A stretch of DNA of 64,000 nucleotides from Campylobacter estrildidarum. GTDB lineage: Bacteria > Campylobacterota > Campylobacteria > Campylobacterales > Campylobacteraceae. The stretch lies in NCBI RefSeq assembly GCF_005406205.1, contig NZ_NXLZ01000007.1, forward strand, positions 1 to 64,000. The letters run 5' to 3'. Positions 1 through 64,000 of the stretch are shown here, in pieces. The position numbers and the translations under genes are program-made. The notes under the pieces were generated by a model. That model saw only the letters and a program-made list of their open reading frames with translations, did not search any database and was not told the DNA's origin. The first letter of the stretch is position 1. Every line of letters begins with the position of its first letter.

Positions 1-1
1 A

Positions 2-109
2 ACTACTAAAGATAATGTAGAAATTGCTAATGAATCAGCTATTATTTCTAATGCAGTAAGTGATATAGCTAATAATATCTTAGAAGATGTTAAGAAGAAG
101 AAATTCTAA
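2..109 (+). CDS. C-terminal end of a methyl-accepting chemotaxis protein (partial)
   Basis: The last 35 codons of a gene that starts left of the window. The reading ends in NNILEDVKKKKF followed by TAA. The IANESAIISNAVSDIA-type helix followed by a basic ILEDVKKKKF tail matches my memory of the conserved cytoplasmic signalling end of the C. jejuni Tlp receptors (Tlp2/3/4 group), which contacts CheA/CheW or CheV. The sensor and membrane part lies outside, so the ligand cannot be inferred. In C. jejuni NCTC 11168, from memory, no receptor gene sits beside fliI, so this edge is probably a rearrangement junction. Confidence 0.75.
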   Translation, partial: TTKDNVEIANESAIISNAVSDIANNILEDVKKKKF

Positions 110-117
110 ATCCATTG

Positions 118-150
118 TGTTTAATCACTATTGAGTGATTAAACATTGTT
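118..150 (+). terminator. Rho-independent terminator after the chemotaxis receptor
   Basis: A perfect 12-bp inverted repeat (TGTTTAATCACT at 118-129, AGTGATTAAACA at 134-145) with a 4-base loop lies 8 bases after the receptor stop and is followed by a T/G-rich stretch. It separates the receptor from the converging fliI. Confidence 0.75.
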
Positions 151-223
151 GGTTGTTTTTGGCTTTACATTTCTTTAAATGACTTTCAAATTAAATAAAA
201 TTTTTTAAATTTATAAAGAGTTT

Positions 224-1597
224 TTATTGTTGAGATTGGTTTGGATTTGGTAAAACAGCGTTCATGCTACCAGTATTTGGATTTTGGATATTTGCATCAA
301 TTTGTTCTAAAAGTTTTATGGTTTCATCAAATTCAAAACTTTCTTCAGGATTTTGTCCTAAAAATTTTTGCATAAAATCTTTTTTAGCGATAGCTTCATC
401 TAGCTCTCTATCACTTCCTTTTTGATAAGCACCGATACGAAGTAAAACTTCATTTTCTTTTAATAAGGAGTTGAGTCTTTTAAATTTTCTTGCTAGGAGT
501 TTGTGTTCGGGCGTGATGATATCCCCCATAACCCTTGAGGCTGAATTTTGTATATTAATGGGTGGGTAAATTCCAAAATCAGTAAGCTCTCTGCTTAAAA
601 CTATGTGTCCATCTAAAATAGATCTGCTTTGATCGGCAATTGGATCACTCATATCGTCTCCATCAACAAGCACGGTAAAAAATGCTGTTATCGTTCCTTT
701 TCCTTCTTCTTTTCCAGTTCTTTCCATCAGTTGAGGCAAGAGACTTAAAACGCTAGGTGGATATCCTTTGGTGGTAGGAGGTTCGCCAAGAGCAAGTCCT
801 ATTTCTCTTTGAGCCATAGCAAAACGCGTTACACTATCCATAATAAAAAGAACGTCTTTGCCTTGTTCTTTGAAATATTCTGCTACACTCATAGCACAAA
901 ACGCACCATATTTACGCATCAAAGCACTATCATCACTTGTTGCTACAATGATGACTGTATCATCAAGTTTTCCACCTAAATTTTTTTGTATAAATTCTGG
1001 GATTTCACGCCCTCTTTCGCCGATTAGAGCTACTACTTTTATGGGTGCTTTTGAATTTTTAACTATCATTCCCATAAGGGTAGATTTTCCTACTCCACTC
1101 CCCGCAAAAATACCTAATTTTTGTCCCACTCCACAAGTTAATAAAGCGTCTATGGTTTTAACGCCTACAGGAAAAACTTCTTCGATTAAACCCCTTTTCA
1201 TCGCATCAATAGGAGCACGCATAATAGGCATATATTTACTTACTTCAATAGGAGCTTTTCCATCTTTAGGACGCATAAAAGGATCAACTACTCGCCCCAA
1301 AAGTTCATCGCTCACCCCTATTTGCATTCCAGCATCGCTAATAAATGCACGATCTCCGATTTTAAAACCTTCTATAAAGCTAAAAGGGCTTAGATAGCTA
1401 AATTGCTCTTTGATTTCTACAACCATAGCCAAAGTATTTAAATTTGCATTTTCATTGGAAATAAGTTTAACGATATCTCCAACCCCTGTTTTAAGTCCAC
1501 GAATTTCTATACTAGTAGCTGATATTTTTGTAATTTCTCCAAAAACAGCACTTAAATTTTCTTTACCCAGTTTAGATCGAAGTTTTTCTAAATTCAT
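224..1597 (-). CDS. fliI: Flagellar type III export ATPase FliI
   Basis: 457 residues, the usual FliI length. This is the cytoplasmic ATPase that energises export of flagellar rod, hook and filament subunits, working with FliH and FliJ. The Walker A motif is GSGVGKST at residues 166-173. A Walker B strand (VLFIMDSVTRFA) lies near 250, followed by the family-typical LGEPPTTKGYPPSV segment. The N-terminal beta-barrel (about 15-90) and helical C-terminus are present, and the tail after about residue 430 is Asn/Gln/Pro-rich and poorly conserved. The start overlaps the folE stop as TAATG, so the two genes are translationally coupled. F1/V1 catalytic subunits are excluded by the flagellar-type motifs. 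Confidence 0.95.
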   Translation of the reverse strand: MNLEKLRSKLGKENLSAVFGEITKISATSIEIRGLKTGVGDIVKLISNENANLNTLAMVVEIKEQFSYLSPFSFIEGFKIGDRAFISDAGMQIGVSDELLGRVVDPFMRPKDGKAPIEVSKYMPIMRAPIDAMKRGLIEEVFPVGVKTIDALLTCGVGQKLGIFAGSGVGKSTLMGMIVKNSKAPIKVVALIGERGREIPEFIQKNLGGKLDDTVIIVATSDDSALMRKYGAFCAMSVAEYFKEQGKDVLFIMDSVTRFAMAQREIGLALGEPPTTKGYPPSVLSLLPQLMERTGKEEGKGTITAFFTVLVDGDDMSDPIADQSRSILDGHIVLSRELTDFGIYPPINIQNSASRVMGDIITPEHKLLARKFKRLNSLLKENEVLLRIGAYQKGSDRELDEAIAKKDFMQKFLGQNPEESFEFDETIKLLEQIDANIQNPNTGSMNAVLPNPNQSQQ

Positions 1598-2181
1598 TAA
1601 AAACGAACCTGTTTAGGAGAATTGATAAGTTCAAAAAATTCTTTACGCGTTTTTTCATTTTTTAAAAACAATCCTCTAAGAGCTGAAGTAGAAGTAGTGG
1701 AATTAACCTTTTGCACTCCACGCATTTCCATACACATATGGCGTGCTTCTATAACAACGCCTACTCCTTTTGCATTGACATTTTGCATGAGTGCGTCAGC
1801 GATTTGCTCTGTGAGTTGTTCTTGAATTTGCAAACGCCTTGCAAAAACTTCTACAAGACGAGGAATTTTACTCAAGCCCACAACTTTTTTATCAGGAATA
1901 TAAGCTACATGGACGCGTCCAAAAAATGGCAAAAGATGATGCTCACAAAGACTATAAAATTCTATATCTCGGACCAAAACCATTTCATTGTTGGAGCTCT
2001 CAAATAAAGCGTCATTTAAAACATCTTTAATATTTTCATGATAGCCTTTAGTTAAAAATTGAAAAGCCTTGAAAACGCGATTAGGAGTTTTTAGCAATCC
2101 TTCTCTATTTGGATTTTCTCCTACGGATTCAAGTATGGTTGTTACGCATTTTTCAAATTCTTTTTGCAAAATTATCTCCAT
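1597..2181 (-). CDS. folE: GTP cyclohydrolase I (type IA)
   Basis: 194 residues. It converts GTP to 7,8-dihydroneopterin triphosphate, the entry step to tetrahydrofolate and, through QueD and QueE (22117-22698 and 21377-22120 here), to 7-deazaguanine (queuosine) precursors. The zinc-site motif [11 protein letters not shown] and the later HMCMEMRGV Cys are both present, as is the GLSKIPRLV substrate-binding segment. It is the first gene of a two-gene unit with fliI, sharing one base at TAATG. The ATG at 2181 is divergent from tig. Confidence 0.95.
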
Positions 2182-2254
2182 GGTAGTTTTTGATTTTTGT
2201 CATTTTATCATAAATTGCTTTAAAATTTTATGCAAGTAATAAGGAAAAATTTGT

Positions 2255-2260
2255 TATTAT
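2255..2260 (+). promoter_or_regulatory. Candidate -10 box for tig-clpP-def operon
   Basis: TATTAT about 35 bases before the tig ATG, in the 114-bp divergent gap between folE and tig. Campylobacter sigma70 promoters rely on the -10 box and lack a clear -35. The match is imperfect. Confidence 0.35.
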
Positions 2261-2295
2261 TAAAGCTAAATTTTATTTTATAAGGAAAAATAATC

Positions 2296-3621
2296 ATGGA
2301 AGTAAAAGCAAAGCAATTAGATTCTGTAAATGCGACTGCTAGTGTAAAAATTCCTTCAGGAATTATAAAAAATGAAGTAGAAAATTTAGCAAAAAAGGCT
2401 TCTAAAAATATAAAAATGGATGGTTTTAGACCAGGAAAAGTTCCAGTCGCAGCTGTGCTTAAAAGATATGCAAAAGAATTAACCCAAGATGCAGAACAAA
2501 ATCTTTTTAAATCCGCTGTAGATAATGCCTTAAAAGAATTAAAAAAAGAGGCAAAAGAGCTTGTGGGTGAGCCTTATTTTGAAAAATTCGATCGTCAAAA
2601 TGGAGAAATAGTTGCTGAGTTAGCACTTTCTTTTAAACCTGAATTTAAACTTGATGGTTATGAAAAGCTTATTCCTGAGTATCAAACTCCTAAGGTAACA
2701 AAAAAAGAAATTGACGAAAAAAAAGAAGAATTGTTAAAAAGATTTGCAACTCCTGAAGCTATAAAAACAAAAAGAGCTTTAAAAGAGGGAGATTTTGCTA
2801 AATTTGATTTTGAAGGTTTTGTGGATGAAAAACCTTTTGATGGTGGAAAAGCTGAAAATTATATTTTAGAAATAGGTTCTAAGCAATTTATACCAGGTTT
2901 TGAAGAAGGCATGGTAGGAATGAAAATAGGAGAAGAAAAAGATATAAAAGTTACTTTTCCTAAAGAATATGGAGCTCCTAACTTAGCAGGAAAAGATGCG
3001 GTATTTAAAGTAAAACTTCACGAAATTCAAGAACTTAAAATACCAGAACTTGATGAAGAAATGCTTAAAAAACTTCTACCAAATGAAGAAAAACCAAGTT
3101 TAGAGCTTTTAGATGAGAAATTAAAAGAGCAAATTAAAAATGAGAAATTTTTTAAACTTGTAAATGATGAGTTAAAGGCTAAATTCGCAGATGCTTTGAT
3201 AGCAGAATATAATTTTGATTTGCCACGCGGTATAGTAGAACAAGAAACAGATATGCAATTTCGTGCAGCATTTAATACCTTCGATGAAAAAGAAATTGAA
3301 GAAATAAAAGCAAGTAAGGAAAAATATCAAGAAAAACGTGATTCTTTTAAAGAAGAAGCACAAAAGAGTGTGAGACTTACTTTTATTATTGATGAACTTG
3401 CAAAACTTCGAAAAATTGAAGTCAGCGATCAAGAACTTGTCCAAGCGATTTATTTTGAAGCATATCGTTACGGAATGAATCCAAAAGAACATTTAGATAA
3501 TTATAAAAGACAAGGAGCTTTACCGGCTGTAAAAATGGCTTTAATTGAAGAAAAACTCTTTAATGATATTTTTATGCCAAAAACAGAAAAATCAAGCAAA
3601 AAACAAAAAGAGGATAAATAA
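2296..3621 (+). CDS. tig: Trigger factor, ribosome-associated chaperone
   Basis: 441 residues with the three trigger-factor parts in order: the N-terminal ribosome-binding domain with the GFRPGKVP signature near residue 45, an FKBP-type peptidyl-prolyl isomerase domain (about 155-245, including [13 protein letters not shown] and [16 protein letters not shown]), and a long helical C-terminal chaperone domain ending in a lysine-rich tail. It folds nascent chains at the ribosome exit. The stop overlaps clpP as TAATG, an arrangement common in bacteria that couples folding with ClpP proteolysis. An RBS (AAGGAAAAA) precedes the ATG. Confidence 0.97.
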
Positions 3622-4205
3622 TGGTTATTCCTTATGTTATTGAAAAATCAAGTCGCGGGGAAAGAAGTTATGATATTTACTCTAGACTTTTAAAAGATCG
3701 CATTGTTATGCTTAGTGGAGAAATTCATGATGATCTTGCTGCTTCAATTGTGGCTCAACTTCTTTTTTTAGAAGCTGAAGATCCTCAAAAAGATATTTAT
3801 CTTTATATTAATTCTCCAGGTGGAGTGATCACAAGCGGCTTTAGTATTTATGATACTATGAATTATATCAAACCAGATGTTTGCACTATTTGTATAGGTC
3901 AAGCAGCTTCTATGGGGGCGTTTTTATTAAGTTGTGGTGCAGAAGGAAAGCGTTTTGCCTTACCTAATTCAAGAATTATGATCCATCAACCTTTAGGTGG
4001 TGCAAGAGGACAAGCAACAGATATAGAAATTCAAGCTAAAGAAATTTTGAGACTTAAGACTATACTTAATGATATTTTGGCAAAAAATACCAAGCAAAAA
4101 GTTTCTAAAATTGCCAAGGATACTGAAAGAGATTTCTTTATGTCTGCGCAAGAAGCCAAAGAGTATGGTTTGATCGATAAGGTTTTAGAGAAAAGTTTTA
4201 AATAG
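3621..4205 (+). CDS. clpP: ATP-dependent Clp protease proteolytic subunit
   Basis: 194 residues, the standard ClpP length. It forms the tetradecameric serine protease chamber fed by ClpX or ClpA. The nucleophile Ser sits in [12 protein letters not shown] (about residue 98), the catalytic His in [10 protein letters not shown] (about 123), and the Asp lies near 172. There is the typical short N-terminal segment with no transmembrane part. It is coupled to tig at TAATG and followed after 16 bases by def. Confidence 0.97.
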
Positions 4206-4221
4206 ATTAAAATGAGCTTTT

Positions 4222-4749
4222 ATGGTTAGAAAAATCATTACTTACCCCAATCCTAGACTTTTTTTAAATTCAGAGTCTGTTAAGGAATTTAACTCTGATT
4301 TGCATACTTTGCTTGATGATATGTATGAAACAATGATTGCGAGTCAAGGAGTGGGTTTAGCTGCTATACAAGTCGATGTTCCTTTAAGAGCCTTATTGGT
4401 TAATATTTTAGATGAGAATGAAGAGCAAAAAAAAGAAGATTTGCTTGAAATCATCAACCCAGAAATCATTCCTTTGGGTGAAGAAATGATTATTTATAAA
4501 GAAGGGTGTTTAAGTGTTCCTGATTTTTTTGAAGAGGTGCAACGCTATAATCATATTTTATTAAAATATCAAAATCGTTTTGGAGAATTTAAAGAACTAG
4601 AAGCTAAAGGCTTTTTAGCTGTAGCTATCCAGCATGAAAACGATCATTTAAACGGGCATTTATTTATAGAAAAAATTTCTTTTTTAAAAAGGCAAAAATT
4701 TGATAAAGATTTTAAAAAGAAATTAAAAAATCAAAAAAAAGCTAAATGA
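4222..4749 (+). CDS. def: Peptide deformylase
   Basis: 175 residues. It removes the formyl group from the initiator methionine. The three family motifs are all visible: GVGLAAIQVD, EGCLSVP (metal-binding Cys) and QHENDHLNG (the two His ligands and catalytic Glu). The end is very lysine-rich. The stop overlaps the next start as ATGA at 4746-4749, coupling it to comM. Confidence 0.97.
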   Translation: MVRKIITYPNPRLFLNSESVKEFNSDLHTLLDDMYETMIASQGVGLAAIQVDVPLRALLVNILDENEEQKKEDLLEIINPEIIPLGEEMIIYKEGCLSVPDFFEEVQRYNHILLKYQNRFGEFKELEAKGFLAVAIQHENDHLNGHLFIEKISFLKRQKFDKDFKKKLKNQKKAK

Positions 4750-6251
4750 AAAAATTAAAATGTATAAGTTTTGATGAAAATTTAGATATTATCGAGGTTG
4801 AATCAACTTTTACAAGAGGTTTGCCTAATTTAAGCATAGTGGGACTTGCAAATACGGCTATAAAAGAAAGCATTGAGCGTATCAAAGCGACGCTTTTAAG
4901 CTGTGATTTTGTTTTTCCAGCTAAAAAAATCACTGTCAATCTAAGTCCATCAGGAATTCCTAAAAAAGGATCGCATTTTGATTTAGCTATTGCGGTGCTT
5001 ATTTTACTTCAAAATGAAGAATTAGATGATTTTTTTGTAGTAGGAGAATTAGGACTTGATGGAAATATAAAAAGCACAAATGAACTCTTTTCCCTTCTTT
5101 TGTTTTTATCCGCTAAAGTGAAACACGCAAGAGTTGTTGTTCCTAAAAATATAGCTTTAAAAGCTTCTATGATTCCAAATTTAGAGATTTATGGACTTGA
5201 AAATTTGAACGAGGCGATTGAATTTTTTAAAGAAAAAAATTATGAAAAATTTAAATTCTTGCAAAATCATCCCTTGTTTAGCAATCCTTTAAAAATTAAT
5301 GATGAAATTTTTATCCCTAATAATCAATTTGATTTGGATTTTAAAGATGTAAAAGGGCAGGAAAAAGCTAAAAAAGCTTGTATGATTGCTGCGCTTGGAA
5401 TGCATAATATACTTTTTGAAGGAAGTCCAGGAAGTGGCAAAAGTATGTGTGCAAAACGCCTTGTTTATATTATGCCTCCTCAAAGTTTGAGTGAAGTTTT
5501 AATGCAAAATGCTTATTTATCCTTAAATTCTAAAGAATGCGAATTTGCTAAAACAAGAGCTTTTCGTCATCCACATCACACCTCTACTAGGGCAAGTATT
5601 TTTGGAGGTGGTGCTAAAAATGCTAAAATTGGAGAGGTGGCACTAGCAAATGGAGGGGTTTTGTTTTTTGATGAATTTCCACATTTTAATAAACAAATCA
5701 TAGAAAGTTTAAGAGAACCTTTAGAGGATTATAAAATTCATATTTCAAGAGTAAATTCTAAAACGACTTATGAAACAAAATTTAGCTTTGTTGCAGCACA
5801 AAATCCTTGCCCTTGTGCTAATTTATTTTCTAAAAATTTATCTTGCATTTGCACGGATAATGAAATTAAAAAATATAAAAATCATATTTCATCTGCTGTG
5901 ATGGATCGTATCGATTTATATGTTGCTATGGATGAAATCAGCAAAGATGATAAAACAAATATAACTTCTAAAGAAATGAGTGAGAAAATTTTACAAGCTT
6001 TTATTTTTGGAAAAAAAAGAGGACAGAAAGAATTTAATGGGAAATTAAAAGATGAAGATTTACAAAATTTTTGTCCTTTAGAAAAAGATGCTAAAGATAC
6101 ACTTGATTTAGCAATTTCTCGTTATAATCTTTCATTAAGATCTGTCAATAAAGTCTTAAAAGTTTCTAGGAGCTTAGCAGATTTACAAGAGAAAGAAATT
6201 ATAAATAAAAGTCATATTTTAGAGGCTTTGAGCTTTAGAATAAGGGGTTGA
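4746..6251 (+). CDS. comM: YifB/ComM-family AAA+ ATPase (Mg-chelatase-like)
   Basis: 501 residues. There is an N-terminal Lon-protease-like ChlI fold (about 1-165), then an AAA+ module with Walker A GSPGSGKS at 226-233, Walker B LFFDEFPHF near 300 and a C-terminal Mg-chelatase domain with RSVNKVLKVSRSLADL. A Cys-rich loop, PCPCANLFSKNLSCIC, is typical of the family. ComM homologues act as branch-migration helicases that help integrate DNA during natural transformation, which fits the natural competence of Campylobacter. That role is from family knowledge; the annotation as a magnesium chelatase is historical. Confidence 0.9.
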   Translation: MKKLKCISFDENLDIIEVESTFTRGLPNLSIVGLANTAIKESIERIKATLLSCDFVFPAKKITVNLSPSGIPKKGSHFDLAIAVLILLQNEELDDFFVVGELGLDGNIKSTNELFSLLLFLSAKVKHARVVVPKNIALKASMIPNLEIYGLENLNEAIEFFKEKNYEKFKFLQNHPLFSNPLKINDEIFIPNNQFDLDFKDVKGQEKAKKACMIAALGMHNILFEGSPGSGKSMCAKRLVYIMPPQSLSEVLMQNAYLSLNSKECEFAKTRAFRHPHHTSTRASIFGGGAKNAKIGEVALANGGVLFFDEFPHFNKQIIESLREPLEDYKIHISRVNSKTTYETKFSFVAAQNPCPCANLFSKNLSCICTDNEIKKYKNHISSAVMDRIDLYVAMDEISKDDKTNITSKEMSEKILQAFIFGKKRGQKEFNGKLKDEDLQNFCPLEKDAKDTLDLAISRYNLSLRSVNKVLKVSRSLADLQEKEIINKSHILEALSFRIRG

Positions 6252-6254
6252 TAA

Positions 6255-6953
6255 ATGGAAAATAAAAGTATAGCTATTTTTATCGATGCTGAAAATATTC
6301 CCGCAAAATACGCTAAAAGTATTTTTGATATTGCTTCAGATTATGGAGAGATTATTATCAAGCGAATTTATGGGGATTGGACTCAAAAAAATATTCAAAA
6401 TTGGAAAGAACAAATCGCGCAATACTCACTTATTGCTATGCAACAATTTAATTTTGCAGCCAATAAAAATTCTAGTGATATGTATTTGATTACAGAAATT
6501 ATGAGCGTATTTTATGAGAAAAATATTGATATTTTTGTCATCGTTTCAAGCGATAGCGATTATACTTCACTGATACAAAAACTTAGAGAAAATAAAAAGC
6601 AAGTCATTGGTATGGGTCTTGAAAAATCGATACAATCTTACGTGAATGCTTTTAGTGAATTTTTTTATTTAGATCAAGATGAAAATAAGAAAAAAACAAT
6701 TTTAAGCAATGATTATTTAAAAACTTTGATTAATATTACAGAGCAACTTATCGATGAAAAGGGTCGTGCAGAATACGCTCAAATTCGCACTAATATGAAT
6801 AGAAAATATTCTGATTTTAATCCGCAAAATTATGGATTTAAAAATTTTCGTGCTCTTGTGCAAAAGTTTTTACCTAAAATGAAAAAATTTAAAGAAAAAA
6901 GAGAGAAAAATATTTATTTTTTAGTGGCAAAAGACGATGAAAGCAATTACTGA
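6255..6953 (+). CDS. NYN-domain putative RNase with C-terminal LOTUS/OST-HTH-like domain
   Basis: 232 residues. The N-terminal half looks like a NYN (PIN-like, LabA/DUF88) nuclease domain: IAIFIDAENIP with the first acidic residue at 11, NSSDMYLITEIM, and IVSSDSDYTSLIQKLRE, giving the expected acidic cluster. After about residue 150, the segment beginning LKTLINITEQLIDE and ending FRALVQKFLPKMKKF resembles the small OST-HTH/LOTUS RNA-binding domain, and the last 30 residues are highly basic. The likely role is RNA cleavage or binding in the cytoplasm; the substrate is unknown. It sits 3 bases after comM and overlaps nnr by 17 bases. Confidence 0.75.
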   Translation: MENKSIAIFIDAENIPAKYAKSIFDIASDYGEIIIKRIYGDWTQKNIQNWKEQIAQYSLIAMQQFNFAANKNSSDMYLITEIMSVFYEKNIDIFVIVSSDSDYTSLIQKLRENKKQVIGMGLEKSIQSYVNAFSEFFYLDQDENKKKTILSNDYLKTLINITEQLIDEKGRAEYAQIRTNMNRKYSDFNPQNYGFKNFRALVQKFLPKMKKFKEKREKNIYFLVAKDDESNY

Positions 6954-8295
6954 TAATATAAAATTTTTAGAACAAAATGCCATAAATAAAGGCTTAAACG
7001 AAATCATTTTAATGGAAAATGCAGGCATAGCTTTAGCAAAGCTTATTTCACAAAAAGCTAAAAAATTAGGAATTAAAAATTCTGAAATTTTATTTTTGTT
7101 AGGTGGTGGAAATAATGCAGCCGATGGACTTGTCGCTATAAGACATCTTAAAAAAGTTAAGGCTTATAAATTAGGTTTTAAAGAAAACGATATTTTTAAA
7201 CATCAAGAACAAATTTTAAGCAATTTTGGCTTTAAGATGATGAAAAAAGAGCCTAAATTTAGCAAATTTAAAATTATTGTAGATTGTATTTTAGGTACAG
7301 GAACTAATAGGGCTTTGGATGAAAAATATTGTCTATTATTGCAAAAAATTAATAAGAGTAAAGCCTTAAAAATTGCTTGTGATATACCTACAAATCTGGG
7401 TTTTAATCCTTGTTTTAAAGCCAATATCACCGCTTGTATGGGAGCTTTTAAAGAAATTTTACTTGAAGATTTTGCTAAGGAATTTGTTGGAAAAATAAAG
7501 CTTTTAAATTTAGGCGTAAAAATGAAAAAATTTGCTCCTAATCCACAAAGTAAGCTTTTGGAAAAGAAAGATTTAAAAACGATTGAAAGAAATGCAAATT
7601 CTAATAAAGGCAAATTCGGTCATGTTTATATAGTTGGGAATTCGACTGCCGGAACTTTGGCAGGACTTGGAGCGCTTAATTTTGGAAGCGGACTTGTATC
7701 TTTAGTTGCTAAAAAAACTCTTTCTCCCCTTTTAATGCTAAAGCAAAAAATTTCAAACGAAGCTACGGCTATAGCTTTAGGTATGGGACTTGAGGATTTA
7801 GATTTTTTAAGAGATGAAATATTGCAAAATATTCCTTTGGTTTTGGATGCAAATTGCTTTTTAAGTGAGGCGATTTTGTGGTATGTAAATAGAGAAGATG
7901 TAGTAATTACTCCGCACCCAAAAGAATTTGTAAGACTTTGGAAAATATGCTTTGATGAAGAATTAAGCGTGGAGAATTTGCAAAAAAATCGTTTTTTTTA
8001 TGCTAAAAAATTTGCTAAAAATTATAATTGTGTTTTAGTTCTTAAAGGTGCTAATCCTATTATCATACAAAGAGAAAAAGTGTTTGTGATTAATCTAGGC
8101 AATGAAGCTTTGGCAAAAGGCGGAAGTGGAGATGTTTTAAGTGGTATGATCGCTGCACTTTTAGGGGCTAAATTTAGTGCTTTAAAAGCAGCTAAAAATG
8201 CTTGTCTAGCCCACGCTTTGGTTGCAAAAAAATATCAATTTAATAAAAATAGTTTTGATGCAATAAAACTTGTAAAGGGATTAAAATGCTTATAA
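6937..8295 (+). CDS. nnr: Bifunctional NAD(P)H-hydrate epimerase / ADP-dependent dehydratase
   Basis: 452 residues. This is a metabolite-repair enzyme for damaged (hydrated) NADH and NADPH. The YjeF_N epimerase domain covers about 1-205 (LLGGGNNAADGLVAIRHL, DCILGTGTNRAL). The ribokinase-like dehydratase domain covers about 215-452 (NKGKFGHVYIVGNS, TPHPKEFVRLW, and KGGSGDVLSGMIAALLGA, which binds ADP). The ATG at 6937 lies within the end of the previous gene (17-base overlap), and the 3' end overlaps purN by 10 bases. Confidence 0.93.
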   Translation: MKAITDNIKFLEQNAINKGLNEIILMENAGIALAKLISQKAKKLGIKNSEILFLLGGGNNAADGLVAIRHLKKVKAYKLGFKENDIFKHQEQILSNFGFKMMKKEPKFSKFKIIVDCILGTGTNRALDEKYCLLLQKINKSKALKIACDIPTNLGFNPCFKANITACMGAFKEILLEDFAKEFVGKIKLLNLGVKMKKFAPNPQSKLLEKKDLKTIERNANSNKGKFGHVYIVGNSTAGTLAGLGALNFGSGLVSLVAKKTLSPLLMLKQKISNEATAIALGMGLEDLDFLRDEILQNIPLVLDANCFLSEAILWYVNREDVVITPHPKEFVRLWKICFDEELSVENLQKNRFFYAKKFAKNYNCVLVLKGANPIIIQREKVFVINLGNEALAKGGSGDVLSGMIAALLGAKFSALKAAKNACLAHALVAKKYQFNKNSFDAIKLVKGLKCL

Positions 8296-8861
8296 AGTTA
8301 GCGGTTCTTTTTAGTGGAAATGGAAGTAATTTAGAAAATATTTTAGAAAAGCTCCATCGAAAAACCATAAGAGGCAATACTTATGAAGTGGTGCTTTGTC
8401 TTTGTAATAAAAAAAATGCTTTTGGTATACAAAGAGCGAAAAAATATGAGCTTGAAAGTGTGATTGTGGAGCATGAGAATTTTTCTTCAAGAGAAGAATT
8501 TGATCAAGTTTTGGTGGAGAAAATTCAAAAAAGTGGAGCAGATCTAACAATATTGGCAGGTTTTATGAGAATTTTAAGTCCTGTTTTTACAAAAAATATT
8601 AAAGCAATTAATCTTCATCCTTCTTTGCTTCCGCTTTTTAAAGGAGCTCATGCGATAGAAGAGAGTTTTAAAAGCGATATGAAAGTGGCTGGAGTGAGTG
8701 TGCATTGGGTTAATGAAGAACTTGATGGAGGAAAAATCATTTCTCAAAAGGCTTTTGAAAAAGAAGATATGGATTTTAATGAATTTGAAACTAAAATTCA
8801 TACTTTAGAATATGAAATTTTGCCTGATAGCGTGATAAAAATATTTGAAAAGCAATTATAA
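8286..8861 (+). CDS. purN: Phosphoribosylglycinamide formyltransferase (GART)
   Basis: 191 residues. It transfers a formyl group from 10-formyl-THF to GAR in purine synthesis. The motifs are the N-terminal VLFSGNGSNLENIL phosphate-binding loop, LAGFMRIL, the catalytic region INLHPSLLPLFKGAHAIEES (Asn and His) and VHWVNEELDGGKII (catalytic Asp). The start overlaps nnr by 10 bases. It has the usual length for PurN. Confidence 0.95.
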   Translation: MLIKLAVLFSGNGSNLENILEKLHRKTIRGNTYEVVLCLCNKKNAFGIQRAKKYELESVIVEHENFSSREEFDQVLVEKIQKSGADLTILAGFMRILSPVFTKNIKAINLHPSLLPLFKGAHAIEESFKSDMKVAGVSVHWVNEELDGGKIISQKAFEKEDMDFNEFETKIHTLEYEILPDSVIKIFEKQL

Positions 8862-8875
8862 AAGGAAAAACAACA

Positions 8876-9595
8876 ATGTTTGAGTGGATTTTTAGTTTTG
8901 ATTCTTGGATTGTTTTAATTACCTTGACCGCACTTGAAATAGTACTGGGTATTGATAATATCATCTTTTTAGCTATTTTGGTGGCTAAATTGCCTCCAAC
9001 ATCTCGAGATAAAGGACGTATTTTAGGTCTTGCTTTTGCAATGATAACACGAATTTTACTTCTTTTATCGCTTTTTTGGGTTATGAAACTTACAAAGCCC
9101 TTATTTAGTCTCTTGGGTAATGAAATTTCAGGTAGAGATTTAGTGCTCTTGCTTGGTGGTCTTTTTTTAATTATTAAGTCTATTAAAGAAATTAGAGAGC
9201 AAATTTCACATAAAGAAGAAAGCCAAAATCAATTTCAAGCAAGCAATAAACTTTGGGTGGTTGTGGCAGAAATAGCAGTCATAGATATTGTCTTTTCACT
9301 AGATAGTGTGATTACGGCTGTAGGGATTGCCAAGGATGTTACGATCATGATTATAGCAGTAGTTCTTGCTGTAGGGGTGATGCTTTTTGCTTCTAAACCT
9401 ATAGCTGATTTTGTAGAAAAATATCCAAGTATTAAAATTTTGGCTTTATCATTTTTGGTATTAATTGGAGGAGTTTTAGTTGCAGAAAGTTTTGATATAC
9501 ATATAGATAAAGCTTATATTTATATAGCAATGGTTTTTGCTTTAGTGGTTCAAATTTTAAATATTTTAGATCAAAAAAAGGAAGAAAATGCCTAA
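8876..9595 (+). CDS. TerC-family integral membrane protein
   Basis: 239 residues with about seven hydrophobic segments and the two acidic TerC signatures: ALEIVLGIDNIIF near the N-terminus and EIAVIDIVFSLDSVITA in the middle. TerC/Alx relatives export manganese or support metalation of secreted proteins. The transported ion cannot be read from the sequence. A good RBS (AAAGGAAAAACAACAATG) is present, and the 3' end overlaps the small PhnA gene by 8 bases. Confidence 0.85.
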   Translation: MFEWIFSFDSWIVLITLTALEIVLGIDNIIFLAILVAKLPPTSRDKGRILGLAFAMITRILLLLSLFWVMKLTKPLFSLLGNEISGRDLVLLLGGLFLIIKSIKEIREQISHKEESQNQFQASNKLWVVVAEIAVIDIVFSLDSVITAVGIAKDVTIMIIAVVLAVGVMLFASKPIADFVEKYPSIKILALSFLVLIGGVLVAESFDIHIDKAYIYIAMVFALVVQILNILDQKKEENA

Positions 9596-9797
9596 AGATG
9601 CAAATGGAGTTGAGTTAAATTCAGGAGATAATGTAAGTGTGGTTAAGGATCTTAAAGTAAAAGGGGCTAGTGCTACTTTAAAACGAGGAACAACGGTAAA
9701 AAATATTAAATTAAGCTCAAAAGATAATGAAATTGAAGCGAGAGTGGATAAATTTGGAACTATTGTTCTTAAAACAGAATTTTTAAAGAAAATTTAG
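9588..9797 (+). CDS. PhnA-domain protein, short form without zinc ribbon
   Basis: 69 residues matching only the C-terminal PhnA beta-barrel: DANGVELNSGDNV, VKGASATLKRGTTVKNIKL and a final TEFLKK. The N-terminal four-Cys zinc ribbon of full PhnA proteins is absent and there is no Cys at all. Despite the name, PhnA-family proteins have no proven role in phosphonate use. The 8-base overlap with the TerC-family gene suggests co-expression. Confidence 0.85.
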   Translation: MPKDANGVELNSGDNVSVVKDLKVKGASATLKRGTTVKNIKLSSKDNEIEARVDKFGTIVLKTEFLKKI

Positions 9798-9805
9798 GTA
9801 AAAAG

Positions 9806-10990
9806 TTGCGAATTTTACTCATATTGCGAGGAAATTATTACGCAGGACAAGAAGAATTTATTGCTCAAAATAAATTACAAGATTATACGCTTGATTTAAA
9901 TTTTTTTCGTTTGCTTTCTGGGAGCGTGAAAGAAGTTGCAAGCGAATACAGAAATTTAAATACTAAAAATGATACACAGCTTTATAAAATTTTACTTACC
10001 CTTTTAGAATTGCGTATGCAAAAAGGTGAATTTTGTATTGTTAATACTTATGATCAAGTTTTGAAAAATTATAAAGAATTAGCGAATAAATATCGTTATG
10101 CAGTTTATATTGTAGAATTTAAAAGCTCTTTAGAGCAATGTTTTACAAAAAATATACGAAAAGCTAAAGAAAAAGGTTTTTTAATCCCTTATGCTCTTTT
10201 AGAAAGAATGCATTTTTTACTGGAAAAAACTCCTAAAAAATATCCGATTTTAACTCCGCAGAATTGGAGAGAATGTCTTTATAAATCCCCTGATTTAAGT
10301 GCTTATAAAAAGATTCACCACATAGGAGATATACAAGGGTGCTATAGTGTTTTAAGAGAATACATTAAAAAAATCAAAGAAGATGAGTATTATATTTTTT
10401 TAGGAGATTATATCAATAGAGGCATAGAAAATGGTAAGGTTTTGAAATTTTTATTAAAAATTTGCGAAAAAGAAAATGTGTGCTTGTTAGAAGGAAATCA
10501 TGAAAAATATCTTATAAATTGGGCAAATGGAGAATTTACTAACTCTAAAGAATTTAATGAAAATACATTAAAAGATTTTAGAAAAGAAAAACTCACTCCA
10601 AATGACGCGCAAAAATTTTATCCTTATTTAAAAGAGTGTTTGTATTATAAATTTGAAGATAAATTGATTTTTTGCTCCCATGGGGGTGTAAATGTCTTAC
10701 CTTTAGAACCTTGGCAAATTAGTTTTATACCAAGTTATGATTTCATTTATGGTGTGGGGCATTGTGAAAATAGTCAAAGTATTGCTAATCAGTTTTGTAA
10801 TTTAAACAAAGAAAATATTTATCAAATTTTTGGACATAGAAACAGAGAAAAGCTGCCAACTCAGATTGCAAAGCGTGTTTTTTTATGTGAAGGAAAAATC
10901 GATGCTGGAGGTTATTTACGCGTGGTGACTTTAAATAAAGAAGGTTTTAAGTGTATAGAAATAAAAAATAATGTTTATAAGAAGAAGTAA
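9806..10990 (+). CDS. Metallophosphatase with a degenerate polynucleotide-kinase-like N-terminal domain
   Basis: 394 residues, most likely starting at the TTG at 9806 (no in-frame ATG lies close upstream). Residues 1-150 resemble the P-loop kinase half of PNKP-type enzymes: a hydrophobic strand RILLILRG is followed by NYYAGQEEF where GxxGxGKS/T is expected, and a lid-like RKAKEKGFLIPYALLERM lies near 118-135. The Walker A Lys and Ser/Thr are replaced by Gln15 and Glu16. Residues 168-390 are a PPP-family phosphatase: GDIQG (174-178), GDYINRG (200-206), GNHE (230-233), CSHGG and FGHR. It is often labelled a serine/threonine phosphatase, but the layout points to a nucleic-acid or nucleotide phosphatase. 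Confidence 0.75.
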   Translation: MRILLILRGNYYAGQEEFIAQNKLQDYTLDLNFFRLLSGSVKEVASEYRNLNTKNDTQLYKILLTLLELRMQKGEFCIVNTYDQVLKNYKELANKYRYAVYIVEFKSSLEQCFTKNIRKAKEKGFLIPYALLERMHFLLEKTPKKYPILTPQNWRECLYKSPDLSAYKKIHHIGDIQGCYSVLREYIKKIKEDEYYIFLGDYINRGIENGKVLKFLLKICEKENVCLLEGNHEKYLINWANGEFTNSKEFNENTLKDFRKEKLTPNDAQKFYPYLKECLYYKFEDKLIFCSHGGVNVLPLEPWQISFIPSYDFIYGVGHCENSQSIANQFCNLNKENIYQIFGHRNREKLPTQIAKRVFLCEGKIDAGGYLRVVTLNKEGFKCIEIKNNVYKKK

Positions 10991-11007
10991 GATTAGCTTA
11001 CTTCTTC
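10981..11007. terminator. Bidirectional hairpin terminator spanning two convergent stop codons
   Basis: A perfect 11-bp inverted repeat (GAAGAAGTAAG at 10981-10991, CTTACTTCTTC at 10997-11007) with a 5-base loop. It contains the stop codon of the plus-strand phosphatase (10988-10990) and that of the minus-strand CBS protein (10993-10995). A T-rich tract starts at 11016 on the plus strand. Confidence 0.7.
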
Positions 11008-12357
11008 ATTGCCGGTTTTTTTTACAATTTTAATTCGTTCTATAGAATTTCCATCCATTTTTTTAACTTCATAATAGCAAAGTTCATCATCAATGCGATC
11101 GCCAACCACAGGCAAACGTCCTAATAAATTAAAAACATAACCACCTATGGTTACTTGCTCTAAATTTTCATCATAGCTTATCATAAGCATTTCTTCAACG
11201 GTTTCAATATCGCAACGCCCTTGAAATTCATAAATATTATCAGCAAGTTTTTTATAACTATCTTCTTCATTTTCGCTTTTAATTTCGCCAATGATTTCTT
11301 CCATAATATCTTCCATGGTTAAAATTCCAGCAGTGCCGCCATATTCATCGATAACAAGTGCGGTATGGGATCTTTCTTTATTCATTCTTACTAAAACTTT
11401 TGAAATACTGATATTTTCAGGAACTAAAATAAGTGGCTTTACAAAAGAGTCCAAATTTTCACTTCTAGAATTGAGTTCATTTTGGACTATGTCGCGTATA
11501 TGAATCATGCCCAAAATACTATCTTTAGAACCATCTATATAAGGAAAACGAGTGTGTTTGTGTTCGCAAATGATTTGCATATTTTCTGCATAAGTTTTTT
11601 GCTTGTTTAAACAAATCATATCCTTGCGAGGAGTCATAATTTCCTTAGCAACTGTATCTGAAAAATCGACTGCATTGCGAATAATTTCAGTTTCAAATTC
11701 ATCCAAAATTCCGCCTTTTTGACTTTCGCTTGCAATGATTTTAATCTCTTCTTCGCTATGGGTTAATTCGCTTTCTTTAGCAGGTTTCATTCCGAATATT
11801 TTTAAATTAATAGCTGCTAAAAAATCAAAAATTTTTATACAAGGTAAAAATAATATCCAAAACCAATGAAGTGGTCTAGCTATCCAAAGAACAGCTTTAT
11901 CGGCTACAGCTATAGCGATGGATTTTGGTACAAGCTCTCCTAAAACCACATGTAAGAGAGTGATAATACTAAAAGCAATGATAAAAGAAATGGTATGGAT
12001 TAATACAGTATTAAAGCCGAAGTTTAAAAATAAAACTTCAAGTATCTTTGCAATAGCTGGTTCACCGATCCAACCTAAAGCAAGAGAACTTAGAGTAATT
12101 CCCAATTGGCAAGCGCTTAGATAAGTATCAAGCTTTGAGGTAACCTCCAAGGCTTGTTGAGCGCCTGATTTTTTTTCCTTGACCATTTCTTCAAGCTTTG
12201 AACGACGCACTTTAACAATACTAAATTCAGATAAAACAAAAAAGCCATTTAAAAATACTAAAACGAATGCAATGATAACCATAAATATAGAGTATCCTGC
12301 ATCAAAAGATGCTGTAGGTAAAGTTTGATTTAAATCGATAACCTGACTGGGGTCCAA
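10993..12357 (-). CDS. CNNM/CorC-type membrane protein with tandem CBS domains
   Basis: 454 residues. The N-terminal DUF21/CNNM membrane domain has about four hydrophobic segments (10-190). A CBS pair follows (about 220-345: ETEIIRNAVDFSDTVAKEIMTPR, then LVIDEYGGTAGILTMEDIMEEIIGEI), and a CorC_HlyC/transporter-associated domain ends the protein (to about 445). Relatives are involved in magnesium or cobalt efflux; the haemolysin label is historical and unsupported. It converges on the phosphatase gene and is separated from the SbmA-like gene by 89 bases. Confidence 0.88.
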   Translation of the reverse strand: MDPSQVIDLNQTLPTASFDAGYSIFMVIIAFVLVFLNGFFVLSEFSIVKVRRSKLEEMVKEKKSGAQQALEVTSKLDTYLSACQLGITLSSLALGWIGEPAIAKILEVLFLNFGFNTVLIHTISFIIAFSIITLLHVVLGELVPKSIAIAVADKAVLWIARPLHWFWILFLPCIKIFDFLAAINLKIFGMKPAKESELTHSEEEIKIIASESQKGGILDEFETEIIRNAVDFSDTVAKEIMTPRKDMICLNKQKTYAENMQIICEHKHTRFPYIDGSKDSILGMIHIRDIVQNELNSRSENLDSFVKPLILVPENISISKVLVRMNKERSHTALVIDEYGGTAGILTMEDIMEEIIGEIKSENEEDSYKKLADNIYEFQGRCDIETVEEMLMISYDENLEQVTIGGYVFNLLGRLPVVGDRIDDELCYYEVKKMDGNSIERIKIVKKTGNEEVS

Positions 12358-12446
12358 TGAAGCTCCTTATTTTTTAAAATTGAATATCTAATTATACACA
12401 ATTAAAAGTAAAATTTTAGCTTAATTTTTTGTGTTAAAAAACTATT

Positions 12447-13949
12447 TTAAAGTTTTTTATATTCTATATTGATTTCAAATTCTTTTAAACGCTTGTAAAT
12501 ACTTCTAAGTTGGGTAATGGTTGTCCAATTTGTAATAAAAACACTAAAAGAACTTCTAACTTGATCAAATGCATTGTTTATTTGCATTACAATTCCAAGT
12601 GTAATGATACCTCCAAAAAGGCTTGGAGCCATAATCAAAAAAGGAATTATAACTATAATTTGCTCAAATAAAATAAGCCAAATATTAAAATAACCATAAT
12701 GCAAAAAAAGTCTTTTATAGTTAAATTTAAGTCCGGTAAATAGTTCTATTATGGTTTCATTTTTTGCAAATTTTTCTCGGTTATCTTCGGCATAGACTAA
12801 CTCTTTTCTAAAGGCCGCTTCTGCTTTTTGATTGTTATATTCTAGCCCTGGAAGTTTAATCCCTACAAACCAAGAAGCTATCAAACCACCCAAAGAAATA
12901 AAAAGGGCAACATAAACAAGTAATCCATCTGCATTTTTTAAAAAATAAAAGCTTGAATTTTCGTTTAAATCAAAAAACAATGCTTTTGTAGCTATATCAC
13001 TTAAATTCCACAAAATGGGAATAAAGGCTATTAAAGTCATTAAAGCTTTTATAAAAGCAAGACCAAGATTTTCTACAATTTTAGAAAAATTATAAACATC
13101 TTCTTGAATTCTTTGAGAGCTTCCTTCGATATTGTCATTTTTATTTTTCCAAAATTTTAAATAAGAAAAAGTCATTGCTTCTCGCCATTTAAAAGCATAA
13201 ACACTTGCAAAATAAATATTAATTGTTGCAATTAAAACATAAGGAATAGCAATACCTAAAAAAACAAAAATGAGTGAATAAAAATCTTGTAAATCATAAA
13301 AAGGTTTTTCAAGTATGGCGGGTGTGTGAAGAAAATATTTTAATAAATTTTGATAATAATAAATTGCAAATTTATTAATAAAATTGGCATTTTCAAAAGA
13401 ATTATTAGCTTGCTCATTAGCTTTAATTATACTTTGCGCTACCGAGTTAATTTGTTCAAGAGATAAATTTTGCTTTAAAATATTTTTGTTTTTAATTTCT
13501 TGAGAAATGTGGGTTAAATTTTGCTCTTTGTATGATTTTTGATCGTTTAAAATTTCAATCATTTGTTTAAAAATATTTTTATCAATATTGGATGAATTTT
13601 GCATAGTTTCTATAGCAAGTCTTTGTTTATTTTCATTTTGAATTTCTTGGATTTTTTTGACCTTAGCTTTTTCATAAACCAAACTTTGATTATAGTCCTT
13701 AGGATTTATATAAAGTTCTCTAAGCAAAGAAGGTGTGATTTTAAAGTCTTCTTTAAATTTTGCTTCGTCAAAATTTAAAACAATGGCATTAATTTTTGGT
13801 TTTTGGATAGTGTTGTAAAAGTCATTATACCAAGAATTAAGTGCTACATTAAAACTTGTTTGCAAATATAAAAAAAGTAAAAGCAAAAAAAGTCCCAAAT
13901 AAGCCCATAAAGCCCATTTTTTAGAAACAAAAAAAGAATGAAACATCAA
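12447..13949 (-). CDS. SbmA/BacA-like inner-membrane transporter
   Basis: 500 residues. An N-terminal membrane segment at about 10-35 is followed by a periplasmic, helical, Asn/Lys-rich region (about 40-215) and then several transmembrane helices. WREAMTFSYLKFW and SSQRIQEDVYNFSKIVENL match the SbmA_BacA (ABC_membrane_2-like) family. There is no nucleotide-binding domain, as expected for proton-driven SbmA/BacA proteins that import peptides such as microcins and Pro-rich antimicrobial peptides. The start follows a CTCC-type RBS complement. In C. jejuni NCTC 11168 the iron-uptake locus Cj0173c-Cj0181 lies just beyond this gene; here it is absent. Confidence 0.85.
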   Translation of the reverse strand: MMFHSFFVSKKWALWAYLGLFLLLLFLYLQTSFNVALNSWYNDFYNTIQKPKINAIVLNFDEAKFKEDFKITPSLLRELYINPKDYNQSLVYEKAKVKKIQEIQNENKQRLAIETMQNSSNIDKNIFKQMIEILNDQKSYKEQNLTHISQEIKNKNILKQNLSLEQINSVAQSIIKANEQANNSFENANFINKFAIYYYQNLLKYFLHTPAILEKPFYDLQDFYSLIFVFLGIAIPYVLIATINIYFASVYAFKWREAMTFSYLKFWKNKNDNIEGSSQRIQEDVYNFSKIVENLGLAFIKALMTLIAFIPILWNLSDIATKALFFDLNENSSFYFLKNADGLLVYVALFISLGGLIASWFVGIKLPGLEYNNQKAEAAFRKELVYAEDNREKFAKNETIIELFTGLKFNYKRLFLHYGYFNIWLILFEQIIVIIPFLIMAPSLFGGIITLGIVMQINNAFDQVRSSFSVFITNWTTITQLRSIYKRLKEFEINIEYKKL

Positions 13950-14001
13950 TCTCCTTATTTATTTACATTTTGATATTCTACTTTAGCAAGGTAAAAAATG
14001 A

Positions 14002-14007
14002 TATAAT
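14002..14007 (+). promoter_or_regulatory. Probable sigma70 -10 box for carboxynorspermidine dehydrogenase
   Basis: TATAAT, 30 bases before the ATG at 14037, with an A-rich upstream region and an RBS (AAAGGAATGAAGA). It lies in the 87-bp divergent gap after the SbmA-like gene. Confidence 0.65.
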
Positions 14008-14036
14008 ATGACTTTAGTTTATTAAAGGAATGAAGA

Positions 14037-15242
14037 ATGAAAAATCTTTTAATCATAGGCGCAGGAGGTGTTAGTCGCGTAGCTACTGTAAAATGCGCAA
14101 TGAATTCTGATACTTTTTCGAAAATCACTTTAGCCAGTAGAACTAAAAGCAAATGTGATGAAATTGCCGCTTTTATTAAAGAACGTTTAGGAGTGCAAAT
14201 TGAAACCGCACAAATTGATGCTGATGATAGCGATGCAGTTATAGAGCTTATAAAAAAAACAGGAGCACAAATTTTACTTAATGTCGCTTTACCTTATCAA
14301 GATTTGAGTTTAATGGATGCTTGTATAAAAGCTAGGATTCATTATATAGATACAGCAAATTACGAACACCCTGATTTAGCCAAATTTGAGTATAAAGAGC
14401 AATGGGCCAGAAATGAAAAATTCAAAGAAGCTGAAATCTTAGGGCTTTTAGGAAGCGGATTTGATCCAGGAGTGACTAATGTTTTTTGTGCTTATGCACA
14501 GCAAAATTTATTTGATGAAATTCATTATATTGATATTTTAGATTGCAATGCGGGTGATCATGGCTATGCTTTTGCAACTAATTTTAATCCTGAAATTAAC
14601 TTACGCGAAGTTTCAGCTAAAGGACGTTATTGGGAAAATGGCAAATGGATAGAAACTGAACCTATGGAAATAAAAATGGAGTGGGATTATCCAGAGATTG
14701 GAGTCAAAGATAGCTATTTACTTTATCATGAAGAACTTGAAAGTTTGGTAAAAAATATCAAAGGACTTAAAAGAATTCGGTTCTTTATGACTTTTGGGCA
14801 AAGCTATCTTACTCATATGAAATGTCTTGAAAATGTTGGAATGCTAGGCATTAAGCCTGTAATGCATCAAGGAAGAGAAATCATTCCAATAGAATTTTTA
14901 AAGACTTTATTGCCAGATCCTGCAAGTTTGGGACCAAGAACCAAAGGCTATACAAATATAGGTTGTGTGATACGCGGGATTAAAGATGGCAAAGATAAGC
15001 AAATTTATATTTATAATGTTTGTAATCACGAAGAATGTTATAAAGAAACTGGCGCACAAGCAGTAAGTTATACTACAGGAGTTCCTGCTATGATAGGCAC
15101 TAAGCTAATTGCTAAAGGAATTTGGCAAGGAAAAGGTGTGTTTAATATGGAAGAATTTGACGCTAAGCCTTTTATGGATGAACTTAATTCTCAAGGTCTT
15201 CCTTGGAAAATCATTGAAATGACACCAAATTTAGGAGAGTAA
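14037..15242 (+). CDS. Carboxynorspermidine (carboxyspermidine) dehydrogenase
   Basis: 401 residues, saccharopine-dehydrogenase-like fold. The Rossmann start is NLLIIGAGGVSRVATVKCA, and GSGFDPGVTNVFCAYA is the family's substrate-side signature. In Campylobacter, spermidine is made by carboxyspermidine dehydrogenase and decarboxylase instead of S-adenosylmethionine decarboxylase. This is the dehydrogenase, which condenses putrescine with aspartate semialdehyde using NADPH. The match to C. jejuni Cj0172c is from memory. It is monocistronic, with its own -10 box and a bidirectional terminator at its stop. Confidence 0.88.
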   Translation: MKNLLIIGAGGVSRVATVKCAMNSDTFSKITLASRTKSKCDEIAAFIKERLGVQIETAQIDADDSDAVIELIKKTGAQILLNVALPYQDLSLMDACIKARIHYIDTANYEHPDLAKFEYKEQWARNEKFKEAEILGLLGSGFDPGVTNVFCAYAQQNLFDEIHYIDILDCNAGDHGYAFATNFNPEINLREVSAKGRYWENGKWIETEPMEIKMEWDYPEIGVKDSYLLYHEELESLVKNIKGLKRIRFFMTFGQSYLTHMKCLENVGMLGIKPVMHQGREIIPIEFLKTLLPDPASLGPRTKGYTNIGCVIRGIKDGKDKQIYIYNVCNHEECYKETGAQAVSYTTGVPAMIGTKLIAKGIWQGKGVFNMEEFDAKPFMDELNSQGLPWKIIEMTPNLGE

Positions 15243-15258
15243 GTGTAAAACACTTACT
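15238..15258. terminator. Bidirectional hairpin terminator overlapping two convergent stops
   Basis: A 9-bp perfect inverted repeat (AGTAAGTGT at 15238-15246, ACACTTACT at 15250-15258) with a 3-base loop and TTTT next to it. It includes the TAA of the dehydrogenase (15240-15242) and the stop of the minus-strand methyltransferase (15254-15256). Confidence 0.7.
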
Positions 15259-15942
15259 TTTGTCCTATGTAGATAAAATGTTGCACACTACCTTCAAAAT
15301 TATAAAGGTTAATAAGCTCATAATCACCCCAAAATAAAGGTTTAAAAGGTTTAAAATCTTCTTTTAATTCTTCAATATCTTGAGTAAAGCGAATGAAAGA
15401 AGAGCCGCTTAATCTACTACCAGGGCGTCCTTTGACTTCACGTAAGCCATTTTCCATAATTTCCCCTCTTTCGGCCATGCTATAGCCTTTATCACTTATC
15501 ATTGTTGCAAAAATAATAGCATCTTCATTGCAAATATCATATAATTCTTGAATGGTTTGCTTAAAACTTTTAAAAGGAAGATAATAAAGACTTTGATTGG
15601 CTAAAATCAAATCCATTTTTACATTAAAAAGATTTTTTATATTTGAATTGGGAGCAATAACATGAAAATTATTAGAGTTTAATTTAGGATCTCTTTCCCA
15701 AATTTCTTTTAAACTAGGAACTATATCTAAGCCGTAAGCCTTATACCCCCCCCCGTAGTATCTTGAAGATATTTAGAATGAATACCATTTCCACAACCAA
15801 AGTCAAGTAAATTTCCACTTGTTTTGTTGAGTTTATACTTTAAAATTCTTTCGTAAAACCTTATGATATGACCATCAGGATATTGTAATCCATAGTTTTC
15901 TTTTTCGTATTTTTGAGTGTAAGCAGATAAAGAATTATCCAT
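15254..15942 (-). CDS. Phase-variable class I SAM-dependent methyltransferase (frame OFF)
   Basis: The gene is split by a G9 tract (coding strand). From the ATG at 15942 (RBS AAAGGAG) the protein reads MDNSLSAYTQKYEKENYGL, reaches the SAM motif LLDFGCGNGIHSKYLQ, then the tract, and stops after GGGIRLTA. The second half (GLDIVPSLKEIWERDP onward, to YIGQK) is open in the next frame. One added G (G10) would join them into about 229 residues. It corresponds to the phase-variable C. jejuni Cj0170, linked to motility (from memory). The substrate is unknown. An upstream in-frame ATG at 16002 lacks an RBS and encodes an implausible hydrophobic lead. Confidence 0.85.
15746..15754 (-). repeat. G9 homopolymer contingency tract inside the methyltransferase gene
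   Basis: Nine C on the plus strand (nine G in the coding strand), inside the SAM-fold region. Slipped-strand mispairing would switch the frame: the present length is OFF and G10 is ON. Confidence 0.95.
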
Positions 15943-16009
15943 AATTTCTCCTTTGTATTTAAATATAAAGTTTAACATTAATATAAAAAAATTGAAAATC
16001 AAATTTTAA

Positions 16010-16032
16010 TTATTCCGCATAAAGCGGAATAA
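16010..16032 (-). terminator. Terminator of sodB
   Basis: A 9-bp inverted repeat (TTATTCCGC at 16010-16018, GCGGAATAA at 16024-16032) with a 5-base loop, lying 1 base after the sodB stop. On the minus strand it is followed by an AT-rich stretch. Confidence 0.65.
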
Positions 16033-16033
16033 A

Positions 16034-16672
16034 TTATTTTACAGGATGAAGTTCATTAGCGTAAAAGCTAATAGAGTTGATTCCTTCTTTTAAAGCCCAT
16101 TCATAAGCTTTTGAAACAAAATCCCAATTAATATGAGCATAGAATTTTTCCAAATACGCAGGACGAGCATTGCGATGATCTACATAATAAGCGTGTTCCC
16201 AAACATCGACTACAAGTAAAGGAATTTTATCTTCAGTGATAGGAGTGGCAGCATTTGAAGTTGCAACTAATTCTAATTTTTGATTTTTGCTATTATAAAC
16301 AAGCCAGAACCATCCAGACCCAAAAAGACCTGTAGCCCCTTTGATAAATTCAGCTTTAAAATTATCCAAAGAACCGAATTCTTTTTCTAAAGCCACTTTT
16401 AAATCTCCTTTTGCTTCACAGGTATTTGGAGCGATGCAATCAAAATAAAAATCATGATTATAAACTTGAGCTGCATTGTTAAAAACTCCACCATTTGATG
16501 ATTTGATAATGCTTACAAGATCTTTATTTGCAAATTCCGTATCTTTAATAAGATTATTTAAATTAGTTACATAGGTATTATGATGTTTCCCGTAATGATA
16601 ATTAAATGTTTCAGCACTTAAAAAATCGCCAAAAGCATTGATATCGTAAGGTAGTTTTCTTAATTCAAACAT
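16034..16672 (-). CDS. sodB: Iron superoxide dismutase
   Basis: 212 residues from the ATG at 16672, chosen because the RBS (GGAG) lies just upstream and the protein then begins MFELRKLPYD as in Fe-SODs. An upstream extension to 16711 is unlikely. Metal ligands appear as the His in the YHYGKHH region, the His of YNHDFYF, and DVWEHAYYVDHR. It converts superoxide to peroxide and oxygen in the cytoplasm. The Fe type is inferred from family context, including GATGLFGSGWFWLV and AATPI. It is monocistronic. Confidence 0.95.
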   Translation of the reverse strand: MFELRKLPYDINAFGDFLSAETFNYHYGKHHNTYVTNLNNLIKDTEFANKDLVSIIKSSNGGVFNNAAQVYNHDFYFDCIAPNTCEAKGDLKVALEKEFGSLDNFKAEFIKGATGLFGSGWFWLVYNSKNQKLELVATSNAATPITEDKIPLLVVDVWEHAYYVDHRNARPAYLEKFYAHINWDFVSKAYEWALKEGINSISFYANELHPVK

Positions 16673-16701
16673 ATTTTCTCCTTTTTTATTTTTGGTAAAA
16701 C

Positions 16702-16707
16702 ATTGTA
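16702..16707 (-). promoter_or_regulatory. Candidate -10 box of sodB
   Basis: On the minus strand TACAAT (in ATGTTACAATG) lies 30 bases upstream of the chosen sodB ATG. This spacing supports the shorter start at 16672, because the longer reading begins within the -10 region. Confidence 0.5.
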
Positions 16708-16796
16708 ACATAAAAAGTTATAAAAAAAGCAATTTAAAACAAGCTTTGTGAAAAATATTTTTTAGATTGAAAATTTTTCAGTAGATTTGCAATGAG

Positions 16797-16871
16797 TGGT
16801 GACCCATACGAGACTCGAACTCGTGTTACCGCCGTGAAAGGGCGATGTCCTAACCGCTAGACGAATGGGCC
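16797..16871 (-). tRNA. tRNA-Glu (UUC)
   Basis: The minus strand reads GGCCCATTCGTCTAG at the 5' end and GGGTCACCA at the 3' end. The acceptor stem GGCCCAU pairs with AUGGGUC (one G-U). The anticodon loop CUUUCAC gives UUC, and the T-loop is GTTCGAGTC. CCA is encoded at 16797-16799. It is a lone tRNA between sodB and mntP. Confidence 0.97.
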
Positions 16872-16983
16872 ATTTTAAAGAAAAAATAAAACGAGATTAT
16901 ATATTTTTTATTCTTAAATACAAATAAAAATTAAACTACAGGTTATTTTAGTGTTGCTAAAAAATAAATTAAGATTTTTTGAT

Positions 16984-16989
16984 TATAAT
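16984..16989 (+). promoter_or_regulatory. Probable -10 box of mntP
   Basis: TATAAT (in GATTATAATTTTTGC) lies 27 bases before the mntP ATG, with AT-rich sequence upstream. The leader is too short for a yybP-ykoY type manganese riboswitch. Confidence 0.6.
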
Positions 16990-17015
16990 TTTTGCTTTAA
17001 TTTTTCGGAGTTTTT

Positions 17016-17582
17016 ATGGATTATATAAGTCTTATTTTTCTTTCTTGTGCTTTAGCAATGGATGCTTTTGCAGTTTCTTTGTGTAAGGGTTTTAGCGTAA
17101 AAAAATTAAATTTGAAGCATTATTTTATAGTAGGAATTTATTTTGGTGGTTTTCAAGCTTTAATGCCAGCATTTGGATATATCATTGGCATAAGTTTTGC
17201 ATCTTTTGTTGCGAGTATTGATCATTGGATAGCTTTTATTTTGCTTGGCTTGATTGGATTAAAAATGATCAAAGAGTCCTTTGAGGGTGAAAATTGTGAT
17301 ACAAATGCAAATCAATTTGGCTTTAAAATTATGCTTGCTTTAGCGATTGCAACTAGCATTGATGCCTTAGCAGTAGGTGTTAGCTTTGCATTCTTAGATG
17401 TAAATTTACTAGTATCAATTTTATTGATAGGTTTGATTACTTTTTTATTTTGTGCTTTAGCTTTAAAAATAGGTAATCAATTTGGCGTTTTTTTAAAAAA
17501 CAAGGCTGAATTTTTAGGAGGTGCAGTATTGATTGTTTTGGGAATAAAAATTTTAATTGAACATTTATTTTTTAATTCATAA
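17016..17582 (+). CDS. mntP: Manganese efflux pump MntP
   Basis: 188 residues with six hydrophobic helices in two similar halves, each with the family's acidic motif: [14 protein letters not shown] in the first helix and [15 protein letters not shown] in the fourth. It exports Mn2+ across the inner membrane. The 3' end overlaps the end of the converging miaA by 11 bases, so the two transcripts are antisense at their ends. Confidence 0.9.
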
Positions 17583-18435
17583 ATTTTTGTTTTAAAATTT
17601 CGAAAGCTTCGTTAAATTTTAAAGGCGTACTTTGAAATTTTTTATTAAAAGTTCTTTGACGCTTAGCAAGTTGTGCTGTATGTGTTGTGATTAAATTTTC
17701 AAGTTCGTTAAAAGAAATTTTACCATCTAAATATTCTTTACATTCTTTTAAACCAATAGAATTTAAAGCTTTAAGTTTGTGATTAAAGCTTGAAAAAAGT
17801 TCTTTAGCTTCTTCTATGAGTCCATTTTCAAGCATTTTTTTAGTTCTAATACCTATACGCTTTTTTAGTAAATCGCGCTCCCATACAAGTTCATAAATTT
17901 CTATATTTTTTAAAATCCCTTCTTTTTGAGTTCTTTTTAAGAAAACGCTAGGAATTTCTTTCGTAGTTTCATACATACTTAACCATTTTTTTAAACGATA
18001 AGTGTCATTTTTTTCCACTTTATAATCAGGATCGATTTTACACATTAAAGAGTAAATTTCATCGTTGTTTAGATCAGTTTTTATTTCTTCTATTTTTTGG
18101 CTTAAGCCATCCATCATAGTTTTTAAATAAAATCCGGTTCCACCTGTTATAATTAGTGGTAAATTCTTTATAAGAGCAAATTCTTTTGCTTTTTGATATT
18201 CTTGAATTAACATCTCTACATTAAAATGCTCTTTAATGCTTAATAAATTAACACCAAAATAATTTAAATTTTTAAGTTCTTCTTGAGAGGGTTTAGCGCT
18301 TGCAATATTGATTTCTTTATACACACAAAGACTATCAAGGCTTAAAATAACAGCATTAAAATTTTTGGCTAATAAATTTGCTATTTGGGTTTTTCCACTT
18401 GCAGTTGTTCCTATAAGAGCGATTTCGAAAAACAT
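17572..18435 (-). CDS. miaA: tRNA dimethylallyltransferase
   Basis: 287 residues. It adds the dimethylallyl group to A37 of tRNAs reading UNN codons. The P-loop is [14 protein letters not shown] (residues 9-22). [19 protein letters not shown] is the DSxQxY/xxxTAKPS substrate site with a Cys in place of Gln, [10 protein letters not shown] is present, and LALNSIG-type and LAKRQRTF tRNA-binding motifs lie near the C-terminus. The 3' end overlaps mntP. Confidence 0.95.
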
Positions 18436-18506
18436 AATAATGAATTTATCCTAAAATTTATTAAAATTTGAGTAAAATCATAGCAAAATTTTAATAAAGT
18501 AGAAAA

Positions 18507-19391
18507 ATGAATTTATTTTGGATAAAATTTAAAGATATTTTAGAACTTATCGTATTTAAACATTCAATTTTTGCTTTGCCTTTTTTATTTTCATCGATGA
18601 TTATAGGCTCAAAGCTTATAAATGGAACACCTTGGTTTGGCTTTAAGGCTTTGATTTTAGGTATTATTTGTGCTGTGAGTGCTAGAAATTTTGCTATGGC
18701 AACAAATCGTTTAATGGACGAAGATATTGATAAGGATAATCCACGTTGTGCTAATCGCCCAAATATAAGTGGAAAAATAGGAAAAAAAAGTGTTTGGCTA
18801 TTTATTATTCTTAATGCAGTGATTTTTTTATTTTGCTCTTATTTTATCAATACTTTAGCTTTTTATCTTTCTTTTCCAGTGCTTTTTGTTTTGGTAATTT
18901 ATTCTGCTTTTAAGCGTTTTAGTTCTTTAGCACATTTAGTTTTAGGATTTTGCTTAGGATTAGCGCCTATTGCTGGAAGTGTGATTGTAATGGGCGAAAT
19001 TCACATTTATAGCGTTATTTTATGCTTAGGAGTGACTTTTTGGACAGCAGGTTTTGATTTGCTTTATTCTTTGCAAGATATGGATTATGATAAGAAAGCA
19101 GGGCTTTATTCAATTCCATCTCAATTTGGCGCTAAGGCAACTTTGCTAATTTCTGCATTTTTTCATGTGTTGGCGGTATTGTTTTGGTTACTTTTTGTAT
19201 GGCAAGTTTGGGGTGAAGCTTTAGGGTATATTGCACTTTTTGGTGTATGTATTAGCGGTATTATTTTATTTTTTGAACATAAAATTGTCCGCAATAATTT
19301 TAATCACATTGATAAAGCCTTTTTTACATTAAATGGTTATTTAAGCGTTTTATTTTTTATTTTTATTTTGGTTGATTTATTATGGAATTAA
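18507..19391 (+). CDS. mqnP: UbiA-family prenyltransferase of the futalosine menaquinone pathway
   Basis: 294 residues and about eight transmembrane helices. Both Asp-rich motifs are visible: NRLMDEDIDKDNPR (about 70-85) and LQDMDYDKKAGLYSIP (about 188-203). In Campylobacter, menaquinone is made through futalosine, and this prenyltransferase (MqnP, often named UbiA) attaches the polyprenyl tail. The assignment to menaquinone is from pathway knowledge, since these organisms lack ubiquinone. It overlaps the next gene by 10 bases. Confidence 0.85.
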   Translation: MNLFWIKFKDILELIVFKHSIFALPFLFSSMIIGSKLINGTPWFGFKALILGIICAVSARNFAMATNRLMDEDIDKDNPRCANRPNISGKIGKKSVWLFIILNAVIFLFCSYFINTLAFYLSFPVLFVLVIYSAFKRFSSLAHLVLGFCLGLAPIAGSVIVMGEIHIYSVILCLGVTFWTAGFDLLYSLQDMDYDKKAGLYSIPSQFGAKATLLISAFFHVLAVLFWLLFVWQVWGEALGYIALFGVCISGIILFFEHKIVRNNFNHIDKAFFTLNGYLSVLFFIFILVDLLWN

Positions 19392-19885
19392 AACTTTTTA
19401 AAGCTGGATTTGAAGCTCAATTGGAGTGTTGTAAGATAGAAGATAATCATTTTTTACAAGAATATCTTAAACTCGGAGCTATTTCTCAACTTTCAAAATG
19501 GAAAAAAATGGCTTTTCGTATCGATTTTAGTGAAGGTGAGAAGGTAATTTTTGATTTGCTTTTAAGTTTAAAAGAAGATATTTTAAGAGTTGAAAGTGCT
19601 TTAAATAAAGATGAAGATCTTATATCTTTAAAACAAAAGGCCATTGTGGAGTCTTTAAATTTTGAACATTTGAATTTTTCAGAAAATGTATTAGAAAGTG
19701 ATAAAGAATACTATATAAGATTTAATCTTAATAATCAAAAAGTAGCACTTTTTGCAAAAGCTAAAAGTCAAACATTAGTTCAAATAGTTAAGATTAAACC
19801 AGAAGATAAGGTTGCATTTGATGCATTTGTTGTTGAGGTGCAAAGGGATATGATTAGAAATAAAAAGGAGCTAGAAGATGAGTAA
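19382..19885 (+). CDS. Conserved Campylobacter protein of unknown function
   Basis: 167 residues, soluble, no signal peptide or membrane segment. The N-terminal half is helical (KAGFEAQLECCKIEDNHF, vicinal Cys pair). The C-terminal half looks like beta strands (EYYIRFNLNNQKVALFAKAKSQTLVQIVKI). It overlaps mqnP by 10 bases and the next membrane-anchored protein by 8, so all three are probably co-translated. An atypical PilZ-like barrel at the C-terminus is conceivable, but I see no RxxxR/DxSxxG motif, so no function is claimed. Confidence 0.7.
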   Translation: MELKLFKAGFEAQLECCKIEDNHFLQEYLKLGAISQLSKWKKMAFRIDFSEGEKVIFDLLLSLKEDILRVESALNKDEDLISLKQKAIVESLNFEHLNFSENVLESDKEYYIRFNLNNQKVALFAKAKSQTLVQIVKIKPEDKVAFDAFVVEVQRDMIRNKKELEDE

Positions 19886-20396
19886 TGATGTGCTTTATTT
19901 GGTGTTTGTATTTGTGCTTTTGGTTGCAATGTTGGCGTATATTAATATTAAAGAACGAGAGAGTAATGCAAAATTTGCAAAGCTTCAAGGGGTTATAGAA
20001 GATATCACAAAAGAATTGCATTATTTTCGTAAGGAATTAGGTATTAAAAATGAAGAAGAGAATGAAGAAGAGGATTATAAAATCACACTTTTAAAAGAAG
20101 AAATACAAATTGAACTTGAAAAACAAATCAGTGCTAAAATTACTCCTGTTTTAAGAACGCTTAAAACTATGGAGCATATTATTGAAGACTTTCAAAATGA
20201 ACAACAAAATCGCCTTTTAAGCTTAGAGCAAAAAGCACAAAGTATGACTAAGCTTACTCCAAATTACGACACAGAAGAGCAAAAAATTGTGGATTTATTT
20301 AAACAAGGTAAAACCATAGAACAAATTGCTAAAGATTTAAGAATAGGAACAGGAAATGTCGAGCTTGTTTTAAAATTTAAACAACTTATAAAATGA
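19878..20396 (+). CDS. Membrane-anchored coiled-coil protein with C-terminal HTH-like segment
   Basis: 172 residues. One N-terminal transmembrane helix (about 4-24, VLYLVFVFVLLVAMLAYI) is followed by a long, charged coiled coil (about 30-130), then DLFKQGKTIEQIAKDLRIGTGNVELVLKF, which has the pattern of a sigma-like helix-turn-helix. This domain order fits the DUF6115-type proteins of epsilon-proteobacteria. It probably faces the cytoplasm; its role is unknown. It precedes moaA by 15 bases. Confidence 0.7.
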   Translation: MSNDVLYLVFVFVLLVAMLAYINIKERESNAKFAKLQGVIEDITKELHYFRKELGIKNEEENEEEDYKITLLKEEIQIELEKQISAKITPVLRTLKTMEHIIEDFQNEQQNRLLSLEQKAQSMTKLTPNYDTEEQKIVDLFKQGKTIEQIAKDLRIGTGNVELVLKFKQLIK

Positions 20397-20411
20397 TTTT
20401 TAAGGATTTTA

Positions 20412-21374
20412 ATGCTTATTGACCAATTTGGTAGAAAAATCGATTATCTTAGAATTTCAGTAACTCAGCGATGCAATTTTCGTTGTCTTTATTGTATGCC
20501 AAAAATTCCATTTAATCATCAACCAAAAGAAAATTTACTTAGCTTTGAAGAGCTTTTTTTGTTTGTAAAGGCAGCTATTGATGAAGGAATTGAAAAAATT
20601 CGTATCACGGGCGGTGAACCTTTATTGCGTAAAGATTTAAGTATTTTTATTAAAATGATTAGTGATTATAAAGAAGATCTTGATTTAGCTATTACAACTA
20701 ATGGATTTTTACTTAAAGATTTTGCTAAAGATCTTAAAAATGCAGGGTTAAAGCGTTTAAATGTCTCATTAGATACCTTAGATGAAAAAAAGGCAAAAAA
20801 ATTAGCGCAAAAAGATGTTTTATCAAGTGTTTTAGCTGGAATTAATGAAGCTTTAAATGTTGGATTAAAAGTTAAGTTAAATACCGTTGCGCTTAAAAAT
20901 TTAAACGATGATGAACTCATAGCTCTTTTAGAATTTGCCAAAGCTAAAAATATGCAAATTCGTTTTATAGAATTTATGGAAAATACTCACGCTTATGGAA
21001 AATTGCAAGGTTTAAAAAGAGATGAAATCATCCAAATTTTAAGTCAAAAATACGACATAAAACTCATCAAAAAAGCAGAAAAAGCTCCAGTGAGTCTTTA
21101 TAGTGCTGATGATTATGAATTTGGGATTATAGATCCACATAGTCACGAATTTTGCGATTCTTGCAATCGTATCCGTCTTAGTGCTGAAGGACTTTTGATC
21201 CCTTGTCTTTATTTTGATGAAGCTTTGAGTATCAAAGAGGCCATTAGAAAAGGCGATGTCAAAGCTGCTGTAGAAATTTTGCAAGAAGTGTTGCGTAATA
21301 AACCTGAAAAAAATAAATGGAGTGTTGTAGATAATGAAACTTCATCGCGTGCTTTTTACCAAACCGGAGGCTAA
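20412..21374 (+). CDS. moaA: GTP 3',8-cyclase (molybdopterin synthesis)
   Basis: 320 residues, radical-SAM. The N-terminal 4Fe-4S site is C21-x3-C25-x2-C28. The C-terminal second cluster uses C248, C251 and C265 ([13 protein letters not shown]). The conserved GG end (QTGG) needed for activity is intact. It converts GTP to the cyclic precursor processed by MoaC. Molybdopterin is needed by enzymes such as the DMSO reductase encoded at 58297-60661. The start follows the RBS AAGGATTTTA. Confidence 0.96.
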
Positions 21375-21376
21375 TT

Positions 21377-22120
21377 TTGCAAATAGTTGAGAGTTTTTTA
21401 AGTATCCAAGGAGAAGGTAAATATAGCGGAAAATTGGCGATTTTTATCCGTTTTGCAGGTTGTAATTTTAATTGCAGTGGTTTTGGAGTTGAAATTAAAA
21501 AAGATGGAAAAATTCTTAAAGGTTGCGATACTATAAGGGCTGTTTTTACTCAAGAATTTAAAGAAAAATATAAAAATCTAAGCACAGATGAAATTTTTAA
21601 TCAAATAATAAAACTTAAAAATAAGTTTAATCCTATAGTTGTAATTACTGGCGGAGAGCCTTTGATTTATCATCAAAATTCTGAATTCATTGCTTTGATC
21701 AAATCTTTATTAAAAGCGAATTTTGAAATTCACTTTGAAAGCAATGGTAGTATAGAGATTGATTTTTCAAAATATCCTTTTTATAAAGAATGCATTTTTG
21801 CTTTAAGTGTTAAATTAGAAAATAGCGGGGTAGATCGTAATAAACGTTTAAATTTTAAAGCTCTTAAATCATTTAAAAATAATGCTAAAGATAGTTTTTA
21901 TAAATTTGTATTGGATGCAAATACGCTAAAAAACTCTTTGGAAGAAATTTTAGAAATTTTAAAAGAAGCTCCCAATGAAGTTTTTTGTATGCCTATGGGG
22001 GAAAATCAGATTAATTTAGACAAAAATGCAAAAAAAATTGCTGAATTTTGCATTAAGAATGGATATAATTATTCTGATAGAATTCATATTCGTTTATGGA
22101 ATGATAAAGAGAGTGTATGA
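21377..22120 (+). CDS. queE: 7-carboxy-7-deazaguanine synthase (radical SAM) with unusual Cys spacing
   Basis: 247 residues from the TTG at 21377, two bases after the moaA stop. It begins with the QueE signature [14 protein letters not shown]. The iron-sulfur region is C29-NFN-C33 followed by 16 residues and C50 (GCDT), in place of CX3CX2C. The segment [16 protein letters not shown] is inserted between the second and third Cys. ITGGEP follows. It converts 6-carboxytetrahydropterin to CDG in queuosine synthesis. The 4-base ATGA overlap with queD agrees. Confidence 0.9.
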
Positions 22121-22698
22121 TTATTAGAAAATTATTTGAATTTGAAAACGCCCATATTGTTAGATTTTGCTCTTCAAAACGTTGTAAAAGTAGCATACAT
22201 GGTCATTCTTATAAGGTTGAAGTTTTGCTTGAGAGCAAGTATTTGGATAATGCAGGAATGGTTTATGATTTTGGGCTTTTAAAAACTTATATACGCCAGA
22301 TTATTGATAGTTTTGATCATGCTATTACACTTTTTAATCAAGATGATCAATCTTATTTACAAGAAATGAAAAAATATTCCCAAAGATGGATCGCTTTGCC
22401 TGTTAATGTGAGTGCGGAAAATTTTTGTCGAGTGTTGTTTATACTCATTGATGCTTTACTTAAGCAAACAAAGATGGTTAATGGAGAACATGGTGTAAAT
22501 TTGCAAAGTATTATAGTTCATGAAACAAGAACAGGTTACGCTCAAGCTTTTAAAGACGATGCTTATTCAGATATTTTGCCAAAAATTTCTCTTGATGATA
22601 TTGAATTTTCACCAGCTATTAAAGCAGAATGGAATGATATAGATTTTTATGATAAATTAAAAAATTCGCATATTTTTACAAATCCTAAGGAGATTTAA
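22117..22698 (+). CDS. queD: 6-carboxytetrahydropterin synthase
   Basis: 193 residues. It is a PTPS-family enzyme acting between FolE and QueE in 7-deazaguanine synthesis. The zinc ligands are His13, His28 and His30 ([10 protein letters not shown]), Cys23 is the likely catalytic residue (KRCKSS), and the VYDFG and SFDHA motifs and [10 protein letters not shown] Glu are present. It is longer than E. coli QueD (about 120) owing to insertions typical of epsilon-proteobacteria. It is coupled to both neighbours (ATGA with queE, TAATG with the next lipoprotein). Confidence 0.93.
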
Positions 22699-23123
22699 TG
22701 GGTAAAATTTTAATTTTTTTTACAAGTTTTTTTATCGCTTTATCAATAAGTGCTTGTGGTGGTGATGACGAGTTAAAATCCAAAAAACAAAATTCTGTAG
22801 AAGAAAAGGTTCAGTTAGAACAAAGTGATGAAACAACGCAATTAAGTGATTCAAATTTACCCTTACCTGTGGATGACGAAGCAGAAGGTCTTAATGGACA
22901 ATATAATACAAATCTTAGTATAGTCAATTCTTTATACAAACAAAAATGTGCTAATTGCCATGGAGAAAAAGGAGAACTAAAGCCTAAAAAAAGTGTTACA
23001 ATTAAAAATTTAAGTCGTGAAGTTTTGGTTTTAAAACTTCAAAAACTAAAAGACGAGTCTCACAATTTTTTAAGCACAGAGCAAATAGAAAATTTAGCAA
23101 AATACATCACTAAGGTAAAATAA
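22698..23123 (+). CDS. Monohaem cytochrome c lipoprotein
   Basis: 141 residues. The signal peptide ends in a lipobox with Cys20 (SISACGG), so the protein is lipid-anchored on the periplasmic side. An acidic, Gln/Ser-rich linker (about 22-70) leads to a small class I cytochrome c domain with C84-A-N-C87-H88. The distal Met ligand of the family is not obvious (the end is LSTEQIENLAKYITKVK), so haem coordination may be unusual. It corresponds to C. jejuni Cj0158c (from memory). The start overlaps queD at TAATG. Confidence 0.8.
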   Translation: MGKILIFFTSFFIALSISACGGDDELKSKKQNSVEEKVQLEQSDETTQLSDSNLPLPVDDEAEGLNGQYNTNLSIVNSLYKQKCANCHGEKGELKPKKSVTIKNLSREVLVLKLQKLKDESHNFLSTEQIENLAKYITKVK

Positions 23124-23124
23124 T

Positions 23125-23532
23125 ATGGAACAAAGTTATCATTTTTTTCTAGCATTACATCTTTATAGTCTTTATGCGAGTGGTTTTTTGATGTTTTTTT
23201 ATCTTATTTTAACTCAAGGTAGTTTTAAAACTGAATTCATTTTTATCCGTAGAATTCGATTATTTTTACCAATATACTATACTTTTTTAGCTTTTATGCT
23301 TTTTACAGGTTTATTGCTTTTGGCGATGAAAAAATTTCAAATGAGCTTAAATTTTTGGTTGATGATTGCAGCGTGGATTTTAATTTTATTTTTAGCAATT
23401 TTTCATTTTGTGCAGTTTAAAAAAGCCCGTAAAATAAGACGTTATATAGCTTTTAGATGGATTAGTTTATTAATTTTAATGTGCGAGATTTTACTTTTAT
23501 TTTTACCTTCTTTATTAAGCAATTATCTATAA
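23125..23532 (+). CDS. Four-helix integral membrane protein, function unknown
   Basis: 135 residues, four hydrophobic helices (about 8-30, 48-67, 75-95, 112-132), with a central basic loop (FKKARKIRRYIAFRW) and a conserved-looking His at 7/12. The gene starts one base after the cytochrome lipoprotein and one base before rsmE, suggesting the two upstream genes form a redox or membrane module. It might anchor or service the cytochrome, but nothing in the sequence proves this. Confidence 0.7.
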   Translation: MEQSYHFFLALHLYSLYASGFLMFFYLILTQGSFKTEFIFIRRIRLFLPIYYTFLAFMLFTGLLLLAMKKFQMSLNFWLMIAAWILILFLAIFHFVQFKKARKIRRYIAFRWISLLILMCEILLLFLPSLLSNYL

Positions 23533-23533
23533 A

Positions 23534-24190
23534 ATGCAATTTTTATACCATCAAAAAGCGGGTGAAGATTTTTTAAAATTAAAAGGAGAAGAATTTTCTC
23601 ATTTAAAAGCAAGAAGAGTAAAAGAAAATGAAATATTAATTTTAAGAAATTTAGAAGATGAATTCGCATACACCTATCAAATTTCTAATTTAGAGCGTCA
23701 TTCTTGCGAGTTGCATTTTTTAAGTAAAGAAAATAAAACAACGTGCAAAAATACCACTTTAAATTTAGCCTTAGCTGTGATAGATGTGAAAATTTTAGAA
23801 AAAACACTTCCTTTTTTAAATGAACTTGGAGTCAAAACTTTACACCTTGTTTTTACCGAATTTTCTCAAAGAAATTTTAAAATTGATTTAAAAAGATTGG
23901 AAAAAATTATCATTGCATCTTGCGAGCAGTGCGGAAGAGAAAGCAAGATGAAGATGCAAATTTATAATAATATAAGAAATTTTTATGAAAAATTTCCAGA
24001 AGCTGTTTTAGTTGATTTTGAAGGAGAGTCTAAAGAGTTTGATCCTAGTAAAATTTATTTTATAGGTCCTGAAGGTGGGTTTAGTCAAAGCGAAAAGAAA
24101 ATGTTTAAAGAAAAAATTGGACTTAAGGTTTCAAATATTCTTAAAAGTCAAAGTGCTATTATAGCTATTGCATCAAAAATACTTCTTTAA
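23534..24190 (+). CDS. rsmE: 16S rRNA (uracil1498-N3)-methyltransferase
   Basis: 218 residues, SPOUT fold. An N-terminal PUA-like domain (HLKARRVKENEILIL) is followed by the trefoil-knot SAM site: YFIGPEGGFSQSEKKMF and a final LKSQSAIIAIASKILL in place of the more common LRxETA. ASCEQCGRESKMKM corresponds to the family motif AxEQ.(R/g)... It methylates U1498 in helix 44 of 16S rRNA. Confidence 0.9.
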   Translation: MQFLYHQKAGEDFLKLKGEEFSHLKARRVKENEILILRNLEDEFAYTYQISNLERHSCELHFLSKENKTTCKNTTLNLALAVIDVKILEKTLPFLNELGVKTLHLVFTEFSQRNFKIDLKRLEKIIIASCEQCGRESKMKMQIYNNIRNFYEKFPEAVLVDFEGESKEFDPSKIYFIGPEGGFSQSEKKMFKEKIGLKVSNILKSQSAIIAIASKILL

Positions 24191-24229
24191 AATTTACTTA
24201 AATTAATATAATTTTTATATTATATTTAC

Positions 24230-24235
24230 TATAAT
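24230..24235 (+). promoter_or_regulatory. Probable -10 box of rpmE
   Basis: TATAAT (in TTTACTATAATCACG) lies 34 bases before the rpmE ATG, with T-rich periodic upstream sequence as in Campylobacter sigma70 promoters. The RBS is TAAGGAAAAG. Confidence 0.6.
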
Positions 24236-24269
24236 CACGATTTATTGTTTTATTTTTTAAGGAAAAGTT

Positions 24270-24470
24270 ATGAAAAAAGAAATTCATCCAGAATATGTAG
24301 AATGTAAAGTTAGTTGTGCTTGTGGCAATACTTTTGTTACTAAATCTAATAAAAATGAATTAAGAGTAGATATTTGTTCAAACTGCCATCCTTTTTTTAC
24401 AGGAAGTGAAAAAATAGTTGATGCTGCAGGTCGTGTGGAGAAATTTAAGAAAAAATACGCAATGCAGTAA
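24270..24470 (+). CDS. rpmE: Ribosomal protein bL31, zinc-binding form
   Basis: 66 residues. The zinc-type L31 pattern is complete: CKVSCACGN in the N-terminal half and [10 protein letters not shown] in the middle, ending with a basic FKKKYAMQ. This is the Zn-containing C+ paralogue type. It has its own promoter in front of a housekeeping run (rsmI, SpoU). Confidence 0.97.
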
Positions 24471-24472
24471 TT

Positions 24473-25297
24473 ATGCTCTATTTTATTCCTACTCCAATAG
24501 GAAATTTAAACGATATTTCTTTTCGTGCTTTAGAGCTTTTAAAGACTTGTAAGGTTTTTTTATGTGAAGATACAAGGGTAAGCAAGTCTTTACTTTTATC
24601 ACTTTCTAATAAATTTCAGATTGATTTTAAAACTAAAAAAATGATTGCTTTTCATACTCACAATGAAAAGGAAATTTTAAAGAATTTAGATCAAGATTTT
24701 TTCTCTCAAGATATAGCTTTTTTAAGCGATGCGGGTATGCCAGGTATTAGCGATCCAGGATACGCTTTAGTCGATTTTGCTTTAAAAAATAATATAGAAT
24801 TTGAAGTGTTGCCAGGAGCCAATGCGGCTTTAGTTGCTCTTGTAAGTTCAGCATTGTGTGAAAAAGAATTTATTTTTATAGGTTTTTTAGCCAATAAAGG
24901 TAGAGAGCGTCAAAAAGATATTCAAAGAGCTTTAAATCACATCTACCCAAGTATAATTTATGAGTCTCCTAAAAGGATTTTATCTTTGGTTGAACAAATA
25001 GCTTCAATAGATGAAAATCGTGAAATTTTTGCTATCAAAGAAATTTCTAAAAAATTTGAAACAAAGTTTAAAGGAAGTGCTAAAAAAGTTTTTGATCAAT
25101 TAAAAGAAGCAAATTTAAATGGCGAGTGGGTTCTTGTAATTTCAAAAAATAATCAAAATTTAAATTCTAATTCTTTATTGGAAGGTGATATTTTAGAGCT
25201 TGATATACCCTTAAAAACCAAAAGCAAACTTCTAGCAAAAATCAATGGAAAAACTCCAAAAGAAATTTATACAAAACTGCTTTTAAGTCAAAATTAG
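24473..25297 (+). CDS. rsmI: 16S rRNA (cytidine1402-2'-O)-methyltransferase
   Basis: 274 residues, tetrapyrrole-methylase fold. Motifs: YFIPTPIGNLNDISFRAL, FLCEDTRVSKSLL, FLSDAGMPGISDPGY and VLPGANAALVAL. It methylates the 2'-OH of C1402 in the 16S decoding centre. It starts two bases after rpmE. The length is typical. Confidence 0.95.
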   Translation: MLYFIPTPIGNLNDISFRALELLKTCKVFLCEDTRVSKSLLLSLSNKFQIDFKTKKMIAFHTHNEKEILKNLDQDFFSQDIAFLSDAGMPGISDPGYALVDFALKNNIEFEVLPGANAALVALVSSALCEKEFIFIGFLANKGRERQKDIQRALNHIYPSIIYESPKRILSLVEQIASIDENREIFAIKEISKKFETKFKGSAKKVFDQLKEANLNGEWVLVISKNNQNLNSNSLLEGDILELDIPLKTKSKLLAKINGKTPKEIYTKLLLSQN

Positions 25298-25310
25298 ATA
25301 AAATGAAATA

Positions 25311-25994
25311 ATGATAGTTTATGGAAAGCAAATATTTTTTTATATTTTAGAACATCATAAAGAATGGATAAGAGAGCTTTATTTGGCAAAAGAATGCGAC
25401 AAGCAAAGCTTTAAAAAAATTATAAATTCTGGTTTTAAAATTAAAAAACTTGATTTTAAAACAGCTCAAGCTTACGCAAGAGGCGGAAATCATCAAGGTT
25501 TTTTGCTTGATATAAAAGAATATGAATTTAAGGATTTAAATTCATTAAAAAAAAGTGATTTTGTTGTAATACTCTGTGGCATTAGCGATATAGGAAATAT
25601 AGGAGCCATTGCAAGAACCGCTTATGCTTTAGGTACAGATGGAATTATTTTTATTGGAGAAAGATTGGCTATGGAAGGAGTAATACGCACCAGTAGCGGT
25701 GCGGCATTAGATCTTGACATTGTTATAAATAATGATATTTTATCTGTAATTAATGAATTAAAACAAGTTGGTTTTAAAATTTTTGCTAGTGCAAATGGAG
25801 GTAAAGGAGTTCATAAACTTAAAATAGAAAAAGAAAAAAAAGCTTTAATTTTAGGAAGTGAAGGATTGGGGTTGAGTGCTAAAATAATAAAAAAATGCGA
25901 TGAGTGTGTGGGCATAGAGATGAAACATAATTTTGATAGTCTTAATGTTAGCGCAGCTTTTGCAATACTTTGTGACAGGATGATAAATGCTTAA
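25311..25994 (+). CDS. SpoU/TrmH-family RNA 2'-O-methyltransferase (RlmB-like)
   Basis: 227 residues. The three SpoU motifs are clear: NIGAIARTAYALGTDGIIF, LILGSEGLGLS, and NVSAAFAILCDRM. A short N-terminal L30e-like substrate-binding region (1-70) is present, matching the RlmB layout that modifies G2251 of 23S rRNA, but the exact target cannot be settled from motifs. It overlaps the following gene by 8 bases. Confidence 0.85.
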   Translation: MIVYGKQIFFYILEHHKEWIRELYLAKECDKQSFKKIINSGFKIKKLDFKTAQAYARGGNHQGFLLDIKEYEFKDLNSLKKSDFVVILCGISDIGNIGAIARTAYALGTDGIIFIGERLAMEGVIRTSSGAALDLDIVINNDILSVINELKQVGFKIFASANGGKGVHKLKIEKEKKALILGSEGLGLSAKIIKKCDECVGIEMKHNFDSLNVSAAFAILCDRMINA

Positions 25995-27003
25995 TTGGAA
26001 AAAAATTGAAGATTTAAATTTAAAAGATGTTGCGGCTAAAACGCAGATCGAAATTGCTTTTTTAGAAGCTTTAGTAAGAAAAGATTTTGTTGCTTTGAAT
26101 CGTTTTAATGTAAAAGGTTTTTTAAAAATTTTGAGTCGCGAGTATGATCTTGATTTTACTGATTTTAATGAAGAATATGAGGCTTATTTAAATGAAAATA
26201 ATTTAAATATCCAAAATAATCTCAAGATTACTCCTAAGCTTGACTTATGCCATAGAGAACCGGTTAATTTTTTACCTTTTATTATCGTTTTTTTAATCGT
26301 GGTTATTTTAGGTGTTGGGATCTATTATTTTAATACCATTAAAGATTTTTTTACTACTCGGCAAGATAATTCAAGTATAGCTGTTGTAGATATAATAGGG
26401 CAGGCACAATCCAACTTAAAATCTTTAGAAAACAGCAATGTTGTTGTGATAGATAATCAGGCAAAAATAGAACAAAATTCAAGCTCTCAAACTCAATCTG
26501 ATCAAAATATAAACAAACAAGAGCAAAGCACAGATGAACAAAACAAACAAGAACAAAATACAGACGAGCAAAATACTATTGCAAAAAATAATAACAATAA
26601 TGCAAATACTGAAAATACTGAAAATAATGACATTACAAATAACATTACAGAAGATAATAAAACGTCTCAAAGCATTGATTTTGGTACAGAAGAGAATAAT
26701 ACTACAGCAAAAACTCCTAATAAAAATGTATCTTTTAAAATTTCGGCTAAAACTTGGATAGGTTTGATCGATTTGCAAAAATATACTAAAACAAGCTTTG
26801 TCAAAAGCGAGGATTTTAATCTTTCTTTAGATACCGATCGATTGGTTTTAACTGGACCTGCTGCTCTTAGTATAATTGATGAAAATAATGAGGAACAAAA
26901 ATTTCCAATAGGAAGCCCTAAGCGTTTTTTGATTAAAGACAGCAAGATTAAAAGCATTTCTATAAATGAATTTATAAAACTAAATAGAGGTAAAGGATGG
27001 TAA
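25987..27003 (+). CDS. RodZ-like bitopic membrane protein with Gln/Asn-rich linker
   Basis: 338 residues. The N-terminal segment (about 1-75) resembles an HTH of the RodZ type (LKDVAAKTQIEIAFLEALVRKDF). One transmembrane helix follows (about 97-117), then a low-complexity periplasmic linker (about 155-240) rich in Gln, Asn, Glu and Thr with near repeats of (E/T)QN(T/K)DEQN. A C-terminal domain (about 245-338: KTWIGLIDL, then KSISINEFIKLNRGKGW) recalls the DUF4115 domain of RodZ. This suggests a cytoskeleton or morphology role, inferred from layout. It overlaps the next gene by 7 bases. Confidence 0.65.
   Translation: MLNWKKIEDLNLKDVAAKTQIEIAFLEALVRKDFVALNRFNVKGFLKILSREYDLDFTDFNEEYEAYLNENNLNIQNNLKITPKLDLCHREPVNFLPFIIVFLIVVILGVGIYYFNTIKDFFTTRQDNSSIAVVDIIGQAQSNLKSLENSNVVVIDNQAKIEQNSSSQTQSDQNINKQEQSTDEQNKQEQNTDEQNTIAKNNNNNANTENTENNDITNNITEDNKTSQSIDFGTEENNTTAKTPNKNVSFKISAKTWIGLIDLQKYTKTSFVKSEDFNLSLDTDRLVLTGPAALSIIDENNEEQKFPIGSPKRFLIKDSKIKSISINEFIKLNRGKGW
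26505..26640 (+). repeat. Low-complexity Gln/Asn-coding repeats
   Basis: Imperfect direct repeats built on CAAGAGCAAA..CAGATGAACAAA and later AATACTGAAAATA units, all in frame in the linker of the RodZ-like protein. Such units can expand and contract in multiples of three. Confidence 0.7.
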
Positions 27004-27803
27004 GAATACTTTTCATTTTTATTTTTTTCTTTGAAAGTGTTTTTGCAATTTCTAGCTTAGAATTGGCTCAAAATTTAGTAAGCAATCCTGCTAAAAATTC
27101 TCAACTTAAACTTTTATTTTCAAATTCTTCCTATTTAGATAAAAACGGCAATTTAAATATTGCCCAAATTTCAAGAGTTTTAAAAACAAATTCTTTAATC
27201 ACACTTAATTTATCAACCCCTCAGACATTAAAATTAAATTTTAGATCTAAATCAGATGCTGTAATTTTTTTTAAGATTTTATCCGATGCACTTATGGATG
27301 CAGGATATGTTTATTTTATTCCTACAGAGTTAATTTTACATAACGAAAATATTGATTATACAGTCGAAGTTGAATCTCAATATGTTTTAGATCCTGGTAC
27401 TTTATATAATTTATTAAAAGAGAATTCAGTTTATATAAAAAATGTTAAACGAGTTGGAGTTTATGATTATCAATACGATTTAGATTTTGACAACGCGAAG
27501 CTTAATACAAATGTTAATATTTCTCTAAATTCTTTAGCGGTTTTAGAAAGACCGTTAAAAGATTATATTTTTAAAACCAAAGATGCTTCTAAATTAGTTA
27601 TAGATGCAAGCGATGCTGATTTTTGGTTTCCTAAGGTATTATTTTTAGATAAAAATCTTAATTTGATTAAAAGTGTAAAGAGTAATGAGAAAAATAATCA
27701 TTTTTCAGAATTTATTCCAAGTGGAACATGTTATGTTGTAGTAAGTGATATGTATAGTTTAGATAATATCCGTAGAGGCTTAAGGGTGTTTTTGAAAAAA
27801 TAA
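26997..27803 (+). CDS. Secreted protein of unknown function
   Basis: 268 residues. An N-terminal signal peptide (ILFIFIFFFESVFAISS, likely cleavage after FA) is followed by a soluble beta-rich domain with a recurrent Asn/Leu/Asp composition and no Cys in the first part. It is co-transcribed with the RodZ-like gene (7-base overlap, start ATGGTAAG) and precedes an aminotransferase by 10 bases. A cell-envelope role is suggested only by location. It corresponds to C. jejuni Cj0151c. Confidence 0.7.
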   Translation: MVRILFIFIFFFESVFAISSLELAQNLVSNPAKNSQLKLLFSNSSYLDKNGNLNIAQISRVLKTNSLITLNLSTPQTLKLNFRSKSDAVIFFKILSDALMDAGYVYFIPTELILHNENIDYTVEVESQYVLDPGTLYNLLKENSVYIKNVKRVGVYDYQYDLDFDNAKLNTNVNISLNSLAVLERPLKDYIFKTKDASKLVIDASDADFWFPKVLFLDKNLNLIKSVKSNEKNNHFSEFIPSGTCYVVVSDMYSLDNIRRGLRVFLKK

Positions 27804-27813
27804 AGGAAGAAAA

Positions 27814-29016
27814 ATGTTTGATGAAATTCGTTTTAACACCATAGAAAGACTACCTAATTATGTTTTTGCAGAAGTGAATACGCTTAAAATGAATGCAAGA
27901 CGCTTAGGAAAAGATATTATAGATTTTTCTATGGGAAACCCAGATGGAAAAACTCCGCAACATATTATTGATAAACTATGCGAAAGTGCCAATAAAGATA
28001 AAACTTCAGGATATTCTGCTTCAATTGGAATTTTTAAATTAAGACTAGCAATTTGTGATTGGTATAAAAGAAAATATAATGTCGATCTTGATCCTGAAAG
28101 CGAAGTTGTTGCAACTATGGGCTCAAAAGAAGGATTTGTTAATCTTGCTAGAGCGGTGATTAATCCAGGAGATGTAGCTATAGTGCCAACTCCTGCTTAT
28201 CCTATACATACTCAAGCTTTTATTATAGCTGGGGGCAATGTGGTTAAAATGCCTTTGATTTACAATGAAAAATTTGAATTGAATGAAGATAAATTCTTTG
28301 AAATTTTAAATATAACCTTACAAGAAAGTATTCCAAGACCTAAGTATTTGGTTGTCAATTTTCCACACAATCCTACAACAGTAACTTGTGAGAAAAGTTT
28401 TTATGAAAGATTGGTTAAAATAGCAAAGCAAGAAAGATTTTATATCATTTCAGATATTGCTTATGCTGATTTGACTTATAATTCTTACAAAACTCCTTCG
28501 ATTTTAGAAATTGATGGCGCTAAAGATGTGGCTGTAGAAACTTATACTCTTTCAAAATCTTACAATATGGCTGGTTGGAGAGTAGGATTTGTTGTAGGAA
28601 ATAAGCGTTTAATCAGTGCTTTGAAAAAAATTAAATCTTGGTTTGATTATGGGATGTATACTCCTATACAAGTAGCAGCAACCATTGCATTAAATTCTGA
28701 TCAAAGTTGTGTGGAAAATATAAGATTAAATTATGAAAAAAGAATGCAAGTTTTAATCGAATCTTTTTCCAATATAGGTTGGAATTTATTAAAACCTAAT
28801 GCAAGCATGTTTGTTTGGGCTAAGCTTCCACCTCAAAAAGCTCATTTAAAAAGCTTAGAATTTTCAAAACAACTTCTGCAAGAAGCTAATGTGGCCGTTA
28901 GTCCTGGAATTGGTTTTGGAGAAGCCGGAGATGATTATGTACGAATTGCCTTAATAGAAAATGAAAATCGCATACGCCAAGCTGCGCGCAATATTAAAAA
29001 TTATTTAAAAGAATAA
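27814..29016 (+). CDS. Class I/II PLP-dependent aminotransferase
   Basis: 400 residues. The PLP lysine lies in TLSKSYNMAGWRVGF. SGYSASIGIFKLR, NFPHNPTTVTC (Asn/Pro loop) and DIAYADL are the expected fold-type I motifs, and the C-terminal ALIENENRIRQAARNIK contains the substrate-binding Arg region. The closest family from motif style is the AlaT/DapL-type aminotransferases; the position before hom suggests amino-acid synthesis. The exact substrates are not readable. Confidence 0.85.
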   Translation: MFDEIRFNTIERLPNYVFAEVNTLKMNARRLGKDIIDFSMGNPDGKTPQHIIDKLCESANKDKTSGYSASIGIFKLRLAICDWYKRKYNVDLDPESEVVATMGSKEGFVNLARAVINPGDVAIVPTPAYPIHTQAFIIAGGNVVKMPLIYNEKFELNEDKFFEILNITLQESIPRPKYLVVNFPHNPTTVTCEKSFYERLVKIAKQERFYIISDIAYADLTYNSYKTPSILEIDGAKDVAVETYTLSKSYNMAGWRVGFVVGNKRLISALKKIKSWFDYGMYTPIQVAATIALNSDQSCVENIRLNYEKRMQVLIESFSNIGWNLLKPNASMFVWAKLPPQKAHLKSLEFSKQLLQEANVAVSPGIGFGEAGDDYVRIALIENENRIRQAARNIKNYLKE

Positions 29017-29020
29017 TCTT

Positions 29021-30271
29021 ATGAGAATTGCTATTTTAGGATATGGTGTTGTAGGAAGTGCCGTTGCTAAAGCTCTAATAGAAAATGATAAGATCATTCG
29101 TGCAAGATGTGGAGAAAATATAATTCCAGTTATAGCACTTGCAAGAAAAAATAAAAAAAATGCTTTAATTCCTATCACTACAAATATAGATGAAATTTTA
29201 CAAAGAGATGATATTGATGTTTTTGTGGAACTTATGGGAGGAATTGAAATACCTTTTCAAATAGTAAGTCAAATTCTCAAGAAAAAAAAGCCTGTAGTAA
29301 GTGCAAATAAAGCTATGCTTGCTTATTATCGATATGAGCTTGAAAATTTAGCAAAAAATTTAGCTTTTGGATATGAGGCAAGTGTTGGTGGCGGAATTCC
29401 TATTATAAAAATTTTAAAAGAAGGATTAAGTGCAAATAATATTTTAAGTATCAAAGGAATACTTAATGGCACAAGCAATTATATATTAAGTGCTATGAAT
29501 ACTAAAGGTATTCAATTTTATGATGCTTTAAAAACAGCACAAGAGCTTGGATATGCCGAAGCTGATCCAAGTTTTGATATAGAAGGACAAGATGCAGCAC
29601 ACAAGCTTTTGATTTTAGCAAGCATTGCTTATGGATTGCGTGCCAAACCTGAAGATATTTTAATAGAAGGAATTAGTGATATCACTTCAGAAGATATGTA
29701 TTTTGCAAAAGAATTTGATTTTACAATTAAACTTTTAGGAATTGCTAAAACTAAGAATTCAAAAGTAGAATTAAGAGTACACCCTACTATGATCAATAAA
29801 GATAAAATGATAGCGAAAGTAGATGGAGTAATGAACGCAGTGAGTATAACAGGAGATTTACTCGGAGAAAATCTTTATTATGGTGCTGGTGCTGGTGGTA
29901 TGACAACTGCTAGTGCAGTAATTTCTGATCTTATTGATATAGCAAGAAATGAATTTAAAGGTCCAATGTTAGGTTTTAGAAATGATTTTCAATTTGAACT
30001 TTTAAATAAAGATGAAATTTTTACAAAATATTATTTAAGGCTTAAGGTAGAAGATAAAGTTGGAGTTTTATCTAAGATTGCTCAGTTGATGAGTGAAAAT
30101 GGAATTTCAATTGATAGTTTTTTACAAAAGCCAAAACAAGATGAAATTCATAGCACTTTATTTTTTACAACTCATAGCACTTTTGAAAAAGATATTAAAA
30201 ATTTACTTTTAATTTTAGAAAAACAAGATTTTATCAAGGGCAAACCTTTTATGATGCGTATCGAAGAATAA
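29021..30271 (+). CDS. hom: Homoserine dehydrogenase
   Basis: 416 residues. The NAD(P)-binding loop is LGYGVVGSAVAKAL (residues 5-18), SANKAMLA and GILNGTSNYIL follow, GYAEADPSFDIEGQDAAHKL contains the catalytic Asp/Lys region, and an ACT regulatory domain (about 340-412) ends the protein. It reduces aspartate semialdehyde to homoserine for Thr and Met. The stop overlaps the next gene by one base (TAATG). Confidence 0.95.
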   Translation: MRIAILGYGVVGSAVAKALIENDKIIRARCGENIIPVIALARKNKKNALIPITTNIDEILQRDDIDVFVELMGGIEIPFQIVSQILKKKKPVVSANKAMLAYYRYELENLAKNLAFGYEASVGGGIPIIKILKEGLSANNILSIKGILNGTSNYILSAMNTKGIQFYDALKTAQELGYAEADPSFDIEGQDAAHKLLILASIAYGLRAKPEDILIEGISDITSEDMYFAKEFDFTIKLLGIAKTKNSKVELRVHPTMINKDKMIAKVDGVMNAVSITGDLLGENLYYGAGAGGMTTASAVISDLIDIARNEFKGPMLGFRNDFQFELLNKDEIFTKYYLRLKVEDKVGVLSKIAQLMSENGISIDSFLQKPKQDEIHSTLFFTTHSTFEKDIKNLLLILEKQDFIKGKPFMMRIEE

Positions 30272-30609
30272 TGGGATTAGTTTCATACTTAAGTGGAGTC
30301 ATAGGCGAAGATAAGGCTTGTGCCTTTTTAAAAAAAAGAAAATTTGAAATTTTAGAACGTAATTTTCATTCTAAATTTGGCGAAATTGACATTATCGCTC
30401 AAAAAGATGAAATATTGCATTTTATAGAGGTTAAATTTACTCAAGGAAATTATGAACTTACCGAACGTTTAAATTATAAAAAGTATAAAAAGATTTTAAA
30501 GACTATAGAGTTTTACAAGATTAAACAAGGAATTTTTTATGATTTTCAAGTTGATCTTATTTGTATTAAAGATGATATAGTAGAATTTTATGAAAATATT
30601 AGTTTTTAA
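30271..30609 (+). CDS. YraN-family (UPF0102) endonuclease-fold protein
   Basis: 112 residues. It has the PD-(D/E)XK-like core of UPF0102: GEDKACAFLKKR, RNFHSKFGEIDIIAQKDEILHFIEVK (Asp, Glu-x-Lys) and a C-terminal DLICI. Function is not established in the family; YraN has been connected with DNA processing. It is coupled to hom at TAATG. Confidence 0.85.
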   Translation: MGLVSYLSGVIGEDKACAFLKKRKFEILERNFHSKFGEIDIIAQKDEILHFIEVKFTQGNYELTERLNYKKYKKILKTIEFYKIKQGIFYDFQVDLICIKDDIVEFYENISF

Positions 30610-30631
30610 GCTAATATTTAAAAAAATAAAA

Positions 30632-30637
30632 TACAAT
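30632..30637 (+). promoter_or_regulatory. Candidate -10 box of trxA
   Basis: TACAAT (in AAAATACAATTAG), 25 bases before the trxA ATG, with the RBS GAAAGGA in between. Confidence 0.5.
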
Positions 30638-30662
30638 TAGACAAAATAACGAAAGGAATACA

Positions 30663-30977
30663 ATGGGAAAATATATAGAATTAACTTCAGAAAATTTTTC
30701 ACAAGCAAAAGAGGGTGTTGCTTTGGTTGATTTTTGGGCTCCTTGGTGTGGACCTTGCAGAATGCTTGCTCCGGTAATTGATGAACTTGCAAATGACTTT
30801 GATGGCAAGGCAAAAATTTGCAAAGTAAATACTGATGAACAAGGCGATTTGGCTGCCGAATTTGGAGTAAGATCTATTCCTACTTTAATATTTTTTAAAA
30901 ATGGAGAAGTTGTTGATCAGCTTGTAGGTGCTCAATCAAAACAGGCAATCACTGATAAACTTAATTCTCTACTTTAA
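30663..30977 (+). CDS. trxA: Thioredoxin
   Basis: 104 residues, standard Trx1 size. The active site WCGPC is at 28-32, in DFWAPWCGPCRM, with the cis-Pro in RSIPTLIFF. It is the cytoplasmic dithiol donor reduced by TrxB, encoded 124 bases downstream. A terminator follows directly, so trxA is probably separate from trxB. Confidence 0.97.
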   Translation: MGKYIELTSENFSQAKEGVALVDFWAPWCGPCRMLAPVIDELANDFDGKAKICKVNTDEQGDLAAEFGVRSIPTLIFFKNGEVVDQLVGAQSKQAITDKLNSLL

Positions 30978-30981
30978 TCTT

Positions 30982-31008
30982 AAAAAGCTAGTTATATACT
31001 AGCTTTTT
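30982..31008 (+). terminator. Rho-independent terminator of trxA
   Basis: An 11-bp inverted repeat (AAAAAGCTAGT at 30982-30992, ACTAGCTTTTT at 30998-31008) with a 5-base loop, ending in a T run, four bases after the trxA stop. Confidence 0.85.
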
Positions 31009-31101
31009 CTTCTTTAAATTTATACTAAATAATAATTTTTATTAACTGATATTAAGAAAAATTTTTATATTATGTGAAAAACAAAAAATAAGGAAAATAA
31101 T

Positions 31102-32040
31102 ATGTTAGATTTAGCAATCATAGGTGGAGGTCCTGCTGGACTTAGTGCAGGTCTTTACGCAACTCGCGGTGGTTTAAAGAATGTAGTTATGTTTGAAAAA
31201 GGTATGCCAGGAGGACAAATCACTTCAAGTTCTGAAATTGAAAATTATCCAGGTGTAGCACAAGTAATGGATGGAATGTCTTTTATGACTCCTTGGAATG
31301 AACAATGTATGCGTTTTGGGCTCAAACACGAAATGGTAGGCGTGGAGCAAATTTTACAAAATCATGATAAGACTTTTACTATTAAAATAGAAGGTGGAAA
31401 AACTCAAACAGCAAAAGCTGTAATCGTTTGCACAGGATCAGCTCCAAAAAGAGCGGGTTTTAAAGGAGAAGATGAATTTTTTGGAAAAGGTGTAAGCACA
31501 TGTGCAACTTGTGATGGATTTTTTTACAAAAATAAAGAAGTAGCAGTTTTAGGTGGTGGCGATACAGCCTTAGAAGAATCTTTATATCTTGCTAATATCT
31601 GCTCTAAAGTTTATCTTATCCATCGTAGGGATGAATTTAGAGCCGCTCCTTCAACGGTTGAAAAAGTTAAGAAAAATGAAAAAATTGAATTGATTACTAG
31701 TGCGAGTGTAGATGAGGTTTATGGCGATAAAATGGGAGTTAATGGAGTAAGAGTGAAATTAAAAGATGGAAGTATCAGGGATTTGAAAGTTCCAGGAATT
31801 TTTACTTTTGTTGGTTTAAATGTAAGAAATGAAATTTTAAAACAAGATAATGGTCAATTTTTATGTGCTATGGAAGAAGGCGGTCAAGTCAGCGTTGATC
31901 TTAAAATGCAAACAAGTATTTCAGGGCTTTTTGCTGCCGGAGATTTAAGAAAAGATGCTCCTAAGCAAGTCATTTGTGCTGCCGGAGATGGTGCTGTAGC
32001 TGCACTTAGTGCTATGGCTTATATAGAAAGTTTGCATTAG
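31102..32040 (+). CDS. trxB: Thioredoxin reductase
   Basis: 312 residues. FAD-binding [17 protein letters not shown] at 8-24, the redox pair C134-A-T-C137, the NADPH loop [13 protein letters not shown] and the C-terminal FAD motif [15 protein letters not shown] are all intact. It uses NADPH to reduce TrxA. It has its own promoter region after the trxA terminator and an RBS (AAGGAAAAT). Confidence 0.96.
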
Positions 32041-32047
32041 TATCTTT

Positions 32048-32070
32048 TAGGTTAGAACTTCTCTAACCTA
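32048..32070 (+). terminator. Possible terminator of trxB
   Basis: A 9-bp inverted repeat TAGGTTAGA/TCTAACCTA with a 5-base loop lies 8 bases after the trxB stop. The following T run is short (TTT), so termination may be partial. Confidence 0.55.
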
Positions 32071-32151
32071 TTTAAATGTGTAAATTTGTTTCTAAATGTA
32101 ACTTTTTCTTTTTTTAAAAAAACATTTTAAAAATTAAGTCAAAATTCATTT

Positions 32152-32170
32152 TATAATTTTTATCATTATT
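32152..32170 (+). promoter_or_regulatory. -10 box with overlapping Fur-box-like sequence upstream of the Cys-rich micro-protein
   Basis: TATAAT at 32152-32157 is a good -10 box. The 19 bases starting there match the Fur box (GATAATGATTATCATTATC orientation) at 15 of 19 positions by hand count. AT-rich genomes give chance matches, but the placement over the -10 box would suit iron-dependent repression. The start codon follows at 32208. Confidence 0.45.
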
Positions 32171-32207
32171 CATATATCAAAAATTTTAATAATAGAAAGG
32201 GTCAAAA

Positions 32208-32339
32208 ATGAAAAAAATTATCTCAGGCTTAACAATAATTACTTCATTATCTAGCGTTGCTTTAGCAAAAATCACTGTATCTCAACAATCTATAATTCAA
32301 CCGCAAAAAGATTGTTGCCACTATTTAGGAACTTGCTAA
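32208..32339 (+). CDS. Secreted Cys-rich micro-protein (43 residues)
   Basis: A 43-codon gene with an RBS (AAAGGGTC, then AAAAATG). It encodes a textbook signal peptide (MKK, hydrophobic ITIITSLSSVALA, probable cleavage after ALA at residue 20) and a mature peptide of about 23 residues with three Cys close to the end (DCCHYLGTC). The function is unknown. The free Cys/His cluster at the very C-terminus could bind metal or form disulphides in the periplasm. The stop overlaps the next start as TAATG. I do not recognise the family. Confidence 0.6.
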   Translation: MKKIISGLTIITSLSSVALAKITVSQQSIIQPQKDCCHYLGTC

Positions 32340-32557
32340 TGTTACTGAGTACACCATGTAGGGGAATAGTAGATACAAATTTTGAAAGCAAAAGAATAAA
32401 TATAACTTTATCTTTAAAATTTCAAGAAAAAAACGAAAAAGCAGAAGCTAAAGATAAGAAAAAAGAAGAAATTCGCTCACAAGATAAAGACGATAGTAAT
32501 TCTTTAAGTCCAAACTCTAAAAACAAAAAAGATAAACTTTTAGATATATCTGCTTAA
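32339..32557 (+). CDS. Small Lys/Glu/Asp-rich protein coupled to the micro-protein
   Basis: 72 residues from the ATG at 32339, which overlaps the preceding stop (TAATG); a TTG at 32312 is an alternative. The start MLLSTPCRGIVDTNFESKR has one Cys and no signal peptide. From about residue 28 it is a highly charged, probably disordered stretch (KFQEKNEKAEAKDKKKEE, then SQDKDDSNSLSPNSKNKKDK). If the two frames were joined by a -1 shift, the result would be a single secreted protein with four Cys, so this may be the second half of a broken or recoded gene. No family recognised. Confidence 0.5.
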   Translation: MLLSTPCRGIVDTNFESKRINITLSLKFQEKNEKAEAKDKKKEEIRSQDKDDSNSLSPNSKNKKDKLLDISA

Positions 32558-32580
32558 GGGTGTTTTTACACCCTATTTTT
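32557..32580 (+). terminator. Rho-independent terminator after the micro-protein pair
   Basis: A 7-bp stem AGGGTGT/ACACCCT with a 4-base loop and a T5 run at 32576-32580, starting on the last base of the stop codon. It closes the 32208-32557 transcription unit. Confidence 0.85.
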
Positions 32581-32725
32581 ATTAATTCCTAAGAAATTTC
32601 AAAATTTTTTATCCATTGCAGATACTTAAAATGATTTTATTTTTTTAACATCTTACTAATCGATTTAATAATTTTTTGCTTCTTTTTATATTTAATAATA
32701 GTTTTAAATTTCAGCTTGAATTAAT

Positions 32726-32734
32726 GGGGGGGGG
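32726..32734 (+). repeat. G9 tract abutting a -10 box (possible phase-variable promoter)
   Basis: Nine consecutive G. The base after the tract is the first T of TATAAT. In this AT-rich genome, such tracts are the classic contingency-locus signature. It lies outside any gene I can support, 33 bases upstream of the YqaE-like start. Confidence 0.9.
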
Positions 32735-32740
32735 TATAAT
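32735..32740 (+). promoter_or_regulatory. -10 box for the YqaE-like/lipoprotein pair
   Basis: TATAAT directly after the G9 tract, 27 bases before the ATG at 32767, with an RBS TTAAGGAG. Tract length changes would move all upstream promoter contacts relative to this box. Confidence 0.65.
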
Positions 32741-32766
32741 AGCATTTAATTTTTTAAGGAGAAAAA

Positions 32767-32970
32767 ATGAGGCTAATCATTTGTATTTTATTGCCTTGGC
32801 TAGGATTTTTTACTATAGGAAGACCTTTTGCAGCTATTATATGTCTTATCTTGCAAATTACTCTTATAGGCTGGTTACCTGCTATGATTTGGGCTGTGTA
32901 TGCTCTTAGTCAATACAAAACAGATCAAAAAATTGCAAAAATTTTAAAAGAACAAAATAGGGGGATTTAA
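32767..32970 (+). CDS. YqaE/Pmp3-like small membrane protein
   Basis: 67 residues with two hydrophobic helices (about 3-15 and 20-45) separated by GRPF, and a polar tail (YKTDQKIAKILKEQNRGI). The arrangement recalls YqaE/Pmp3 (UPF0057) or TM2-type small proteins; the identity is weak. The RBS is AAGGAG. The stop overlaps the next gene as TAATG. Confidence 0.6.
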   Translation: MRLIICILLPWLGFFTIGRPFAAIICLILQITLIGWLPAMIWAVYALSQYKTDQKIAKILKEQNRGI

Positions 32971-33293
32971 TGAAATATATTTTATATATTTTTCTAGTTT
33001 TTATTTTAGGTGCTTGTTATCAAAAAGGCTTAGAGGTTAATCAAGGTAAATTAAATTCTATTGTTATAGGCAAAAGCACACAAGAAGATGTGGAAAAAAT
33101 CATAGGCTATCCTGTAAGAAAAACAAGTTTGGGCAATAAAGAAGTATGGTATTATGACTTTACTAGAATTTCTTCATTTCCTGGATTTGATAAAGACGAA
33201 AGCACAGTTTTTGAATTTAACAAAAAAGGTGTGGTGGTCAAGAAATATAAAACTACAGGTTCTGGAAATTCAAATCCTTTATTAGGTAGATAA
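32970..33293 (+). CDS. SmpA/OmlA (BamE-like) lipoprotein
   Basis: 107 residues. The lipobox is FILGACYQKG (Cys16). The mature part has the BamE-fold pattern: LNSIVIGKSTQEDVEKIIGYPVRKTSLGNKEVWYYDF, then VFEFNKKGVVVKKY. BamE-like domains bind partners in outer-membrane assembly or inhibit other proteins. Its small-membrane-protein partner and accessory location suggest it is not the housekeeping BamE. It is coupled to 32767-32970. Confidence 0.7.
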   Translation: MKYILYIFLVFILGACYQKGLEVNQGKLNSIVIGKSTQEDVEKIIGYPVRKTSLGNKEVWYYDFTRISSFPGFDKDESTVFEFNKKGVVVKKYKTTGSGNSNPLLGR

Positions 33294-33298
33294 AATAA

Positions 33299-33553
33299 AC
33301 AAAACCTTCTAAAGAAAATCAAAATGTAATCCCTTTAAATGAAAGAGGATTTACTACAAAAGAAGAATTTAGAAAGAGAAGCGATCTTTACTCTAAAAGT
33401 AAAAAGGTTTTTATAGAAAAGGAAGAAATTGTCAATAAAAACAATAAATTATTTAGAGTAAAGACCCAAACATCAATCAGTCCTGATGGAGAAGAAGAAA
33501 TCATCAAGACTGAAACATACCAAATTACTAGACAAAGGAAAGAAAATGAAAAA
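33299..33553 (+). pseudogene. Headless open frame, probable gene remnant
   Basis: 85 codons open in the same frame as the following lipoprotein, with no ATG or plausible start. The reading has normal protein character (NERGFTTKEEFRKRSDLY, TSISPDGEEEIIKTETY). It could be the C-terminal part of a gene whose beginning was lost, with the preceding lipoprotein unit inserted upstream. The function is unknown. Confidence 0.4.
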
Positions 33554-33940
33554 ATGTTATTTGCAATAGTTGCAGTATTTTTTATTGCTTGTGGAAATGG
33601 AGATAAACTTGTTAAATTTGAATACGAAAAAGGAGACAATAAGGAATTATTTGAAAAAGCAAGTAATCTTGTTAAAGAAAAATATCCTGATTATAATCTT
33701 TATTCTTTTAAATCGCTTAAAACAATGAAAAGTATTGAAAATGCAAAAGAATTATATGATCGTTGGCAACAGATAGATGCTATGGGTTCTATTTTTGGTA
33801 GTAAATCTTCAAGTTATATAAAAAATATTTTACTAGAAAAAAATGGAGAGTATAAATTAATAAGAATAAGTTGTTATGATGCAAGACATACTTCATTAAA
33901 ACGTATAGACTGCGAAATAGATGAATTAAAAATGAAATAA
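33554..33940 (+). CDS. Putative lipoprotein of unknown function, start disturbed
   Basis: 128 residues from the ATG at 33554. It has a short hydrophobic leader with a lipobox (AVFFIACGNGD, Cys12 by this start). The remainder is soluble and Lys/Tyr-rich with two further Cys (ISCYDARHTSLKRIDCEID). An ATG at 33546 has the better RBS spacing (AAAGGAAAGAAAATG), but the A6 run between the two ATGs puts it out of frame; A7 would give MKKMLFAIV, a normal lipoprotein start. So the gene may be weakened or switched by A-run length. Confidence 0.55.
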   Translation: MLFAIVAVFFIACGNGDKLVKFEYEKGDNKELFEKASNLVKEKYPDYNLYSFKSLKTMKSIENAKELYDRWQQIDAMGSIFGSKSSSYIKNILLEKNGEYKLIRISCYDARHTSLKRIDCEIDELKMK

Positions 33941-33964
33941 TAGTCTATAAAAAGAAAGAAAAAA

Positions 33965-34165
33965 ATGGACGAAGTAAAATTATCTTCAAACTGGATAGAT
34001 AGTATAAGTTATACAATAGAAAATGCAGTATCTCCTATGTTTCAAAAAATGTTTCAAGGCGTTCATAACGCCTTGTTTAGTGGAATGGGAGCTAGTATTT
34101 TTGCAATCTATTGTATTATATGGCTTTTAAAACAAACGCAAAAATTAATTTTTAATGAAAGTTAA
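33965..34165 (+). CDS. Truncated TrbL/VirB6-like membrane segment (?)
   Basis: 66 residues. An amphipathic start (NWIDSISYTIENAVSPMFQKMFQGVHNALFS) precedes a single membrane helix (MGASIFAIYCIIWLL) and then a stop. This looks like the first part of the polytopic TrbL/VirB6 component of conjugative type IV secretion systems, cut short. The evidence is pattern resemblance only. The 3' end overlaps the converging transporter by 14 bases. Confidence 0.35.
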   Translation: MDEVKLSSNWIDSISYTIENAVSPMFQKMFQGVHNALFSGMGASIFAIYCIIWLLKQTQKLIFNES

Positions 34166-35609
34166 GATGAGGCATTATAAATCCGATCCAAGGAATTCCT
34201 ACAAGAAAATAAATTGCCATGTAAATTACAGCAAATATTCCACCCAATAAGAAAAATTGAGGCCCTTTGATATAATTACTTCCAAACCATAAAGGAGAAC
34301 AACCTGTTCCATAAGGAGTGATAATACCCATAAAGCCCATTGGTAAAGTAAGTATTAGCATAATTTGTGCTGGATTTCCACCTTCAATCGAGCTAGCTAA
34401 AGATACAAAAACAGCAATGATGGCTGTTACATAAGCAGTTCCTGAGGCAAAGAAATATCTAAGCCAAGAAAATAACATCAAAAGTAAAATCGTAGCCATA
34501 AATGGCTCAAATCCTGAAAGTCTATGCCCTAAAGAATTAGCTAAATAATCTAAAAAACCGACATTTTTAAGCCCACCTGCCATTGTAACAAGGGTAGCAA
34601 ACCACACAAGAGTATTCCAAGCTGGTTTATTGCCTAAAAAATCTTGCCAAGTGATTATTTTGCAAGCTATCATTAAAATGATCATGATTAAAGCTGTAGT
34701 TGTAGCATTGATTTTAAAAAAGCTTGATCCAACCCAAAGTATAAGTCCAATAAAAGCTATAAGGAGCATAAAAATTTGAGAAGTAGGCATTTTTCCTAAA
34801 GCTTGATATTTTTCTTTTGCCCAAATTGCTATTTCTTTAGAACCTTTAACTTCTGGTGGGTATATGAAATATCCCAAAATTGGAGTAATAACAAAAAGTA
34901 TTAATCCTACTGGCAAAAAGGCTAAAAACCAACTAAGCCAATCCACAACAGCAACTCCATTTTTAGAGATTAAGGAAAGTGCAAGTGGATTTGGAGCCTG
35001 ACCTGTAAGAAAAATTGAACTTGTAATACAAGAACTTGCTAAACCCATCCATACAAGATAGGCACCAATTTTTCTAGGATTTTTATCCGCATAACTTTCA
35101 AACATAGGAGCGATATTGGTTACTATAGGATAAACAGTTCCACCACTTCTTGCAGCATTACTAGGAATAAAAGGAGCTAAAACTAAATCCACTATAGCAA
35201 TAGCATAACCTAAACCCAAAGTTGATTTTCCAAGCTTTGAAACAAGATAAAGAGCTAATCTTTCACCTAGTCCTGTTTTTGAAAAACCAAGCCCTATGGT
35301 AAAAGCAGCAAAAATAAGCCAAACTACAGAATCAGAGAAACCTGATAGTCCCCATTTTATAGCAACTGAATCTTTAATGATAGTATCTATATTACCCGAT
35401 CCAGCAGGGCCAACCTTAAACACAACAGCTAAAGTGACTGCGATAACTCCGATTAACGCTGGTGCAATTGGTTCTAAAATCAAACCAATAATAAGACCTA
35501 TAAAAATACTAAAATAAAGCCAAGCATTGGGATTTAAGCCTTCAGGCACTGGAATTAAATAAGTAAATATCCCAACAATCAAAGGTGCTAAAAGTTTTGC
35601 ATAAAACAT
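34152..35609 (-). CDS. DASS-family anion transporter (dicarboxylate:Na+ symporter or CitT-type exchanger)
   Basis: 485 residues, about 12 hydrophobic helices. Family motifs visible are FIPSNAARSGGTVYPIV (the SNT-type substrate/sodium hairpin), FLTGQAPNPLALSL (second SNT-like motif) and GTAYVTAIIAVF near the C-terminus. Such proteins take up or exchange malate, succinate, 2-oxoglutarate, tartrate or citrate. The substrate and coupling ion are not readable from the sequence. It sits beside the accessory island and is not next to its own catabolic genes. Confidence 0.85.
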   Translation of the reverse strand: MFYAKLLAPLIVGIFTYLIPVPEGLNPNAWLYFSIFIGLIIGLILEPIAPALIGVIAVTLAVVFKVGPAGSGNIDTIIKDSVAIKWGLSGFSDSVVWLIFAAFTIGLGFSKTGLGERLALYLVSKLGKSTLGLGYAIAIVDLVLAPFIPSNAARSGGTVYPIVTNIAPMFESYADKNPRKIGAYLVWMGLASSCITSSIFLTGQAPNPLALSLISKNGVAVVDWLSWFLAFLPVGLILFVITPILGYFIYPPEVKGSKEIAIWAKEKYQALGKMPTSQIFMLLIAFIGLILWVGSSFFKINATTTALIMIILMIACKIITWQDFLGNKPAWNTLVWFATLVTMAGGLKNVGFLDYLANSLGHRLSGFEPFMATILLLMLFSWLRYFFASGTAYVTAIIAVFVSLASSIEGGNPAQIMLILTLPMGFMGIITPYGTGCSPLWFGSNYIKGPQFFLLGGIFAVIYMAIYFLVGIPWIGFIMPHLNFH

Positions 35610-35713
35610 AATCGATCCTTTTTAGAATATAAAAACAAATTATACTTTAGAAATCTTATATTAAATTTTAAATAAATAAATTCTTTATAAATAATTGAAT
35701 TGAAATTAATTGT

Positions 35714-36118
35714 TTAATTAAGAGTTCTAATAATCAAACTCGTAGGCAATTTAAAATGTTTTATAAGTTCTTCTTCTTTTTTTCTCATTTCTCCATTATC
35801 TTTCTCGTGATCAAAACCTAGCAAATGAAGCATAGCGTGGATAAATAACAAACTTATTTCTTCTTCATAACTATGTCCAAACTCTTCCGCCTTTTCTTTA
35901 GCTAATTCTGTATTAATAACTATAGAACCTAAAGGAATATTTTCGTCTATATTTTCAAGTGGAAAGGATAAAACATCAGTTGTTTTGTTTTGATTTCTTT
36001 GACTGAGGTTAATTTCTTGCATTTCTTGGTTATTTACAAAAACAAGTTCTATATCTTTTGGACTTAAAAAATTAGCTATTTTTTCTAAAAAATCATATTT
36101 TTCATCGCTAAGTATCAT
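35714..36118 (-). CDS. ybeY: Endoribonuclease YbeY (rRNA maturation)
   Basis: 134 residues. The zinc-binding signature is [15 protein letters not shown] (HxxxHLxGyDH). [12 protein letters not shown] and TDVLSFPL are the upstream family motifs. It is needed for 16S 3' end processing and ribosome quality control. It overlaps recO by 4 bases. Confidence 0.95.
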
Positions 36119-36729
36119 AAACCTTCCTTGATTAAATTATATAAATTTTGTATTTCCTCATCGTTAAAAATTCCGCAATTTTTATTATCATAAAAGTCTT
36201 TAATCTTTTTTTCTTCAAAATTATAACCTAAAGCACAATGATTATGCGAAGGTAAAAAAGCCCTTATTAAAGTGATATCATTTTGAATTTTTTCATCACA
36301 AGAAAAGCAAATAAAATCTTTACGCAATCTACCTTCAAATTCCAAAATTTTAAGATAAGCATCAATAATAACACGTTTAGGGTTTTGTTTTTCAAAACGT
36401 TTTACACAATCTTCTAAGAGTAAAAAATAAAATTTTTCAAGTGTCTCAGCGTCCTTTAAATGCTGAAATAAAAGACGAATAAATTCTTGCCAAATAAACA
36501 TTTTATCCCTTTGCATAATCCAAGTAAAATTTAAATGCAAAACATCTTTAAGTCTTGGTAGAAAACTCGGATTTTCTTCTAAAGCAAAATCGATCTTATA
36601 ACCATTTAAAATACTAGAATGCCTTAATCCATAAAAACGATAGGTTTTTATAAGCATTTTTGGGCTTAATATATAGACAATTAAATCCTCATCTTTTACT
36701 TTTTGTGTATGGAGTATAAAGCCTTGCAT
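36115..36729 (-). CDS. recO: DNA recombination mediator RecO, epsilon-type
   Basis: 204 residues. The N-terminal OB-like part ([24 protein letters not shown]) is followed by a helical domain with one CxxC pair (FICFSCDEK), a reduced version of the RecO zinc site. It is short for RecO, as in other Campylobacter. It helps RecR load RecA on SSB-coated DNA. The last helix overlaps ybeY by 4 bases. Confidence 0.8.
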
Positions 36730-36898
36730 ATTTTCCTTTGATAAAACATATCTATTTTTTAGAAATTGTATTATAAAATTTAAACCTTAAACAAATAAGA
36801 TCTATTTTTTATAAATTCAATGTCTTTTAAATTAACATTTTTAAAGAGAATGAGAAATTTTATAGTTAAGAATTGTGAAAATATAAAACTAGATAATT

Positions 36899-36925
36899 AG
36901 GCCAAGGTGAAATTTACCTTAGTCG
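36899..36925 (-). terminator. Weak hairpin after the 36926-37420 gene
   Basis: A 5-bp stem AAGGT/ACCTT with a 7-base loop a few bases after the stop on the minus strand, without a clear T run. Confidence 0.3.
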
Positions 36926-37420
36926 TTAAATAGCATTTAATAAATCTTTTAAAAGATTTTGCGAAACTTCTATAGATTCTAAACGCGTAAAACCTATACT
37001 TGGATCTATATCCCCATCAAATTTTTTAGATTCTTCTAAAATTTTGAGGCCTATAGCCAAATTGCTTCCAAATTCTTGTCCTTCTTCAGACATTATTTCA
37101 TTTCGACTTTCTTGCCAACCGCTTGTGTTAAAGTCTTTAATGTCATTTACGCCTTGCTTTTGCATAGCTTCATTTAAAGATTGATTGATGGTAGCAGAGA
37201 AAAGCTGAAATCCTATAGCACCATATTTATCCGCTTCTTCTTTACTTGAAGCGTGTATAGCTTTATCATAAGCATAATCTATAACATCTTCCATATTTTT
37301 AATATTACCATTTTCTACTTGTTCTTTAGCATCTGAATAATCTAAACCATAGTTATCATTTTTCTTTTGAGCAAAACTAGAAGAATAATAACTTTGAGAA
37401 TTTAAATAATTTATTTGCAT
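36926..37420 (-). CDS. Conserved Campylobacter protein of unknown function
   Basis: 164 residues from the ATG at 37420, preferred because the RBS AAAGGAG lies just upstream (a longer reading to 37435 would include it). It begins MQINYLNSQSYYSSSFAQKK, a style common in cytoplasmic or type III-exported flagellar-associated proteins (polar, Ser/Tyr/Asn-rich, no signal peptide). It is acidic and helical, with no Cys. It is monogenic, with gaps of about 190 and 110 bases on its sides. I do not recognise a family. Confidence 0.65.
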   Translation of the reverse strand: MQINYLNSQSYYSSSFAQKKNDNYGLDYSDAKEQVENGNIKNMEDVIDYAYDKAIHASSKEEADKYGAIGFQLFSATINQSLNEAMQKQGVNDIKDFNTSGWQESRNEIMSEEGQEFGSNLAIGLKILEESKKFDGDIDPSIGFTRLESIEVSQNLLKDLLNAI

Positions 37421-37531
37421 GTTTTCTCCTTTCATTGAATTTAGAGATTATACTCTGAAATTTATAAGCAATTTTTGTTCCATTATTTTTAAAGATTGAT
37501 TTATTATGAAAACTATTTAAAAATTTAATTA

Positions 37532-38053
37532 TTAGATTATCTCGACACCATAACTTTTAAGTAAAGAAAAAGCTGAATTTTCCAAATTTTCATCAAAACT
37601 TGCTGTAGAATTTTGATATAAGATAATCTTAGAATCAGGTTTTGCACTAAAAGCTAAGATTATATTAAAAAATACACAAATATGTGAAACAAGACCACAA
37701 AAATAGATTTCTTTATATTGACTTTGATTGATAAAATTGGCAAATTCTAAACTTCCAAAAGTATTTTTATAAAAAATTTTATGGGATTTTTGTAAAAAAG
37801 TTTGAATTTCGCTTGGCATTTGCCAACCAAAAGTATCTTTGATACAATGCTTTATAGGTAAATTTAACCCTTCTTTACTTTTTAAATAATTTTGATCGTG
37901 TGTGTCACAAGTAACAAGCAAATGTGTGGTATTAAAATCAATTTTATTTAAACGTTTAAGAATATTTTGTTTGATTTCTAAAGCTTTTTTAAAACCTAAG
38001 CTTCCGTTGATAAAATCGTTCTGATAATCAACAATAACAAAGGCTTTTTCCAT
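37532..38053 (-). CDS. Nicotinamidase/isochorismatase-like cysteine hydrolase
   Basis: 173 residues. The catalytic triad can be placed as Asp9 (FVIVDYQNDF), Lys96 (FYKNTFGS) and Cys126 (CGLVSHICVF), and THDQNYL near 51-57 supplies metal-binding positions. This fits PncA-type nicotinamidases that return nicotinamide to NAD synthesis, though other isochorismatase-like activities remain possible. It is 10 bases downstream of ttcA. Confidence 0.75.
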   Translation of the reverse strand: MEKAFVIVDYQNDFINGSLGFKKALEIKQNILKRLNKIDFNTTHLLVTCDTHDQNYLKSKEGLNLPIKHCIKDTFGWQMPSEIQTFLQKSHKIFYKNTFGSLEFANFINQSQYKEIYFCGLVSHICVFFNIILAFSAKPDSKIILYQNSTASFDENLENSAFSLLKSYGVEII

Positions 38054-38063
38054 ATAAATTTTT

Positions 38064-38819
38064 TTATACTTGATTGATCCAAAAAGTCTCTGTGTGTAGG
38101 TTAGAAAAGGCAGTTTTTAAGCTCGTAAAAAGTTTAGGGTGTTCTTTTTCCAGATTTGCTAAAAGTTGCTTAGATTCCTCTCTTGCGTGTGGAAATTTGA
38201 CATTTTTTTCACTGAGTTTCATACCAGGACAAAATTCATTTCCGATAACTTGGAGCTCATTTTGTATCGCATTGTCTCTAAGTTGTCTTTCTCTTACAAA
38301 AATCAAAGGGCGTATCACTGTTATACCGCGTTTGCTTTTGTAGATCGGAGCTAGAGTTCTTAAGGATCCATTATGGATAAAATTCATAAAAAAACTTTCC
38401 GCCGCATCATCTAAGTGATGAGCAATGGCAAGTTTATTAAAACCTTTTTCAAGAGCATAAGTATATAAAGCTCCACGACGCATTCTTGAAAAATAGCTAC
38501 AAAAACTTGAATTTTCTCTTATAGTATCGCCTGAAACTTCGTAGATGTTAGAATCAAGAATACTATGTTTAATACCGTATTCTTCACAATGTGCGTGTAA
38601 ATGAGAATAATCTTCACCCATGCCATAGCTTAAAGTTACAGCTTCAAGTTCAAATTTAAAAGGAGCGTGAGCTTGCATACGATTTAAAAGATGTGCTAAA
38701 GCTAAAGAATCTTTACCACCACTTAAGCCTAAAAGAACACGATCTCCATCTTTAATAAGTCCAAATTTAGCATTTGCTTGAGCAACTTGTCGTATAAGCT
38801 TTTTGCTAAGATTTATCAT
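38064..38819 (-). CDS. ttcA: TtcA-family tRNA 2-thiolation PP-loop ATPase with incomplete Cys set
   Basis: 251 residues from the ATG at 38819, which overlaps the mtnN stop as ATGA; a GTG at 38831 is possible. The PP-loop SGGKDS is at 33-38. TtcA normally has a CxxC motif before RRG plus a third Cys that holds a 4Fe-4S cluster. Here the first is Cys107 (FCSYFSRMRRG), the second position is Phe110, and the likely third is Cys197 (EFCPGMKL). HHLDDAAESFFMN fits TtcA. It thiolates C32 of tRNAs in the family. Confidence 0.8.
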   Translation of the reverse strand: MINLSKKLIRQVAQANAKFGLIKDGDRVLLGLSGGKDSLALAHLLNRMQAHAPFKFELEAVTLSYGMGEDYSHLHAHCEEYGIKHSILDSNIYEVSGDTIRENSSFCSYFSRMRRGALYTYALEKGFNKLAIAHHLDDAAESFFMNFIHNGSLRTLAPIYKSKRGITVIRPLIFVRERQLRDNAIQNELQVIGNEFCPGMKLSEKNVKFPHAREESKQLLANLEKEHPKLFTSLKTAFSNLHTETFWINQV

Positions 38820-39502
38820 AATTTTTCGCACATTTTAAGAACAAAATTGGCTGAAATTTTTGCAGAGTTGATGACAAATTCATCAAAATCAAATTCTGCT
38901 TTTTCTCCAGCCTTATCACTCATAGCCCTTAAAATAAAACAAGGAATTTTTAAAGCATCACAAACTAAAGCAACACTTGCGCCTTCCATTTCACAAGCAT
39001 CAGCTTTAAAAATTTCTCTAATTTTTGCTTTTTTTGTTTCATCGCAGATAAACTCATCTCCAGTTGCAATGATTCCTGATTTAAGTTTAATATTTAATTC
39101 TTTTGCAACCTCTAAAGCAAGATTATTTAATTTATCATCTGTTTTTATAAAAATTTCATTTCCGGGAACAAAACCAAGTGGATGTCCAAAAGCGGTTATA
39201 TCGAGATCGTATTGTGCTAATTGGGTAGCATAGAGCAAATCGCCTATTTCTAATTCTGGATTAAAGGCACCTGCTACGCCTGTAAAAAGCAAAATTTCGG
39301 CTCCAAATTTTTCAATCATTATGCTTGCACTTAGAGTTGAATTAACTTTTCCTATTTTAGAATAAGCTAAGACAAGCTCATGATTTTTATAATTTGCTAA
39401 ATAATAGGTATTGTTTGCATATTCTATACTTTTATATTCTTTTAAAATTTCAAGCAAAGGAGTTATTTCTTCAGGCATTGCACCTAAAATTGCTATTTTC
39501 AT
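38816..39502 (-). CDS. mtnN: 5'-methylthioadenosine/S-adenosylhomocysteine nucleosidase
   Basis: 228 residues. It hydrolyses SAH and MTA; in Campylobacter and Helicobacter relatives it also cleaves 6-amino-6-deoxyfutalosine for menaquinone synthesis (linking to mqnP at 18507). Motifs: MPEEITPLL, FTGVAGAFNPELEIGDLL, CEMEGASVALVC (catalytic Glu region) and LRAMSDKAG with the catalytic Asp. It overlaps fabD and ttcA by 4 bases each. Confidence 0.93.
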   Translation of the reverse strand: MKIAILGAMPEEITPLLEILKEYKSIEYANNTYYLANYKNHELVLAYSKIGKVNSTLSASIMIEKFGAEILLFTGVAGAFNPELEIGDLLYATQLAQYDLDITAFGHPLGFVPGNEIFIKTDDKLNNLALEVAKELNIKLKSGIIATGDEFICDETKKAKIREIFKADACEMEGASVALVCDALKIPCFILRAMSDKAGEKAEFDFDEFVINSAKISANFVLKMCEKL

Positions 39503-40422
39503 TTAATAACCTTTAAAAATTCATCAATATCGTTAAAATTAGTTAAAGAATAAGTTTCCTTAGAGCTTATTTTTTTGTTTAAGCCTTTAAGAACACTTGC
39601 TCCAAATTCTATAAAGCAATCGATTTCATTTTCATAATTTTTAATACTTTGTTTATAAAGGACTGGAGAGATTAATTGAGATTTGAGTAATTTCAATGCT
39701 TGCTCTTTATCGGTATAAATTTTTGCATTTGCGTTTGAAATTACAGCTTTAAAATTTGGCTTGAGTGTTTTTTCAAGCTCAACACAAAGTTTTGATGAAG
39801 CATTTTCTAGTAAAGGACAATGACTTGCAACACTCATATTTAAAAGCATTGCTCTTTTTGCTCCGGCATTTTTAAATTCATTTTCATAGCTTATAAGATC
39901 AGGTTTTAAACCTGCTACAACGATTTGACCATCGCAATTATAATTTGCTGCAAATATTTTTTTATTTTCTTTTTGTGCTTTTTCGCAAATACTTTCTACG
40001 ATTTGATCATCTAACCCTAAAACAACCATCATTCCTGCTTCAACTTTAGAGCAATCTTCTTGCATGAAAAATCCTCTTTTATTAGTCAAAGTAAGAGTTT
40101 GCAAAAATTCTAAAGCTCCATTTACAGCTAAAGCTGAAAATTCCCCTAAAGAATGACCTAGGGAAAATACAGCTTGCAAATCCGGCTTTTGTTCGATTAA
40201 GGCTACATAAGCCATCAAAGAATTTAATACAATAGCAGGTTGGGTGAATTCGCTTTTATTTAATTGATCATTTTCTTCAAAAAGCAAATGTTTAAAATCA
40301 ATCTTACAAAAATCACTTGCGCTTTCAAGGAGTTCTTTTGCATTTTTAGAATTCTCATAAAAGCTTTTTCCCATTCCAATAGTTTGAGAACCTTGTCCTG
40401 GAAATATAAAGGCAATATTCAT
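39499..40422 (-). CDS. fabD: Malonyl-CoA:ACP transacylase
   Basis: 307 residues from the ATG at 40422, which shares one base with the slyD stop (TAATG). The reading can be extended to 40458, but that lead is an Arg/Trp-rich out-of-phase reading of the slyD tail. FPGQGSQTIGMG, the nucleophile GHSLGEFSA, and SVASHCPLLENA with the catalytic His are present. It loads malonyl groups onto ACP for fatty-acid synthesis. Confidence 0.95.
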   Translation of the reverse strand: MNIAFIFPGQGSQTIGMGKSFYENSKNAKELLESASDFCKIDFKHLLFEENDQLNKSEFTQPAIVLNSLMAYVALIEQKPDLQAVFSLGHSLGEFSALAVNGALEFLQTLTLTNKRGFFMQEDCSKVEAGMMVVLGLDDQIVESICEKAQKENKKIFAANYNCDGQIVVAGLKPDLISYENEFKNAGAKRAMLLNMSVASHCPLLENASSKLCVELEKTLKPNFKAVISNANAKIYTDKEQALKLLKSQLISPVLYKQSIKNYENEIDCFIEFGASVLKGLNKKISSKETYSLTNFNDIDEFLKVIK

Positions 40423-40985
40423 TAGTGACAACCGCAACCTCCGCCACCACCGCAGCAACCGCCACCTCCGTGATGATGATCATGATCATGATGTCCTCCA
40501 CCACATCCACAACTATGGCTTCCTGCAATAATGCCTGTTAAAATTTCATCTTCGCTAGCTGGTCTAACATCCACGATATTAAGTGAAAAGAGCAAATCTC
40601 TTCCAGCGTAAGGGTGATTATAATCAACTACCACATCGTTTTCATTGATTTCTTTAACACTTACACGAACGGTTTCACCGTTTTCACCTTCTCCGAAAAG
40701 TTCCATGCCTATTTTTAAATCAATTCCGGCAAATTGTTCTTTAGGGAGTGTTTGAATAGCATTTACATCGTATTCGCCTAAACCTTTTTCTTTTTTTACA
40801 AGAATATCGGTATTACTTGGGCAATCAAGCTTCATAATTTCTTCTTCTAAACTTTCTAAAATTTGTCCTTTGCCAACTATAAAAGAAATAGGTTGAGCAT
40901 ATAGATTGGACTCTAAAACTTCATTTGTATTTGCATCTTTGAGTTCATAAAACATTGAAACAACATTATTTTTTTCTATTGACAT
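40422..40985 (-). CDS. slyD: SlyD-type peptidyl-prolyl isomerase with His/Cys/Gly metal-binding tail
   Basis: 187 residues. An FKBP domain (SFIVGKGQILESLEEEIMKL, PYAGRDLLFSLNIVDV) with the SlyD insert-in-flap (about 70-130) is followed by a 35-residue tail made almost only of His, Cys, Gly and Asp (GCGGGHHDHDHHHGGGG, GCGCH). In E. coli SlyD such a tail binds nickel and supports hydrogenase maturation. The same role here is inferred and fits the nickel importer at 60922. Confidence 0.92.
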   Translation of the reverse strand: MSIEKNNVVSMFYELKDANTNEVLESNLYAQPISFIVGKGQILESLEEEIMKLDCPSNTDILVKKEKGLGEYDVNAIQTLPKEQFAGIDLKIGMELFGEGENGETVRVSVKEINENDVVVDYNHPYAGRDLLFSLNIVDVRPASEDEILTGIIAGSHSCGCGGGHHDHDHHHGGGGCCGGGGGCGCH

Positions 40986-40997
40986 TTTTTTCCTTTT

Positions 40998-41951
40998 TTA
41001 TTTTCTATTTGGTGAAGCTTTTGCTTCAGGTGAATTTGGATAATTTTTCTTTAGAGCTTTATAAAAACCATTAGCTGTTTTTGTATTTCCTACTTTATCT
41101 AGTGAAATTGCTGTATGGTATAAAAGCTTTGGAAAATAATCTCCTTTCGAACCTATAGCAGAACTTTTTTTATAAAATACAATGGCATTATTGTAATTTT
41201 TTTGTTTATATTCTATCTCTCCTAGCCAAAAATTTGCCCTTGCTGGTTTATATTGTTTTTTTATAAGATAGTTTAATTTTGTCTTAGAATCTTCATATGA
41301 ATTTTTTTGAAGATCTTTTATAGCTAGATTTAAAATTTCATCACCTTTTTTCTTTTTCCAAGAATCATCTATATTTTTAATTTCTTTATGTTCGACTTGT
41401 GTGTTGTTTGTAGAATTATTTTCTTTCTCTGAAATTTCGTTATCACTTTTTATTCTAGGATTAGATATTGAGTTACTTAAATTTAAGTCTTTAAGATCAT
41501 CTTTGGAAACATAGCTTGCATTGATAGAATCCACCAAAGAGCTAAGTTCTGTTAAAATTTTTTTAAATTGCTTGTTATTGGCTTCTTGAATTTTTCTACT
41601 CTCTTCAACATATTTTTTTAAATTTTGAATTTCTGCAGTTAAATTACTTTCTAAAATATCGTTATTTGTTTCTAATTGAGTTAATCTAGAATTGGATTTA
41701 GCGTATTGAGAATTTATGCCTTCTAAAGTGCTTTGTAAGCCCTCAACTCTTTCTTCTATTTCATTAACTTTTGCATTTGTTTGAGCATTATTATTGTTTA
41801 GAGTATCTAATTTATTTTTTAATAATATTTCATTAGAGCTTAAACCATAAGGGGAGTTGCTTGTTAAATCTCCTGCACCAAAAGCAGAATTTTCAGCATA
41901 AAGCAAAGTAGCTCCCATAAAAAGAGCTACTAAAAATATTTTTCTCATCAA
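40998..41951 (-). CDS. cpoB: Tol-Pal accessory protein CpoB (YbgF)
   Basis: 317 residues, periplasmic (MRKIFLVALFMGATLLYAENS leader). A long coiled-coil trimerisation segment (about 40-135) leads through a Ser/Asn-rich linker to TPR repeats (about 200-315: LNLAIKDLQKNSYEDSKTKLNYLI, ARANFWLGEIEYKQKNYNNAIVFY, LLYHTAISLDKVGNTKTA). It is the last gene of the tol-pal run, ending at slyD. CpoB coordinates cell-wall synthesis with outer-membrane constriction in E. coli; the same role here is inferred. Confidence 0.85.
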   Translation of the reverse strand: MMRKIFLVALFMGATLLYAENSAFGAGDLTSNSPYGLSSNEILLKNKLDTLNNNNAQTNAKVNEIEERVEGLQSTLEGINSQYAKSNSRLTQLETNNDILESNLTAEIQNLKKYVEESRKIQEANNKQFKKILTELSSLVDSINASYVSKDDLKDLNLSNSISNPRIKSDNEISEKENNSTNNTQVEHKEIKNIDDSWKKKKGDEILNLAIKDLQKNSYEDSKTKLNYLIKKQYKPARANFWLGEIEYKQKNYNNAIVFYKKSSAIGSKGDYFPKLLYHTAISLDKVGNTKTANGFYKALKKNYPNSPEAKASPNRK

Positions 41952-42449
41952 TTATCTTGATAGTTTAAATTCTGCACGACGATTTTGTGCATCGCAAGAT
42001 TTAGTTTTTTCGGTACATACCGGATTAGTTTCTCCATAGCTTTTTACAGAAATTCTGTCAGCGTTTACTCCTTGAGCAATTAAAGCTTCTTTTACAGCTT
42101 TTGCTCTTTTTAAACCTAAAGCTTGATTATATTCATCAGTTCCCCATTCATCACAATTACCTTCAACTGTAATATTAACACCGCTTACTTCAGTGTTAAA
42201 GATGTTAGCATTTGTATTTATAACTGTTTGCATATCTGGGCGAATATTAAATTTATCGAAATTAAAATATACTTTATTTAAAGTCTCATTAAGATGAGAA
42301 ATTCTTGAGTCAATATCCCAATTATCTCTACCGCCTGAACCACCATTAGAATCTACGCTAGTATCACCACTTACACTAGAGCTTTTAGTGCTACATCCAC
42401 TAATGATTACTGCAAATGCTGCAATCGAACTAAAAAGAATTTTTTTCAT
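41952..42449 (-). CDS. pal: Peptidoglycan-associated lipoprotein Pal (Omp18)
   Basis: 165 residues. The lipobox ends at Cys19 (FAVIISGCSTK). After a Ser/Gly-rich linker the OmpA-like domain follows (about 60-165): VYFNFDKFNIRPDM, VEGNCDEWGTDEYNQALGLKRAKAVK and SYGETNPVC, with the DxxNRRAEF end. It anchors the outer membrane to peptidoglycan and pairs with TolB. There is no gap to cpoB. Confidence 0.95.
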   Translation of the reverse strand: MKKILFSSIAAFAVIISGCSTKSSSVSGDTSVDSNGGSGGRDNWDIDSRISHLNETLNKVYFNFDKFNIRPDMQTVINTNANIFNTEVSGVNITVEGNCDEWGTDEYNQALGLKRAKAVKEALIAQGVNADRISVKSYGETNPVCTEKTKSCDAQNRRAEFKLSR

Positions 42450-42516
42450 TTACGACCTTTCAAAGTTGATAAATTTCCTAGATATTATATCTAAATTTTT
42501 CATTAATTGCAACTTT

Positions 42517-43731
42517 TTACCAATCAATAGATTGAATTTTTCCAATTTTTAATGGAAAATAAAAAGTTTTATTTGCATTAACCCTGATAACACCCAATGC
42601 ACTTTGTGCTCCAAGATATTTTATGAACACTATACTTCCGCCATCACTAGAAAATCTAGGGAATAAATTTTTTCCATTTGCTGTAAGTTGCCTTATATCA
42701 TTACTATTTAGTGACATTAGATAAATATTAAAAACTCCGTATTGATTAGGTTCTCTACTTGAATAAACTAAAAAATCTTTATAAGTTGAAACAGCTGAAT
42801 TATTTTTACCATGGAAAACAACTTGTTCAGCACCGCTTGTATCATTTAGCTTTTGCAAGAAAATATTTGGATAGCCTAAGCGATCGCTTACAAAAACTAT
42901 TTTACTATCATCGTTGCCTATAAAATTACCATTTACATCAATACCTGAATAATTTGTAATTTGTGTTAAATTTTTAGTACGTAAGTTATATAAATAAACG
43001 TCCGGTTGATCCTTTGGAGCCATAGTAACCAATAGTTTATTTCCATCAGAACTTACATCACTAGCTACAACCATACCCCCACTTGATAAAATTTTATCAG
43101 CTCTATTTGAATTTAGATTATAGCGGTAAAGTATCGGCATATTATTATCATATGCTGTATAATAGAATATAGTTTGCTCTTTGTTTCCCCATTTTGGAAA
43201 TAAATTTAAACCACCATCAATTATAACTTTTTGATAAGTTAAAGTGTAATCAGCTATTATAATTTGACTTTTTCTTGAACTTGAATTTCTAGAAATTAAA
43301 ATTTTATGATCCATCCATTCAATAGGAGGCAAACCTAATACATTAACAGAAGATTTTACACTCTTATGGGCTAAAAAAGGATATTGTTCTATACCATTGT
43401 TTAGGGTATAAGTTTGATTTGATTTTTCAATTCCACCAGCTTTAATCTTGACATTTAAACTTAAATTATCACCATTTTTGCTTAAAGCGTATTCAAAAAT
43501 ATAATTACTTTTTTCAGCTCCATTACTTACAACTTCAAAATTTGAACTTACCTTTAAATCATTTACAATTATATTATAAAAACTGCGTTTTAAGGCAGAA
43601 TTATCTAAATTGGAGTTATCTTTAACGATAATTTTTGGTAATTCTACGCCAGAATTTACAACGGTAATGGTTGGATCTTCAGCCCAAAGAATGCCTAAAA
43701 AAAGCAAGAAAATAGTAAAAATTTTTTTCAT
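42517..43731 (-). CDS. tolB: TolB, periplasmic beta-propeller of the Tol system
   Basis: 404 residues from the ATG at 43731, chosen for the RBS GGAGAAAAAATG and the signal peptide (MKKIFTIFLLFLGILWAEDPT). The longer reading to 43773 lies inside tolA. WD40-like TolB propeller repeats are visible (NSSSRKSQIIIADY, SDRLGYPNIFLQ, LFPRFSSDGGSIVF). It interacts with Pal and peptidoglycan. Confidence 0.93.
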   Translation of the reverse strand: MKKIFTIFLLFLGILWAEDPTITVVNSGVELPKIIVKDNSNLDNSALKRSFYNIIVNDLKVSSNFEVVSNGAEKSNYIFEYALSKNGDNLSLNVKIKAGGIEKSNQTYTLNNGIEQYPFLAHKSVKSSVNVLGLPPIEWMDHKILISRNSSSRKSQIIIADYTLTYQKVIIDGGLNLFPKWGNKEQTIFYYTAYDNNMPILYRYNLNSNRADKILSSGGMVVASDVSSDGNKLLVTMAPKDQPDVYLYNLRTKNLTQITNYSGIDVNGNFIGNDDSKIVFVSDRLGYPNIFLQKLNDTSGAEQVVFHGKNNSAVSTYKDFLVYSSREPNQYGVFNIYLMSLNSNDIRQLTANGKNLFPRFSSDGGSIVFIKYLGAQSALGVIRVNANKTFYFPLKIGKIQSIDW

Positions 43732-43747
43732 TTTTTCTCCTAAATTA

Positions 43748-44527
43748 TTATTGAGTTTTGGTTTTAATTTCATCCTTTAAATTCATAGTAATACTTATAC
43801 TTTTATTTTGTGGCGGATAGGTAATAAATTTTCCTTTTTGATTTTCTAAAAATTCTGCCACTTTAGCATCATATAAAGAATCACCACTTTTTTCCACTGA
43901 AGTATAACCAAATTTTCCATTTTCATCAATAAAAATTTTAACTTTTACGACAATCTCTTTATTATTTGGATAATATTGTTTCCATCTTTGAGTAATAATG
44001 CGAACTACTTTGCCTAAAAATTCGTCATAAATTCCTGTTTTTTGAGCATTTGTATTTTCGCCTTGGGTGAGATTTTCTTCTTGGATTAAACTATCATTTA
44101 ATTGTTTAACAAGTTCTGATACTTGAGGCTTTGGAGCAATTGAAGTTCCTGATTTTGCACTCGATTGAATTTTAGTAGTTTTTTCATCTTGTATTTCTTT
44201 AATGTTTCCAAAAAGCTCATTAAAATTACTCGATTTTTGTTCAACATCTTCAGTTTTTACACTTTGATTTGTGGTTTGTGCAAAAAGTTTTTCAATATCG
44301 ATTTGATCGTTTGGCTTTTGGGTTTCTTTAGCAGTATTTTGTTGCGTTACAACTTGTTTTGATGGTTCAGCAAGTTCAATATCAATAAAACTATCTTTAA
44401 TATCTGTATATTGTATAGCAGGTTCAGTTGGGATGATAAGTCTAAAAAAAATAAAACCCACTACAATAAGATAAACACCAAGAGCTAATAAAAAAGAATT
44501 TAAATTGCTTAAGCCGTAATTTTTCAT
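43748..44527 (-). CDS. tolA: TolA-type energy-transducing periplasmic protein
   Basis: 259 residues from ATG 44527 (a TTG at 44551 would overlap the tolR end). One N-terminal transmembrane helix (about 9-30, FLLALGVYLIVVGFIFF), a Gln/Glu/Thr-rich periplasmic linker and a C-terminal TonB/TolA-fold domain (about 165-259: GKVVRIITQRWKQYYPNNKEI, VEKSGDSLYDAKVAEFL). It transmits proton-motive force to Pal/TolB. TonB_C resemblance is strong, but the gene order tolQ-tolR-tolA-tolB-pal decides for TolA. Confidence 0.88.
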   Translation of the reverse strand: MKNYGLSNLNSFLLALGVYLIVVGFIFFRLIIPTEPAIQYTDIKDSFIDIELAEPSKQVVTQQNTAKETQKPNDQIDIEKLFAQTTNQSVKTEDVEQKSSNFNELFGNIKEIQDEKTTKIQSSAKSGTSIAPKPQVSELVKQLNDSLIQEENLTQGENTNAQKTGIYDEFLGKVVRIITQRWKQYYPNNKEIVVKVKIFIDENGKFGYTSVEKSGDSLYDAKVAEFLENQKGKFITYPPQNKSISITMNLKDEIKTKTQ

Positions 44528-44531
44528 AATT

Positions 44532-44921
44532 TTATTCTGTCTGTAGGGCAACTTTGCTAAAACCTAAATTTTTGATATTTCTTAATACATAAATAACATC
44601 ATCGTATTTTAAGCTTTTATCTGCTCTTATAAAAACAGGTTCTTCAGTATTAAATTGAGATTTTTTTTGTGCAAGATTATCTGCAAAACTTACAAAATCA
44701 TATTTTTCTTGATTTAAGAAAATTTCTTTTTTGGAATTAATGCTTACAATTAAACTTTTGACTGTTGGAGCACTAGTAGATTTTTGACTTCCTTGTGGAA
44801 GGTTTATTTTTTCTTCGTAAGTTATACTTGGAGCTGTTACCATCAAAATAGCAAGTAAAACAAGCATAATATCTACTAAAGGTGTAATATTAAGTTCTGG
44901 TTTTTGTTCATCAAAATGCAT
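44532..44921 (-). CDS. tolR: ExbD/TolR-family proton channel subunit
   Basis: 129 residues. One transmembrane helix carrying the essential Asp (NITPLVDIMLVLLAILMV, Asp17 of the motif) is followed by a periplasmic domain (KINLPQGSQKST, VFIRADKSLKYDDVIYVL). With TolQ it forms the proton-driven motor for TolA. Its stop lies 5 bases from the tolA start. Confidence 0.92.
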   Translation of the reverse strand: MHFDEQKPELNITPLVDIMLVLLAILMVTAPSITYEEKINLPQGSQKSTSAPTVKSLIVSINSKKEIFLNQEKYDFVSFADNLAQKKSQFNTEEPVFIRADKSLKYDDVIYVLRNIKNLGFSKVALQTE

Positions 44922-44931
44922 AAATAAACCT

Positions 44932-45486
44932 TTAATTATTAGAACTTATAACTTTAATTTCGCTATCAATAATACTTAATAGATTAAAAGCTTTTGCTTT
45001 AATAATAAGATGAAAAGTATAAGCAGGTATGGCAACTAAAATTCCACAACCAGTCGCGACTAAAGCCTCACTTATTTTTGGGGCAATAATACTCAAAGAA
45101 TTTTGCGATCCAAGACCTCCAAAAGTTTCAAGTATGGAAATAACTGTTCCAAAAAGACCTATAAAAGGAGAGGTTGAAGCAACAATACTAAGCCAAGTTA
45201 AACCACCAGATGCACGTCGATTAGCTAGATTTTTATAAATTTCTAAGTGATTAAGACTTGTATCAGTACACTTTCTTAAAATAGAATCCGTTCTGCTTAA
45301 ATCTTTTTCTCCTAAAAGTAAAGCTTCTAAACTTTCCTTCTCCTTGTTTCTCCAAACAGTCAAATAAGTCATTTTTGAAAAAAATATAGAAAAAGAAAGT
45401 ATAAAATACAGAGAAAGCCAAGCTAAAACTACATAAGTAATGATACTTGAATCTCCAAAAAAATGAAATATCGCTTCAAAATTCAT
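44932..45486 (-). CDS. tolQ: ExbB/TolQ-family proton channel subunit
   Basis: 184 residues, three transmembrane helices. The large conserved segment is LTWLSIVASTSPFIGLFGTVISILETF, then ISEALVATGCGILVAIPAY, the channel signature of ExbB/TolQ/MotA. It begins 3 bases after the atpC stop. It is called exbB in many annotations; its order before tolR-tolA-tolB-pal assigns it to Tol. Confidence 0.92.
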   Translation of the reverse strand: MNFEAIFHFFGDSSIITYVVLAWLSLYFILSFSIFFSKMTYLTVWRNKEKESLEALLLGEKDLSRTDSILRKCTDTSLNHLEIYKNLANRRASGGLTWLSIVASTSPFIGLFGTVISILETFGGLGSQNSLSIIAPKISEALVATGCGILVAIPAYTFHLIIKAKAFNLLSIIDSEIKVISSNN

Positions 45487-45489
45487 TCA

Positions 45490-48173
<2,684 letters not shown>

Positions 48174-48182
48174 AAAAGAACC

Positions 48183-49688
48183 TTATAGGTGATTTGTCTT
48201 AAACTCATTAATAGCTTTAATTAGCTTTTCTTCTAATTCTACATCTAAAGCTTTTTTAGAACGAATTTGTTCAAAAATATCTGGATATTTTGTTTCTATA
48301 AATGTATAAATTCCGTCTTCAAAATCTTTGACTTTTGAAACAGCTATATCATCTAAATAACCTTTAGTTCCAGCAAATATAGAAACAACTTGTTTTTCTA
48401 CGCTAATTGGAGCATATGGTGGTTGTTTTAAAAGCTCTACCATTCTTTGACCACGTTCAAGCTGCTTTCTGCTTGCTTCATCAAGATCGCTTGCAAATTG
48501 TGCAAAAGCTTGAAGTTCTCTATATTGTGCTAGATCTAATCTTAAATTCCCAGAAACCTGTTTAGTTGCTTTAATTTGTGCAGCACCACCAACCCTAGAA
48601 ACAGATAATCCAACATTGATCGCAGGACGAATTCCAGAGTTAAATAAATCTGTTTCTAAGAAAATTTGTCCATCTGTAATTGAAATCACATTAGTTGGAA
48701 TATATGCTGAAACATCTCCTGCTTGAGTTTCTATAATAGGTAAAGCTGTCAGAGAGCCTGCACCCAATTCATCATTTAATTTACTTGCTCTTTCTAAAAG
48801 TCTTGAGTGAAGATAAAATACATCACCCGGATAAGCTTCACGACCTGGAGGACGACGTAAAATGAGTGACATTTCACGATAAGCTACAGCATGTTTACTC
48901 AAATCATCATATACGATTAAAGCGTGTTTTGCATTGTCTCTAAAAAACTCTCCCATAGTTACACCAGAATAAGGTGCGAGATATTGTAGAGCTGCAGGAT
49001 CGCTTGCTCCCGCATTTACCACTATAGTATAACTCATTGCTCCGTGTTCTTCAAGTTTTTTAACTACTTGTGCTACCGTGCTTTGTTTTTGTCCAATAGC
49101 AACATAAATACAAATTACATTTTGTCCTTTTTGAGCAATAATAGTATCTATTGCCACGGTGGTTTTGCCTGTTTGTCTGTCTCCAATGATGAGCTCTCTT
49201 TGACCACGACCAATTGGAACAAGTGCGTCTATTGCCTTAATTCCTGTTTGTAAAGGCTCGTGAACGCTTTTTCTAGCCATTATACCTTTAGCTTTTTCTT
49301 CTACATAGCGAAATTCATTGCTATCAATAGGACCTTTAGCGTCAATTGGTTCTCCTAGAGCATTAACAACTCTTCCAACTAAAGCATTGCCTACTGGGAC
49401 TTTAAGAAGTTTTTTTAAGCGTTTTACTGAAGAGCCTTCTTTTAAATTTTCTCCTTTTCCAAGTATGATAATACCCACGCTACTTTCTTCAAGATTAAGA
49501 GCCATGCCTTTATCACCATTTTCAAATTCAACCATTTCTCCAGCCATAATATTTTTTAAACCATAGGCTTTAGCAACACCATCAGCTATGGAGATGATTT
49601 TCCCAGTCTCTTCAATTTCGATATCTAAATTAAAATTTTCAATTTTTTCTTTTATAATAGAACTGATTTCATCAGCTTTAAAATTCAT
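48183..49688 (-). CDS. atpA: ATP synthase alpha subunit
   Basis: 501 residues. The P-loop GDRQTGKT is near 169-176, and [46 protein letters not shown] and [18 protein letters not shown] are as in all alpha subunits. It is the non-catalytic nucleotide-binding subunit. There are 9 bases between its stop and the atpG start. Confidence 0.98.
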
Positions 49689-49700
49689 AATACGTTCTCC

Positions 49701-50222
49701 TTAAATATTTTTAAGTATATATTCACTTATTTTGTTTTGAAGGCTTTTCATAGAAAAAGAAATTTCACAACCCAACTCTTCTAAATAAATTTTAATACCA
49801 TTATTTGAATTTATTTTATTTTCTAGTTTGATTTTGGTATTTAATTTTGTTCCGATTTTATTTTCTAGTTCTTTAAGATTGTTTTCACTCAAAACTTCTC
49901 TAGAATAGACAATGCCTGAAAAAACATTATTTTTGAGTGCTTTTTGTTTTTCAAGTTCTTTGAAAATTTGAGGAATATAAGAAAGTCTTGAATTTTTTAT
50001 CAACAATTTTAAAAAATTTGTAAAATTAGGATTTATTTTTTCTAAAAAAGAATTTAGCAAATCTAATTTTTTATCTTTATGAATTTGACTAGAATTAATT
50101 ATATCTTTAAATTTAGGCGAAGAAAATGCTGAATTTAAAATAAATAAATTTTTGCAAAATTCCTCCTCGTCTATTCTCGAAACAATAGCTTTTGCATATT
50201 TTTTAGCTATTAAATTATCCAT
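49701..50222 (-). CDS. atpH: ATP synthase delta subunit
   Basis: 173 residues. The N-terminal helical bundle (NLIAKKYAKAIVSRIDE) and the C-terminal beta/alpha part (ENKIGTKLNTKIKLENKINSNNGIKIYLE) fit OSCP/delta, which joins the stator to the head. Its start overlaps the atpF stop by one base. Confidence 0.9.
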   Translation of the reverse strand: MDNLIAKKYAKAIVSRIDEEEFCKNLFILNSAFSSPKFKDIINSSQIHKDKKLDLLNSFLEKINPNFTNFLKLLIKNSRLSYIPQIFKELEKQKALKNNVFSGIVYSREVLSENNLKELENKIGTKLNTKIKLENKINSNNGIKIYLEELGCEISFSMKSLQNKISEYILKNI

Positions 50223-50728
50223 TAAGATGCCTTTTTCATTATAATATCCACAATTTCATTTTGTTTTAGTAGCATACTTGAATCTTCAAATATTTCTTTT
50301 AAAACAGAAGAAACAACTTCTTTTTCCATTTTTCTTAATTCGTATTTTTTTTGATCTTCAAAATATTGTTCAAGTGAAGCAATTTCATTTTGAGTTTCTT
50401 CTTGAATTTTCTGTACAAGTATTTCTATTTCTTTTTTTGTTGTAGCTAGAGTTGCGGCAGAATTTGCTTTTGCTTCTTCAAGTTTTTTTATTGTATCGAT
50501 TTTTTTTGCTTTACTTTCTAAAAGTTTTTTTTGGATATCGTCCAACTTGGAAGAAATTTTCAATATACGATTTTTATAGAAATTTTTAAAAAAATCAGCT
50601 GTAAAATAATACAATATAGCAACGAAAATAAGAAAATTAATCGTTCTTGGAATGATATCATATTCGCTATCACCCGCAGCTATAGCATATAAAGGACACA
50701 ATAAAATAGCATAATATAATTTTTTCAT
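50222..50728 (-). CDS. atpF: ATP synthase b subunit
   Basis: 168 residues. A short leader MKKLYYAILLCPLYAIAAG, which looks like a signal peptide, is followed by a transmembrane helix (about 28-45, TINFLIFVAILYYFTADFF) and a long charged coiled coil. It forms the peripheral stalk with b' (next gene upstream). The presence of a cleavable-looking leader is typical of the epsilon-proteobacterial b subunit. Confidence 0.88.
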   Translation of the reverse strand: MKKLYYAILLCPLYAIAAGDSEYDIIPRTINFLIFVAILYYFTADFFKNFYKNRILKISSKLDDIQKKLLESKAKKIDTIKKLEEAKANSAATLATTKKEIEILVQKIQEETQNEIASLEQYFEDQKKYELRKMEKEVVSSVLKEIFEDSSMLLKQNEIVDIIMKKAS

Positions 50729-51163
50729 TTATTTTATCCCTATTTGTTTAATATTGTTTGATAAAGCCTGCTTAAATTCAGGTAAATGCTTATATAAATT
50801 ATCTTGGAATTCTTTTTTTTGATTTTCTAGTTCTAAATAAAAACTACTCATTCTTCGTTCTAATTCTTCCTTTTTTGCTTTAATAATTTGCTCTGCTTCT
50901 TCTCTAGCTGCATAAATTGCTTGTTGTTTCATTTTTGAAGCTTCTTCTCTAGTGTTTGCATAAATTGCTTCAACTTCATCGTTTGCATTTAGCATTTCTT
51001 GAGAGTTTTCTTTAACCTTATTTTCATCATTTTTAATAGAATCATTTCTTTCATCCATAAATTTTAAAAGAGGTTTATATAACATAGAATTTAAAATGAC
51101 TATCATAGCTAAAAAAATAGCCATAGTAGCAAACATTATAGATAAATGCATATCTTCAAACAT
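50729..51163 (-). CDS. atpF': ATP synthase b' subunit
   Basis: 144 residues. One N-terminal transmembrane helix (about 8-28, MFATMAIFLAMIVILNSML) with YKPLLKFMDERNDSIK and a coiled-coil stalk, lacking a leader. It is the second of two different b-type stalk subunits. It starts the F1-stator operon; the a and c subunits of F0 are not in this window. Confidence 0.88.
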   Translation of the reverse strand: MFEDMHLSIMFATMAIFLAMIVILNSMLYKPLLKFMDERNDSIKNDENKVKENSQEMLNANDEVEAIYANTREEASKMKQQAIYAAREEAEQIIKAKKEELERRMSSFYLELENQKKEFQDNLYKHLPEFKQALSNNIKQIGIK

Positions 51164-51206
51164 AGGTTTTTCCTTTAATATACTAGAACAAATCTAGGAT
51201 ATTATC

Positions 51207-51212
51207 ATTTTA
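51207..51212 (-). promoter_or_regulatory. Candidate -10 box of the atp operon
   Basis: On the minus strand TAAAAT (in GTGCTAAAATGAT), 44 bases before the atpF' ATG, in the 76-bp gap after parB. Read-through from parA-parB is also possible. Confidence 0.4.
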
Positions 51213-51239
51213 GCACAAGAAAATAAGATTTTTATTAAA

Positions 51240-52079
51240 TTAACTAAAAAATTTAATTAATTTTTTAATTTTAGCAATATTTTCTAAATGAATAGTGAGA
51301 TTATTTTTTTTGTTTGTGCAGGTAAAGCCAATTTTATTTAATATTTGTTTTAAATTTTGCATAGAATTATCAAATTCTATATCTTCATTTTCTTGTATTT
51401 TTTCTTTATTTTTTATTTTTTGAACAATTTTTTCTGTATCTCTTACGTTTAATTTTTGACCTATAATGCTATCTACTAGCATTTTTTCATCTTTTTTATT
51501 TAAACCAACTAAAACTTTAGCGTGTCCTTGAGAAATTTTTCCTTGAATTATAAGCTCTTGAGTTTTTTCATCTAAATTTAAAAGCCTTAGAGTATTTGTG
51601 ATTTGAGTTCGACTTTTATAAATGAGTTCTGCTAAATTTTCTTGAGTGATATTATGCACTTCGATTAAATCTTTGTAAGAATGTGCAAGTTCTATAGGAT
51701 TTAAATTTTCTCTTTGGATATTTTCTATAAGAGCAAGCTCTCTGAGTTTTGTTTCGTCGCTATCTGAAACAAAAGCTAGTATATTTTTTTCGCCTAAAAT
51801 TTGAGTAGCACGTAATCTTCTTTCACCAGCAACTAAAATAAAGGTATCATTTTTTTTAAGAACAATTATAGGTTGAATAAGTCCGTATTCTTTGATAGAA
51901 TTTGCAAGTTCGTTTAAGGCTGCTTGATCGAAAACTTTTCTTGGTTGAAAAGGATTTGGAATGATTTTTTCAATTTCAATAAGACTTACTTGATTTTTAT
52001 CAAGTCCTAATTCTTTAGAATAAATTTCGCTCACATCTCCTATGAGTGTGCTTAATCCTTTATTTTTATTTAAACCCAT
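51240..52079 (-). CDS. parB: Chromosome-partitioning protein ParB
   Basis: 279 residues. The N-terminal CTPase/ParB domain contains NPFQPRKVF, IKEYGLIQPIIVLK and VAGERRLRATQILG (the GERRxRA box). An HTH follows (LAELIYKSRTQITNTLRLL) and a C-terminal dimerisation part. It binds parS and cooperates with ParA. It is 3 bases after parA. Confidence 0.95.
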   Translation of the reverse strand: MGLNKNKGLSTLIGDVSEIYSKELGLDKNQVSLIEIEKIIPNPFQPRKVFDQAALNELANSIKEYGLIQPIIVLKKNDTFILVAGERRLRATQILGEKNILAFVSDSDETKLRELALIENIQRENLNPIELAHSYKDLIEVHNITQENLAELIYKSRTQITNTLRLLNLDEKTQELIIQGKISQGHAKVLVGLNKKDEKMLVDSIIGQKLNVRDTEKIVQKIKNKEKIQENEDIEFDNSMQNLKQILNKIGFTCTNKKNNLTIHLENIAKIKKLIKFFS

Positions 52080-52082
52080 GTT

Positions 52083-52868
52083 TTATCCTAAAATTGAGTA
52101 AGCTAAATTTTGATAAGCCAAAGATCCGGGCGATTTAATATCATAAAGTATAATTGGTTTACCAAAGCTAGGACTTTCTGCTAATTTAACATTGCGTGGA
52201 ATTACTATAAAATCATCTTCATTGTCGTTTATAGTAAAAAGTTGTTTTTTGAAATTTTGTTTTAGATCTTCTACAACATCTTTGGAAAGATTGTTTTGAG
52301 AGCTATACATAGTTGGCAAGAATCCACGCACCTTAAGTTTTGGATTGAGAGTTTTTTTGATGATTTTAATAGTATTTAAAACCATTGCAACACCTTCAAG
52401 TGCATAAAATTCACATTGTATAGGGATAATTACACTATCACTTGCCGCAAAAGCATTGATAGTAATACTTCCAAGAGCAGGTGGAGAATCGATGATGATA
52501 AAATCATATTCTTCTAAAACCTCTTGAATTTGATTTTTTAATATAGTTTTTTTTTCGTTGTTTTCGCCCTTAGCAAGTTCTTGCTCTATACCTACAAGTC
52601 CAATATTTGATGGTGCTAAATTAAGTTGTGGTAATTCTGTTTTTAAAATAATATCAGAAAGCTTTTTTTTGCCTATAAAAACATGATAAATATTATATTC
52701 ATAATTATTACGATTAAAGCCAAGTCCTGTTGTAGCATTTGCTTGAGGATCAACATCAATTAAAAGAACTTTTTTTTCTGCTACCGCTAAAGAAGCTGCT
52801 AAATTTACAGCTGTTGTTGTTTTTCCAACTCCACCTTTTTGATTTGCTATTGTAATAATCTCGCTCAT
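52083..52868 (-). CDS. parA: Chromosome-partitioning ATPase ParA (Soj)
   Basis: 261 residues. It has the deviant Walker A KGGVGKTTTAVNLAA (residues 10-24), DVDPQANATTGLG, and DFIIIDSPPALGSITINA Walker B. Short ParA without an N-terminal DNA-binding domain, typical of chromosomal Soj. It overlaps birA by 4 bases. Confidence 0.96.
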   Translation of the reverse strand: MSEIITIANQKGGVGKTTTAVNLAASLAVAEKKVLLIDVDPQANATTGLGFNRNNYEYNIYHVFIGKKKLSDIILKTELPQLNLAPSNIGLVGIEQELAKGENNEKKTILKNQIQEVLEEYDFIIIDSPPALGSITINAFAASDSVIIPIQCEFYALEGVAMVLNTIKIIKKTLNPKLKVRGFLPTMYSSQNNLSKDVVEDLKQNFKKQLFTINDNEDDFIVIPRNVKLAESPSFGKPIILYDIKSPGSLAYQNLAYSILG

Positions 52869-53500
52869 CTTAAACTATACACCCTTTTATTATTTAATAA
52901 AATTGATCCATCTTGATATAAACAAGTATCTTTAAGTGAAAAAATTTTGCCTTCGTAATGGACGCTAAAATGTCTTGATTTTTCAAATTCTAACATATAC
53001 TTGCTAAAAATATTCTTCCATAAAATTTTTTTTTCTAGCTTTTTTACAAACTCTTTAACTAAATTTTCAATGGAAATTTTAATATCGCATAAAGCTCTAT
53101 TTTTTGGAGCAAAAGTGATATTTAATCCTACTCCTCCGATGATAAAATCAGAAATTTTTGTACTCATAACTCCACCAGCTTTTTTATCATCCAAATACAA
53201 ATCATTTGGCCATTTGAGCCATATTTTAGAACCTTGAATTTCTAAAATTTCTTTGATCAAATAGGCAAAATAAATACTAACCGAAGCCAAGGGCAAATCT
53301 TTTGGTAAATCTTTTTCTTTTAAACAAAAGGACAAATGTAAATTTCCTTTTGAACTTTGCCATGAATTTTCTCTACTTCCTATCCCTTGAGTTTGTTCTA
53401 AAGCATATAAAGCGGTATTTTTTATTATTTTTTTATTGCGAATTTGCTCACATAAAAAAAGGTGAGTTGAATTTATACTTTCAATGCAAATAATCTCCAA
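52865..53500 (-). CDS. birA: Biotin-[acetyl-CoA-carboxylase] ligase, monofunctional
   Basis: 211 residues, catalytic domain only: EQTQGIGSRENSWQSSKGNL (biotin loop in the GxGRxGRxW position, with Ser-Arg-Glu-Asn in place of GRxGR), KWPNDLYLDDKKAGG and GGVGLNI. No N-terminal HTH, so it is not a repressor. It biotinylates carboxylase subunits. It overlaps parA (4 bases) and fmt (20 bases). Confidence 0.92.
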   Translation of the reverse strand: MEIICIESINSTHLFLCEQIRNKKIIKNTALYALEQTQGIGSRENSWQSSKGNLHLSFCLKEKDLPKDLPLASVSIYFAYLIKEILEIQGSKIWLKWPNDLYLDDKKAGGVMSTKISDFIIGGVGLNITFAPKNRALCDIKISIENLVKEFVKKLEKKILWKNIFSKYMLEFEKSRHFSVHYEGKIFSLKDTCLYQDGSILLNNKRVYSLR

Positions 53501-54398
53501 CTTTCAACCTCTTTCCATTTAAATAAGTACGCCCATCAAGGACTTTTTTTCCACTTTCTTGCAATTTTTTTATACGCAAAATACCTTGTTTGCAAGATAG
53601 TAAAAAACTTTCTTTTTCTAATTCTAAAATTTCTCCTTCTTGATTAAATATTTCATTTTCATCTACAAGCTCTAATTCTAAAAATTTCAAACCATTAGCT
53701 AAAAAAACATTTGGCCAAGGAGTAAATGCGAGATATTTTTGATAAATTTCTCTTGCACTGCTTAATGTAATCATCCCATCTTCTTTTTTTATTTTTGTGC
53801 ATAAAGTTGCTAGATTTTCATCTTGTTTTTTAGGGATTAAATTTTCAAAATTTAAAAGAGTGGAAATGATAAGCTTTGCAGCTAAATTAGCCAATATTTC
53901 AAAAACTTCGCTTGAATTTTTATCTTTGATATCACATTCTACACTTTCAAGTATAGCACCTGTATCGAGCCCTTCTTCCATAAGCATAGTACAAACCCCA
54001 CTTTTTTTATCACCATTTAAAATCGCACTTTGAATAGGACTGGCACCACGATATTTTGGCAATAAAGAAGCGTGTAAATTGATACAAGGGGCTATATCTA
54101 AAATAGCTTTAGGTAAAATTTTTCCATAAGCAGCCACTACGATAAAATCAGGTTTAAATTCGCTAATTTGTTTAATGGTTGCTTCATCTTTTAATGATTT
54201 AGGTGTGAAAATTGGAATACAAGAAGAATGATTGCTTAAAAAAGCTTTTGTATGACTTGGAGTTAAAATTTGTTTTCTGCCTACTGTTTTATCGGGTTGA
54301 GTAAAAAGTGCTACGATATTAAAATTCTCATTTTCTAAAAGAGCTTTTAAAATGCAAGTTGCATAAGCTGGTGTTCCCATAAAAATAATTTTTTTCAT
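53481..54398 (-). CDS. fmt: Methionyl-tRNA formyltransferase
   Basis: 305 residues. MGTPAYATCILKALL, the formyl-THF pocket NLHASLLPKYRGASPIQSAI (Asn, His) and the C-terminal OB domain (GEILELEKESFLLSCKQGILRIKKLQ) are typical. It formylates initiator Met-tRNA, and def at 4222 removes the group later. It is the first gene of the fmt-birA-parAB run. Confidence 0.96.
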   Translation of the reverse strand: MKKIIFMGTPAYATCILKALLENENFNIVALFTQPDKTVGRKQILTPSHTKAFLSNHSSCIPIFTPKSLKDEATIKQISEFKPDFIVVAAYGKILPKAILDIAPCINLHASLLPKYRGASPIQSAILNGDKKSGVCTMLMEEGLDTGAILESVECDIKDKNSSEVFEILANLAAKLIISTLLNFENLIPKKQDENLATLCTKIKKEDGMITLSSAREIYQKYLAFTPWPNVFLANGLKFLELELVDENEIFNQEGEILELEKESFLLSCKQGILRIKKLQESGKKVLDGRTYLNGKRLKVGDYLH

Positions 54399-54560
54399 TG
54401 TCTATAAACTTTAAAATAAAAATTTTTGAAATAATATCGAATTTGAAATTAAAAAATGGTTTAAAATTTAAGATAATTTAAATTTAGCCCCGAACATAAA
54501 AGAATATTGTTTTATAAAAATTTAAGTTATAAAAGTTTTTGATAACAATTCTAAAAATGC

Positions 54561-54566
54561 TATAAT
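54561..54566 (+). promoter_or_regulatory. Probable extended -10 promoter of the ABC exporter
   Basis: TATAAT preceded by TGC (extended -10 style) lies 25 bases before the ATG at 54592; the RBS is TTGGAGTTAAG. Confidence 0.6.
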
Positions 54567-54591
54567 AAAAATATTTTTTGGAGTTAAGAAG

Positions 54592-56223
54592 ATGTCTTTT
54601 ATTATCGAAATGCTTAAAAATAATAAATTAAAATTTTTATCTTTTTTATTTTTTTCTTTTATAACAAGCATTGTAGGTGTTTTTACTCTAATTTTTATCA
54701 ATGATTACTTACTTAAAAATGCACAAAATATACCTATTTTTTATTTTTTAATTTTACTTTTAGTTTTTTTTACAAGTTCGACTATGGTTGAGCTTGGGTT
54801 GAGTATTTTTGGACAAAATTTTATTTTTAAAATGCAAAAGCGTATCGTAAAACAAATTTTAGATACTCCTTTACTCCGAGTAGCCAAAGTGGGTAAAGCA
54901 AGAATTTTGGCATCTTTAGGTTCTGATGTTAGAAATATATCTTTTGGGCTTTTGCGTTTGCCTGAATTTTTACAATCAAGTATTTTGATTTTTTGCACGA
55001 GTATTTATCTGTGTTATCTTTCTTTTGAAATTTTTATTTTTTGTGCGGTTTGGATCGCGGTTATTTTTGTAACAAATCATTTTTTAATGATGAAAGTTTA
55101 TTATTATTTTCGCAAGGCTAGAGAAAACGATGATGCTTTACAAAACAATTACCAAAATATACTCGATGGCCATAAAGAACTTTTAATCAACCAAGAAAGA
55201 GCTAAGTTTTATTATGAACTTGAATTTGAAAATAATGCAAAAGCGAAAAAGAAAAATAGTACTTTAGGAAATCTTTTTAATAATCTTTCCAACAATTGGA
55301 CAAATGTAACGCTTTTAGCTTTAGTGGGTATGGAGTTTTTTTTAGCTTTAAAATATAATCTAGCAAGTGTAAATGAGGCAACCACTATAGCTCTTTCTAT
55401 TTTATTTTTAAGAACACCTTTGGTATCTATGATTTCTTCTTTTCCTACCTTGCTTTTAGCAAAAATTGCTTTAGATAAAATCGAAAAATTAGAATTAGAT
55501 GAATACAAGGAAAACTTTGAAAAAATAGATTATATTGAGAATTGGAAGCAAATTTCTTTTAAAAATGTCTCTTTTTCTTATGAAGAAAATTTCAGTTTAA
55601 ATCCTGTAAATATTGATATAAAAAAAGGCGAACTTATATTTTTAATCGGTAAAAATGGAAGCGGAAAATCAACTTTTTGTATGCTTTTAACAGGGCTTTT
55701 TAAACCAAGTAGTGGTGAAATTTATGTGGATAATATGCCAATTGATGAAGAAAATTTAAAACGATATAAAACTCTTATTTCAGCTGTTTTTAGTGATTTT
55801 CATCTTTTTAGCAAAACTTTAAGTAAAAATGGCTTTGCAAGTGAAGAAAGAATCGCTTTTTGGCTTAATTTTTTAGAATTAAATAATAAAACAAATGTTA
55901 GTGATAATGAACTAACTTTTACCAAACTTTCCACAGGACAAAAAAAGCGTTTAGCTATGCTTATAGCTTTGCTTGAAGAAAGAGATGTTTTAGTTCTTGA
56001 TGAATGGGCTGCTGATCAAGATCCGGTATTTAGAAAATTTTTCTATAAAAAGCTTTTACCTTTATTAAAAGAGCAGGGTAAAACTATTTTTGCAATTACT
56101 CATGATGATGCTTATTTTGATAGTGCCGATAGAATTTTGCTTGCGCAAGATGGAAATATAAGCGAATTAAAGGGTGAAAATATCAAAGAATTAGCAAAAA
56201 ATTTAGTAGAAAAATTTGATTAA
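54592..56223 (+). CDS. ABC exporter of the cyclic-peptide/PvdE-SyrD type
   Basis: 543 residues, fused half-transporter. Six transmembrane helices (1-300) are followed by an ATPase domain: Walker A GKNGSGKST, signature LSTGQKKRLAMLIALLEE and Walker B VLVLDEWAADQDP. This DEWAADQDP form is characteristic of PvdE/SyrD/YojI exporters of peptides and siderophores. It corresponds to C. jejuni Cj1587c (from memory). No peptide-synthesis gene is adjacent. The 3' end overlaps the converging dms chaperone gene by 4 bases. Confidence 0.85.
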   Translation: MSFIIEMLKNNKLKFLSFLFFSFITSIVGVFTLIFINDYLLKNAQNIPIFYFLILLLVFFTSSTMVELGLSIFGQNFIFKMQKRIVKQILDTPLLRVAKVGKARILASLGSDVRNISFGLLRLPEFLQSSILIFCTSIYLCYLSFEIFIFCAVWIAVIFVTNHFLMMKVYYYFRKARENDDALQNNYQNILDGHKELLINQERAKFYYELEFENNAKAKKKNSTLGNLFNNLSNNWTNVTLLALVGMEFFLALKYNLASVNEATTIALSILFLRTPLVSMISSFPTLLLAKIALDKIEKLELDEYKENFEKIDYIENWKQISFKNVSFSYEENFSLNPVNIDIKKGELIFLIGKNGSGKSTFCMLLTGLFKPSSGEIYVDNMPIDEENLKRYKTLISAVFSDFHLFSKTLSKNGFASEERIAFWLNFLELNNKTNVSDNELTFTKLSTGQKKRLAMLIALLEERDVLVLDEWAADQDPVFRKFFYKKLLPLLKEQGKTIFAITHDDAYFDSADRILLAQDGNISELKGENIKELAKNLVEKFD

Positions 56224-56774
56224 TGGATTTTAAATTCTTGAAAAAAATCTCTCATAAGCATGGCTAAGCCTTTGTAAAAATTACTTTTTGATCCATTTAG
56301 AAAATCATCATTCCATAAGTCAAACCAAGTAAAAAATTCTTTTTCCAAAAATTCTTTCAAGATCTTCTCATTTTCATTTTTTAGCAATTCTTTGATAAAC
56401 AAAAGCTCATTAATCAGACTATCTTGAGGTTCATTTTCTAAAAAATTTAAAAAATTGTATTTTAAAAAGATATTTTTTACTTTTTCAGAATTGCTTGAAT
56501 AAATTTCTTTATCTTTATCAAGGTAAAAAGAGGCATAAGGTGGAGCTTTGACAAAATCAATATCGCTTAAAAAAAGACAAGTAAAATCATATCCTATTGT
56601 TTTTTCATCTTCTTTAGAATGACTTAATAGCTCTAAAGCTTCTTTTTGCAAAAGATTTTCATTTTTTAAAAACCACTTTTGCCAGAGTTGTTCTTCTTGA
56701 ATTTTCTCTAGCAAATCTTGTTTAGGTGGATTTTTTAAAAAAGTAATGAAAATATCTATAGCTAGATGTTTCAT
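56220..56774 (-). CDS. TorD/DmsD-family molybdoenzyme chaperone
   Basis: 184 residues, all-helical, no signal peptide. It fits the TorD/DmsD family by size, helix pattern (FLSDIDFVKAPPYASFYLDKD, then LINELLFIKELLKN) and its position as the last gene of the dmsABC operon. It would bind the twin-arginine leader of DmsA during cofactor insertion. Individual motif identity is modest. It shares one base with dmsC. Confidence 0.75.
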   Translation of the reverse strand: MKHLAIDIFITFLKNPPKQDLLEKIQEEQLWQKWFLKNENLLQKEALELLSHSKEDEKTIGYDFTCLFLSDIDFVKAPPYASFYLDKDKEIYSSNSEKVKNIFLKYNFLNFLENEPQDSLINELLFIKELLKNENEKILKEFLEKEFFTWFDLWNDDFLNGSKSNFYKGLAMLMRDFFQEFKIH

Positions 56775-57640
56775 TAAGAGTGCCCTAGCATAATTTGCGT
56801 ACTTATTAAACCATAAAATAGCATTCTAGTAACAAACACTCCTATAAAGGCACACAATAGAGCAAAATAGGTAAAAAATTTACTTTGGAATTTCTCATAA
56901 AGATAGTTATTTAAATACCAACAAGTGATACTTAGTCCCAAAAATGCAAAAGATGATCCTATAAACCAAATATAAGTTCCCCCTAAAAGTTCAAAAGGAT
57001 TTACAAGTCCCATAATCCAAGTTTGTCCCACGTGCAAGGTTTGCAAAACAATAGCTGTACTTAAAAGTCCTATGCCAATAAGTCCTGCAAAAAAAGACAT
57101 TTTTCTTTCATGTTCGCTTTCTTCAAAAAAACAATAATAAAGAATAGAACCTAAAAAAATCGCACTAGCAAAAAAATAAAGTAAAGTGATTTTAAAATCC
57201 CAAGTTGGCACGCTTTGTTGCATAGAACCATAGGCTCCACTCATAAAGAAAATTCCTAAAATTCCACATAGCAATGCTATAAAAAAGATCCATTGTTTAT
57301 TTTTATAGTAGAGCAAAAATCCAAAAACACAAACTAAAGAAACAAATAAAATCTCATTATTCATCCAGCCTACATACCATTGATTATTGGCGTAAAAAAA
57401 TCCAAGACGATTGAGCACATTGAAAATATGTGTTATGTCATTTAGGTGAAAAAAAGAAGGTATAAAAGCTACAATCATAGCTATACCTAAAAAAAGCCCA
57501 AAAGATTTTAAATGGTTAAGATTTTTATAGCCATTTAAGAAAGCAGGAGTATAAACAAAACTAAGACCGATAAAGGCTTGAGCTAGTATAGTAAAAAGCA
57601 CCAAAGGCATTTCGCTAAAGATATGATTAAAGGATGTCAT
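56774..57640 (-). CDS. dmsC: DMSO-reductase-type membrane anchor subunit (DmsC-like)
   Basis: 288 residues, eight hydrophobic helices. The family's NxxRLGFF-like segment FNVLNRLGFFYANNQWYVGWMNNEILF lies in the middle. It anchors DmsAB in the inner membrane and oxidises menaquinol. It overlaps dmsB by 14 bases. Confidence 0.85.
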   Translation of the reverse strand: MTSFNHIFSEMPLVLFTILAQAFIGLSFVYTPAFLNGYKNLNHLKSFGLFLGIAMIVAFIPSFFHLNDITHIFNVLNRLGFFYANNQWYVGWMNNEILFVSLVCVFGFLLYYKNKQWIFFIALLCGILGIFFMSGAYGSMQQSVPTWDFKITLLYFFASAIFLGSILYYCFFEESEHERKMSFFAGLIGIGLLSTAIVLQTLHVGQTWIMGLVNPFELLGGTYIWFIGSSFAFLGLSITCWYLNNYLYEKFQSKFFTYFALLCAFIGVFVTRMLFYGLISTQIMLGHS

Positions 57641-58286
57641 TTTTTACTCCTTGATAATTTTGTGGCAAATGAAAAATTGCACTTTTATTTCCTGAAGGCA
57701 AACTATGTTTTTCAGGCACTATACATAAATTTGGATGCGTGATACTTGCATCAGGCAAAGGAGTGATTGAAGCTAAATTTCCATGTTTTTCTCTTAATTT
57801 AGCGATATCTCCAGCCTTTAAGGCTCTAAAAGGACAAGAATCCACACAAATCGGATTTTTTCCTTCTTTGAGTCTATCATAACAACCATCACACTTACTC
57901 ATGTGCCCACTTTCGTGATTAAATTGTGGAGCACCATAAGGACAAGCCATAGCACAGGCTTTGCATCCTATGCACATACTATCTTCAACCATAACAATGC
58001 CCCATTTTACCTTCATGGTTGCACCGGTTGGACAAGCTTTAAGGCAGGCTGGATCAGAGCAGTGATTGCAAGATATAGAAGTATAATAAGCAAAAACGTT
58101 TTGTTCTACACTCCCATCTTCTTCTTTACAAGTCCAATTACCCCCTTCTGTTTCAAAAACACGACGAAAATTTACTCCTACAGGCATATTTTTATAATCT
58201 TTACAAGATAAAGAACAGGTTCTACAACCTACACATTTGCTTTGATCAAGCATAAAACCAAATTGTGAGTTTTCTTCTAAATTCAT
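57627..58286 (-). CDS. dmsB: DmsB-type four-cluster ferredoxin subunit
   Basis: 219 residues from the ATG at 58286, chosen because the RBS AAGGAG lies 8 bases upstream. Four Cys clusters: CVGCRTCSLSCKDYK, CNHCSDPACLKACP, CIGCKACAMACPYG and CDGCYDRL/CVDSCP. It carries electrons from DmsC to the molybdopterin subunit. The operon order is dmsA-dmsB-dmsC-chaperone. Confidence 0.93.
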   Translation of the reverse strand: MNLEENSQFGFMLDQSKCVGCRTCSLSCKDYKNMPVGVNFRRVFETEGGNWTCKEEDGSVEQNVFAYYTSISCNHCSDPACLKACPTGATMKVKWGIVMVEDSMCIGCKACAMACPYGAPQFNHESGHMSKCDGCYDRLKEGKNPICVDSCPFRALKAGDIAKLREKHGNLASITPLPDASITHPNLCIVPEKHSLPSGNKSAIFHLPQNYQGVKNDIL

Positions 58287-58296
58287 TTTGCACTCC

Positions 58297-60661
58297 TTAA
58301 ACTTTTGCAATTTCTACTAAAATAGAATGTTGTCCATTGCCTTTTGAAATAGCAGTTGGCACTATACTCGCTAAAGAATTAACGCAAGTTCCTACATCGA
58401 TACCATTTTCATATTTAGCCCAAGCTCCTTGAGGAGTGACTGCACAACCTGGTATGATTTTTGGCGTTACTTTTGCCATTCCTTGGATAATACCTAAGTC
58501 ATTTCTAACTTGGATCATATCTCCTGTTTTAATACCCCTTGTTTGTGCATCGATAGGATTGATCCAAATTTCTTGAGGGTTTGTTTCTCTAATTTGTGGA
58601 ATTTCCCAAAAACTAGAATGAGTTCTTCCTTTGTAATGATATCCATAAAATTGTAAAGGATATTTTTCTTTTAAAGGATCAAGTATGCCTTCTCTTTGAC
58701 TTTCAAACACAGGAATAGGAACGATTTGTTGCCCCTCTCTTAATTTCCAAGTTTTTTGCATTTTTGCAAGTTCATTACTATAAATTTCGATTTTACCGCT
58801 TGGGGTTTTTAAAGGATGATTGATAGGATCTTTTATAAAATCTTCAAGTGCGACAACAGGTTTAACCGGATCAAATTTTACAAGTCCCTTAGAAGTCATT
58901 TCTTCAAAACTTGGCAAGAGTGGATTTTTTTTCATACTTTCTTCATAAAGGTATTTTAACCAGTCTTTTTGGGTTTTTCCTTCGCTAAATTCTTTTTCTA
59001 TGCCTAATCTTTTAGCAAGTTCAATACACATTTCATAAATAGGCTTTGCCTCGCCTACAGGCTCTATAGCTTTTTGACAATAAATAATATAAGGCCTATT
59101 GCTATAATATCCCGCACTAGGTCTAATAAAATCTTCTTGTTCTAGCATAGTCGCATCAGGTAAAATATAATCAGCATAATTATTAGATGGCGTTCTTGTA
59201 ACATTAATATCAACGATACATTCACACAAACTTTCATCACTTAAAATGCGATCGACTTCCTTAATGGTACTGTGCTGATTGGTTAAGCAATTTCCTGCTG
59301 TATTGAAGATAAATTTAATATTTTGTTTGAGTTGTTTTGTTCCACGCACTCCATCGCTAAGATCTGTCATTTCTTTACCACGATAAATAGCATCCGTATA
59401 TAAGAAACAAGGAATAGAGTCTTTAAATAGGATTCTTATAAGGCATTCCCATAATATCATAAGTTTTACTTGATCCAGTTCGACAGCCTGTATTACCTCC
59501 TTCTATACCTATACTTCCTATCATGCAAGCTAAAGTTGCAATGGCTCTTGCGTTTTGTTCTCCATTGGAATGTCTTTGCACTCCCCAACCTTGTTCTATA
59601 AAGCAAGGCTTAGTTAAGGCGATTTCTCTTGCAAGTTGAGTGATGCGACGAGATGGAATTTTTGTGATTTTACTCGCCCACTCGGGAGTTTTTTCCACCC
59701 CATCATAAGTTCCTAAAACATAACTTTCATAACTTGAATTTTTAGGTGCATCGCTTGGTAGGGTATTTTCACTAAAACCTATAGTATAGGTATCAAGAAA
59801 TTTTCTATCCAGTAAATTTTCTTTAATCATCACATAGGCTAAAGCTGCGATTAAAGCCGCGTCCGTTCCAGGAACTATAGGGATCCATTCATCGCAATGT
59901 CCTATACAAGAATCATTATATCTTGGATCAATATGGATAATCTTACAGCCACTTTCTTCCAAAGCTTTATGATAAGCATAGCCTATACCACCTCCACCCA
60001 TTCTTGTTTCTACATGATTGGCACCAAAAAAGATGGCAAGTTTTGCAGAACGTAGAGTCGCGATATCGCTTGCTGGAGATCCTCCATAGAAAAAATTCAT
60101 TGCATTTGAAATTTGTGCCGTTGAGTAAGTGTTATGGTAGTTTAAATATCCTCCATATAAACTTAAGAGTCTAGCCCAAGGACCTGAAGTGCAGCGATTA
60201 ATAATAGTTCCAGTAGTTCCAGTTGCATAAGTGATAAAAAATGCTTCATTTCCGTATTTTTCTTTCACTTCTTTCATTTTTGAAGCGATTTCATCAAAAG
60301 CTTGTTCCCAAGAAATAGGCATAAATTTACCTTCTCCTCTTTTGCCCACTCTTTTTAAAGGTCTTTTGAGACGATTGGCATTATAAACCTTATATCTTGA
60401 ACTTCTTCCTCTAACACAAGCTCTAGCTTGACGTGTATCAAAGTCATCTTCTCCTTCATTATCTGTACTAACGTATTTTACAACCCCATCTTGAGTATGA
60501 ACCTTAATAGGACATTTTGTTCCACAATTTACATTGCACCCAGCCCACTTTGTTACCATAGGCGAGGTTTTGAGTATATTTGAACTTAGTTGCATAGGAG
60601 TTAAAGCCAAACCACCAAATAAAGAACTCCATTTTAAAAAATCCCTACGATTTTGCTGCAT
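58297..60661 (-). pseudogene. dmsA: Molybdopterin DMSO/TMAO-type reductase subunit DmsA, frameshifted
   Basis: Reading from the ATG at 60661 (RBS AAGGAG) gives a twin-arginine leader (NRRDFLKW), an N-terminal 4Fe-4S site (AGCNVNCGTKC), RCTSGPWARLLSLYGGYLNYHNTYS and 412 residues before a stop at 59423-59425 after MPYKNPI. The next frame continues as KDSIPCFLYTDAIYRGKEMTDL to the end at 58297. Removing one base from the TTT before AAAG (about 59424) joins both parts into about 785 residues, the normal DmsA length. Both halves are otherwise intact, so the lesion is recent, a contingency event or a sequencing error. Confidence 0.85.
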
Positions 60662-60690
60662 ACGTGCTCCTTGTTACTAAATATTTAATC

Positions 60691-60696
60691 ATTATA
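60691..60696 (-). promoter_or_regulatory. Probable -10 box of the dms operon
   Basis: On the minus strand TATAAT (in GGAATATAATGATT), 30 bases before the dmsA ATG, followed by the RBS AAGGAG. Confidence 0.6.
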
Positions 60697-60848
60697 TTCC
60701 AACTAAAATAAAAATTCAAGTAAAATTAAGACTAAAAATATCTTAAATAGGGACTTTGATTAGATATTTTCATTAGTATTTAAAATTTTAATTTTTAATT
60801 TAAAATGAGTAAATGATAAATAAATTTTTTAGACTAAAACACTATTAT

Positions 60849-60860
60849 CCCCCATAGGGG
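60849..60860. promoter_or_regulatory. Palindrome CCCCATAGGGG in the nikZ promoter region, possible operator
   Basis: A GC-rich 4+4 palindrome with 3-base centre in an otherwise AT-only 260-bp intergenic region, centred about 35 bases upstream of the nikZ -10 box, where a -35 element or operator would sit. GC-rich sequence is rare in this genome. Confidence 0.4.
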
Positions 60861-60884
60861 CTTGTGGCTTATTTTTTTTTATTT

Positions 60885-60890
60885 TATAAT
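60885..60890 (+). promoter_or_regulatory. Probable -10 box of nikZ operon
   Basis: TATAAT (in ATTTTATAATTTTT), 32 bases before the ATG at 60922, with a long T tract directly upstream and an RBS AAGGAAAAA. Confidence 0.6.
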
Positions 60891-60921
60891 TTTTTAATTA
60901 CTAAAATAAATAAGGAAAAAA

Positions 60922-62460
60922 ATGTTTAGATTTTGGGTTTTTATATTAGTTTTATGGGTTAATTTACAAGCTCAAATTCCAAAAGATACTTTAATAATAG
61001 CATCTGAAAATGAAATTTCAAGAATAAATCCAGCTTATAGTGAAGATCACGATTTGCTAATCAATCTTATTTTTTCAGGCCTAACTCGTTTTGATGAAAA
61101 TATGAATCTAAAGCCAGACTTAGCAAAATCTTGGCAAATCAGTAAAGATGGATTGGTTTATAATATTTTTTTAAGAGAAGATGTTTTGTGGCACGATGGT
61201 ATAAAATTTAATGCTCAAGATGTAAAATTTAGCATAGAAGCTTTTAAAAATCCTAAAAATAATTCTCCATTATATGTAAATTTTGAAAATATAAAACAAA
61301 TAGATATTGTAAATCCTTATCATATAAAAATCACTCTTTTTAAGCCTTATCCTGCTTTATTGGACGCTTTAAGCATAGGAATGTTACCCAAACATTTGCT
61401 TGAAAATAAAGATCTAAATACGGATTCTTTTAACCAGCACCCTATAGGCACAGGGGCATATAAATTGCTCGAGTGGAAAAAAGGAGAATATGCAAAATTA
61501 AAAGCCAATGAAAATTTTTATCTTGCAAAGGTAAAAACTCCAAAATTAATCATAAAGCATATTTTTGATCCTTTAATTGCTAGTGTAGAATTAAAAAATG
61601 GCACAATAGATGCTGCTTTAATCGATAGTTCTTTATTGAAAACTTTTAAAAATAATCCAAAATTTAAAATTTTACGCGAAAAATCAGCTGATTATAGGGC
61701 CTTGATGTTTAATTTAAATAATGAATTTTTAAAAGATATAAAAGTTAGAAAGGCTTTAAATTATGCCATAGATAAAGAAAGTATAGTTAAAAATCTTTTG
61801 CATAATTACGGCTTTGTTGCCTCACATCCTTTGCAAAATTCTTGGGCAAATCCTAATGCTTTCAATTCTTTTGATTATAATGTATCAAAGGCCGAAAAAT
61901 TACTTTTTAGTGCAGGTTTTGTTAAAAATAAAGAAGGGATTTTTGAAAAAAATGGAAAAGAATTAAAATTTCAAATTTATGCGATGAGTAACGATCCTTT
62001 AAGAGTGAGTTTGGCTGGAATTTTGCAAAGCGAATTTAAAAAAATTGGGGTTTTAACTCAAGTTGTAGCTAAACCAGCGGGTAGTTTTGATTATTCTAAG
62101 GTTGATAGTTTTGTTATCGGTTGGGGAAGTCCTTTTGATCCTGATTTTCATACTTTTAGAGTATTTGAAAGTTCTCAAGATAGTGATTTGAATGGACAAG
62201 GTTGGAATTTTGGTCATTATCGCGATAAAAAGGTTGATCTTGCCTTGCAAAAAGCAAGAAATACTTTAAATGTCAATGAACGTAAAAAATACTATAAAGA
62301 ATTTATCGATGCTTTATATGAAAATCCACCTTTTATTTTTATAGCTTATCTTGATTTTGCCTTAGTTTATAATGAAAAAATTGAAGGAATTGAGCCTAGA
62401 GTTTTAGGTCATCACGGAGTCGGTTTTACTACAAATATTTATAAGTGGGTTAAAAACTAG
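60922..62460 (+). CDS. nikZ: Nickel/peptide ABC importer substrate-binding protein (NikZ-like)
   Basis: 512 residues, SBP_bac_5 family. The signal peptide (FWVFILVLWVNLQAQ) is followed by ASENEISRINPAYSEDH, GLTRFDENMNLKPDLAKSW and HPIGTGAYKLLEW. Adjacent His497-His498 near the C-terminus (VLGHHGVGF), with a His in the early SEDH segment, recall the nickel-binding His residues of C. jejuni NikZ (Cj1584c, from memory). It delivers Ni to hydrogenase maturation. Peptide binding remains an alternative. Confidence 0.8.
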   Translation: MFRFWVFILVLWVNLQAQIPKDTLIIASENEISRINPAYSEDHDLLINLIFSGLTRFDENMNLKPDLAKSWQISKDGLVYNIFLREDVLWHDGIKFNAQDVKFSIEAFKNPKNNSPLYVNFENIKQIDIVNPYHIKITLFKPYPALLDALSIGMLPKHLLENKDLNTDSFNQHPIGTGAYKLLEWKKGEYAKLKANENFYLAKVKTPKLIIKHIFDPLIASVELKNGTIDAALIDSSLLKTFKNNPKFKILREKSADYRALMFNLNNEFLKDIKVRKALNYAIDKESIVKNLLHNYGFVASHPLQNSWANPNAFNSFDYNVSKAEKLLFSAGFVKNKEGIFEKNGKELKFQIYAMSNDPLRVSLAGILQSEFKKIGVLTQVVAKPAGSFDYSKVDSFVIGWGSPFDPDFHTFRVFESSQDSDLNGQGWNFGHYRDKKVDLALQKARNTLNVNERKKYYKEFIDALYENPPFIFIAYLDFALVYNEKIEGIEPRVLGHHGVGFTTNIYKWVKN

Positions 62461-63392
62461 TGTTTCTACGCTTTATTTTAAGTATTTTTGTTGCTTTTTT
62501 GAGTACTTTTTTGTGTTTTGTTATGCTTTATTTTAGCAAGGGAAATATCGCTTATGCAAGTGGTGTTAATTCACAAAGTAAAGAATTTATCCAAAGAATA
62601 GAGCGAAATTTAGGGCTTGATAAGCCTTTGCTAACTCAATATAAAATTTGGCTTTTTAAAGCTTTAAAAGGGGATTTTGGAGTTTCTTTATTGAGCGGAG
62701 AAAGTGTGGTAAAAATGATCAAAGAAAGACTTTTTAATACTTTAATTTTAAGTTTAAGCGCTTTAAGTATTTTATTTGTTTTGAGTATTATTTTAGCTTT
62801 TGTGGAATATCATTTTAAAAATAGTTTTATAGAAAAAATGATCGCTTTCATAACATTTAATTTTTTTGCCTTGCCTCCATTAGTTTTAGCGTTGCTTTTT
62901 ATATTGGTTTTTGGAATTTTTTGGAATTTTTCATCTTGGATTGATTTTAGTGATGATAATTTTTTAAATCAATTAAAGCATTTAATTTTACCTATATTGG
63001 TTCTTGTTTTATCACATTTAGCTATATATTTAAGGATAGTAAAAAATTTTATTCACGAGAGTTTTTCTCAAATTTTTATTCAAAATCTTTATGCTAGAGC
63101 CTTAAGGCAAAGAGAAATTGATTGTTTAGTTTTAAGATACTCCTTAGGTTCTATTATAGCTTATTTTGGAAGTACAGCGTTGAGCTTTATAATGGGAGCT
63201 TATATTGTTGAAAGCGTTTTTAATTATAGTGGTCTTGGAAGTTTATTGCTTGAGAGCATTATTTTTAAAGATTTTCCAGTAGTTTTAGCTTTGTTATTTT
63301 TGAGTGTTTTATCTGCAGCATTTTTCACATTTTTAAGCGATATGATTGCTAGGGCTTTAAATCCAAAGTTAAGAAAGTTTTCTTTTGCGTAA
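62460..63392 (+). CDS. nikY: ABC importer permease (NikY-like)
   Basis: 310 residues from the GTG at 62460, which shares one base with the nikZ stop (TAGTG). Six hydrophobic helices; FILSIFVAFLSTFLCFVML is the first. The early IERNLGLDKPLLTQYKIWLFKALKGDFG and the EAA-like loop NLYARALRQREIDCLVLRYSLGS identify a DppB/NikB-type permease. It is coupled to nikZ and to the next permease. Confidence 0.85.
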   Translation: MFLRFILSIFVAFLSTFLCFVMLYFSKGNIAYASGVNSQSKEFIQRIERNLGLDKPLLTQYKIWLFKALKGDFGVSLLSGESVVKMIKERLFNTLILSLSALSILFVLSIILAFVEYHFKNSFIEKMIAFITFNFFALPPLVLALLFILVFGIFWNFSSWIDFSDDNFLNQLKHLILPILVLVLSHLAIYLRIVKNFIHESFSQIFIQNLYARALRQREIDCLVLRYSLGSIIAYFGSTALSFIMGAYIVESVFNYSGLGSLLLESIIFKDFPVVLALLFLSVLSAAFFTFLSDMIARALNPKLRKFSFA

Positions 63393-64000
63393 AATTATTA
63401 TTTATCTTATTCCATTGGTGTGTTTATTTGTGTGTGCTATATTTGCTCCGTTTTTAGCCCCATTTGATATTTTATCAACCCATTTACAAGATCTATATCA
63501 AGCTCCTAATCTAGTTTATATTTTAGGTACAGATTTCTTAGGAAGAGATTTGTTTTCGCGTTTGCTTTTTGCTCTAAGAAATTCTTTATTTATAGGAATT
63601 TGTAGTGCTTTTTTATCCATTTGTTTTGCTATTTTTTATCTTTTATGGGCCCGTTTATTTTTTTATACTTTTTGGATGCGTATTTTGGAACTTTTTTTAG
63701 CATTTCCGGCTTTTTTATTGATGATGTTTTTTCAAAGTTTTGTCCATATGAATTTATTTTTAATGATTTTTTTAATCGCTTTAATGCATTGGTGTTTCAT
63801 TGCTAAAGTGGTTGAGAGTGAATTAAAAAGATTAGAAACTTTAGAATTTTATAAAGCAAGCATCGTCTTAGGTGGAACTCCATTGAAGATTTTTTTTAAG
63901 GAACTTTTACCCGCTTTAAAATCATTATTTTTTATACTTTTTATATTTAATATCATACACGCAATTGCTACAGAAGCAACTTTAAGTTTTTTTGGATTTG
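63385..64000 (+). CDS. nikX: Second ABC importer permease (NikX-like), truncated by the window edge
   Basis: The frame is open from the TTG at 63385 (8 bases inside nikY) to the right edge, 205 codons without a stop. The protein begins (M)RKIIIYLIPLVCLF, has GTDFLGRDLFSRLLFALRNSL (the DppC/NikC signature) and an EAA-loop ASIVLGGTPLKIFFKELLP. The ATPase genes of the importer must lie to the right. Confidence 0.85.
   Translation, partial: MRKIIIYLIPLVCLFVCAIFAPFLAPFDILSTHLQDLYQAPNLVYILGTDFLGRDLFSRLLFALRNSLFIGICSAFLSICFAIFYLLWARLFFYTFWMRILELFLAFPAFLLMMFFQSFVHMNLFLMIFLIALMHWCFIAKVVESELKRLETLEFYKASIVLGGTPLKIFFKELLPALKSLFFILFIFNIIHAIATEATLSFFGF

Follow-up and report, generated by a model that had tools for sequence, protein, structure and literature searches.

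Poly-G tracts in Campylobacter promoters are known as a kind (PMC6321876; capC). In the genus, 25% of SSRs lie outside ORFs (PMC6321876), which agrees with the statement in a preliminary description of the DNA studied here that most tracts of the genus act inside genes. The phasome survey assigned no expression state to SSRs outside ORFs because their effect is hard to predict (PMC6321876), and a 2026 C. jejuni library omitted intergenic tracts (PMC13317227). The capC gene of C. jejuni and C. coli has a G tract of variable length upstream of its start codon, ranging in C. jejuni from G4 to at least G10 with a mode of G9; in the available portion of that report (PMC7168839), tract length had no link to gene intactness, expression was not measured, and the promoter was called only "putative", with the -10 box, the upstream element and the spacing left undefined. 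In Neisseria meningitidis porA, a poly-G tract lies between the -10 box and an upstream element, and slippage alters their spacing and gives graded expression (PMC3639595); the spacing there is to a -35 element, with an optimum of 17 nt (per PMC7864442). The Treponema pallidum tp0126 and tprL promoters contain poly-G tracts of about 7–11 residues whose length affects the output of reporters in E. coli, but tp0126 has a -35 element, also with an optimum of 17 nt, and the tprL tract overlaps the -10 region itself (PMC7864442). All tracts of Helicobacter canadensis vary in length in sequencing reads, including five homopolymers located in promoters (four of G, one of A), although the accessible part of that report lists these as possible promoter tracts without a shared anatomy (PMC2823697). 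Ordinary Campylobacter sigma-70 promoters are T-rich around -27 and -38 (PMC3847290, PMC3656092) and have a -10 motif given as gnTAnaAT (PMC3847290) or TGxTATAAT (PMC3656092); mutations in their A/T-rich upstream pattern affect transcription in C. jejuni (PMC3656092).

The window, i.e., the whole 64,000-nucleotide stretch of C. estrildidarum DNA analysed here, reads AGTTTTAAATTTCAGCTTGAATTAAT-GGGGGGGGG-TATAAT-AGCATTTAATTTTTTAAGGAGAAAAA-ATG at positions 32700–32769. The features of this locus are as follows.

32557..32574, + strand: terminator-like hairpin with a T-rich tail, ATTTTTATTA, between the upstream small ORF and the promoter
32709..32714, + strand: TTTCAG upstream element, separated from the tract by 11 nt and from the -10 box by 20 nt
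32726..32734, + strand: G9 homopolymer, the proposed slippage site, spanning -21 to -13
32735..32740, + strand: -10 box TATAAT, with no base between it and G9
32744..32749, + strand: predicted transcription start zone, unmapped, placed by the -10-to-TSS distance in PMC3847290
32755..32757, + strand: TAA stop in the Pmp3 frame, between the G tract and the ATG
32756..32762, + strand: Shine-Dalgarno sequence AAGGAGA
32767..32970, + strand: Pmp3/YqaE-family small membrane protein, 67 aa (PF01679, E 4.7e-8)
32970..33293, + strand: BamE-like (BamE-domain) lipoprotein, 107 aa (PF04355, E 6.7e-7)

The preliminary description had proposed that the G9 tract ends exactly where TATAAT begins and that the two form a promoter. 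The tract ended at 32734 and the box started at 32735, 26 nt upstream of the pmp3 ATG (32767). The last Gs of the tract together with TATAAT, GGTATAAT (32733–32740), fitted the Campylobacter sigma-70 motif gnTAnaAT and were its sole match in the intergenic region 32575–32766; this intergenic promoter position held a homopolymer of at least 7 G, as is required of an SSR-driven transcriptional phase-variable promoter. The upstream TTTCAG matched a genus-wide TTTAAG element and was kept in an alignment of four species. The hairpin at 32557..32574 was refolded and had 7 pairs; one such hairpin was found versus 0.5 in shuffled sequences, and its conservation in relatives was not clear. The junction itself was confirmed, and reading the site as a promoter is well supported by the sole gnTAnaAT match, a conserved core with a diverged upstream flank, the upstream hairpin and the in-frame stop. 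The predicted start zone would place the G tract outside the transcript.

When the locus was compared in one genome per species, the best match was C. aviculae MIT17-670 (93% identity in Pmp3), followed by Campylobacter sp. W0018. At the orthologous place, C. aviculae, W0018 and a third relative (G067) had G10 as against G9 here, and A, T and AT, respectively, stood between G10 and TATAAT. The tract length at the pmp3 locus therefore differed between species, as would be looked for in a slipping tract. In the four-species alignment, 16 of the 20 nt directly 5' of the tract were identical, compared with 6 of the 120 nt farther upstream.

The preliminary description had also placed a membrane protein and a BamE-like lipoprotein downstream, and the PF01679 and PF04355 matches confirmed this pair. 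The Pmp3 score of 33.3 bits was above the Pfam gathering cut-off of 22.9, and the Pmp3 stop and the lipoprotein start shared one base (TAATG). NCBIfam gave a name to neither gene, and no paper on Pmp3/YqaE in Campylobacter was found. In another Campylobacter genome (G017), Pmp3 was absent from the locus downstream of trxB, and TTTCAGTCGAAATTAA-G10-TATAAT directly preceded a 64% identical orthologue of the lipoprotein. This lipoprotein behind its own G10-TATAAT supports the assignment of the tract promoter to the pmp3/lipoprotein pair and suggests that the lipoprotein is a client of the promoter in addition to Pmp3.

The genome of C. estrildidarum (1.66 Mb, 48 contigs), in which tracts were read region by region, contained 26 distinct tracts of at least eight Gs; most were within reading frames and a few others were intergenic. 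Three of the 26 directly abutted TATAAT, compared with 0.027 expected from the hexamer frequency (P = 2.8e-6), and a dinucleotide shuffle gave an expectation of 0.08 G8 runs in the window. G9 was also the commonest length among the coding tracts of this genome and was thus not specific to promoters. The other two promoter-type G9-TATAAT sites (G000:C2:1-209 and G000:C3:33415-33445) preceded a DltA-like adenylation-enzyme gene, truncated where its contig stops, and a gene for a capC-like autotransporter. The window had a second G9 at 15746–15754 on the minus strand, inside an ORF of some 249 codons that crosses the tract if one G is added; it is a candidate for the usual translational phase variation.

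A profile search of 49 Campylobacter genomes detected 13 Pmp3-type genes, distributed over 12 of the genomes; ten of the genes were clear and three divergent (E about 1e-7), and they were located at several unrelated loci. All 13 had a homopolymer at the promoter position. Eleven had G9–G14 against a -10 box of TATAAT, TACAAT, TATCAT or TAGAAT, with two bases intervening in G067, and the remaining two had TTTAAGCAAATATTC-A15-TACAAT (G009) and T14-C-TAAAAT (G017). In G009 (L193), the A tract seemed to stand in place of the G tract at the same promoter position. Among 249 genomes of the order outside the genus, a Pmp3 promoter with G9-TATAAT was found in one sister genus (G145) and one with G12-CATAAT in another family (G169), whereas most other Pmp3 genes had ordinary promoters. 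A second Pmp3/lipoprotein locus showed signs of decay, namely an early TAG in the lipoprotein gene of G069 (L302) and a TTG start of the Pmp3 gene of G060 (L198).

The junction was not limited to Pmp3 genes. The pattern G7-N(0,1)-TAYAAT gave 112 match rows in 34 of the 49 Campylobacter genomes, compared with 15 for the reversed control (overlapping rows being counted), and the occurrence in 34 genomes indicated that the window site belongs to a recurring promoter class and is not a one-off. Among the sites read, 62 were of the promoter type and a handful were coding; most junctions lay 26–61 nt upstream of an ATG with a ribosome-binding site. BLASTP grouped the 54 sites with a readable start codon into 18 protein families, which comprised capC-like autotransporters (PF03797), Pmp3, an adenylation enzyme near DltA, O-methyl phosphoramidate transferase, Helicobacter-type outer membrane proteins, PAP2, sulfatase-like proteins, an FkbM methyltransferase, an FAD-binding protein, BamE-like and other lipoproteins, and several unknowns. 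The junctions lay mostly before envelope genes.

The anatomy over about 16 unrelated families was a TTTAAG-like element, 10–12 nt, G8–14, 0–1 nt, TATAAT and a short leader. After removal of the sites that had been fetched for containing TTAAG, which left 16 families, a TTTAAG-like hexamer (at least 5/6 matching) was found 10–12 nt before the tract in 12 of them; 10,000 shuffles gave a mean of 1.0 and a maximum of 6. The TTAAG-first search was excluded from the statistics because the counting of overlapping rows made its controls noisy. The distance from TTTAAG to the -10 box was 19–24 nt and peaked at 20 and at 23 nt. Tract length and the remainder of the spacer compensated for each other weakly or not at all (correlation -0.08), and we therefore claim no fixed optimum spacing. 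Of the three positions of the A/T-rich periodic signal of Campylobacter sigma-70 promoters (-17, -27 and -38), the class profile was T-rich at about -27 and -38, and its -17 segment was the G tract; in contrast, ordinary promoters of the same genome were T-rich at -18 to -15 and G was nearly absent from -19 to -17 (the G at -14 being present by construction), so that Gs wholly replaced this T-rich stretch in the class. A core CTTTAAACTTAAATTTAT-Gn-TATAAT, identical but for the tract, occurred with n = 8, 9 and 10 at 3, 13 and 1 sites, respectively. At least five Ts just after the -10 box (-4 to +1) were present in 30 of 54 G-tract promoters (7 of 18 families) and in 5 of 47 ordinary promoters.

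Compared with the systems described above, the layout of the window was that of the capC-like autotransporter genes in this analysis, TTTAAACTTAAATTTAT-G8..10-TATAAT, although capC is another gene. Whereas the porA tract separates a -10 box from a -35 element, the window has an extended -10 core with TTTCAG 20 nt away, and the TTTCAG/TTTAAG element of the class lies at 19–24 nt. Neither a canonical -35 element at 16–18 nt nor a TTGACA-like partner for this -10 box was found in the window, so the site, although it may work like porA, is a different type of promoter. In another family of the order (G107; L330, L343), a canonical TTGACA occurred 7–10 nt before G12-TATAAT, which is closer to the porA layout.

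Given the observed anatomy, recurrence, conservation and length differences between relatives, we consider it probable (about 0.7) that the pmp3/BamE-like pair is served here by a sigma-70 promoter that is phase-variable at the level of transcription, with the G tract as its hypermutable -13 to -21 segment. Slipped-strand mispairing would add Gs to the tract or remove them, leaving the -10 box and its flanking -14 G unchanged at every length. Each slip would alter how far the -10 box lies from the upstream T-rich/TTTCAG element (about -38 to -22), and with it the helical phase between the two; the tract would stand in for the T-rich -16 region and set the distance to the upstream T-rich contacts. 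Transcription of both genes would then rise or fall randomly and reversibly, and probably by degrees. Graded, reversible changes are to be expected when the -10 box stays intact while upstream spacing is altered, since upstream mutation alters transcription in C. jejuni (PMC3656092). By analogy with porA, tp0126/tprL and general promoter biology, we infer that tract length alters transcription; the start site, slippage in this strain, and the sign and size of the expression effect are presumed as well.

Several other explanations were weighed. The promoter may be real and the tract may slip with length hardly mattering, the GnTATAAT extended -10 setting the output. Since a -35 box is dispensable for Campylobacter promoters (in C. 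jejuni, 95% of sigma-70 starts carry gnTAnaAT and lack a -35 box; PMC3847290) and the -14 G is retained whatever the tract length, such an extended -10 might fire alike at all lengths; the promoter could also simply be weak, as the tract displaces the T-rich sequence that is usual at -18 to -15. We regard length-independent output as unlikely, because long G runs, though rare by chance in this AT-rich DNA, recurred at one and the same promoter position in about 16 unrelated families, where a conserved element accompanied them at a set distance upstream, and upstream A/T-rich mutations do change C. jejuni transcription. A role of the tract within the mRNA leader is much less probable still. A longer transcript from upstream, with tract length setting sRNA binding or translation, would resemble the Helicobacter pylori RepG/tlpB case, in which RepG of this related organism acts on a G repeat of variable length within an mRNA leader (PMC8295292, as far as its available text goes). 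However, no other gnTAnaAT was present upstream, the upstream sequence was unconserved and contained the terminator-like hairpin, and an Rfam search gave no match; moreover, at dozens of loci the tract ran directly into the -10 box, an arrangement that would leave the tract untranscribed.

Translational phase variation, with the tract inside a Pmp3 frame that is extended upstream (ATGGGGG...), could be imagined, since AT precedes the tract to give ATG-GGG at many sites and a 77-aa TTG frame crosses the tract here, yet there was no Shine-Dalgarno sequence before the tract and the frames after the box soon closed at most other sites. The TAA at 32755..32757 excludes a frameshift switch of Pmp3, because no tract length can join an upstream start to the Pmp3 frame, and translational variation of this kind is highly improbable. 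Least credible of all was a random G run beside a random TATAAT, or an assembly artefact. Although the assembly is a draft of 48 contigs, the comparative data contradicted a chance origin: abutment reached P = 2.8e-6 in this genome, three other species had a tract at the corresponding position, and the layout recurred in 34 of 49 genomes.

The proposed phase-variable promoter of the window may be one instance of a stereotyped slippage promoter in Campylobacter and sister genera, in which the G tract is an adjustable spacer to a TTTAAG-like element and which was fixed independently before some 16 or more unrelated, mostly envelope families, with Pmp3 genes, all detected copies of which in the genus lie behind a homopolymer (sometimes of A or T), as obligate clients; we hold the odds of this broader proposal to be even. 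If it is true, membrane stress physiology itself would be phase-variable, and a membrane-stress protein family would join the phase-variable repertoire. The shared anatomy would allow promoter tracts to be called from sequence and, together with the fixed place of the tract, means that the effect can be predicted and put to the test in a single series of reporters. This class-level generalisation looks undescribed in the searchable papers, a body that mostly leaves out subscription journals. In another genome (G018), two paralogous O-methyl phosphoramidate transferase genes (L158 and L159) had near-identical promoters that differed by one A between G9 and TATAAT and thus form a natural one-base spacing pair.
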